Shown piece after piece: positions 1-27,542 of a stretch of 27,542 bases of DNA; position 1 is the first letter of the stretch, and each line of letters starts with the position of its first letter. The translations under genes were made by a program, and so were the position numbers. Source of the stretch: a virus. Where the stretch lies: positions 1-27,542 of IMG/VR virus record IMGVR_UViG_3300009159_000253; one strand, 5' to 3'. The notes below the pieces were generated by a model that was not told the DNA's origin, made no database searches, and saw only the letters and a program-made list of their open reading frames with translations.

Positions 1-1341
1 GATAATGAAGATTATAATTCTAAAATAGTTGGATTTAACGAAGAGAACCAACAACTTCAAAAAGATTTAATTGATGTTCAGGACCGAATTATTAAAGGTC
101 AGGAATACAGAGATAATTTATTGAAAAGTAAGCATACTGACATTGATAAAGAAATTAGTTTACTATCTCCTGATAAAGTAACTACGGATATAACGACTCT
201 TAAAAGTCAAAGACAAGGTGTTGAAAAACAATTATCTGAGATAAAGGTTGTGGAACCATCCTCTTTTTATCATGAAGATGAACACGATAAAGTTAAGGAA
301 GACTATAATGAGGAATATAAGAAAAAGGTTGATGTTGACCATAAGATAAAAACTATTGAGGATTTAAAGAGTTCTGTTGATGGTGGAATCAAATGTGAAC
401 ACTGTGGAATTGATTTAATGATGGCCTCAATCACCCAGTCTAAAATTGCCGAACTTGATGGTTATATCATGCAAAGAGACCAAATTTCGGGGTTAATGCA
501 GGTTTTATCGGGCAAAGAACAAGGTTTTGTACAACTTAAAAAAGAGTTTGATGAGTATGAAAAAAACAAACTGATAAAAGAAAAATACGAACTTAGTATT
601 GAAGGATTTGATTTAAAAATCAAAGGACTTCAAGAGAAGTTAACGAAATATAATGAATTACAAGATAAAATAACATCTAACGAAAAAATTGAAACCCAAT
701 TAATTAAGGCGGGACTACGTTTAGATGACCTTGATGTTGAAAAAAATAATACGACAAAAAAAATAAACAGTAACGATTATCAAGTTCAAACGTTTAAAGA
801 TAAAATCGAACAAAATCTAAAAACTATCGTTAAGATAGGTGAGGAATCGGAACGAGAAAAAATCTACAAAATATACTTGGAGATATATGGTAAAAATGGT
901 GTATCAAAAATGATTATGAAAACCATGATGCCGTTAATCAATTCTGAGTTACAAAGATTGTTAGAGGACAGTTCTCATTTCAGATTGGAAGTTAACATTA
1001 ATGATAAGAATGAGGTTGAGTTCTTGATGATTGATAATAATACCCAAGTGGAAAAACTGATGGCGTCAGGTTCAGGTTACGAAAGAACAATCGCATCTTT
1101 AGCGTTAAGAGCGGTATTAAGTAAAATTTGTTCATTACCAAAACCAAATATAATAGTGTTTGATGAGGTCTTTGGTAAAATCTCTAACGATAATTTAGAT
1201 ATGGTTGCGGAATTTTTTAATAAGATTAAAGAATACTTCGAGAAGATTTTTGTCATTACACATAACCCTTTGGTAACCAATTGGGCGGACAATGTTGTTA
1301 AAATTAAAAAAGAAGATAATGTTAGTTATGTTTCTCAATAA
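1..1341 (+). CDS. Rad50/SbcC-like recombination ATPase subunit (T4 gp46-like), 5' end outside window
   Basis: The reading frame is open from base 1, so this is the C-terminal 446 residues of a longer protein. It is a long charged coiled coil carrying a zinc-hook CxxC (KCEHCG, codons at 394-405), followed by the C-terminal half of an ABC-type ATPase: a signature-like SGSGYERT (about 1067-1090), a Walker B segment IIVFDEVFG (about 1150-1176) and the H-loop VITHN (about 1252-1266). This order is that of Rad50/SbcC/gp46, which pairs with an Mre11/gp47 nuclease to resect DNA ends for recombination-dependent replication. The missing part should hold the Walker A motif. A sigma factor lies two genes downstream; T4 and cyanophages also group 46, 47 and 55, which supports the gp46 assignment. 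Confidence 0.9.
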   Translation, partial: DNEDYNSKIVGFNEENQQLQKDLIDVQDRIIKGQEYRDNLLKSKHTDIDKEISLLSPDKVTTDITTLKSQRQGVEKQLSEIKVVEPSSFYHEDEHDKVKEDYNEEYKKKVDVDHKIKTIEDLKSSVDGGIKCEHCGIDLMMASITQSKIAELDGYIMQRDQISGLMQVLSGKEQGFVQLKKEFDEYEKNKLIKEKYELSIEGFDLKIKGLQEKLTKYNELQDKITSNEKIETQLIKAGLRLDDLDVEKNNTTKKINSNDYQVQTFKDKIEQNLKTIVKIGEESEREKIYKIYLEIYGKNGVSKMIMKTMMPLINSELQRLLEDSSHFRLEVNINDKNEVEFLMIDNNTQVEKLMASGSGYERTIASLALRAVLSKICSLPKPNIIVFDEVFGKISNDNLDMVAEFFNKIKEYFEKIFVITHNPLVTNWADNVVKIKKEDNVSYVSQ

Positions 1342-1342
1342 G

Positions 1343-1373
1343 TTTGTAAATCAATAAAAGATTAGTATATTTG
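1343..1373 (+). promoter_or_regulatory. Bacteroidetes-type promoter upstream of the sigma-factor operon
   Basis: TTTG at 1343-1346, a 19-nt spacer, then TATATTTG at 1366-1373 exactly match the Bacteroidetes housekeeping pattern (-33 TTTG, -7 TAnnTTTG). The first start codon is 20 nt downstream at 1393. It begins two bases after the stop of the gp46-like gene, so the next two genes can be transcribed by host polymerase independently of the upstream operon. Confidence 0.75.
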
Positions 1374-1392
1374 TAGAATAGAAAATAACCCT

Positions 1393-1947
1393 ATGAAATA
1401 TTTATTATTTGTTTTTGCAAAACACAACGACCAAGAAAAGTTTGTAAGAATTTTGGCGGAAGAAATAGTCGGGATAACCGACTCAACAGAAATAAAGTAT
1501 TATTTTGGACCAGAATCAGTAATCCTTACTTTTAACTCAACTGATAGTATGTCTAACATAACAGATTTTTTCCAAGTTGTCTTAGGAGCATCAGGAATTG
1601 TTTACTTCTTATCCCCGTACGAACCTGACAAAATGTCATATTGGTTAGACGGAAACATAGAGAAACATCTATTTAATCCTGACAAAACAGGTATAAATGT
1701 GGAAAATACTAAGGAAGAACAGGTTGAGGTACAAAAATTGTTCTTTGGGGAACTTGAAAATGGTTTAGATTCTTTATTAAAAGAAATAAACGATGATGAT
1801 GACGATGATTATATTAAACAAATTAAAGATAAGGTTACTATTAAAGTAAAAACAATAGACCAACTTTTAGATAAAATAATTGACGAGGGGTATCCCTCTT
1901 TGTCCGACTCTGAAATAAACTTACTTAACGAATACTCTAAAAAATAA
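1393..1947 (+). CDS. hypothetical protein, first gene of the sigma operon
   Basis: A 184-residue protein of unknown function. The N-terminal ~100 residues look globular and mixed alpha/beta. A very acidic stretch (a run of six Asp near residue 135) follows, then a short C-terminal helical motif of the form LDKIIDEGY-SLSDSE-LL--YS. That motif resembles a short C-terminal module seen on some Bacteroidetes proteins (for example after rhomboid domains), but I cannot name it with certainty. The gene sits directly behind a host-type promoter and only 2 nt before the sigma-factor gene, so the two are almost certainly co-transcribed. A role as a partner or regulator of the sigma factor is possible, on context alone. 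Confidence 0.75.
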   Translation: MKYLLFVFAKHNDQEKFVRILAEEIVGITDSTEIKYYFGPESVILTFNSTDSMSNITDFFQVVLGASGIVYFLSPYEPDKMSYWLDGNIEKHLFNPDKTGINVENTKEEQVEVQKLFFGELENGLDSLLKEINDDDDDDYIKQIKDKVTIKVKTIDQLLDKIIDEGYPSLSDSEINLLNEYSKK

Positions 1948-1949
1948 AT

Positions 1950-2750
1950 ATGAAAGACAAAAACACAGGAATTCCAATTAACCAAGAAGAAATTCAACAC
2001 TATCTTAAGGACATCCGTAAGATAAAAGTTATGACACCACAACGAGAAAAAGAGTTGGCGGATATGATGAAGTCTGGAACATTGACGGACGCTCAAAGAG
2101 ATAAAGTTCATAAAGAGTTGCTTGAGGGTAATTTACGATTTGTAATTACGGTTGCAAAACAATATCAAAACCAAGGATTAGATTTTCCTGATTTAATTGC
2201 TGAAGGAAATTTTGGGTTAATGAAGGCGATTAAGAATTTTGATTGGTATAAAGATTTAAGATTTATCTCATACGCGGTTTGGTGGGTTAAACAATCAATC
2301 TTACAGTCTTTAAACGATAACGCAAGAACCATTCGACTTCCTGTCAATGTTGTCCAAGACTTACATAGAGCCAAAAAGGCAATAGAATCTAATGGAGGGT
2401 CCTTAGAACCTAAATTCCAAGGGTTACCATCGATGATTGACCTTGATATGAATATTAATGAAGAAGGCGACACATTATTTGACATCATTAAAAATGAAGA
2501 TGCGGATATGCCTGATGAAGTATTCAACAGTAAGGATTTGTTAAAGTCTAAGTTAATGGGTTTATTAAACTCTTTAGATGAACGAGAAAAAGTGATTATT
2601 GAGGATTACTTTGGTATCTCTGGGTCACCAAGAACTTTAGAGGATATTGGTGGGGATTTCAGTCTTACGAAAGAAAGGGTGAGACAAATAAAAGAAAAAG
2701 CCTTACGAAAATTAAGGAACGACAGTTCGGTATTATTCGACTATATGTAA
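1950..2750 (+). CDS. RNA polymerase sigma-70 family factor, RpoD-like, candidate late sigma
   Basis: 266 residues. Region 1.2 resembles primary sigma factors (residues ~12-46, IQHYLKDIRKIKVMT). Region 2 is well conserved: NLRFVITVAKQYQNQGL at 61-77, DLIAEGNFGLMKAI at 81-94, FISYAVWWVKQSI at 105-117. The segment 140-195 is short and replaces a normal region 3. Region 4.2 has a clear helix-turn-helix (about 228-255, ending KERVRQIKEKALRKLR). It would redirect host core polymerase to phage promoters. It is closer to RpoD than to T4 gp55, which lacks a recognisable region 4, yet its place after the gp46-like gene recalls the 46-47-55 cluster. It shares the host-type promoter at 1343-1373 and is followed by a strong terminator. 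Confidence 0.93.
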   Translation: MKDKNTGIPINQEEIQHYLKDIRKIKVMTPQREKELADMMKSGTLTDAQRDKVHKELLEGNLRFVITVAKQYQNQGLDFPDLIAEGNFGLMKAIKNFDWYKDLRFISYAVWWVKQSILQSLNDNARTIRLPVNVVQDLHRAKKAIESNGGSLEPKFQGLPSMIDLDMNINEEGDTLFDIIKNEDADMPDEVFNSKDLLKSKLMGLLNSLDEREKVIIEDYFGISGSPRTLEDIGGDFSLTKERVRQIKEKALRKLRNDSSVLFDYM

Positions 2751-2757
2751 AAAAGTG

Positions 2758-2791
2758 AAAACCTTCTATTTATTATGATAGAAGGTTTTTT
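2758..2791 (+). terminator. intrinsic terminator after the sigma gene
   Basis: A perfect 12-bp inverted repeat (AAAACCTTCTAT at 2758-2769, ATAGAAGGTTTT at 2778-2789) encloses an 8-nt loop. The T tract runs across the end of the 3' arm to 2791. It begins 7 nt after the sigma stop codon and ends 19 nt before the next gene, so it closes the 1393-2750 operon. Confidence 0.85.
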
Positions 2792-2810
2792 ACTTTTATA
2801 GAAAAATATT

Positions 2811-3140
2811 ATGAGAAAAGTTATTGAATTTGTTAAAAAGTATAAGATACATATCTTAACCTCTTTATTGGTTATTTTCTTTTTCCGTTCATGTTCCAAG
2901 TCAGGAGATGTTAGAAAACTAGAAAAAGTTAATATTAGAACTACTAAAATTGTTGATAGTTTGACCACTGTTATAAAATGTCAGAAGGACACTATTAATA
3001 ATATTTCTGAAGTCATTAGAGTTGAAAAAATCAAAATTCATACCGAATATGATAACTACATTTCATCTAAAAATAGAGGAGAACAATTAATGGAATTACA
3101 TAAAATTGTTAAACAAAATCTTAAAAACTTAGAAAAATAA
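2811..3140 (+). CDS. small membrane-anchored coiled-coil protein (possible inner-membrane spanin)
   Basis: 109 residues. A single hydrophobic segment (about 14-27, ILTSLLVIFFF) follows a basic N-terminus, giving an N-in, C-out anchor. The remainder is polar and helical with coiled-coil character. A Cys just after the membrane segment (FRSCSKSGD) gives a weak lipobox-like look. The layout of N-terminal anchor plus periplasmic coiled coil matches Rz-type inner-membrane spanins, and an amidase lies about 1.5 kb downstream, but no family is recognised. The stop codon overlaps the start of the GIY-YIG gene (TAATG). Function is a contextual guess. Confidence 0.7.
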   Translation: MRKVIEFVKKYKIHILTSLLVIFFFRSCSKSGDVRKLEKVNIRTTKIVDSLTTVIKCQKDTINNISEVIRVEKIKIHTEYDNYISSKNRGEQLMELHKIVKQNLKNLEK

Positions 3141-3868
3141 TGTTAGATGTTTTTATATATACACTTAGTGACCCAATAACTAACGATGTTAGATATATTG
3201 GTAAAACTAATGATGTAAAATTTAGGTTTAATGACCATATAAAAAAATCTAAAAATAATAAAACACATAAAGATAAATGGATAAGTTCTTTATTGAATAA
3301 AGGATTAAAACCTTTAATTTCAATTATAGATACTGTTCATGAAGATGGTTGGGAGTTTTGGGAGATATTTTATATTAGTTTATTTAAGACGTGGGGGTTT
3401 AATTTGGTAAATCATACTGAAGGAGGTGATGGTGGGTCATTTAAAGAACATACTTATGAAAGTAAAATGAAAATGAGTAAAAGTAGGTTTGGTAAATCTC
3501 GAAAACCATTTACTGAAGAGCATAGGAAAAATTTAAGTGATTCTGCAAAGAAAAAAATTATAACTAAAGAACATAGGATAAATATTAAAAACTCACTTAA
3601 AAATATTGTTAGAAAACCATTTACGGAAGACCATAAAAAAAATATTAGCGAATCTAAAAAAGGTTTAGTTATGAGTGAGGAAAATAAAATGAAAATAAGG
3701 GAGTCATCCCCAAAAAAGAAAAAGATAATTTGTTCGGAAACTAAAGAAATTTATAGTAGTATATCTGAAGCTAGTAGAGCCCTTAAGATACCAATTAGTA
3801 CTATTGTTGGGGTATTAAAAAAAAGAAGAAATAACGCAAAAGGATTTAAATTTGGATATCATGAATAA
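3140..3868 (+). CDS. GIY-YIG homing endonuclease with NUMOD DNA-binding repeats
   Basis: 242 residues. The N-terminal GIY-YIG nuclease domain has IYTL near residue 6 and RYIGKT near 18-23, followed by a basic helix. Two NUMOD3-like motifs follow, each containing KPFTE.H..N.S (about residues 120-150 and 155-175). A C-terminal NUMOD1-like helix-turn-helix begins IICSETKEIYSSISEAS and ends KGFKFGYH. This is the modular design of free-standing phage mobile endonucleases, which cleave a site in a related genome and spread by repair. It is wedged between two membrane-protein genes, overlapping the first by 1 nt and the second by 8 nt. No intron boundaries are visible. Confidence 0.9.
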   Translation: MLDVFIYTLSDPITNDVRYIGKTNDVKFRFNDHIKKSKNNKTHKDKWISSLLNKGLKPLISIIDTVHEDGWEFWEIFYISLFKTWGFNLVNHTEGGDGGSFKEHTYESKMKMSKSRFGKSRKPFTEEHRKNLSDSAKKKIITKEHRINIKNSLKNIVRKPFTEDHKKNISESKKGLVMSEENKMKIRESSPKKKKIICSETKEIYSSISEASRALKIPISTIVGVLKKRRNNAKGFKFGYHE

Positions 3869-4628
3869 TTTTTTTAGTAGAAATAAATTTAATATTATTC
3901 GGTTTACATTATTAATACCGATAATATTAGTGTCGATAATATCTATATCACATGTAACGGAATGGTATGATATTGCTAATCCGTATAATTGGAGTGTTTA
4001 TTTATCAATTTCAATTGAAATTGCTGCAATGATTTCTATATTAGCTTCTTCATTAAAAATGAAAGGAGGGGCTTGGGGAATATTTTTAATAGTCACCTTT
4101 ATCCAAATGTTGGGTAACATCTTCTTTTCTTATCAAGAGATTGATGATAATGGGGAATTATTTAAATCGTGGGTCGAATTAACTTCACCTGTCTGGGAGG
4201 CGTTTGGTACAGATATTACTGATGTAGTTTCACTTAAAAGATGGTTAGCGTTTTTAGAAGGAGGATTATTACCTATCATATCATTAACATCGTTACACTT
4301 TTTTATTAAGTATGAGGATAACAAACCTGACTCTACAACCGAACAAGTTACCGCACATGATACCATACATGACACCATACATGACACCCCCCAAGTTGAG
4401 ATAAAAACTAAAATAACTGATTTGGTGGATAATTATGAAAGTCCTGATATAAAGGAGACATTAGAATATGAATCATCACGATACTTTGACATACAAGAGA
4501 ACCTAACACCAATTACCACAACTACAACAACTAAATACTTTGACATACAAGAGAACCTAACACCGATTACCACAACTACAACAACTAATGATGGGGTTAG
4601 AAGATTGACCTATAGTAAATCAAGTTAA
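3861..4628 (+). CDS. multi-pass membrane protein with repetitive C-terminal tail
   Basis: The ATG at 3861 is preferred over an upstream TTG at 3852; the product is about 255 residues. Four hydrophobic segments are visible: about residues 12-30, 44-64, 70-90 and 130-152 (GGLLPIISLTSLHFF). The polar C-terminal third contains HDTIHDTIHDT, then a tandem 18-residue repeat beginning YFDIQENLTPI and ending in a run of Thr. The end is basic (VRRLTYSKSS). Function is unknown; its place before the amidase would suit a holin-like or host-membrane role, but it is longer than usual holins. Internal repeats suggest the tail varies in length between relatives. Confidence 0.75.
   Translation: MNNFFSRNKFNIIRFTLLIPIILVSIISISHVTEWYDIANPYNWSVYLSISIEIAAMISILASSLKMKGGAWGIFLIVTFIQMLGNIFFSYQEIDDNGELFKSWVELTSPVWEAFGTDITDVVSLKRWLAFLEGGLLPIISLTSLHFFIKYEDNKPDSTTEQVTAHDTIHDTIHDTPQVEIKTKITDLVDNYESPDIKETLEYESSRYFDIQENLTPITTTTTTKYFDIQENLTPITTTTTTNDGVRRLTYSKSS
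4356..4388 (+). repeat. 12-bp tandem repeat, 2.75 copies
   Basis: The unit CATGAYACCATA starts at 4356, 4368 and 4380, with the last copy incomplete. It encodes the His-Asp-Thr-Ile repeats in the tail of the membrane protein. Being a multiple of three it keeps the frame. Confidence 0.85.
4481..4588 (+). repeat. 54-bp in-frame tandem duplication
   Basis: Two adjacent 54-nt copies, 4481-4534 and 4535-4588, differ at one base (A versus G in the AATTACC/GATTACC position). Each encodes 18 residues starting YFDIQENL. Near identity at DNA level indicates a recent duplication. Confidence 0.95.
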
Positions 4629-4654
4629 TCTAATAAACCTTTAAGTTATGTTAA

Positions 4655-5260
4655 ATGGTAGATATAATAAAATACGGTGATTTCAAACCGTTAGGTAAAC
4701 AGAAAAAGAAACATCAAATCATTCTTTCTCACACTTCAAGAAACGTTGAAAATTACTTACAATCCTTAAAATTTCGGTATAACGGTAAAAACCCCAAGAT
4801 TCCAAATTATGTTATTACCAAAGAAGGTAAGATATTAAACCTGCTTTCAAATACCGAACATTCAAAATTCTTATCCGAAGTTAATGTAAATCGAAATTCG
4901 GTGGTCATTGTATTGGAAAATTTAGGGTGGTTACAAAAAGAACCGCTAAAAGATTATTACGTTAACTGGATTGGCGATATTTATAAAGGTAATACGTTCG
5001 AAAAAAAATGGAGAGATTATTTCTTTTGGGAACCATACACAGAAAAACAAATAGATTCTACAGTTATTTTATGTAAAATGTTGTTTAATGAGTTGGGAAT
5101 AAAGAATAATGTTATTGGACATAATACGAGAATAAATGGTATTGAAAAGTTTGAGGGAGTGGTAACCAAAAGTAATTTTGATTCTAATTTTACCGATGTT
5201 AGTCCGGCCTTTAATTTTGAAAAATTTTTAAAAAAAATAGAAGATGATAAACTCACATGA
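4655..5260 (+). CDS. N-acetylmuramoyl-L-alanine amidase (Amidase_2-like endolysin)
   Basis: 201 residues covering one amidase domain with no separate wall-binding domain. Expected zinc ligands are visible: His26 in IILSHTS, His156 in VIGHN and Asp181 in FTDVSPAF, matching the H-H-D pattern of the family (the usual third motif reads like K-DPG-F). Between them NYVITKEGKI and VVIVLENLGWL match core strands. The enzyme would cut the amide bond between muramic acid and the peptide stem, lysing the host. There is no signal peptide, so release would depend on a holin. It overlaps the next gene by 17 nt. Neighbouring membrane proteins suggest a lysis region. Confidence 0.82.
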   Translation: MVDIIKYGDFKPLGKQKKKHQIILSHTSRNVENYLQSLKFRYNGKNPKIPNYVITKEGKILNLLSNTEHSKFLSEVNVNRNSVVIVLENLGWLQKEPLKDYYVNWIGDIYKGNTFEKKWRDYFFWEPYTEKQIDSTVILCKMLFNELGIKNNVIGHNTRINGIEKFEGVVTKSNFDSNFTDVSPAFNFEKFLKKIEDDKLT

Positions 5261-5858
5261 TGAAATAAAAAACTTATTGAAAGCGTCAAGAACAATGCTT
5301 TCTAATTCTAATACATTAGAAGAATCAATAAGGATTAAAAAACAATACGGTATGTTAACTGAACAAGATGTAAATATGACATCTGGCGACACGACTAAAA
5401 AATTAAATGTTGGTGACGAGATAGAGACCGCACTTAATTATGACGAGGACGAGGAAACAAATCCCGAGAAAGATAAAACACAAGCCTATAGAATTTCAGG
5501 AGGTATTTTGGTAATACATGGGAAAACTCAAACGGAATTAGAATTAACAACTGATGAAAAAATCGCCTTCCAAGAAACTATGGATGAGTTTGTTACTGAG
5601 GTTTCCGACTTAGTGGATTTTAATAAGTTAAACGTATATCCAAATAATGTTGAATGGTCAGGTAAAATTATCGACTTTGATGTGGAATTTACATATTCAA
5701 TTGGGGAAGAAAATGGTATTTATATTGATGGTGACATGATGAAGATGGATGATAAGTTTATTGAGTTTGTTACAAAACTAAAGTCTTATTATGAAAAATT
5801 TAAATCAAAGTGGGCAAAAATATTAGCATCAAGAAAGAAAACTAAAAGAAACGACTAA
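5244..5858 (+). CDS. hypothetical acidic protein
   Basis: 204 residues, no recognised family. The N-terminal ~60 residues are helical and include KQYGMLTEQDVNM. A strongly acidic linker follows (about 64-80). The middle holds a beta-rich block (YRISGGILVIHGKT, then VEWSGKIIDFDVEFTYSI). The C-terminus is a basic helix (KSKWAKILASRKKTKR). Start at 5244 lies inside the amidase gene, and the stop overlaps the next start (TAATG), so it belongs to the same operon. It may be a virion or assembly component, but nothing seen proves that. Confidence 0.7.
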   Translation: MINSHDEIKNLLKASRTMLSNSNTLEESIRIKKQYGMLTEQDVNMTSGDTTKKLNVGDEIETALNYDEDEETNPEKDKTQAYRISGGILVIHGKTQTELELTTDEKIAFQETMDEFVTEVSDLVDFNKLNVYPNNVEWSGKIIDFDVEFTYSIGEENGIYIDGDMMKMDDKFIEFVTKLKSYYEKFKSKWAKILASRKKTKRND

Positions 5859-6490
5859 TGATAGATTTTTTAAAAAAATTAGACCTAAAAACAATATTAA
5901 TCTTATTGTTAATTATTGTCATTTTATTAATGAGAGCGTGTTCCTCAACAGGGGAACCTAATAAAGGAGAAATAATTAAAGTTGATGGAAAAAAATATAT
6001 CGTGATTAAACATGATATTGATACAATATATAAACCTGTAACACAAGTTGTTTATAAACAAGGTAAAGTTATTTTTGTTGACAAACCTGTTTATGTTCAG
6101 GTACCTACCAATGTTGATACTGCAACAATCTTACAAGACTATTATACTAAATACCCTTATAAAGACACACTTAAACTTACTGAGGGTTTAGGGTTTATTG
6201 CCGTTAATGACACAATTTTTAAAAATAGAATATTAAACAGAACATTTGATTCCCATGTAAACAAAATAACCATTAAAGAAACATTGTATTTAGAACAACC
6301 ACCTAAAGTTATGGTATTTATTGGGGGAGTTGCGGGGTTCGATAAAGTTAATTTAGTGAATTTTGTTGGACCATCTCTATTGATTAAAGATAAAAAAGAT
6401 AAGATATACTCAATTGGGGTTGGTTACAGTAATGCTAAAACCATTTCAGTCCAAGGGGGTATTTATTGGAAGATTAAACTTAAAAAATAA
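5858..6490 (+). CDS. membrane-anchored periplasmic protein with beta-rich C-terminus
   Basis: 210 residues. A hydrophobic segment at about 13-27 (ILILLLIIVILLM) is followed by RACSS, which is either a plain anchor or a lipoprotein-like signal. The central part (about 40-140) has many short beta strands, including DTIYKPVTQVVYKQGKVIFV. The last 55 residues alternate like outer-membrane strands (MVFIGGVAGF, GPSLLI, IYSIGVGYS, ISVQGGIYWKI). One reading is an inner-membrane anchor with a periplasmic linker and a domain that meets the outer membrane, as a one-piece spanin would. This follows from the topology only; no family match is claimed. Confidence 0.72.
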   Translation: MIDFLKKLDLKTILILLLIIVILLMRACSSTGEPNKGEIIKVDGKKYIVIKHDIDTIYKPVTQVVYKQGKVIFVDKPVYVQVPTNVDTATILQDYYTKYPYKDTLKLTEGLGFIAVNDTIFKNRILNRTFDSHVNKITIKETLYLEQPPKVMVFIGGVAGFDKVNLVNFVGPSLLIKDKKDKIYSIGVGYSNAKTISVQGGIYWKIKLKK

Positions 6491-6491
6491 A

Positions 6492-6737
6492 ATGGCTTTA
6501 ACCGATACTGATAAAAAACAAATTGAAGTTATAATTCGTAAAGAAATTAAAGATTTCATGGGGGATAACACCATTAAACAATACGAAGATAAACTAATGG
6601 ATACCTTATCAAAAGAAATTAGACGAGGAAAACTTGAAGGGGATGTTAAAGACATTGTTATTCGAGTATTCACTGAATTTTATCAATTTATGTATACCCA
6701 ACGAGGATATTGGGCTCCTAGATTAAAAAACGCTTAA
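6492..6737 (+). CDS. small conserved-looking phage protein
   Basis: The likely start is the ATG at 6492, right after the previous stop, giving 81 residues (MALTDTDKKQIEVIIRKEIK at the N-terminus). The frame opens further upstream at 6414, but that part lies inside the preceding gene. It is nearly all helical, with a mid-region RRGKLEGDVKDIVIRVFTEF and an aromatic end (YTQRGYWAPRLKNA). This looks like a small structural or assembly protein of T4-like phages of Bacteroidetes; that impression is from memory of similar sequences and is not verified. It lies 1 nt before the next gene. Confidence 0.75.
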   Translation: MALTDTDKKQIEVIIRKEIKDFMGDNTIKQYEDKLMDTLSKEIRRGKLEGDVKDIVIRVFTEFYQFMYTQRGYWAPRLKNA

Positions 6738-6738
6738 T

Positions 6739-7659
6739 ATGAAACTGAAAGAAGATTTAACTACGGATTTTAAAGGTAAACTGTCTACCGAATTTAGTAA
6801 GACTGGCGGTGACCCTCTCGATAGAATGATGGCCCAAAACGAATATCTTAGTAGTCTTGAAGAAAATAAAGGTAAAAACAAAAAAGAACAAGTGATTAAA
6901 CGAAAAATAAAAAAAGGAGTGTCTGACAAAATAGTTGGAACCCCTAAATTAGACAAACCTATTGGAAAGATGTACAGTTCTATTGGTGGAGAATCTAAAG
7001 AATCAACAGGTTCAGGTTCTGCTGGAGGTTACTCGGCACCATTACCATTATTTTCGGTCACTAAAAAAGAAATGGATGAGATGAAACAAACATCCTTCAA
7101 ATCCCCAAAGTTAACCATGTTCTCAGACGAGGCCCCAAAACCAATAAAGGCTATGAATGAGTCATGTTGGAAAGGGTACAAACAAAATGGTATGAAAGAC
7201 AAGAACGGTAAACAAGTTCCTAATTGTGTTCCTATCAAAGAAAGTGAAGAAGTTGAAGAAAAATGGTCTAAAAAATATAAAGACAGTATTGATTGTAATA
7301 ATCCAAAAGGATTTAGCCAAAAGGCTCACTGTCAAGGAAAAGTTAAAAAAGTTGAAACTAAAGAAGCGACGGGTTCGTCCTCATCAGGTTCATATGAAAG
7401 TCCTGCGGCTTGGGCAAAATCAACCAAGAAAAAGGATTGGAGAGGTAAGTCCAAAACTCAAATCCCTGGAGGTAAGTTCGTCCAAGTGAAAGAGAAATGT
7501 AAAAAATTCCCATATTGTAATCAGGGAGATATTAAAGCCTTGAACATTTTTGAGAATGAAACCTTTAAAAAAGTAATTAAAAACATAAGTAAGAAACACG
7601 GAATTAGCGAAAATGTTATTAAATCCATCTTGTCTTATGAATATTATAATGTCAAATAA
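6739..7659 (+). CDS. hypothetical basic protein with paired-Cys motifs, possibly virion-associated
   Basis: 306 residues, low complexity, Lys/Ser/Gly-rich. Two GSGSAGGYSAP-like segments (about 92-101 and 213-222) flank the core. A cysteine module reads SCWKGYKQNGMK then VPNCVPIKE (about 139-163). Next comes KYKDSIDCNNPKGFSQKAHC (about 180-199), a motif type I associate with structural or prohead-linked proteins of large phages and giant viruses. A third pair is CKKFPYCNQGD (about 255-265). The C-terminal ~40 residues form a folded helical domain. Position just before the acidic 476-residue gene suggests a joint role in head assembly, by inference. Confidence 0.75.
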   Translation: MKLKEDLTTDFKGKLSTEFSKTGGDPLDRMMAQNEYLSSLEENKGKNKKEQVIKRKIKKGVSDKIVGTPKLDKPIGKMYSSIGGESKESTGSGSAGGYSAPLPLFSVTKKEMDEMKQTSFKSPKLTMFSDEAPKPIKAMNESCWKGYKQNGMKDKNGKQVPNCVPIKESEEVEEKWSKKYKDSIDCNNPKGFSQKAHCQGKVKKVETKEATGSSSSGSYESPAAWAKSTKKKDWRGKSKTQIPGGKFVQVKEKCKKFPYCNQGDIKALNIFENETFKKVIKNISKKHGISENVIKSILSYEYYNVK

Positions 7660-7670
7660 AAAATTTAAGA

Positions 7671-7678
7671 TATTTATT
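7671..7678 (+). promoter_or_regulatory. candidate late-promoter motif TATTTATT
   Basis: TATTTATT, 22 nt upstream of the start at 7693, lies in the 33-nt gap between genes. The same motif recurs before six other starts in this window. No TTTG lies at the expected -33 distance, so this is not a standard host promoter. Confidence 0.45.
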
Positions 7679-7692
7679 AAATAAAAAGTAAC

Positions 7693-9123
7693 ATGAAAAA
7701 AATTAACAGTACATATATCGATAACTTAGTAAGTAAAATTATCAACGAAACTTTAGAAGAAAGAGCCGATAGTTTAGTTTCTAAAATTAAATCTAACGTA
7801 AATGAGTTAGGTGGAATGGATGATGACCATCCTACATTTGGTAAACTTAACTTGTCAAAAATGTCTGATAAAGAAATCGAGGCGTTATTAAATAAACCTG
7901 TCAGAGGTGGTGATGATAACGACATGGATGATGAAGATGAAAACCCTAGTTTTGAAGAAGAACAAGATTTTTTACAATCTTGGGGGGATGAAATGGGTAT
8001 GTTTGATGATGATAAAGAAATGGATGAACTTGGTGAAGAATCTGAAGTTTGTGAATGTGGTGGAGGTATGTCTGAAGGAGAGTGTATGGAGTGTGGTAAA
8101 TCATATATGGATGAAGACATTTATGATAAAGAAGACCTTAACGGTAAATTTGATTATGTTCAGGAAGAAGACGATGTTGACTTTGAAGAGGAAGAATCTG
8201 AAAAAGAAGAGGAAAATAGTGAATTTTGTAGATATCAGAAAAAAATGTTTGGACCTGAAGATGAGAGATACCAAGACAAATGTTTAGGTAAATCGGCAAT
8301 CGAAGATTTGGCAGGAATGGAGATGAATATGAATGAAAGATTACGAGGTAATCAAAAAAGAATTGATAAGAACAAAAACAATAAGATTGATGCGGAAGAT
8401 TTCAGAATGTTAAGAAAAGAATCTAAAAAATCTAAATCAACACTTAAGTTATCTGAATCAGAAATGATTGATTTAATTGAAAAAATTGTGTTGGAGGACA
8501 AAGAAAAAGTAAAATCTAACATTAAAAATTTAACCGAACCTAAAGGATTAACAACATATAGAAGAGCCGTTAAAGGTTCAGGTAAAGAGAACGATGATTA
8601 TATTAAATCTGTGGCTAAGAAAATGAAAGATTATTTAAAGGACGGTTCTAAAGGTGACTACGAAACAAACCCTAAACATTTCCCAAAAAGTAATGGTGGA
8701 TTAGCAAAAATGAAAAAAATGGCTTACGAAGTTTCTAAAGATGGTGAAGAATTTTTGGATGATTACATGAGACCTGGTATGGAAAATCTTGATTACGATG
8801 AAATACATCCCAATGAAGATTGGATGAAAGATAATATCGAAGGGTCTTCAAGAACAGGTAATAATCCTGAATGGATAAATGCTGAAAAAACTGAATTAGG
8901 GGCAAAACTTAATAAAAAACGAAAAGAAAATAAATTTGCTAAAGCTAAAAGAATGGCGGCAAATAAATCACCCCAACCTGTCGTTACAGATAAACCAGGT
9001 CAAGAGTCAGGAAAAGGAATAGACATTAAGGTCGAATCAATTGAATCAAAAACTGATAAGAAATTAAATGAGGAGTTTGAAAAAATGAAATCATTAATTT
9101 CGTACGATAGAAAGACTCAGTAA
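7693..9123 (+). CDS. acidic modular protein, candidate prohead/internal head protein
   Basis: 476 residues. An N-terminal amphipathic leader (YIDNLVSKIINETLEE, 8-23) is followed by a strongly acidic region (~70-175) interrupted by a zinc-ribbon-like Cys set (C120, C122, C131, C134). An EF-hand-like loop spans 225-236 (D225, N227, N229, K231, D233, D236). A second leader-like helix lies at 251-268 (LKLSESEMIDLIEKIVLE). The C-terminal part is charged and contains a folded stretch near 280-355. The composition resembles scaffold or internal head proteins of T4-like phages, often processed by a prohead protease. It has its own motif upstream and a terminator hairpin downstream. No enzymatic role is visible. 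Confidence 0.8.
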   Translation: MKKINSTYIDNLVSKIINETLEERADSLVSKIKSNVNELGGMDDDHPTFGKLNLSKMSDKEIEALLNKPVRGGDDNDMDDEDENPSFEEEQDFLQSWGDEMGMFDDDKEMDELGEESEVCECGGGMSEGECMECGKSYMDEDIYDKEDLNGKFDYVQEEDDVDFEEEESEKEEENSEFCRYQKKMFGPEDERYQDKCLGKSAIEDLAGMEMNMNERLRGNQKRIDKNKNNKIDAEDFRMLRKESKKSKSTLKLSESEMIDLIEKIVLEDKEKVKSNIKNLTEPKGLTTYRRAVKGSGKENDDYIKSVAKKMKDYLKDGSKGDYETNPKHFPKSNGGLAKMKKMAYEVSKDGEEFLDDYMRPGMENLDYDEIHPNEDWMKDNIEGSSRTGNNPEWINAEKTELGAKLNKKRKENKFAKAKRMAANKSPQPVVTDKPGQESGKGIDIKVESIESKTDKKLNEEFEKMKSLISYDRKTQ

Positions 9124-9151
9124 TATACATTTAAATAATAGTTATTATATT

Positions 9152-9186
9152 TTCTCCATAAGACATTTCTTATGGAGAATTTTTTT
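9152..9186 (+). terminator. terminator hairpin that contains the next gene's start codon
   Basis: A perfect 11-bp stem (TTCTCCATAAG at 9152-9162, CTTATGGAGAA at 9169-9179) with a 6-nt loop is followed by seven T (9180-9186), a textbook intrinsic terminator for the 7693-9123 gene. The ATG of the next gene (9172-9174) lies in the 3' arm. A TATATTTT at 9146-9153 resembles a -7 element, and RNA started from it would lack the 5' arm. Confidence 0.8.
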
Positions 9187-9639
9187 AACTATATAACAAA
9201 GCCGTTAACCCCCGAAGATGTGGACCTTTGGTTCAGGGGTAATAACATTATTCCCGAAAAATTGGAGTTATTTTCCGATTTTAGTCACTCATTGAATATT
9301 CTGATAGTTGACACTTACTTAGGGGAGCCACCAAAATCAAATGAAACTAAAATCACTTTAAGTGAGGATGACAATCAACGACACTTTGAATGGTGTTGGA
9401 ATAAAATCGTTGATAATTTTAAGAAAGAAGAACTAATCTTTGATTATAAGGGAGAGCACTTTGATTACTTCAAGTCATTCTTTGATGAAATCTTTTACAA
9501 TCAAAAGGACGAAAAAATTCGAAAGTCTATCGGTAATTTTTTTAGTGATTTATTTGACACAAAAAAACCTTTCACTAAATCCGACATTGATATGATATCT
9601 TCGATTTATAAGATGTTGGATAAACACATGAAAAAATAA
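9172..9639 (+). CDS. hypothetical protein, start codon inside a terminator hairpin
   Basis: 155 residues, acidic, mostly helical, family unknown. Visible stretches are LTPEDVDLWFRGNNIIPEKL near the N-terminus, HFEWCWNKIVDNF in the middle and KSDIDMISSIYKMLDKH at the end. The first ATG (9172) falls in the 3' arm of the hairpin at 9152-9186, and the next in-frame Met is close to the C-terminus, so no alternative ATG start rescues it. Read-through RNA from the upstream gene would be terminated or have its start masked; expression probably needs a promoter close by. The gap before the next gene (9640-9722) holds dyad repeats. Confidence 0.75.
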   Translation: MENFFNYITKPLTPEDVDLWFRGNNIIPEKLELFSDFSHSLNILIVDTYLGEPPKSNETKITLSEDDNQRHFEWCWNKIVDNFKKEELIFDYKGEHFDYFKSFFDEIFYNQKDEKIRKSIGNFFSDLFDTKKPFTKSDIDMISSIYKMLDKHMKK

Positions 9640-9655
9640 AAAAACACGTATATTG

Positions 9656-9684
9656 TTTACTATAGAGTAAAGAAAGTTAACTTT
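9656..9684. promoter_or_regulatory. two adjacent dyad repeats upstream of the H1-like gene
   Basis: TTTACT-ATAG-AGTAAA (9656-9671) is a perfect 6-bp inverted repeat with a 4-nt loop. It is followed one base later by the 12-bp palindrome AAAGTTAACTTT (9673-9684). Both lie in the 83-nt gap before the H1-like gene, just after a weak -7-like TATATTGT (9649-9656). They could be operators or an mRNA leader structure. Confidence 0.4.
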
Positions 9685-9722
9685 TCAGTAATAAAATCAA
9701 TAAAAATAATAAATAAAATCAA

Positions 9723-9905
9723 ATGGAAACGTTAGAACAAATTAAATTAATGACAGAAGAATTGTCAGCAAATGTGACAAAATTCTTCAAAGGGAATAAA
9801 AGTGCTGGAACTCGTGCTAGAAAAACCGCACAGGGGTTGAAAGACTTATTACAAACTTTGAGAAAAGAAATTTTGGAAGAAAAAAAAGGTACTGAGAATG
9901 AATAA
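9723..9905 (+). CDS. histone H1-like DNA-binding protein (Bacteroidetes Hc1-like)
   Basis: 60 residues, the usual size of the Bacteroidetes histone H1-like family. The core KFFKGNKSAGTRARKTAQGL (21-40) followed by a Leu-rich helix (KDLLQTLRKEILEEKK) matches that family's GNKAAGTR-RK-LQ-LK pattern. Such proteins bind DNA without sequence specificity and compact it. In a phage it could organise phage DNA, displace host nucleoid proteins or alter host transcription. Host acquisition is likely because the family is mostly confined to Bacteroidetes chromosomes. It overlaps the following membrane-protein gene by 8 nt, and two dyads sit upstream. Confidence 0.8.
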   Translation: METLEQIKLMTEELSANVTKFFKGNKSAGTRARKTAQGLKDLLQTLRKEILEEKKGTENE

Positions 9906-10086
9906 TTTAGATAGTATATTTTTATTTATATTTATCTTTTCGGTACTAACCGTGGCAAGAACGGTTTTTAGGTTTATAGGCGCCCTATCACAAACACCAC
10001 CAACTAAATTGGTGTTAAGTGGTAGGGAACTTATCTTCTTAGGATTGGCAGTTACCTACTGCTTAACTTATTTAATACAACATTAA
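9898..10086 (+). CDS. small two-helix membrane protein
   Basis: 62 residues with two hydrophobic segments, about 6-24 (IFLFIFIFSVLTVA) and 44-60 (LIFLGLAVTYCLTYLI), joined by a short polar turn containing TPPTKLVLSGRE. There is no family recognition. The start overlaps the 3' end of the H1-like gene by 8 nt and the stop is 2 nt from the next gene, so it is translated within one operon. Two-helix proteins of this size include holins, but there is no other evidence for that here. Confidence 0.7.
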   Translation: MNNLDSIFLFIFIFSVLTVARTVFRFIGALSQTPPTKLVLSGRELIFLGLAVTYCLTYLIQH

Positions 10087-10088
10087 TT

Positions 10089-10523
10089 ATGAGCTTATAT
10101 AAAGAATTCTCGATACTATTTCCTTACCTACAGTCTGTTAGGAAAATTAAAACTTATCTAACTTTTGATGTTAGTTTTCCAAATACGTGGAAATTACCTA
10201 AGAAATTTGTGAATGAGGAAAAAGTGATGGAGCAAACCACAACAATACCGAACGAAAGACTATTTTCGTTTGTGTCAGAAATTACTGAAGAAGAGGTAGA
10301 GAAAGTTTCAGGTAATATTCAAAATATCATAAAATATAATCTCGAAAGAGAAGAAAAAGAAAAACTATTTGACTCTAAGGTAAATGAGTTAAAAATGATT
10401 TTTGAAAAACAAAATTTGAGTAATTTAAAAAGTTTACACTTTGACATTAAAAAATCCAAAATAGAATTAGTTGACAATGAAGAAGAAATCGACACAACTG
10501 GAGTGGTTGGAACAGGAGAATAA
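10089..10523 (+). CDS. hypothetical protein
   Basis: 144 residues, unrecognised. The N-terminal half has a beta-like start (LTFDVSFPNTWKLPKKFV). The C-terminal half is a long charged helix with coiled-coil character (EEVEKVSGNIQNIIKYNLER onward), ending in VVGTGE. It overlaps the next gene (10477) by 47 nt in another frame, typical of tightly packed phage operons. Confidence 0.7.
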   Translation: MSLYKEFSILFPYLQSVRKIKTYLTFDVSFPNTWKLPKKFVNEEKVMEQTTTIPNERLFSFVSEITEEEVEKVSGNIQNIIKYNLEREEKEKLFDSKVNELKMIFEKQNLSNLKSLHFDIKKSKIELVDNEEEIDTTGVVGTGE

Positions 10524-10665
10524 AAAAGACCTACTATCCCTTGAAAAAAGTAAATTAGATTTAATTAAGGAAATTAAAAAACATAAAAAAGAGGAACTAG
10601 TTCCTAAAAAAGAAATTATACAGTTAAGTCTATGGAAAAGAATAAAGAAGGTGTTAATGGGGTAA
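10477..10665 (+). CDS. small coiled-coil hypothetical protein
   Basis: The ATG at 10477 is chosen over a TTG at 10471; 62 residues. It is almost entirely one charged helix (EWLEQENKKDLLSLEKSKLD...) with a C-terminal SLWKRIKKVLMG amphipathic end. It overlaps both neighbours (47 nt upstream, 34 nt downstream). Function is unknown; the size and heptad pattern fit a small adaptor or inhibitor. Confidence 0.6.
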   Translation: MKKKSTQLEWLEQENKKDLLSLEKSKLDLIKEIKKHKKEELVPKKEIIQLSLWKRIKKVLMG

Positions 10666-10898
10666 TACAAAGATTTGCGGTATTATCGGACTCATTAGTC
10701 GATATGTTTCCTAACGCAAAATCTGTTGTTGTGTTTTGTTTAAATGATGAAGATTTTAATAGGACCAAAGCCCAAGTAAATAACTTTGATAATAATACCA
10801 CACAATTTAAAATTGATATTTCAGGAACTGAATTTATTTTCTTGAAGGATAAGTTGTTGAACTCCTCTGAAGATAAGATTTCTCAAACCCCATTTTAA
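10632..10898 (+). CDS. hypothetical protein
   Basis: 88 residues, no family recognised. A compact alpha/beta look: helix FAVLSDSLVDMFPNA, strand KSVVVFCL, then NNTTQFKIDISGTEFIFL. It begins within the preceding gene, and its last 65 nt overlap the 3' end of the convergent minus-strand gene 10834-11481. Such an overlap means both 3' ends could be transcribed antisense to each other. Confidence 0.65.
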   Translation: MEKNKEGVNGVIQRFAVLSDSLVDMFPNAKSVVVFCLNDEDFNRTKAQVNNFDNNTTQFKIDISGTEFIFLKDKLLNSSEDKISQTPF

Positions 10899-11481
10899 CT
10901 AATAGTTCATAAAGATATTTTTTTTGAGGGGACGAGTAATCCTTTACTAGTAAACAATCCTTTCTACCATCATCATTAAATTTTTTTGTTAAAATATCAA
11001 TAAATCTTTCAGATTCGTCAGATGTTTTTAATGTGAATAAATTAAATTTGTCATCGTTTTGCACGATGATTTTGTTATTTAATTTTGATATTAACTTAAA
11101 TCCTATAGGGTCTAAGTATTGTTTAATGAATTGACGAGTGTCAATCTTTTTGTTTGTTGTATAATCTAAAAACAATTCCTCGATTCGGTATCTTGTAATG
11201 TTAATCATGGTAAGTTCAGAATCATCTAAAGAGACTTTAACTTGTCTTCCGTAATCATCTTTCATATACAAAGATATAGGTGAAGACGAGGACTTTTCAA
11301 CTAAGGACAATTCATATTCGGATACTACGCCATTTTCCATGGATTTATCATAAATCACCTCATCACTTTCTTTAACGAGTAATTTATAATACTCAAGAGC
11401 CTTTTTATGGGTCTTAAATTTATTGATTATTTTCTTTTTTACTTTATTCTTAAATAGAATAACCTGATAGGTGTCGTTCAT
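10834..11481 (-). CDS. hypothetical protein on the minus strand
   Basis: 215 residues, start at 11481. The N-terminal ~55 residues (YQVILFKNKVKKKII-KF-THKKALEYYKLLV) resemble a small beta-alpha domain. The middle has YGRQVKVSLDDSELTMINI, and the C-terminal part has a winged-helix-like feel around IKQYLDPIGFKLISKL. No family is named. It is divergent from dnaJ with a 47-nt A/T-only-like gap and convergent with the plus-strand gene ending at 10898. It is an isolated minus-strand gene in a mainly plus-strand region. Confidence 0.7.
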   Translation of the reverse strand: MNDTYQVILFKNKVKKKIINKFKTHKKALEYYKLLVKESDEVIYDKSMENGVVSEYELSLVEKSSSSPISLYMKDDYGRQVKVSLDDSELTMINITRYRIEELFLDYTTNKKIDTRQFIKQYLDPIGFKLISKLNNKIIVQNDDKFNLFTLKTSDESERFIDILTKKFNDDGRKDCLLVKDYSSPQKKYLYELLVKMGFEKSYLQRSSTTYPSRK

Positions 11482-11528
11482 TATGATTAATAATTATAAA
11501 ATAATAAAAATAGTATATAGATAAGTAA

Positions 11529-12455
11529 ATGAGTACAGAAAATTTTTATCAAGTGTTGGGTGTCGATGAAAAAGCGACACAAGAAGAAATTAAAAAGTCT
11601 TATAGAAAAATGGCGATTGAACATCACCCTGATAAAGGAGGGAATGAAGAAACGTTTAAAAAAATATCTGAAGCGTATGATACGTTAGGTGACGAGAATA
11701 AAAGAAGACAATACGATAACCAAAAAAATAATCCATTTGGAGGTTTTGGTGGTGGAAATCCTTTTGAAGATTTCTTTAATTCGGGGTATCAACCTAGACG
11801 AAGAGCCGCACCTGATAGTGTTATCGATATAACTGTCGGTACATTAGAATCATTTAATGGTTCAGATAAGACCATTACATATAGTCGAAAACACGGTTGT
11901 ACTACTTGTAATGGGTCGGGTGGTGATAAGAAAACATGTGTTAAGTGTAATGGTGGTGGATATACCACTGTAACGATGGGAACAGGGTTATTTACTCAAG
12001 TGTTCAGACAACCATGTAATGATTGTAGAGGTGAAGGACAGGTCTTTAAAACAAGATGTGGAGTTTGTAACGGGAGTTCGACAATGCCCGAGATGGAAAC
12101 CATTAAAATAAAATTACCTCATGGAGTTGATAACGGACAGTTCTTCAAGATGCAAGGTAAGGGAGACTACAATAACGGTGTTTATGGTAATTTAGTTATC
12201 CGAGTTAAAATGGTGCCCGAAGGTAACTTTGAGAAGAGTGAGAATGATTTGGTATATAATGCGTTTTTAACTTTGGAGGATTTAAGTAAGGACAATTTAG
12301 AGATACCTCATCCATCGGGAAACATATCGATTAAGATACCTGAAGATTTTGATACGTCAAAACCCTTAAGAGTTAAATCGAAAGGGTTTAAAAGTAATGG
12401 TGTTGGGGATTTGTTTGTTAAATTATTTGTGAAGTTTAAACGGTCTAAAAATTAG
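11529..12455 (+). CDS. dnaJ: DnaJ-type co-chaperone
   Basis: 308 residues against about 370-380 for typical cellular DnaJ. The J domain has the HPD tripeptide (33-35) that stimulates DnaK. The Gly/Phe linker (about 70-86) is GGFGGGNPF-like. The zinc region holds four CxxC motifs, at C124/127, C137/140, C163/166 and C177/180. The C-terminal substrate-binding domains are present but the dimerisation tail is short. It should recruit host DnaK to fold phage proteins or remodel replication complexes. It starts the plus-strand block after a divergent gene, and its last 11 nt overlap a minus-strand small membrane-protein gene. Confidence 0.95.
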
Positions 12456-12588
12456 ACATAATCTCACCGATTAATTTAACTGTACCATAAATTGCTGCAA
12501 ATAGAATATAGAATGATACTATAATCATTGTCCAGTGCATACCTGATAATCCTTTTTTACATGTCTTACAACCTTCTTCTTTTTCCAT
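12445..12588 (-). CDS. small single-pass membrane protein with N-terminal CxxC
   Basis: A 47-residue frame on the minus strand from ATG at 12588 to TAG at 12445-12447. It begins [16 protein letters not shown], a cytosolic-looking CxxC segment, followed by one hydrophobic helix ([17 protein letters not shown], about 21-37) and a short polar end. It fills otherwise empty sequence after dnaJ, overlapping it convergently by 11 nt. The clear membrane helix and coherent composition support a real gene. The Cys pair may bind metal or be redox active. Confidence 0.6.
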
Positions 12589-12684
12589 TTGTTTTTTTTT
12601 ATAATAATATAGGAAATTTGGAATTTTATCAATAAATTTGTCAGAATTATTTACTTTCTAACGCACTTTTCTTATCTTTCAGTA

Positions 12685-12692
12685 TATTTATA
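12685..12692 (+). promoter_or_regulatory. candidate late-promoter motif TATTTATA
   Basis: TATTTATA ends 6 nt before the ATG at 12699. The 110-nt divergent gap (12589-12698) also contains a consensus -7-like TAAATTTG at 12633-12640, but with no TTTG at the proper upstream distance, so the start site is uncertain. Confidence 0.4.
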
Positions 12693-12698
12693 TTATAT

Positions 12699-12863
12699 AT
12701 GACAACAAAAGGAAGACCTTATAAAGACGAGAAAGATAAAAAAGTAAAATACGGTATTAGTATTGACCGTTATCTTTTTGATAAAATGAAGAACGAAGAG
12801 GTTAGCGTCTCTAAATTTATTCAGAAGTTAGTAAAAGAATATTATGATGGGAAAAATATGTAG
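12699..12863 (+). CDS. small ribbon-helix-helix DNA-binding protein
   Basis: 54 residues. A basic N-terminus (TTKGRPYKDEKDKK) leads to a beta strand (VKYGISIDRYLFDKM), a turn and a helix (VSVSKFIQKLVKEYY). This is the arrangement of short MetJ/Arc-type proteins, which dimerise and place the two-stranded ribbon in the DNA major groove. It is probably a transcriptional repressor, perhaps autoregulatory given its small upstream gap. Its 3' end overlaps an HNH-endonuclease N-terminal fragment that starts at 12844. Confidence 0.7.
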   Translation: MTTKGRPYKDEKDKKVKYGISIDRYLFDKMKNEEVSVSKFIQKLVKEYYDGKNM

Positions 12864-12906
12864 TAAATGTTGTGTTGATAAAGAATTAGAAGACGGTATT
12901 GAATAA
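12844..12906 (+). pseudogene. N-terminal fragment of an HNH endonuclease
   Basis: A 20-residue frame (MMGKICSKCCVDKELEDGIE) ending in TAA at 12904-12906. The CSKC...KEL pattern is the usual N-terminal zinc-binding start of small phage HNH endonucleases (CSKC-x-KEL-F). The matching C-terminal half occurs at 13110-13292. The central segment is gone, so this is read as a relic. Confidence 0.5.
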
Positions 12907-12942
12907 CAAATAAATTAAACAAACAATAAAATAATATAAATT

Positions 12943-13113
12943 ATGAAAAGAATACACGTAAAATTTATAAAATGGTTATCAAACCGTTTTGGATATAAAA
13001 TAATAATGTTAAAGGCTGAAAATGGAACAACAACCATTGAAGGAGATAGAGAAGTAATGAAATATATGGATATTTCAGGATATTTTTTTAAAAAAGAACC
13101 GTTAAAAAGATGA
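12943..13113 (+). CDS. small hypothetical protein lying between two HNH fragments
   Basis: A 56-residue frame from ATG at 12943 to TGA at 13111-13113, basic (MKRIHVKFIKWLSNRFGYKI at the start). The mid-section IIMLKAENGTTTIEGDREVMKYMD is typical of a small beta-alpha protein. It occupies the place where the middle of an HNH endonuclease would be expected, and its stop overlaps the ATG of the HNH C-terminal piece. It has no similarity to HNH proteins that I can see, so it may have been inserted by replacement. Confidence 0.5.
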   Translation: MKRIHVKFIKWLSNRFGYKIIMLKAENGTTTIEGDREVMKYMDISGYFFKKEPLKR

Positions 13114-13292
13114 AAAAACAATTTACTGACGGTATGTCTTGGAATAATTGGGGTGAGTGGCATATTGACCATATAAAACCTGTTTCAAGTTTTGATAAAT
13201 CAGAAAAAATGTTTATAATTAATTCATTAGATAATTTACAACCATTATGGGCGGTGGATAATTTAAAAAAATCAAATAAAATAATAAATTAA
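13110..13292 (+). pseudogene. C-terminal HNH-nuclease fragment
   Basis: 60 residues. MSWNNWGEWHIDHIKPVSSF carries the HxDH-type HNH core (WHIDHIKP). NLQPLWAVDNLKKSNK is the characteristic end of phage HNH proteins (NLQPLWA-DN-KK). The normal protein has about 80-100 further residues upstream, including paired Cys and a MEKQF-like helix; here the frame begins exactly at MKKQF. Either this is a remnant or a minimal protein is still translated. The 4-nt ATGA overlap with 12943-13113 keeps it translationally coupled. Confidence 0.65.
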
Positions 13293-13302
13293 AATAGAAA
13301 TT

Positions 13303-14145
13303 ATGTTATCCTACATTGGTGGCAAGAGCCGCATAGCTCCAAGATTAATAATACCAAACATCCCAACGGATATAGAAGAATTTGTTGAGGTTTTCGGTGG
13401 AATGTTTTGGACATTTTTTAGTATGGACCTAAAACAGTTCCTCAACCTAAAGAAAGTTGTTTACAACGACTTTAATCCATTAAATTATAACCTATTTAAG
13501 TGTATTCAAAACCCAACGGAGTTATTGAAGGCAATCAACTCAATTGATTGTCAAAAATTTGGTGAGGTACCAACCCCACCATTATATAAAGAACAATTTA
13601 TCAGGTTCCAAGTTGAAATATTTAATGAAGGTTTCAGCGTAGAACCTGGCGATTATGAAGTTGCTGCAAAATATGTTTACGTTTTAACCCAAGTGTTCAG
13701 TGGGTCAAAACCTGAGACAAGTTCATTTATAGACCTTAAAGGAAAGTATAAATCAAAATATCTAACATTTAGAGACAAATTATCAAAACCGGATTGGATA
13801 GAGCATTTTTTAAAGATAACTCACGTTGAGAATATGGATTTTGCTGACGTTATTAAAAAATATGACTCACCAACAACTTATTTTTATGTTGACCCGCCGT
13901 ATTGGAAAACGGAAAATTACTACTCAAACCACGATTTTGATAGAAATGACCATGAAAGATTGGCAATTTGTTTAAAAGATATGAAAGGTAAGTTTTCTTT
14001 ATCTTATTATGATTTTCCATTATTATCCGAATGGTTTCCTAAAGACCAATATAAGTGGGAAAAAAAGGAATTTGCTAAGGCCGCGGCAGCGAAAAAAGGT
14101 AAACCTCAAACTATGGGAGAAGAACTTTTAATAATGAACTACTAA
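13303..14145 (+). CDS. DNA adenine methylase (D12 class, Dam-like)
   Basis: 280 residues. The N-terminal SYIGGKSRIAP is the S-adenosylmethionine-contacting start of D12 methylases (YxGGKxxL type). FVEVFGG (about 27-33) and VVYNDFN (about 52-58) follow. The catalytic motif IV is YVDPPY near residue 195. The family transfers a methyl group to N6 of adenine in a short site such as GATC. In phage this usually protects DNA from host restriction. It begins 10 nt after the HNH fragment and ends before an LRR-protein gene with a separate motif. The specificity cannot be read from the sequence. Confidence 0.9.
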   Translation: MLSYIGGKSRIAPRLIIPNIPTDIEEFVEVFGGMFWTFFSMDLKQFLNLKKVVYNDFNPLNYNLFKCIQNPTELLKAINSIDCQKFGEVPTPPLYKEQFIRFQVEIFNEGFSVEPGDYEVAAKYVYVLTQVFSGSKPETSSFIDLKGKYKSKYLTFRDKLSKPDWIEHFLKITHVENMDFADVIKKYDSPTTYFYVDPPYWKTENYYSNHDFDRNDHERLAICLKDMKGKFSLSYYDFPLLSEWFPKDQYKWEKKEFAKAAAAKKGKPQTMGEELLIMNY

Positions 14146-14172
14146 AAAATTGAATTATTTCTTTTCACTGAA

Positions 14173-14180
14173 TATTTATA
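14173..14180 (+). promoter_or_regulatory. candidate late-promoter motif TATTTATA
   Basis: TATTTATA lies 26 nt before the ATG at 14199 in a 53-nt intergenic gap. The gap has no TTTG/TAnnTTTG pair. Confidence 0.45.
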
Positions 14181-14198
14181 TAATAAAAAAACTGTAAA

Positions 14199-15584
14199 AT
14201 GAGAATTACAACACTATTATCTAGATTAATCTTGGAACAATCAAGATTCCAAGTACTATTTGACAAAATGGTTAAACCCCCTGTTAGTTCTGATAAGAAA
14301 AAGACTAAAGCAAAAGGTTTAATGGATTTCGAGACATTAAAAACAATTATATTTGCTGACCCAACAACTAAGGCTCCTGAAGGATTTAATGTTGATTATG
14401 TGAAAGAGACTGATATGGACCCTGTTAAAGTTGGAAAATACACTCAATGGTTATTGAAAAACTTTGTTAATCCTAGTATGTCTGAATTAGAATTACCTGC
14501 GGACCAAGAAATTGACCGTACAAGTAAAGCGTATAAAAATGCTACGATGGAGTTCAGAAGATTATTCCTTGAGGATTTGTATAAGACGACTGATGATTTG
14601 AAAAAATTCGAAAGAGCTAAAACATATCTTCCACAAGAACAAAGAGATATTAATAAGTTTACTCCAAGAACTTTATTTGATACGTTGGCCGACTTCCAAA
14701 TTCCTGAAAAGAAAAGGGCTGAGATGGAAAAAAAAGAGGCTAAGAAATCGAGAGAAGGGTTCAATCACGCAGGTGGTGAAATTATTTATGAAGGTCCTAA
14801 GTGGACAATGATTCGTATTACTGACCAAGGTCAAGTTGGTAAAGACGCGGCAATTTATTATGGTGGGTTCCACGAATATGAGCAAGGGGAATCAAGATGG
14901 TGTACATCATCGCCAGGTCTAACTTACTTCAATGGGTACATTAAAGATGGTCCGTTATATGTTATATTCCCTAATGATGATAAAGGTAAAGTAGGTAAGA
15001 AAACAGGGTTACCTGAAGAACGATACCAATTCCACTTTCCGTCAAATCAATATATGGATAGACATGATAGACAAATCAATCTTGTTGAGTACTTAAATGG
15101 GCCTATGTCGGATTTAAAAAAGTTCTTTAAACCTGAGTTCGCAAAAGGTTTAGTTAACAAGGGTGGTAATAAAGTTGAAATTAACTATCCTGACAGTGCG
15201 GCAGGTAAATTCGTTGCGTTATACGGATTTGATGATTTATTTGACAGTTTACCTCAAGATATTGAACATTTATTAATTAATAATAAATCTAAAGAAGATA
15301 TTGCGTTAGTAGTACCTGAATCATTAGGTCGATTCACATCATTACAAGCATTGTTATTACAAAATATCGTTAAGTCATTGCCTGAAAGTATTGGTAAGTT
15401 GACTAACTTAAATTTCTTAGCATTACCTAATAACAAAAGTTTAGTTTCATTACCTGTTGGAATTGGTAATATTCCTGGATTAGCTTTCATTAACTTGAAA
15501 GACAGTAATCCTAAAGTTAAAATACCACCAGCATTACAAGAAAAATTAAGTAATGAAGGTAATGGATTTTATTATGTAAATTAA
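14199..15584 (+). CDS. leucine-rich-repeat protein with leader and WCTSSP domain, candidate virion effector
   Basis: 461 residues. An N-terminal amphipathic leader (MRITTLLSRLILEQSRF) is followed by a charged helical region (~30-185). A folded domain at about 190-320 contains GGEIIYEGPKWTMIRI, then ESRWCTSSPGLTYFNGY (C235) and GPLYVIF. Leucine-rich repeats occupy about 350-445, with three or four units such as SLPESIGKLTNLNFLAL. LRRs bind proteins. The WCT...Y...LYVI pattern recalls uncharacterised PcfJ-like domains in phage proteins. With a leader like that of two other proteins here, I infer packaging in the capsid and possible delivery to the host. There is no signal peptide. Confidence 0.82.
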   Translation: MRITTLLSRLILEQSRFQVLFDKMVKPPVSSDKKKTKAKGLMDFETLKTIIFADPTTKAPEGFNVDYVKETDMDPVKVGKYTQWLLKNFVNPSMSELELPADQEIDRTSKAYKNATMEFRRLFLEDLYKTTDDLKKFERAKTYLPQEQRDINKFTPRTLFDTLADFQIPEKKRAEMEKKEAKKSREGFNHAGGEIIYEGPKWTMIRITDQGQVGKDAAIYYGGFHEYEQGESRWCTSSPGLTYFNGYIKDGPLYVIFPNDDKGKVGKKTGLPEERYQFHFPSNQYMDRHDRQINLVEYLNGPMSDLKKFFKPEFAKGLVNKGGNKVEINYPDSAAGKFVALYGFDDLFDSLPQDIEHLLINNKSKEDIALVVPESLGRFTSLQALLLQNIVKSLPESIGKLTNLNFLALPNNKSLVSLPVGIGNIPGLAFINLKDSNPKVKIPPALQEKLSNEGNGFYYVN

Positions 15585-15613
15585 TTTTAGTACCTTTATA
15601 AAAAAGTATTATT

Positions 15614-15904
15614 ATGAACAATGTTGATATTGATATCTATGTAAATCAATTAATAACTTTCTTCGATAAGAACCCTAATGATTTAATCGACCTTATTGGT
15701 AATTTACTGAAAGAGTCTTTTTACGAAAAAGTTAGGGAACAATGTATCAAGAATAGTGAAATTGGTGATGAAGTTTCATTAACTCAGAAACAAATTATTG
15801 ATATTGTTGTTGAACTTAAAAAAGTTAAGTCAATTGAGTATGATAAATCCAAATTATATAGTATCGTACAAGAAACCAAATTCGGTTCAATTTTTTTAAA
15901 TTAG
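15614..15904 (+). CDS. hypothetical protein
   Basis: 96 residues, mostly helical, acidic in the first half (MNNVDIDIYVNQLITFFDKN). Two parts stand out: FYEKVREQCIKNSEIGDEVS in the middle and LYSIVQETKFGSIFLN at the end. No family is recognised. A weak TACCTTTA -7-like element lies at 15591-15598, but its -33 partner is poor. The gene ends 1 nt before the strong host-type promoter of the next gene. Confidence 0.65.
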   Translation: MNNVDIDIYVNQLITFFDKNPNDLIDLIGNLLKESFYEKVREQCIKNSEIGDEVSLTQKQIIDIVVELKKVKSIEYDKSKLYSIVQETKFGSIFLN

Positions 15905-15905
15905 T

Positions 15906-15936
15906 TTTGTTTTATTCGAAAATTAACGTATCTTTG
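15906..15936 (+). promoter_or_regulatory. Bacteroidetes-type promoter of the DUF932-like gene
   Basis: TTTG at 15906-15909, a 19-nt spacer and TATCTTTG at 15929-15936 match the TTTG/TAnnTTTG consensus fully. The start codon is 26 nt downstream at 15962. Spacing is identical to that of the promoter at 1343-1373. Confidence 0.78.
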
Positions 15937-15961
15937 TATTCTAATCTTAAAACAGAAACAT

Positions 15962-16717
15962 ATGATGACTATCGAACAAATTAAATCTACCGCACCTGCA
16001 GTTTTCACAACTACACCATCACCTAAAATGTCCGAGAAGTACGTGTTCGTACCTACCATGGATATCTTGGAGAACTTCCAAAAACAAGGGTGGGAACTTT
16101 CGTCTGTAAAACAAACTGGCCGTGGTGTTCACGGTGTCCACGAACTAAGACTTCGTAATGGAGAACTCCCAAAGGTTGGGGACTGTTTGGTTGAGGCAAT
16201 CATCCGTAATTCACATAATGGTATGGCAACTTTCTCGGTAAGTGCTGGCCTTCATAGATTGGTTTGTAGTAACGGTTTAACTGTTCCTACGTCACTTTCA
16301 GAATCATTTAACCTTAGACACCAAAGATTCGATTTGGACGAGGTAAAACAACTTACAGAGAGTTTTGCGGGACGTTTACCACTTATCCAATCATCAGTCG
16401 ACCGAATGATGAGTAAGGAGTTAACAACCCCTGAAAAAATCCAATTCGTTAAACAGGCGATTAATACTCGTTGGAAAACAGGTACAGTACCTGCAAGTTT
16501 AGATGTCATGGCAATCATGTACCCTAAACGTGAAGAAGATAACAAGAACGACCTATGGACAGTGTTCAATGTAGTTCAGGAGAACTTCATTCGTGGGGGA
16601 CTTGAGTACACTTCATCTCGTGGTCGTAAGACTTCTTTGAAAGGGTTGAAGAGTATCATGGCGGTTAACCAAGTGAATACTAAACTTTGGGATTTGGCGG
16701 AACAGTTTTCATACTAA
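15962..16717 (+). CDS. DUF932-like phage/plasmid protein
   Basis: 251 residues (start at 15962 or the adjacent ATG at 15965). The central part matches the DUF932 pattern: KYVFVPTMDILENFQKQGW, then ELRLRNG, VGDCLVEAIIRNSHNG and GLHRLVCSNGLTVP. Biochemical function is unknown; members occur on plasmids and phages. It is monocistronic, with a consensus host-type promoter and a following GC-rich hairpin, which suggests strong early expression. Codon use is unlike the neighbours: Arg is mostly CGT, and Phe, Asn and Ile favour C-ending codons. That fits translational optimisation or recent acquisition. Confidence 0.85.
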   Translation: MMTIEQIKSTAPAVFTTTPSPKMSEKYVFVPTMDILENFQKQGWELSSVKQTGRGVHGVHELRLRNGELPKVGDCLVEAIIRNSHNGMATFSVSAGLHRLVCSNGLTVPTSLSESFNLRHQRFDLDEVKQLTESFAGRLPLIQSSVDRMMSKELTTPEKIQFVKQAINTRWKTGTVPASLDVMAIMYPKREEDNKNDLWTVFNVVQENFIRGGLEYTSSRGRKTSLKGLKSIMAVNQVNTKLWDLAEQFSY

Positions 16718-16722
16718 CACAA

Positions 16723-16745
16723 GGAGGGGAGTTCCCCCTCCATTT
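16723..16745 (+). terminator. GC-rich hairpin after the DUF932-like gene
   Basis: GGAGGGG (16723-16729) and CCCCTCC (16735-16741) form a perfect 7-bp stem with a 5-nt loop, followed by ATTTT. The stem stands out in this AT-rich sequence. The T tract is short, so termination may be partial. It begins 5 nt after the stop codon. Confidence 0.65.
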
Positions 16746-16756
16746 TACAATTAACT

Positions 16757-18538
16757 ATGGCGGACATATATAAATTTACTAAATCTGATTATACCACAAA
16801 GATTTATCAATCTCACAGCGAGTTCAACGGAAACCTTGCGACTGAGGAGTTTAGTGTTGAGAATGAAGATAACCTTTTTGGTGTTAAAATGAGCAACAGT
16901 GAGATGTATAGTTCAAAACATCCTAAATGGACTATTGATAAATCATTATACACTGAGGAAGATTTTGTTGAAAACTACGGTAATCCGATGGCATCTGTTA
17001 TTATTTATCGACCAACAGTTGTTGTAACTAAGGATGATAAGAAAGTTGCCATTAAATTTTTTGAATACCAAAGAAGTCGGGTACAAGGTAAAACCTATTT
17101 TAGGGTGTCAACCAAAGTACAGTACATAACATTCAATTACATAACCCATTCCTTATACTCTGGACATATAACTAATTACCATAAGAAAAGGAAGTTCACT
17201 AAAAGAGTTAAACGTAATTGTTTTTATGATGACTCTCTTAATAGAATGTCAAGTATATTGTCTGCGATGGTTAGAAATGTCTTAGAAAAGACTCCTGAAC
17301 TATTAATCAATAATACGGTTGTAAATGATGTTATAACACATTTCATTGACAACATCCCTAATACTGAAAAATATGTACTGAACACTCCTCCTGAAATTTT
17401 ATTTAAACTATATTTGGACGGACATAAAATAAAATCCCCAAATAATTGGAGTACATTTATTAACATTTACCCCCAACCTAAAAAGAAAGATTATGTTAAA
17501 CATAAATTAAAATTTATGGATGCGTTTATGTTTATCCACGGATTACAGGGAGATAAGATTAAACGAGTATTACATAAGGTTACCAACATTCGAGGATTGG
17601 ATTTCTTTAAATTCACCAATGATTTTTTTGGTAAGGAATTCATGTCATCCCAAGACGATAAATTAATTCAAGATGTTTTTGAATGTAATTTATATATTAA
17701 TGGAGGAATGACGGGGTACTTAAAAGATTTATCTAAGAGAGAGAAAAACAATTCTTTTGAGGTGTTTAAACAAGTCCTACGTGGTGATATAGATATGAAT
17801 ACATACTATGACCATTTCAGAATGATAAACCAATTACGTCAATTTGAACCTGTTAAGTGGGATGCTAAAGACTATGACAGTTTTACGAATGAACATATGG
17901 TTTTGAGTGATAAGATTTCTTTTTACACTAAAGGGACATTCGAAAGAATATATGGAGAAGAGTTTACAAACAGAGTACAAGAACCTCTTAATATTGATGG
18001 CATCACCTATTACCCGGTATTGTTAAAAACATCTGACGAGTATAATATGGAGTCTTTTATACAATCTAATTGTGTGAAAGGATATGTTGACAAAGCACCG
18101 TCACTAATCATTTCATTTAGAGAGGGTAGTCAAGAGTCTAAAGTAAGGTCGACCATTGAATTTACTATTTCTGAGGAGAATAAAATACTTAAATTAAAAC
18201 GAGTACAAACTTTGGGAAGGTTTAATAGAAGGTTGGAGGATGAATGGAAAAAACCTTTAATGATGTTGGATTTAAAAATAAGTAAATTAATGTCCGCCAA
18301 ATTATTTGAATTACCTGGTGTGATTTTAAAAATTGGTTACAAGGAATTTAAGTCGGGGTCACATTTTGTTGATAAACCATATTATGGTCATCACCCAATG
18401 AATACGACTCAGTTATTAAAAGTGTTGACTTGGGAGGACCCAAGAATAAACAACAGACCAACTAGTAATTATGGTAACCTACCATTTCCTGAAAATTTGG
18501 TAGAACCTTTACCTTTATTAGAAGGTGATTTAGATTAA
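16757..18538 (+). CDS. PcfJ-like protein
   Basis: 593 residues. The C-terminal part (about 415-500) matches the PcfJ pattern: YPVLLKTSDEYNMESFIQSN leading to CVKGY (C439), then SLIISFREG, STIEFTIS and LKLKRVQTLGRFNRR. PcfJ proteins are known from the Enterococcus pCF10 conjugation region and many phages; their activity is not established. The N-terminal ~400 residues are unrecognised, with a basic patch at ITNYHKKRKFTKRVKRN (about 140-156) that may bind nucleic acid. It follows the DUF932-like hairpin, so it depends on read-through or an unseen promoter. The next gene starts 4 nt after its stop. Confidence 0.72.
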   Translation: MADIYKFTKSDYTTKIYQSHSEFNGNLATEEFSVENEDNLFGVKMSNSEMYSSKHPKWTIDKSLYTEEDFVENYGNPMASVIIYRPTVVVTKDDKKVAIKFFEYQRSRVQGKTYFRVSTKVQYITFNYITHSLYSGHITNYHKKRKFTKRVKRNCFYDDSLNRMSSILSAMVRNVLEKTPELLINNTVVNDVITHFIDNIPNTEKYVLNTPPEILFKLYLDGHKIKSPNNWSTFINIYPQPKKKDYVKHKLKFMDAFMFIHGLQGDKIKRVLHKVTNIRGLDFFKFTNDFFGKEFMSSQDDKLIQDVFECNLYINGGMTGYLKDLSKREKNNSFEVFKQVLRGDIDMNTYYDHFRMINQLRQFEPVKWDAKDYDSFTNEHMVLSDKISFYTKGTFERIYGEEFTNRVQEPLNIDGITYYPVLLKTSDEYNMESFIQSNCVKGYVDKAPSLIISFREGSQESKVRSTIEFTISEENKILKLKRVQTLGRFNRRLEDEWKKPLMMLDLKISKLMSAKLFELPGVILKIGYKEFKSGSHFVDKPYYGHHPMNTTQLLKVLTWEDPRINNRPTSNYGNLPFPENLVEPLPLLEGDLD

Positions 18539-18542
18539 CAAT

Positions 18543-18854
18543 ATGGAAATTATACCAAAACATTGTATCGATATTTTTATTGATAAGTTTAAATCTTATC
18601 CCTCGGTTATCGAACTTAACCCAAGTAAGACTAAAGAATCAATCAATAAATTCTTAAGTAAGTCTGAGTTAGTTTGGATTAATGAATTTATAGGTGGTGA
18701 CGATAAAAAACATACAAAAGAAAAATTTGTAATCTACGATTCTACAGGAATCATGATATATATAAATGAAGAGTTAACTCTATTTATCTTAACTACAATC
18801 GATAGATATGAAGTTGCGAACTTCTCAATACAAACATTAAAAAGATTAAAATAA
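18543..18854 (+). CDS. hypothetical protein
   Basis: 103 residues, unrecognised. N-terminal HCIDIFIDKFKSYPSVIEL, a middle ELVWINEFIGGDDKKHTKEK and strands FVIYDSTGIMIYI then LTLFILTTIDRYEVANFSI. This is a small alpha/beta protein. It is translationally linked to the PcfJ-like gene (4-nt gap). Its stop overlaps an upstream in-frame ATG of the endonuclease gene that follows (TAATG at 18852-18856). Confidence 0.68.
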   Translation: MEIIPKHCIDIFIDKFKSYPSVIELNPSKTKESINKFLSKSELVWINEFIGGDDKKHTKEKFVIYDSTGIMIYINEELTLFILTTIDRYEVANFSIQTLKRLK

Positions 18855-18870
18855 TGATTTTTTTTAGTCG

Positions 18871-18901
18871 ACTTGGTGATATTTATAGTGAAACACCAAG
18901 T
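18871..18901 (+). promoter_or_regulatory. hairpin with embedded TATTTATA just before the GIY-YIG start
   Basis: ACTTGGTG (18871-18878) and CACCAAGT (18894-18901) are perfect 8-nt inverted arms around a 15-nt loop. The loop contains TATTTATA at 18880-18887. The 3' arm ends 3 nt before the ATG at 18905. Read-through RNA would fold and hide the start region; RNA begun just downstream of the motif would lack the 5' arm. T4 I-TevI is controlled by a similar arrangement. Confidence 0.5.
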
Positions 18902-18904
18902 AGC

Positions 18905-19564
18905 ATGGAAAAAAGTAAAATTTATAAAATCACAAATAAAAAAAATGATTTAATTTATATTGGTTGTACAATTAATTCTTTGAAAAGAAGGTTTCATGAA
19001 CATCTTTATAGGTGTTTTAAAACTGATTATAAATCAAAATTATATAATTCAATAAAAAAATATGGTCAAGAAAATTTTACCATAGAGTTGATTGAAGAAT
19101 GTGATTTAAACGTTATATATGAAACGGAAAAAAAATATATAAAACAATATGATTCATATAATAATGGGTTAAACTCTACATTCGGAGGTGAAGGGTGTTT
19201 AGGGTATATACATTCTCCTGAAATAAGAGTTAAAATATCTGAAGCGGTTAAAAATGGTAATTCCCATAAAGGGAAAACATATAAAGAGTTATATGGAGAT
19301 AATGCGGACGAAGAAAAAGAAAAAAGACGATTGTCCGTTGAAAAAGGTTGGGAATCAATGTCTGATGAGGATAAAAATAAACGAGTTAGTAAGATTAAAG
19401 ATAGTGCTCGTAAAAATTCTAAATATGGTGTTGATTTAATTAAAAAAATAAAACAAAAAATAAATGAAGGGGTAAAAGTTAAACAATTAAAAGAACTCTA
19501 TCCTCAAGTCAGTGAAAATTATTTCTATTCATTAAAAAATGGTAGAAGATGGTCGGATTTATAA
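18905..19564 (+). CDS. GIY-YIG homing endonuclease
   Basis: The preferred start is the ATG at 18905 (MEKSKIYKITNKKND), which places the GIY-like IYK at the family's normal position. A longer frame from ATG 18854 adds 17 residues not typical of the family. About 219 residues. IYIGCT and RRFHEH belong to the nuclease domain, and YGQENFTIELIEECD with ETEKKYIKQYDSY continue the conserved pattern. SPEIRVKISEAVKNG is NUMOD3-like. The C-terminus is a helix-turn-helix (KIKQKINEGVKVKQLKELYP). It is a free-standing mobile element. A hairpin with a TATTTATA loop sits just before the start. Confidence 0.87.
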   Translation: MEKSKIYKITNKKNDLIYIGCTINSLKRRFHEHLYRCFKTDYKSKLYNSIKKYGQENFTIELIEECDLNVIYETEKKYIKQYDSYNNGLNSTFGGEGCLGYIHSPEIRVKISEAVKNGNSHKGKTYKELYGDNADEEKEKRRLSVEKGWESMSDEDKNKRVSKIKDSARKNSKYGVDLIKKIKQKINEGVKVKQLKELYPQVSENYFYSLKNGRRWSDL

Positions 19565-19584
19565 ATAAAAATTAACTTAAAATT

Positions 19585-19908
19585 ATGGAAATTACAACAG
19601 AAGAATTAAAACAAAAAATTGAAAATGGCGATAAATTAATTGTGGACTTTTGGGGCACTTGGTGCCAACCATGTCGCATAATGAAACCCGCTTTTGAAAA
19701 AGTTGCTGAGGAATATAGAAAAGAAAATTCAGAGGTCCAACTGTATACTATGGATATTGATAAAAATAAAGAATTTGCGGTTTCATTAGGTGTTAGAGCA
19801 ATTCCTACCGTTAAATCATTTTCAGGTGGTAAAGAAGTCCATACTCAATCAGGTATTCAAATGGTGTCGCAAATTAAACAATTAGCGAATAACTTAATCA
19901 ATGGATAA
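19585..19908 (+). CDS. trxA: thioredoxin
   Basis: 107 residues, standard thioredoxin length. The active site is WCQPC (26-30; the classic form is WCGPC), preceded by VDFWGT. The cis-proline loop RAIPTV places Pro74 opposite the active site. FSGGK and a final helix complete the fold. It reduces protein disulfides, for instance in ribonucleotide reductase, using electrons from thioredoxin reductase. The Gly-to-Gln change in the active-site dipeptide will shift redox potential. It overlaps the glutaredoxin gene by 8 nt, so the pair is co-translated. A TATAAATA lies at 19560-19567 across the upstream stop codon. Confidence 0.95.
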   Translation: MEITTEELKQKIENGDKLIVDFWGTWCQPCRIMKPAFEKVAEEYRKENSEVQLYTMDIDKNKEFAVSLGVRAIPTVKSFSGGKEVHTQSGIQMVSQIKQLANNLING

Positions 19909-20185
19909 TTTAGTAATATTGTATACCATGAAAGGGTGTCCCTTTTGTGATATGATGAAAAAACAATTAGTTGAGGAAAACATTGAATATTATGAACGTG
20001 ATATTGATAAACATGATGAGGAACATAAATTATTTGTTGAGATAACAGGTAGTGATTATGTTCCATCATTTATGATTATTGAGGACCACGAGAGTGAGAA
20101 TCCAACGTCACACGTCTTCGCACCTGAGAAACACTTTAACGAGATTACTGAAGGGGTTGAGATTATTAAGAAATATATGTTGTAA
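19901..20185 (+). CDS. glutaredoxin
   Basis: 94 residues. The N-terminal strand VILYTM is followed by GCPFC (Cys13, Cys16), a dithiol active site close to CPYC. The cis-proline motif is YVPSF (Pro55). It reduces disulfides using glutathione or thioredoxin reductase and commonly serves phage ribonucleotide reductase, although no nrd gene is in this window. The start lies in the last codons of the thioredoxin gene. Confidence 0.88.
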   Translation: MDNLVILYTMKGCPFCDMMKKQLVEENIEYYERDIDKHDEEHKLFVEITGSDYVPSFMIIEDHESENPTSHVFAPEKHFNEITEGVEIIKKYML

Positions 20186-20202
20186 CTTTTTAAATAATTA
20201 AG

Positions 20203-20733
20203 ATGAACCTTAATTTCAATAAAGACGGTGTTACCCATACACCATTAAATCAGTGGGAATTATCTGATGGGAGTTTTTTGGTGATTTATCAAGGTAGTCG
20301 AGGTGACAACCCCGAGTTAGATTTTATTATCAAATATAAATCAACAAAGATAAAATCACGTTTACGAGCACCATCTCACACACATTGGATTGTTGACCTA
20401 ATCATTAAGTCAGAATATTCTCCTAGTGACATCTCTAACTATATTAAAGAATGGATTGAGATTTACGATAAGGTCGAACCATTTTCAACTAAAGAAGAAC
20501 GAAATGATTATAAACTTCTTTATAATGAATATTTCACTGAGAAGTACGATTTGTTAGATAATACAGGTGCGTTTAGTATAGAGTTCTTATCAGGATTAAT
20601 GGAGTTGTTCATCAAGTGTGAGAAACAAACTAAAAATGCTTTCATGTTTAAAAATCTATTAAACTTAATGAAGGAATATTGTGATGGGACTAAGGATTTC
20701 TATCAGGTTATTTCTTATTCTAAACGAGTTTAA
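20203..20733 (+). CDS. hypothetical protein
   Basis: 176 residues, unrecognised. The N-terminal third is beta-rich (HTPLNQWELSDGSFLVIYQG, then LDFIIKYKST). RAPSHTHWIVDLIIKSEYS follows, then a helical region (YIKEWIEIYDKVEPF) and a C-terminal helical bundle (GLMELFIKCEKQTKNAFMF). It lies 17 nt after the glutaredoxin gene. Its last 4 nt overlap the 3' end of the convergent minus-strand gene. Confidence 0.68.
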   Translation: MNLNFNKDGVTHTPLNQWELSDGSFLVIYQGSRGDNPELDFIIKYKSTKIKSRLRAPSHTHWIVDLIIKSEYSPSDISNYIKEWIEIYDKVEPFSTKEERNDYKLLYNEYFTEKYDLLDNTGAFSIEFLSGLMELFIKCEKQTKNAFMFKNLLNLMKEYCDGTKDFYQVISYSKRV

Positions 20734-21566
20734 AATAATACTATATCTGAACTTCTATCTTTAACTAACCACGGCTTGGAAAATAATTGAGTCTCAATTT
20801 CTGTGGTTAAATTATAGTCCTCTAAAAACATACTTTGGAACTTCCCGAGGTTAAAATCAAATACATCTAAAATTAAAGATTTGATTTTTTCTTTACTATA
20901 AATTGAGTTTGAATTAACTGAAATGAATAAATCTTCATCATCGTTTTTTTGTTTTGTAATCATAAACTCCATTCTATCGGTTGCTAACGAAGCAAAGAGG
21001 TGATTACAAACATATTCAGAATAAAATAATTCCAACCTGCCCATATTCAAACTATATCCGTATGGAAACTCTGATGATACTGACATAAATTCTGTGGTGT
21101 TATATGTGTCTAAGTTTGTGTAGTTATAAGGATAATCAAACTCTAACTCAAGTCGGTTAGTATAATTAATTGAATTAAGGTGACTCTGTTTATAATGACT
21201 TTCTAACCCACTTCTTAGTTCATTAATCGTGTGTTGATGGTATAATGGTCTCTCACTATTATAAAGGTCGAAATAGTAATCTAACTGACCAATAGGTTGT
21301 TTATAGTCAATGATGTCGATAAGGTTAATCTGTTTGACACCTAAAGAAGTTAAGACCTCTTTATTTTCTTTGTAAAAAGATTCTTTGATTACCGATAAGT
21401 CTAACACTTTGCCTGAGTCGGTATTACCATTAACAACATAAAATGTTTTAAAATCGGTAACCTGTAATCGGGTTGTTTGTGATTTATCTATTTGATTTAG
21501 AATGTAATCGGCTAATTTGTTAACAATACCTCTTCTTGAATTTGGATTAATATATCTCATACACAT
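20730..21566 (-). CDS. hypothetical protein on the minus strand
   Basis: 278 residues from ATG 21566, or 276 from the in-frame ATG at 21560 (MRYINPNSRRG). The family is not recognised. The N-terminal part (VNKLADYILNQIDKS, then FKTFYVVNGNTDSGKVLDLS) has a faint likeness to the first domain of S-adenosylmethionine synthetase (KIADQISD... and VVVNGE-type strands), but the catalytic His and Lys motifs are not seen, so I do not assign it. The middle is Tyr-rich (LEFDYPYNYTNLDTYN). It heads toward the convergent plus-strand gene and shares 4 nt with it. Confidence 0.65.
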   Translation of the reverse strand: MCMRYINPNSRRGIVNKLADYILNQIDKSQTTRLQVTDFKTFYVVNGNTDSGKVLDLSVIKESFYKENKEVLTSLGVKQINLIDIIDYKQPIGQLDYYFDLYNSERPLYHQHTINELRSGLESHYKQSHLNSINYTNRLELEFDYPYNYTNLDTYNTTEFMSVSSEFPYGYSLNMGRLELFYSEYVCNHLFASLATDRMEFMITKQKNDDEDLFISVNSNSIYSKEKIKSLILDVFDFNLGKFQSMFLEDYNLTTEIETQLFSKPWLVKDRSSDIVLF

Positions 21567-21590
21567 TTGTTATAAGTAATAAAATAAAAA

Positions 21591-21788
21591 TTATGAGTTT
21601 ATTACTTCAAGTTCTTCTCTGATACAAGGTAAAATTCTACCATCATCAAGTTTTATCATAATCTTTTCAAATTCACTACTATCTAAACATTTCTGATTAT
21701 CAATTGAAATAATTTTACCTTCCAAGAAATCTCTTTCATCAGTTATACTTAAACCAACCGTTGTTTTTATTCTATCTTCTTTTTTCAT
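21591..21788 (-). CDS. small hypothetical protein
   Basis: 65 residues with the preferred start at 21788 (MKKEDRIKTTVGL); a longer frame from 21836 adds an unlikely leader. The sequence has strand-rich character, with GKIISIDNQKC and MIKLDDGRILPCIREELEVI, like a small SH3 or KOW-type barrel. Function is unknown. It is followed on the same strand by 20730-21566 after 24 nt, so the two are one operon. An 11-bp inverted repeat lies upstream. Confidence 0.6.
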   Translation of the reverse strand: MKKEDRIKTTVGLSITDERDFLEGKIISIDNQKCLDSSEFEKIMIKLDDGRILPCIREELEVINS

Positions 21789-21822
21789 ATTGTATAATTT
21801 TTGTTTTACATACTTATAACAA

Positions 21823-21855
21823 ATGATAAACAACATTAAAACGATTGTTTATCAT
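21823..21855. repeat. perfect 11-bp inverted repeat in the leader of the minus-strand operon
   Basis: ATGATAAACAA (21823-21833) and TTGTTTATCAT (21845-21855) are perfect inverted arms with an 11-nt spacer. Neither strand shows a T tract after the stem, so it is not a normal terminator. It lies 35-67 nt upstream of the start at 21788. An operator or an mRNA leader hairpin is the best reading. Confidence 0.55.
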
Positions 21856-21907
21856 CGGACGTTATGTGAAATTGATAGTTAAAAAAACAAGAATGTTAAA
21901 TAGAAGA

Positions 21908-21934
21908 TAAAAAAAAAAGAGGGATAACCCTCTT
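21908..21934 (-). terminator. intrinsic terminator for the minus-strand Cys/Gln-rich small gene
   Basis: On the minus strand AAGAGGG (21934-21928) pairs with CCCTCTT (21923-21917), a 7-bp stem with a 4-nt TTAT loop, followed by a run of nine T (21916-21908). It starts 22 nt after the stop codon of 21957-22103. Confidence 0.82.
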
Positions 21935-21956
21935 CAATTCTGATAATGTAACACGA

Positions 21957-22103
21957 TTACTTCTTATTGTAATACTTCTCAACTACTTTCTTGATTGACT
22001 CTTGAATAGTAGGAGATTTAACTTGTTGAGCTTGGCTAGGTTGAGCATTTTGTGCTGGTTGAGCCTGAGTTCCATTATTTTTGTTTTTACATCCACAACT
22101 CAT
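21957..22103 (-). CDS. small Cys-led, Gln/Ala/Pro-rich protein
   Basis: A 48-residue frame from ATG at 22103 to TAA at 21957. It begins MSCGCKNKNNG, continues with a low-complexity Gln-Ala-Pro segment (about 13-27) and ends in a helix (TIQESIKKVVEKYYNKK). A dedicated terminator sits directly downstream, which strongly supports a real, transcribed gene. Function is unknown. The CGC start could bind metal, or it could be a tail anchored to a partner. It lies 19 nt downstream of the GIY-YIG gene on the same strand. Confidence 0.65.
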   Translation of the reverse strand: MSCGCKNKNNGTQAQPAQNAQPSQAQQVKSPTIQESIKKVVEKYYNKK

Positions 22104-22122
22104 CTTAATTGTTTTTTTTAGT

Positions 22123-22710
22123 TTAGTTTATTATTTTAAAAATATGTTTATAACAAGTTTTTCTGATTGACCCTTGATACCCGTTGTTTAATTTAACTCC
22201 ACGTAAACAACTTGATATTTTCATCCTAATATTTCGAGGACTACCCTTTGTAAATCCGTTTTTAATAAGGTAATTGGCACCATCAACTAAACTCTCAAAT
22301 ATAAATATCTCCATAGTATCAATATTTGTCAATGAAAACTTAAAAAAATTTTTATTCTTAATTAAATTATATTTTGATAGTTTAACTTTAACCTCATCAT
22401 TGAAGGTATTTCGTCTAAACTCATTTACAGTTGCTAAGTTATACCCAAAAGATATAACGTTGGATTTATAATTAGATATATAATAATTTTCTTTATCAAT
22501 TAACTTAGACTCGTCACAAATTTCCACTACCTCAAAAATAAATGAAGATTTACCGTATTTGTTGTATGATTTTTGTAAATGTGGATTATCATGAACACCC
22601 CGACCTAACATCCAAAAATGTTTATATTCTCTGTTTTTAACATTAACGGAGCTCCCAACATATACTTTATTATTTTGAGTATTTTTAATAATATAAATTC
22701 CTGATGACAT
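22123..22710 (-). CDS. GIY-YIG homing endonuclease (minus strand)
   Basis: 195 residues. SGIYIIKNTQNNKVYVGSS contains the GIY and YVG motifs. The conserved Arg-helix (KNREYKHF) and NPHLQKSYNKYGKSSFIFEV follow. The predicted catalytic Glu is in IDKENYYI. The C-terminal segment (MEIFIFESLVDGANYLI, then MKISSCLRG) resembles a NUMOD1-type DNA-binding tail. It is probably a free-standing SegA-like endonuclease. On its own strand a TATTTATA lies 6-13 nt before the start, in a 46-nt gap shared with the divergent gene at 22757. Confidence 0.9.
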   Translation of the reverse strand: MSSGIYIIKNTQNNKVYVGSSVNVKNREYKHFWMLGRGVHDNPHLQKSYNKYGKSSFIFEVVEICDESKLIDKENYYISNYKSNVISFGYNLATVNEFRRNTFNDEVKVKLSKYNLIKNKNFFKFSLTNIDTMEIFIFESLVDGANYLIKNGFTKGSPRNIRMKISSCLRGVKLNNGYQGSIRKTCYKHIFKIIN

Positions 22711-22715
22711 ACCTT

Positions 22716-22753
22716 TATAAATATTAACTTATTTTAATTTTGAGGTATTTATT
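22716..22753. promoter_or_regulatory. divergent gap with one TATTTATA/T motif for each strand
   Basis: The + strand reads TATAAATA at 22716-22723, which is TATTTATA on the minus strand, facing the endonuclease start at 22710. TATTTATT at 22746-22753 faces the start at 22757. Spacing to the start codons is 13 and 11 nt. The 46-nt gap can hold little else. Confidence 0.45.
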
Positions 22754-22756
22754 AAT

Positions 22757-24169
22757 ATGAGAAAAAAAATCATACTAACTGAAAGTAAACTAATCAAACT
22801 AGTTAGGGGTATAGTTGAACAAGTTGAAGACGAGTTTTATAAAATAAGTCCTGAAGAGTATTTGGAGTTAATGAAGTTATCTGGATATCATGGGAAAGGA
22901 ATTAGTAAGTTACCAAAGTTCCAAGGTAAACCATTATGGATAACAGGTGATTTAAAACTTAACAATACTCCAACGGATTCTTTAGGTAATGTTGGTTATG
23001 TTGATGGTAGATTAGATATTTCTAACACAAATGTGTCAGATATTTCAGGTATAAAGGTAAAAAATTATGTGTGGGATAGTGGTACACCAATCGAAAGAAA
23101 AAGAAAGGCCCGTGAACTTGCTATAAAGATGGCGGATGGTGAGGAAAGAAGACAGAACAATGAATGGTCAATTGATGATACTGATGATGAAGGTCTTAAA
23201 GCAAATGCGTTATTTAAATGGTTAGTAGGTAATGGTGACCTTGAAGAGTTGGATGACGAACAAAAAGAAATCCTTAAAAATTTAAAGATTGAGTTAGAAC
23301 GAGTAACTGAGGAGTACGACAAAGAAGAGGATTCTGATAGATATAATCAATTGTATGATAGAGTTAGTGAGATTGAGGGGGAAATAAGTGAATTGGAAGA
23401 AAACGTTGCAGACGTTTATAATATATTTCCATCCATTTATAAGTTCTATGGTATGGAACAATTTGAAGTTATTGGTGTTGATGGTTTAGTAAATAGAATG
23501 TATTCTGTTGGTACAGAATCGGAAATGGATGAAGGAGCCTTAGATTATGCCAATGGAACTATTAGAGATTTGGGTGTTGACGGATTTAATGAAAGTTTTA
23601 TTGAAAATAATATTGATACTGATTATCTTAAAAGTTATGTTGAAGATTGGTATACGGATGATGTTTGGCAAAATCCTGACGTATTTTTTAATGACGATGA
23701 CTTTGAGTTGACAAAAGAACAAGAAGAACGACAAGAACATTTGGAATCTTATATTGAAGAATTAGATGAGTATATCGAAAGAATGGAAGGAGAACAAAAT
23801 GATTTGGAGGACGAAATTGAAGATGCCGATGAATATTCTCAAAGACACGATGAAATTCAAAAGATGATTGATGAGGCGACCGAAAATCGTGATAAGGCTC
23901 AAGACGAATTAGATAATATTGAACCAGATAAAGAACCAACCCAAGAAATGGTTGATAAAGTTGTTGAGGATAAAGTTGACGAGGTATTGGATGACCCAAT
24001 ATCGTTTATTAAAGAAATGGGGTTGGATATTAAGAACTTTATTAATGAAAAAGATTTGGCCGAAGCTTTAGTTGAGTCAGACGGATGGGGTGTTATGAAT
24101 GGGTATGATGGTAATTACGATTCGGAACGTGTTAACGATGAAACGTATTATATCATGAGAGTTGAGTAA
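22757..24169 (+). CDS. leader-bearing, repeat-containing acidic protein, candidate virion protein
   Basis: 470 residues. The N-terminal leader is RKKIILTESKLIKLVRGIVE (2-21). Next comes a short LRR-like beta ladder (about 50-105): LWITGDLKLNNTPTDSLGNV, then VDGRLDISNTNVSDISG. A highly acidic helical region holds coiled coils (about 165-215 and 320-390). The C-terminal domain (about 400-470) ends in GWGVMNGYDGNYDSERV. pI is clearly acidic. The LTES-type leader followed by an acidic coiled coil is a form seen in structural proteins of large phages, as far as I recall. Like 14199, it may be packaged inside the head. No enzyme motif is visible. Confidence 0.75.
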   Translation: MRKKIILTESKLIKLVRGIVEQVEDEFYKISPEEYLELMKLSGYHGKGISKLPKFQGKPLWITGDLKLNNTPTDSLGNVGYVDGRLDISNTNVSDISGIKVKNYVWDSGTPIERKRKARELAIKMADGEERRQNNEWSIDDTDDEGLKANALFKWLVGNGDLEELDDEQKEILKNLKIELERVTEEYDKEEDSDRYNQLYDRVSEIEGEISELEENVADVYNIFPSIYKFYGMEQFEVIGVDGLVNRMYSVGTESEMDEGALDYANGTIRDLGVDGFNESFIENNIDTDYLKSYVEDWYTDDVWQNPDVFFNDDDFELTKEQEERQEHLESYIEELDEYIERMEGEQNDLEDEIEDADEYSQRHDEIQKMIDEATENRDKAQDELDNIEPDKEPTQEMVDKVVEDKVDEVLDDPISFIKEMGLDIKNFINEKDLAEALVESDGWGVMNGYDGNYDSERVNDETYYIMRVE

Positions 24170-24193
24170 ATCTATTCATTTATTATAAAACTT

Positions 24194-24201
24194 TATTTAT
24201 A
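24194..24201 (+). promoter_or_regulatory. candidate late-promoter motif TATTTATA
   Basis: TATTTATA lies 21 nt before the ATG at 24215, in the 45-nt gap after 22757-24169. A T-rich run follows (24202-24207). Confidence 0.4.
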
Positions 24202-24214
24202 TTTTTTGAGTAAA

Positions 24215-25006
24215 ATGAGTACAGTTAGAAAAAATAAATTAAAGTTTGTGATGGATACCGATTGGTTGTTTGAAGGAATTATTGATTCCGAACAAAAACA
24301 ATACATCTTACTTGGGTATTTCCAAAAACTAAATAAAAATCTTGAGGAGATGAAGGTGTACCCTATGTTCACCGAACTATCTCTACATTTAGGGAATATC
24401 CAAACGTTACTCAATCAAAACCAAATTCTGTATACTGAAAAAGTTTTATCGTCCTTTGACGATGAATTAATCATATCTGACCTTAAGGTTAAGAATATTC
24501 CTATCATGGCCGAAGATGAGTTTTTGGAATATAGAAAGATTCTAAAATATAGTCATCCAAAATTACAGGATTACTTCGGAATAGCTAAGTCAATATGGTC
24601 TGTTGTGTACGACTCAATACACATTAATGTTAAAAAGAATAAGAACAATTTAGAGTCAAAGACTGGGTTTTTTTATTATAAAACTAAAGAGACCTTATAT
24701 GTTTGGAGATACACTACAAGAAAAGTATCCAAAACAGATGTCCAAAGCAAAACATTTTTGAAATTAATACATCAAGGTACTGAGGATAATTTGACAATTA
24801 ACGATATTATACTTAATTTTTTGTCAACTAAAGAAAAGGTTAAGATTCATAAATTTCCATTATTTGAAGTTTTATGTGACGATATATTCCCTTTGGAGGA
24901 AACATTAGTCCCTATATTCAAAAGAAAGATTATGTCCTATATTATTCAAACAGTCAAACAAAAGAATAACCAAACTAAAAAATTATTACCAAATGGGGTT
25001 CAATAA
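24215..25006 (+). CDS. hypothetical protein
   Basis: 263 residues from the ATG at 24215; a TTG at 24206 in the same frame is less likely. Unrecognised. WLFEGIIDSEQKQYILLGYF near the start and MFTELSLHLGNIQTLLNQ suggest a helical N-terminal domain. The middle has FFYYKTKETLYVWRYTTRKV, a strand pair. The last part is basic (IFKRKIMSYIIQTVKQKNNQ). It overlaps the next gene by 14 nt. Confidence 0.7.
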   Translation: MSTVRKNKLKFVMDTDWLFEGIIDSEQKQYILLGYFQKLNKNLEEMKVYPMFTELSLHLGNIQTLLNQNQILYTEKVLSSFDDELIISDLKVKNIPIMAEDEFLEYRKILKYSHPKLQDYFGIAKSIWSVVYDSIHINVKKNKNNLESKTGFFYYKTKETLYVWRYTTRKVSKTDVQSKTFLKLIHQGTEDNLTINDIILNFLSTKEKVKIHKFPLFEVLCDDIFPLEETLVPIFKRKIMSYIIQTVKQKNNQTKKLLPNGVQ

Positions 25007-25190
25007 AAGATTTGTTAAACTAGATAATGTGAAAGAGTTTTTAAAGAACAATTATCCGTTATCAAAAGTGTTTTCCGTTGATGCTCTTATTTTTACAGAT
25101 GAGGCCTCCACAAAAGTATTCAAACTATATGAAAAAGGGGTTGAAGATAAAGAAATTTTAAAAATGATTAAGAATGGAGAAATCGTTTAA
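24993..25190 (+). CDS. small hypothetical protein
   Basis: 65 residues, mixed alpha/beta: LDNVKEFLKNNYPLSKVF, VDALIFTDEASTKVFKL, then DKEILKMIKNGE. Unrecognised. It overlaps both its neighbours, by 14 and 17 nt, as expected for compact co-translated genes. Confidence 0.6.
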   Translation: MGFNKRFVKLDNVKEFLKNNYPLSKVFSVDALIFTDEASTKVFKLYEKGVEDKEILKMIKNGEIV

Positions 25191-25362
25191 TACTAAATTA
25201 CTTTTGTCAAAATTAAGGCAACCATTGGATTTGGAATTTATCTGTTCTAATATATTAAAGACAAATCAATTTGAGGCTAAAGAATATTTGGATGAGTTGG
25301 TTGAAGACGGAATCCTAACTAAAGAAAATAACTACTACACTATAAAAAATAAAAAAAAATGA
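25174..25362 (+). CDS. small winged-helix-like protein
   Basis: 62 residues. LDLEFICSNILKTNQFEAKE then YLDELVEDGILTKENNYYTI has the helix-turn-helix plus wing pattern of small winged-helix proteins. It may bind DNA or mediate protein contact. It overlaps the glutamine-synthetase start by 4 nt (ATGA), so the two are coupled. Confidence 0.6.
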   Translation: MEKSFNTKLLLSKLRQPLDLEFICSNILKTNQFEAKEYLDELVEDGILTKENNYYTIKNKKK

Positions 25363-26564
25363 CAAGAATCGAGTACATATGGGTTGACGGGTATACACCT
25401 GAACCAAATTTAAGAAGTAAAATTAAAGTTGTTAAAGAACAAATTTATAAATTAGACGGTATTCCTGAATGGAATTTTGATGGGTCGTCAACATTACAGG
25501 CGGAAGGGGATAATTCTGATTGTATTTTAAAACCTGTAAGAGTCTATTGTTCACTGGTTGACACTTCTAAAATTTACGTTTTATGTGAGGTTATGAATCC
25601 CGATGGGAAGACTCCTCATGAAACAAATCAAAGAGCCAAGTTAGGAGAAGAAGATGAAGATATGTGGTTCGGATTTGAACAAGAGTTTTTTATCCGTGAA
25701 GGTAAAAACAAACCAATATTAGGTCATAGTGAAGGGTCAATTGAAGGACAAGGAAAATATTATTGTGGTGTGGGGTCTAATGTTGTTGGTAGAGATATTG
25801 TTGAGGAACATATGGATTTCTGTTTAACAATGGGTATTGACATAACAGGAGTTAACGCTGAGGTGGCTTTAGGCCAATGGGAGTATCAAGTATTCTCTAA
25901 GGGTAAATTAAAGGCGGGAGATGACCTTTGGATGTCAAGATATTTCATGGAAAAGTTATCTGAAAAATATGGATATTATATTGAATATCACCCTAAACCA
26001 CTTGTCTATGGTGAATGGAATGGTTCTGGGTTACACACAAATTTCTCAACAAATAAAATGAGAAATAAAGGAGGGGTAAGATACTTCACCGCACTATTCA
26101 ATTCGTTAGAGTCAAGAAGACGCCAGCATATTGAGGTATATGGTTCTGATAATGAACTAAGACTTACAGGTAGACACGAGACACAATCAATTGATAAGTT
26201 TAGTTGGGGTATCAGTGACCGAGGAGCGTCTATTCGAGTTCCCGTGTCAACGGCTAAAGAGTGGAAAGGGTATATTGAGGATAGACGACCAGCGTCAAAC
26301 GCAAACCCTTATGAAATAGTCAAAGTTATTTGTGAAACAATTAACATGGCGGATGAACTAGCCGAGACTGTCCACAACATGTATACCAATGTTAGTATGA
26401 AAAACTTTGATGAGGTGGCAAAAAAATACAATGGAATTCTAACTAGTGATGAATTATTAAGGGAGTATCAAAATGATGAACAATACGAACTTACATCTGA
26501 AATGATGGAGTCAAGAGCTAATGGTAAAACTGAAGAAGTAAAATTTAATATAAACGAGAAGTAA
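25359..26564 (+). CDS. glutamine synthetase, type II (GSII)
   Basis: 401 residues. GSII motifs run in order: WNFDGSST (38-45) then NSD; WFGFEQEF (about 104); NAEVALGQWEYQVF; GEWNGSGLHTNFST; NELRLTGRHET and SWGISDRGASIRVP; EDRRPASNANPYE. Together these cover the ATP, glutamate and ammonium sites of glutamate + NH3 + ATP to glutamine. It is the eukaryote-like type found in Flavobacteria, about 340-370 residues; the extra ~50 C-terminal residues are unusual. GSII lacks the adenylylation-site region of GSI. It is coupled to the preceding small gene. In a phage it is an auxiliary metabolic gene, supplying glutamine for nucleotide synthesis or altering host nitrogen signalling. Confidence 0.95.
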   Translation: MTRIEYIWVDGYTPEPNLRSKIKVVKEQIYKLDGIPEWNFDGSSTLQAEGDNSDCILKPVRVYCSLVDTSKIYVLCEVMNPDGKTPHETNQRAKLGEEDEDMWFGFEQEFFIREGKNKPILGHSEGSIEGQGKYYCGVGSNVVGRDIVEEHMDFCLTMGIDITGVNAEVALGQWEYQVFSKGKLKAGDDLWMSRYFMEKLSEKYGYYIEYHPKPLVYGEWNGSGLHTNFSTNKMRNKGGVRYFTALFNSLESRRRQHIEVYGSDNELRLTGRHETQSIDKFSWGISDRGASIRVPVSTAKEWKGYIEDRRPASNANPYEIVKVICETINMADELAETVHNMYTNVSMKNFDEVAKKYNGILTSDELLREYQNDEQYELTSEMMESRANGKTEEVKFNINEK

Positions 26565-26568
26565 AAAA

Positions 26569-26976
26569 ATGAGTATAGAATTTAGACCTATTGAGCCTTT
26601 AATGGAAAATAGATGGATTATTAGAACCCATCCGATAAACATTAACCCGTACTTGTTTAGAAAGTACAAAATGTATAATGAAGGTGAGACAATCATTCTC
26701 AAAACTGAGTTTTTTGAAACGGTTATGGACACATATAACCCAAAAGAATTATTGGAGATTACTGATATAACCTTAGAGTATTTGGACCCAACAGGAGTTG
26801 TCGTTGGTGGATTAAAAATGATTGTTAAAGGTATTAACTTTGAAAGAAAACATTCTTATTCAGGAAACGACTTGATGATAACAAAACTTAGAGTTATTAT
26901 TGGTGAGACAGATTTATTAACGATTCCTGAACAAGAAGAAGAACACTCAATTAGTTATGGACAACCAAAAGAATAA
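26569..26976 (+). CDS. hypothetical protein, possible tail or baseplate-type fold
   Basis: 135 residues, starting 4 nt after the glutamine-synthetase stop. NRWIIRTHPININPYLFRKY is followed by ETIILKTEFFETVMD and ITDITLEYLDPTGVVVGGLK. The beta-rich layout with a DPTG turn loosely resembles tail-tube or baseplate proteins; I cannot confirm a family. The last 20 nt overlap the next gene. Confidence 0.65.
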   Translation: MSIEFRPIEPLMENRWIIRTHPININPYLFRKYKMYNEGETIILKTEFFETVMDTYNPKELLEITDITLEYLDPTGVVVGGLKMIVKGINFERKHSYSGNDLMITKLRVIIGETDLLTIPEQEEEHSISYGQPKE

Positions 26977-27190
26977 AGAACAAGTAGACCATCCCGAACA
27001 TTACGGAGGAGCGGCGAACGTTTACGAGGCCATAAAAGTGATTGACGCTTGGGACTTAGGATTTTCACTTGGGAATACAGTAAAATATATCTCAAGAGCG
27101 GGTAAGAAAGACCATACAAAAGAAATTGAAGATTTAAAAAAAGCGTTATTTTATTTAGAACATCACATTAAAACATTAGAGAAGAAATGA
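26957..27190 (+). CDS. DUF3310 protein (phage nucleotide-kinase-like)
   Basis: 77 residues. VDHPEHYGG at 10-18 and the helix YEAIKVIDAWDLGF followed by GNTVKYISRAGKK are hallmark DUF3310 motifs, with DLKKALFYLEHHI closing the helix. The family is common in tailed phages and is often annotated as a nucleotide kinase, although activity is not well established. The start overlaps the previous gene by 20 nt and the stop overlaps the methyltransferase start (ATGA). Confidence 0.88.
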   Translation: MDNQKNKEQVDHPEHYGGAANVYEAIKVIDAWDLGFSLGNTVKYISRAGKKDHTKEIEDLKKALFYLEHHIKTLEKK

Positions 27191-27542
27191 TAGAAAATTA
27201 TACGGGTAAAGTTATTAATGGTGATTGTATTGACATAATGTCAAAAATGCCGATAAACTCAATTGACTTAATTGTGACTAGTTGTCCTTATGGTGTTGGG
27301 ATTAATTATGATGTTCATAATGATGATGTATATTTTGATGAATATCTAAAATTTACTAAAGAATGGTTAACTGAAGCGTATCAGTTATTAAAAGACGATG
27401 GTAGAATTGCGTTAAATATCCCCTACGAAATAAATAGACAAGATAAAGGTGGTAGAATTTTCTTTTGTTCTGAAGTCTATCAAGTTATGAAAAGAATTGG
27501 TTATAAGTTCTTCGGTATCGTTGACCTTGAGGAAGACAGTCC
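27187..27542 (+). CDS. DNA methyltransferase (N4/N6 class), 3' end outside window
   Basis: 118 complete codons before the window ends. IDLIVTSCPYGVG at 26-38 is motif IV with Cys in the position normally occupied by Pro (usually TSPPY or TDPPY). NGDCIDIMSKMP, near 11-22, matches the common N-terminal context of this class, and DDGRIALNIPYE further on fits motif V. It methylates an exocyclic amino group of cytosine or adenine. The ATGA overlap with DUF3310 shows coupling. It is a second methyltransferase separate from the Dam-like enzyme at 13303. Confidence 0.85.
   Translation, partial: MIENYTGKVINGDCIDIMSKMPINSIDLIVTSCPYGVGINYDVHNDDVYFDEYLKFTKEWLTEAYQLLKDDGRIALNIPYEINRQDKGGRIFFCSEVYQVMKRIGYKFFGIVDLEEDS

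Follow-up and report, generated by a model that had tools for sequence, protein, structure and literature searches.

The endonuclease gene and its insertion site

The window, by which we mean the whole stretch of DNA analysed, is a 27.5-kb piece of the genome of an uncultured phage. At 18905-19564 on the plus strand it carries a gene of 219 aa, counted from the ATG at 18905, whose match to the GIY-YIG domain PF01541 scores 29.9 bits against a cut-off of 22.6; to judge from the sequence, this gene is a free-standing homing endonuclease. Its orthologues are 56-78% identical, and gene and promoter motif TATTTATA are both kept in them, the motif exact or with one change. The left neighbour is a 103-aa gene (18543-18854, +), and the right neighbour is a thioredoxin-like gene (19585-19908, +) which also follows the endonuclease in orthologues. 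Three relatives, L026, L027 and L028, share both flanks, with the 103-aa gene directly before the thioredoxin gene; between the two, neither an endonuclease nor TATTTATA was found. One site is thus seen with both alleles, occupied in the window and empty in these relatives. The inserted element, with approximate limits 18855-19580 (+), consists of the leader and the GIY-YIG gene. Since the empty sites have neither, the comparison indicates that the leader arrived together with the endonuclease gene. We rejected the idea that the leader is a resident sequence acting as promoter for the thioredoxin gene, as it is missing at the empty sites.

Where does translation of the endonuclease begin? The frame is open from an alternative ATG at 18854-18856 (+), which overlaps the stop of the upstream gene as TAATG, and an in-frame ATG also occurs in the 5' arm of the orthologue L201. 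If translation were coupled to that of the upstream gene and started at 18854, the hairpin described below would lie inside coding sequence and have no regulatory role here. We consider this unlikely. In L002, L006, L009 and L010 stops close the upstream frame, and the start ATG is found in or beside the position of the 3' arm; the start of L203 aligns with the window's codon at 18905; the GIY-YIG domain begins just after 18905; and the ATG at 18854 is not conserved, sits at the insertion junction and is probably a product of it. Because orthologues carry these in-frame stops, 18905 appears to be the ancestral-type start, as the first-pass annotation had assumed, and 18854 is ruled out as the ancestral one. 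Note that 18854 remains in frame in the window, so leaky coupled translation might occur from it, which could open the hairpin and bypass the block.

Some further observations concern related genes. In a near-identical copy of the locus (L008 and L025, contig IMGVR_UViG_3300027782_000521) the endonuclease frame is broken by a short internal duplication, which is either real or an assembly artefact. The window also has two more GIY-YIG genes. In one (22123-22710, -), 5 nt separate TATTTATA from the ATG and there is no simple hairpin; the leader of the other (3140-3868, +) is without TATTTATA.

A hairpin at the start codon

The leader contains a perfect 8-bp inverted repeat, with the 5' arm ACTTGGTG at 18871-18878 (+) and the 3' arm CACCAAGT at 18894-18901 (+). 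The loop of 15 nt (18879-18893) holds the late-type promoter motif TATTTATA at 18880-18887 (+), and the 3' arm is followed by AGC and then by the ATG at 18905-18907. Direct reading thus bears out the earlier description of 8-bp perfect arms, a motif in the loop and an ATG three bases past the 3' arm. No Shine-Dalgarno sequence was found before the ATG at 18905; the structure covers the start codon and its surroundings instead. Perfect 8-bp inverted repeats with loops of 4-20 nt number 35 in the window against a shuffle mean of 21; among the 35, this is the only one whose arm has at least 4 G/C (shuffle mean 0.45). When the flanks were shuffled locally, an equally good stem spanning TATTTATA arose with p ~0.005.

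The RNA of 18840-18940 has a predicted fold of -16 kcal/mol (z = -2.75). In this fold an outer helix is predicted, whose U-rich 5' side (18858-18868, +) pairs with 18903-18904 and 18906-18914, so that this U-run/A-run helix covers the last two bases (UG) of the start codon together with the codons that follow; a comparable one is predicted in L002, L006, L009 and L010. From the spacing in T4 late promoters, late transcription is expected to start at 18893 (+/-2) on the plus strand. The predicted unpaired fraction of the start region rises from 0.37 in the read-through RNA to 0.72 in the late RNA. The folding that had been proposed as a check therefore gives a start region mostly paired in the one RNA and largely free in the other, by prediction.

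Hairpin in orthologous leaders

Is the hairpin maintained in evolution? The 63%-identical orthologue L203 has an 8-bp stem, ATATGGTG/CACCATAT, in which the 3' arm is kept as a pairing partner through two-sided changes relative to the window stem. In six sequences both sides changed in 3 of the 8 pairs, a modest support for covariation, as 19 to 71 of 500 shuffles were as good, depending on the measure. Together with the sequence and the statistics above, this is the evidence for the arms. Six base pairs are kept in L196, L197 and L206, where the 3' arm touches the ATG. In L199, L200 and L204 the motif is kept, as TTGGTGATATTTAT, and the 3' arm and with it the simple stem are lost, which rules out the simple stem as a family-wide feature; alternative folds over the start are predicted for their read-through RNA. 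The predicted unpaired fraction goes from 0.22 to 0.87 in L196 and from 0.14 to 0.80 in L203 between read-through and late RNA, while there is no gain in access for L200 and almost none for L198.

Even in orthologues that have lost the 3' arm the 5' half is conserved, and I-TevI represses its own late promoter (PMC2988022). Both would fit a reading in which the endonuclease binds the conserved TTGGTGATATTTATA as a DNA operator, the 5' arm being conserved for this protein binding. The similarity of the leader to the empty site, however, is at best 15/20, and shuffled leaders give means of 13.5-13.9 and maxima of 15-16. On these numbers we reject the idea that the leader copies the homing site, and we regard the operator as a very improbable explanation of the conservation, though an operator role could exist alongside the hairpin. 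The exact 15-mer TTGGTGATATTTATA is too AT-rich for a specific scan of the collection, in which most matches are unrelated contigs.

The promoter motif and the phage group

T4 late promoters have TATAAATA on the sense strand and are read by gp55/gp33 with the sliding clamp. The motif in the window is a different one, as the sense strand has TATTTATA, the reverse complement of the T4 motif. In the window it occurs 10 times where 6 are expected, a weak argument when taken alone, and it is the related genomes that give the motif its weight. In G004, a contig bearing a close orthologue of the endonuclease, sense TATTTATA lies within 50 nt upstream of 44 of 377 genes against 8 in antisense and about 1 expected, and in G007, another such contig, the counts are 48 sense, 17 antisense and 1.25 expected, the expectations being derived from the motif rate in coding sequence. 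Upstream of genes, antisense copies are thus much rarer than sense ones. In both contigs (loci L030-L062) the distances from the motif to the ATG are bimodal, 3-5 nt and 12-17 nt, and the 12-17 nt class has an A-rich extension, roughly TATTTATAATWAAA. As a side observation, late mRNAs of the 3-5 nt class could be leaderless, starting at or near the ATG.

Which genes have the motif? In the annotated isolate Flavobacterium phage immuto it precedes 8 of 20 virion genes and 1 of 50 named non-virion genes (p = 1e-4), in classes that we assigned from the product names of the record; antisense copies precede 1 gene of each class. The genes include terL, portal, sheath, tube, hub, tape measure and two fibre/spike genes. 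Within 60 nt of gp23 no TATTTATA was found in any of G004, G007 and immuto; a copy of its own is thus not a feature of every structural gene. PHROGs on ten of the motif genes of G004 gave portal as the only named product. That the motif is late-like had been claimed before; its enrichment before genes in the relatives and before virion genes in immuto supports the claim, and there is a good probability that TATTTATA is a late-gene promoter in this phage group, as far as comparison can tell. In the literature searched, we found no description of TATTTATA as a phage promoter and nothing linking a Flavobacterium phage with a late promoter.

What are these phages? Contigs with close orthologues of the endonuclease reach 322 kb, and the relatives in which the motif is enriched are jumbo phages. 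A T4-type gp23 capsid gene is present on both G004 and G007, and so is a tail-sheath match, which in G004 scores below the family cut-off. The isolates nearest by gp23 include Flavobacterium phages immuto, Rhodothermus phage RM378 and a Microcystis phage, and therefore the hosts are likely to be Bacteroidota. Shine-Dalgarno-like sites are rare in the relatives (15/377 and 10/335 genes).

Several observations from the same genomes may be recorded here. A Sigma-70-type factor with regions 1.2, 2 and 4 is encoded at 1950-2750 of the window and is a candidate regulator of a phage promoter class; a Sigma70_r2 gene is also present in G004 and G007. The factor of the window is doubtful as the sole reader of TATTTATA, since immuto has the motif and no Sigma70_r2 match was found in it. 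The T4-type portal gene of G004 (202751-205567, -; L040:2751-5567) has an in-frame HNH domain at about residues 194-282, intein-like or a nested insertion. At L155:698-722 a hairpin, TTGGTGATATTTATAAATAAACACCAA, surrounds the motif with no gene start close by.

Predicted start occlusion in other endonuclease families

In HNH genes the same TATTTATA is surrounded by arms unrelated to those of the GIY-YIG genes. For example, the HNH-type gene 259760 of G004, which has NUMOD3 and I-TevI-type DNA-binding motifs, has the arms ATCGTG/CACGAT, and its ATG extends into the second of them. Among its homologues, L280-L285 flank the motif with GGTTTCC/GGAAACC, while in L286 and L290 an AATCGA located between the motif and the predicted transcription start point pairs with TCGATT before the ATG. 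The 188751 family has the arms CCATATAT/ATATATGG with the ATG inside the 3' arm, and the leaders of its relatives L364 and L365 fold too. A further HNH family (L380, L396) has the promoter motif itself within the 5' arm. The HNH leaders of L289 and L307 are predicted to be open. In L294 (1425-1500) a strong terminator-like hairpin, CACCGGGGGA/TCCCCCGGTG, immediately precedes the TATTTATA of an HNH gene and may be a further means of stopping read-through.

It may be argued that TATTTATA is simply the endonuclease's own late promoter and that the hairpin is there incidentally or has no more than a weak modifying effect. Promoters and starts that are both AT-rich readily pair, and the orthologues noted above keep the motif after losing the 3' arm. 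Genes with the motif that are not endonucleases serve as a control for such pairing, and they were taken from five relatives and the window. We called a start occluded if the start region of a gene carrying TATTTATA was less than 30% unpaired in the predicted fold, a limit of 0.30 that was set after the first data set had been seen. By this measure, 28 of 38 endonuclease leaders, which include homologous and hence non-independent ones, are predicted to be occluded, against 24 of 112 other motif genes (p = 1.6e-8). With one median per family (8 families), the difference holds at p = 0.0016. Strong stems are found in 8 of 26 endonuclease leaders and 2 of 109 other motif genes. The predicted late RNAs of endonucleases and other genes are alike, with medians of 0.71 and 0.73. 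The 24 occluded controls are what a promoter with incidental pairing would give; yet occlusion is far commoner in endonuclease leaders than in other genes with the same promoter, as are strong stems, and the stem of L203 was maintained through two-sided changes. A promoter without a functional hairpin is thus rather unlikely, if somewhat less so than a start at 18854.

Discussion

Taken together, we think it probable, with some room for doubt, that the leader of this free-standing GIY-YIG gene is a timing switch for late infection. Read-through RNA from the upstream genes would carry both arms, and the hairpin with the outer U/A helix would bury the start at 18905, so that little endonuclease would be made early in infection. 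Late in infection, transcription would begin from the TATTTATA promoter in the loop. Because the start point at about 18893 falls after the 5' arm, the late RNA would be unable to form the hairpin and the start at 18905 would be free. Three elements of this scenario are inferred: where late transcription starts, that there is read-through early in infection, and how strongly translation is blocked. The first-pass annotation had proposed an I-TevI-like design that restricts the endonuclease to late infection, and the start at 18905, the late-promoter-like behaviour of TATTTATA and the predicted occlusion in read-through but not in late RNA, recurring over several endonuclease families, make this a well-supported reading.

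How does the leader compare with known systems? In I-TevI, I-TevII and I-TevIII, an RNA structure sequesters the translation start on early/middle read-through RNA, and the late promoter of I-TevI is placed so that the late RNA lacks the inhibitory strand (PMC2988022). I-TevI (from the td intron) and I-TevII are GIY-YIG enzymes like the one in the window, whereas I-TevIII is of the HNH type. Their genes lie in introns and have Shine-Dalgarno sequences, whereas the gene in the window is free-standing and has no evident one; and the late promoter of I-TevI is the T4 motif, whereas the leader in the window has TATTTATA. Closer in setting are T4 segB and mobE of Aeromonas phage Aeh1, which the review PMC2988022 describes as free-standing genes with a late promoter and a start-sequestering RNA structure; the review PMC3014915 has the structure as shown for mobE and implicated for segB. 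The leader in the window has such a structure by prediction, and its motif in the loop, with the expected start point, would exclude the inhibitory strand from late RNA. It differs from segB and mobE in belonging to another phage group, in its promoter motif and in having no Shine-Dalgarno sequence, and here several families with unrelated arms have leaders predicted to occlude the start. The T4 genes e, soc and 49 are late genes on early read-through RNA with the Shine-Dalgarno and/or AUG sequestered, so that the T4 examples include AUG sequestration, and in gene e the late promoters remove the 5' strand (PMC3014915); these are resident phage genes, whereas the gene in the window is a mobile endonuclease. 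The design is therefore already known from I-TevI, segB and mobE, and what is new is its occurrence in this phage group and with this promoter motif, and that it recurs across endonuclease families.

Was the design inherited or reached independently? The first-pass annotation had allowed for both convergent and shared design. Since arms and geometry differ between endonuclease families, convergence is favoured, and shared descent of the hairpin is not. Chances seem about even that unrelated GIY-YIG and several HNH families repeatedly built leaders with TATTTATA or its spacer in a start-occluding structure, which would have evolved several times. We would put at no better and no worse than that the scope of this recurrence, namely a wide T4-type group with few Shine-Dalgarno sites, whose nearest isolates infect Flavobacterium and Rhodothermus, among others.

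These results carry over a design known from a small number of T4 relatives to a large and little-studied phage group with few Shine-Dalgarno sites and a different late-promoter motif, and TATTTATA may be used as a late-promoter motif for annotating such phages. If selection repeatedly delays selfish endonucleases outside introns, the protection of intron splicing would not be the sole reason for the delay.
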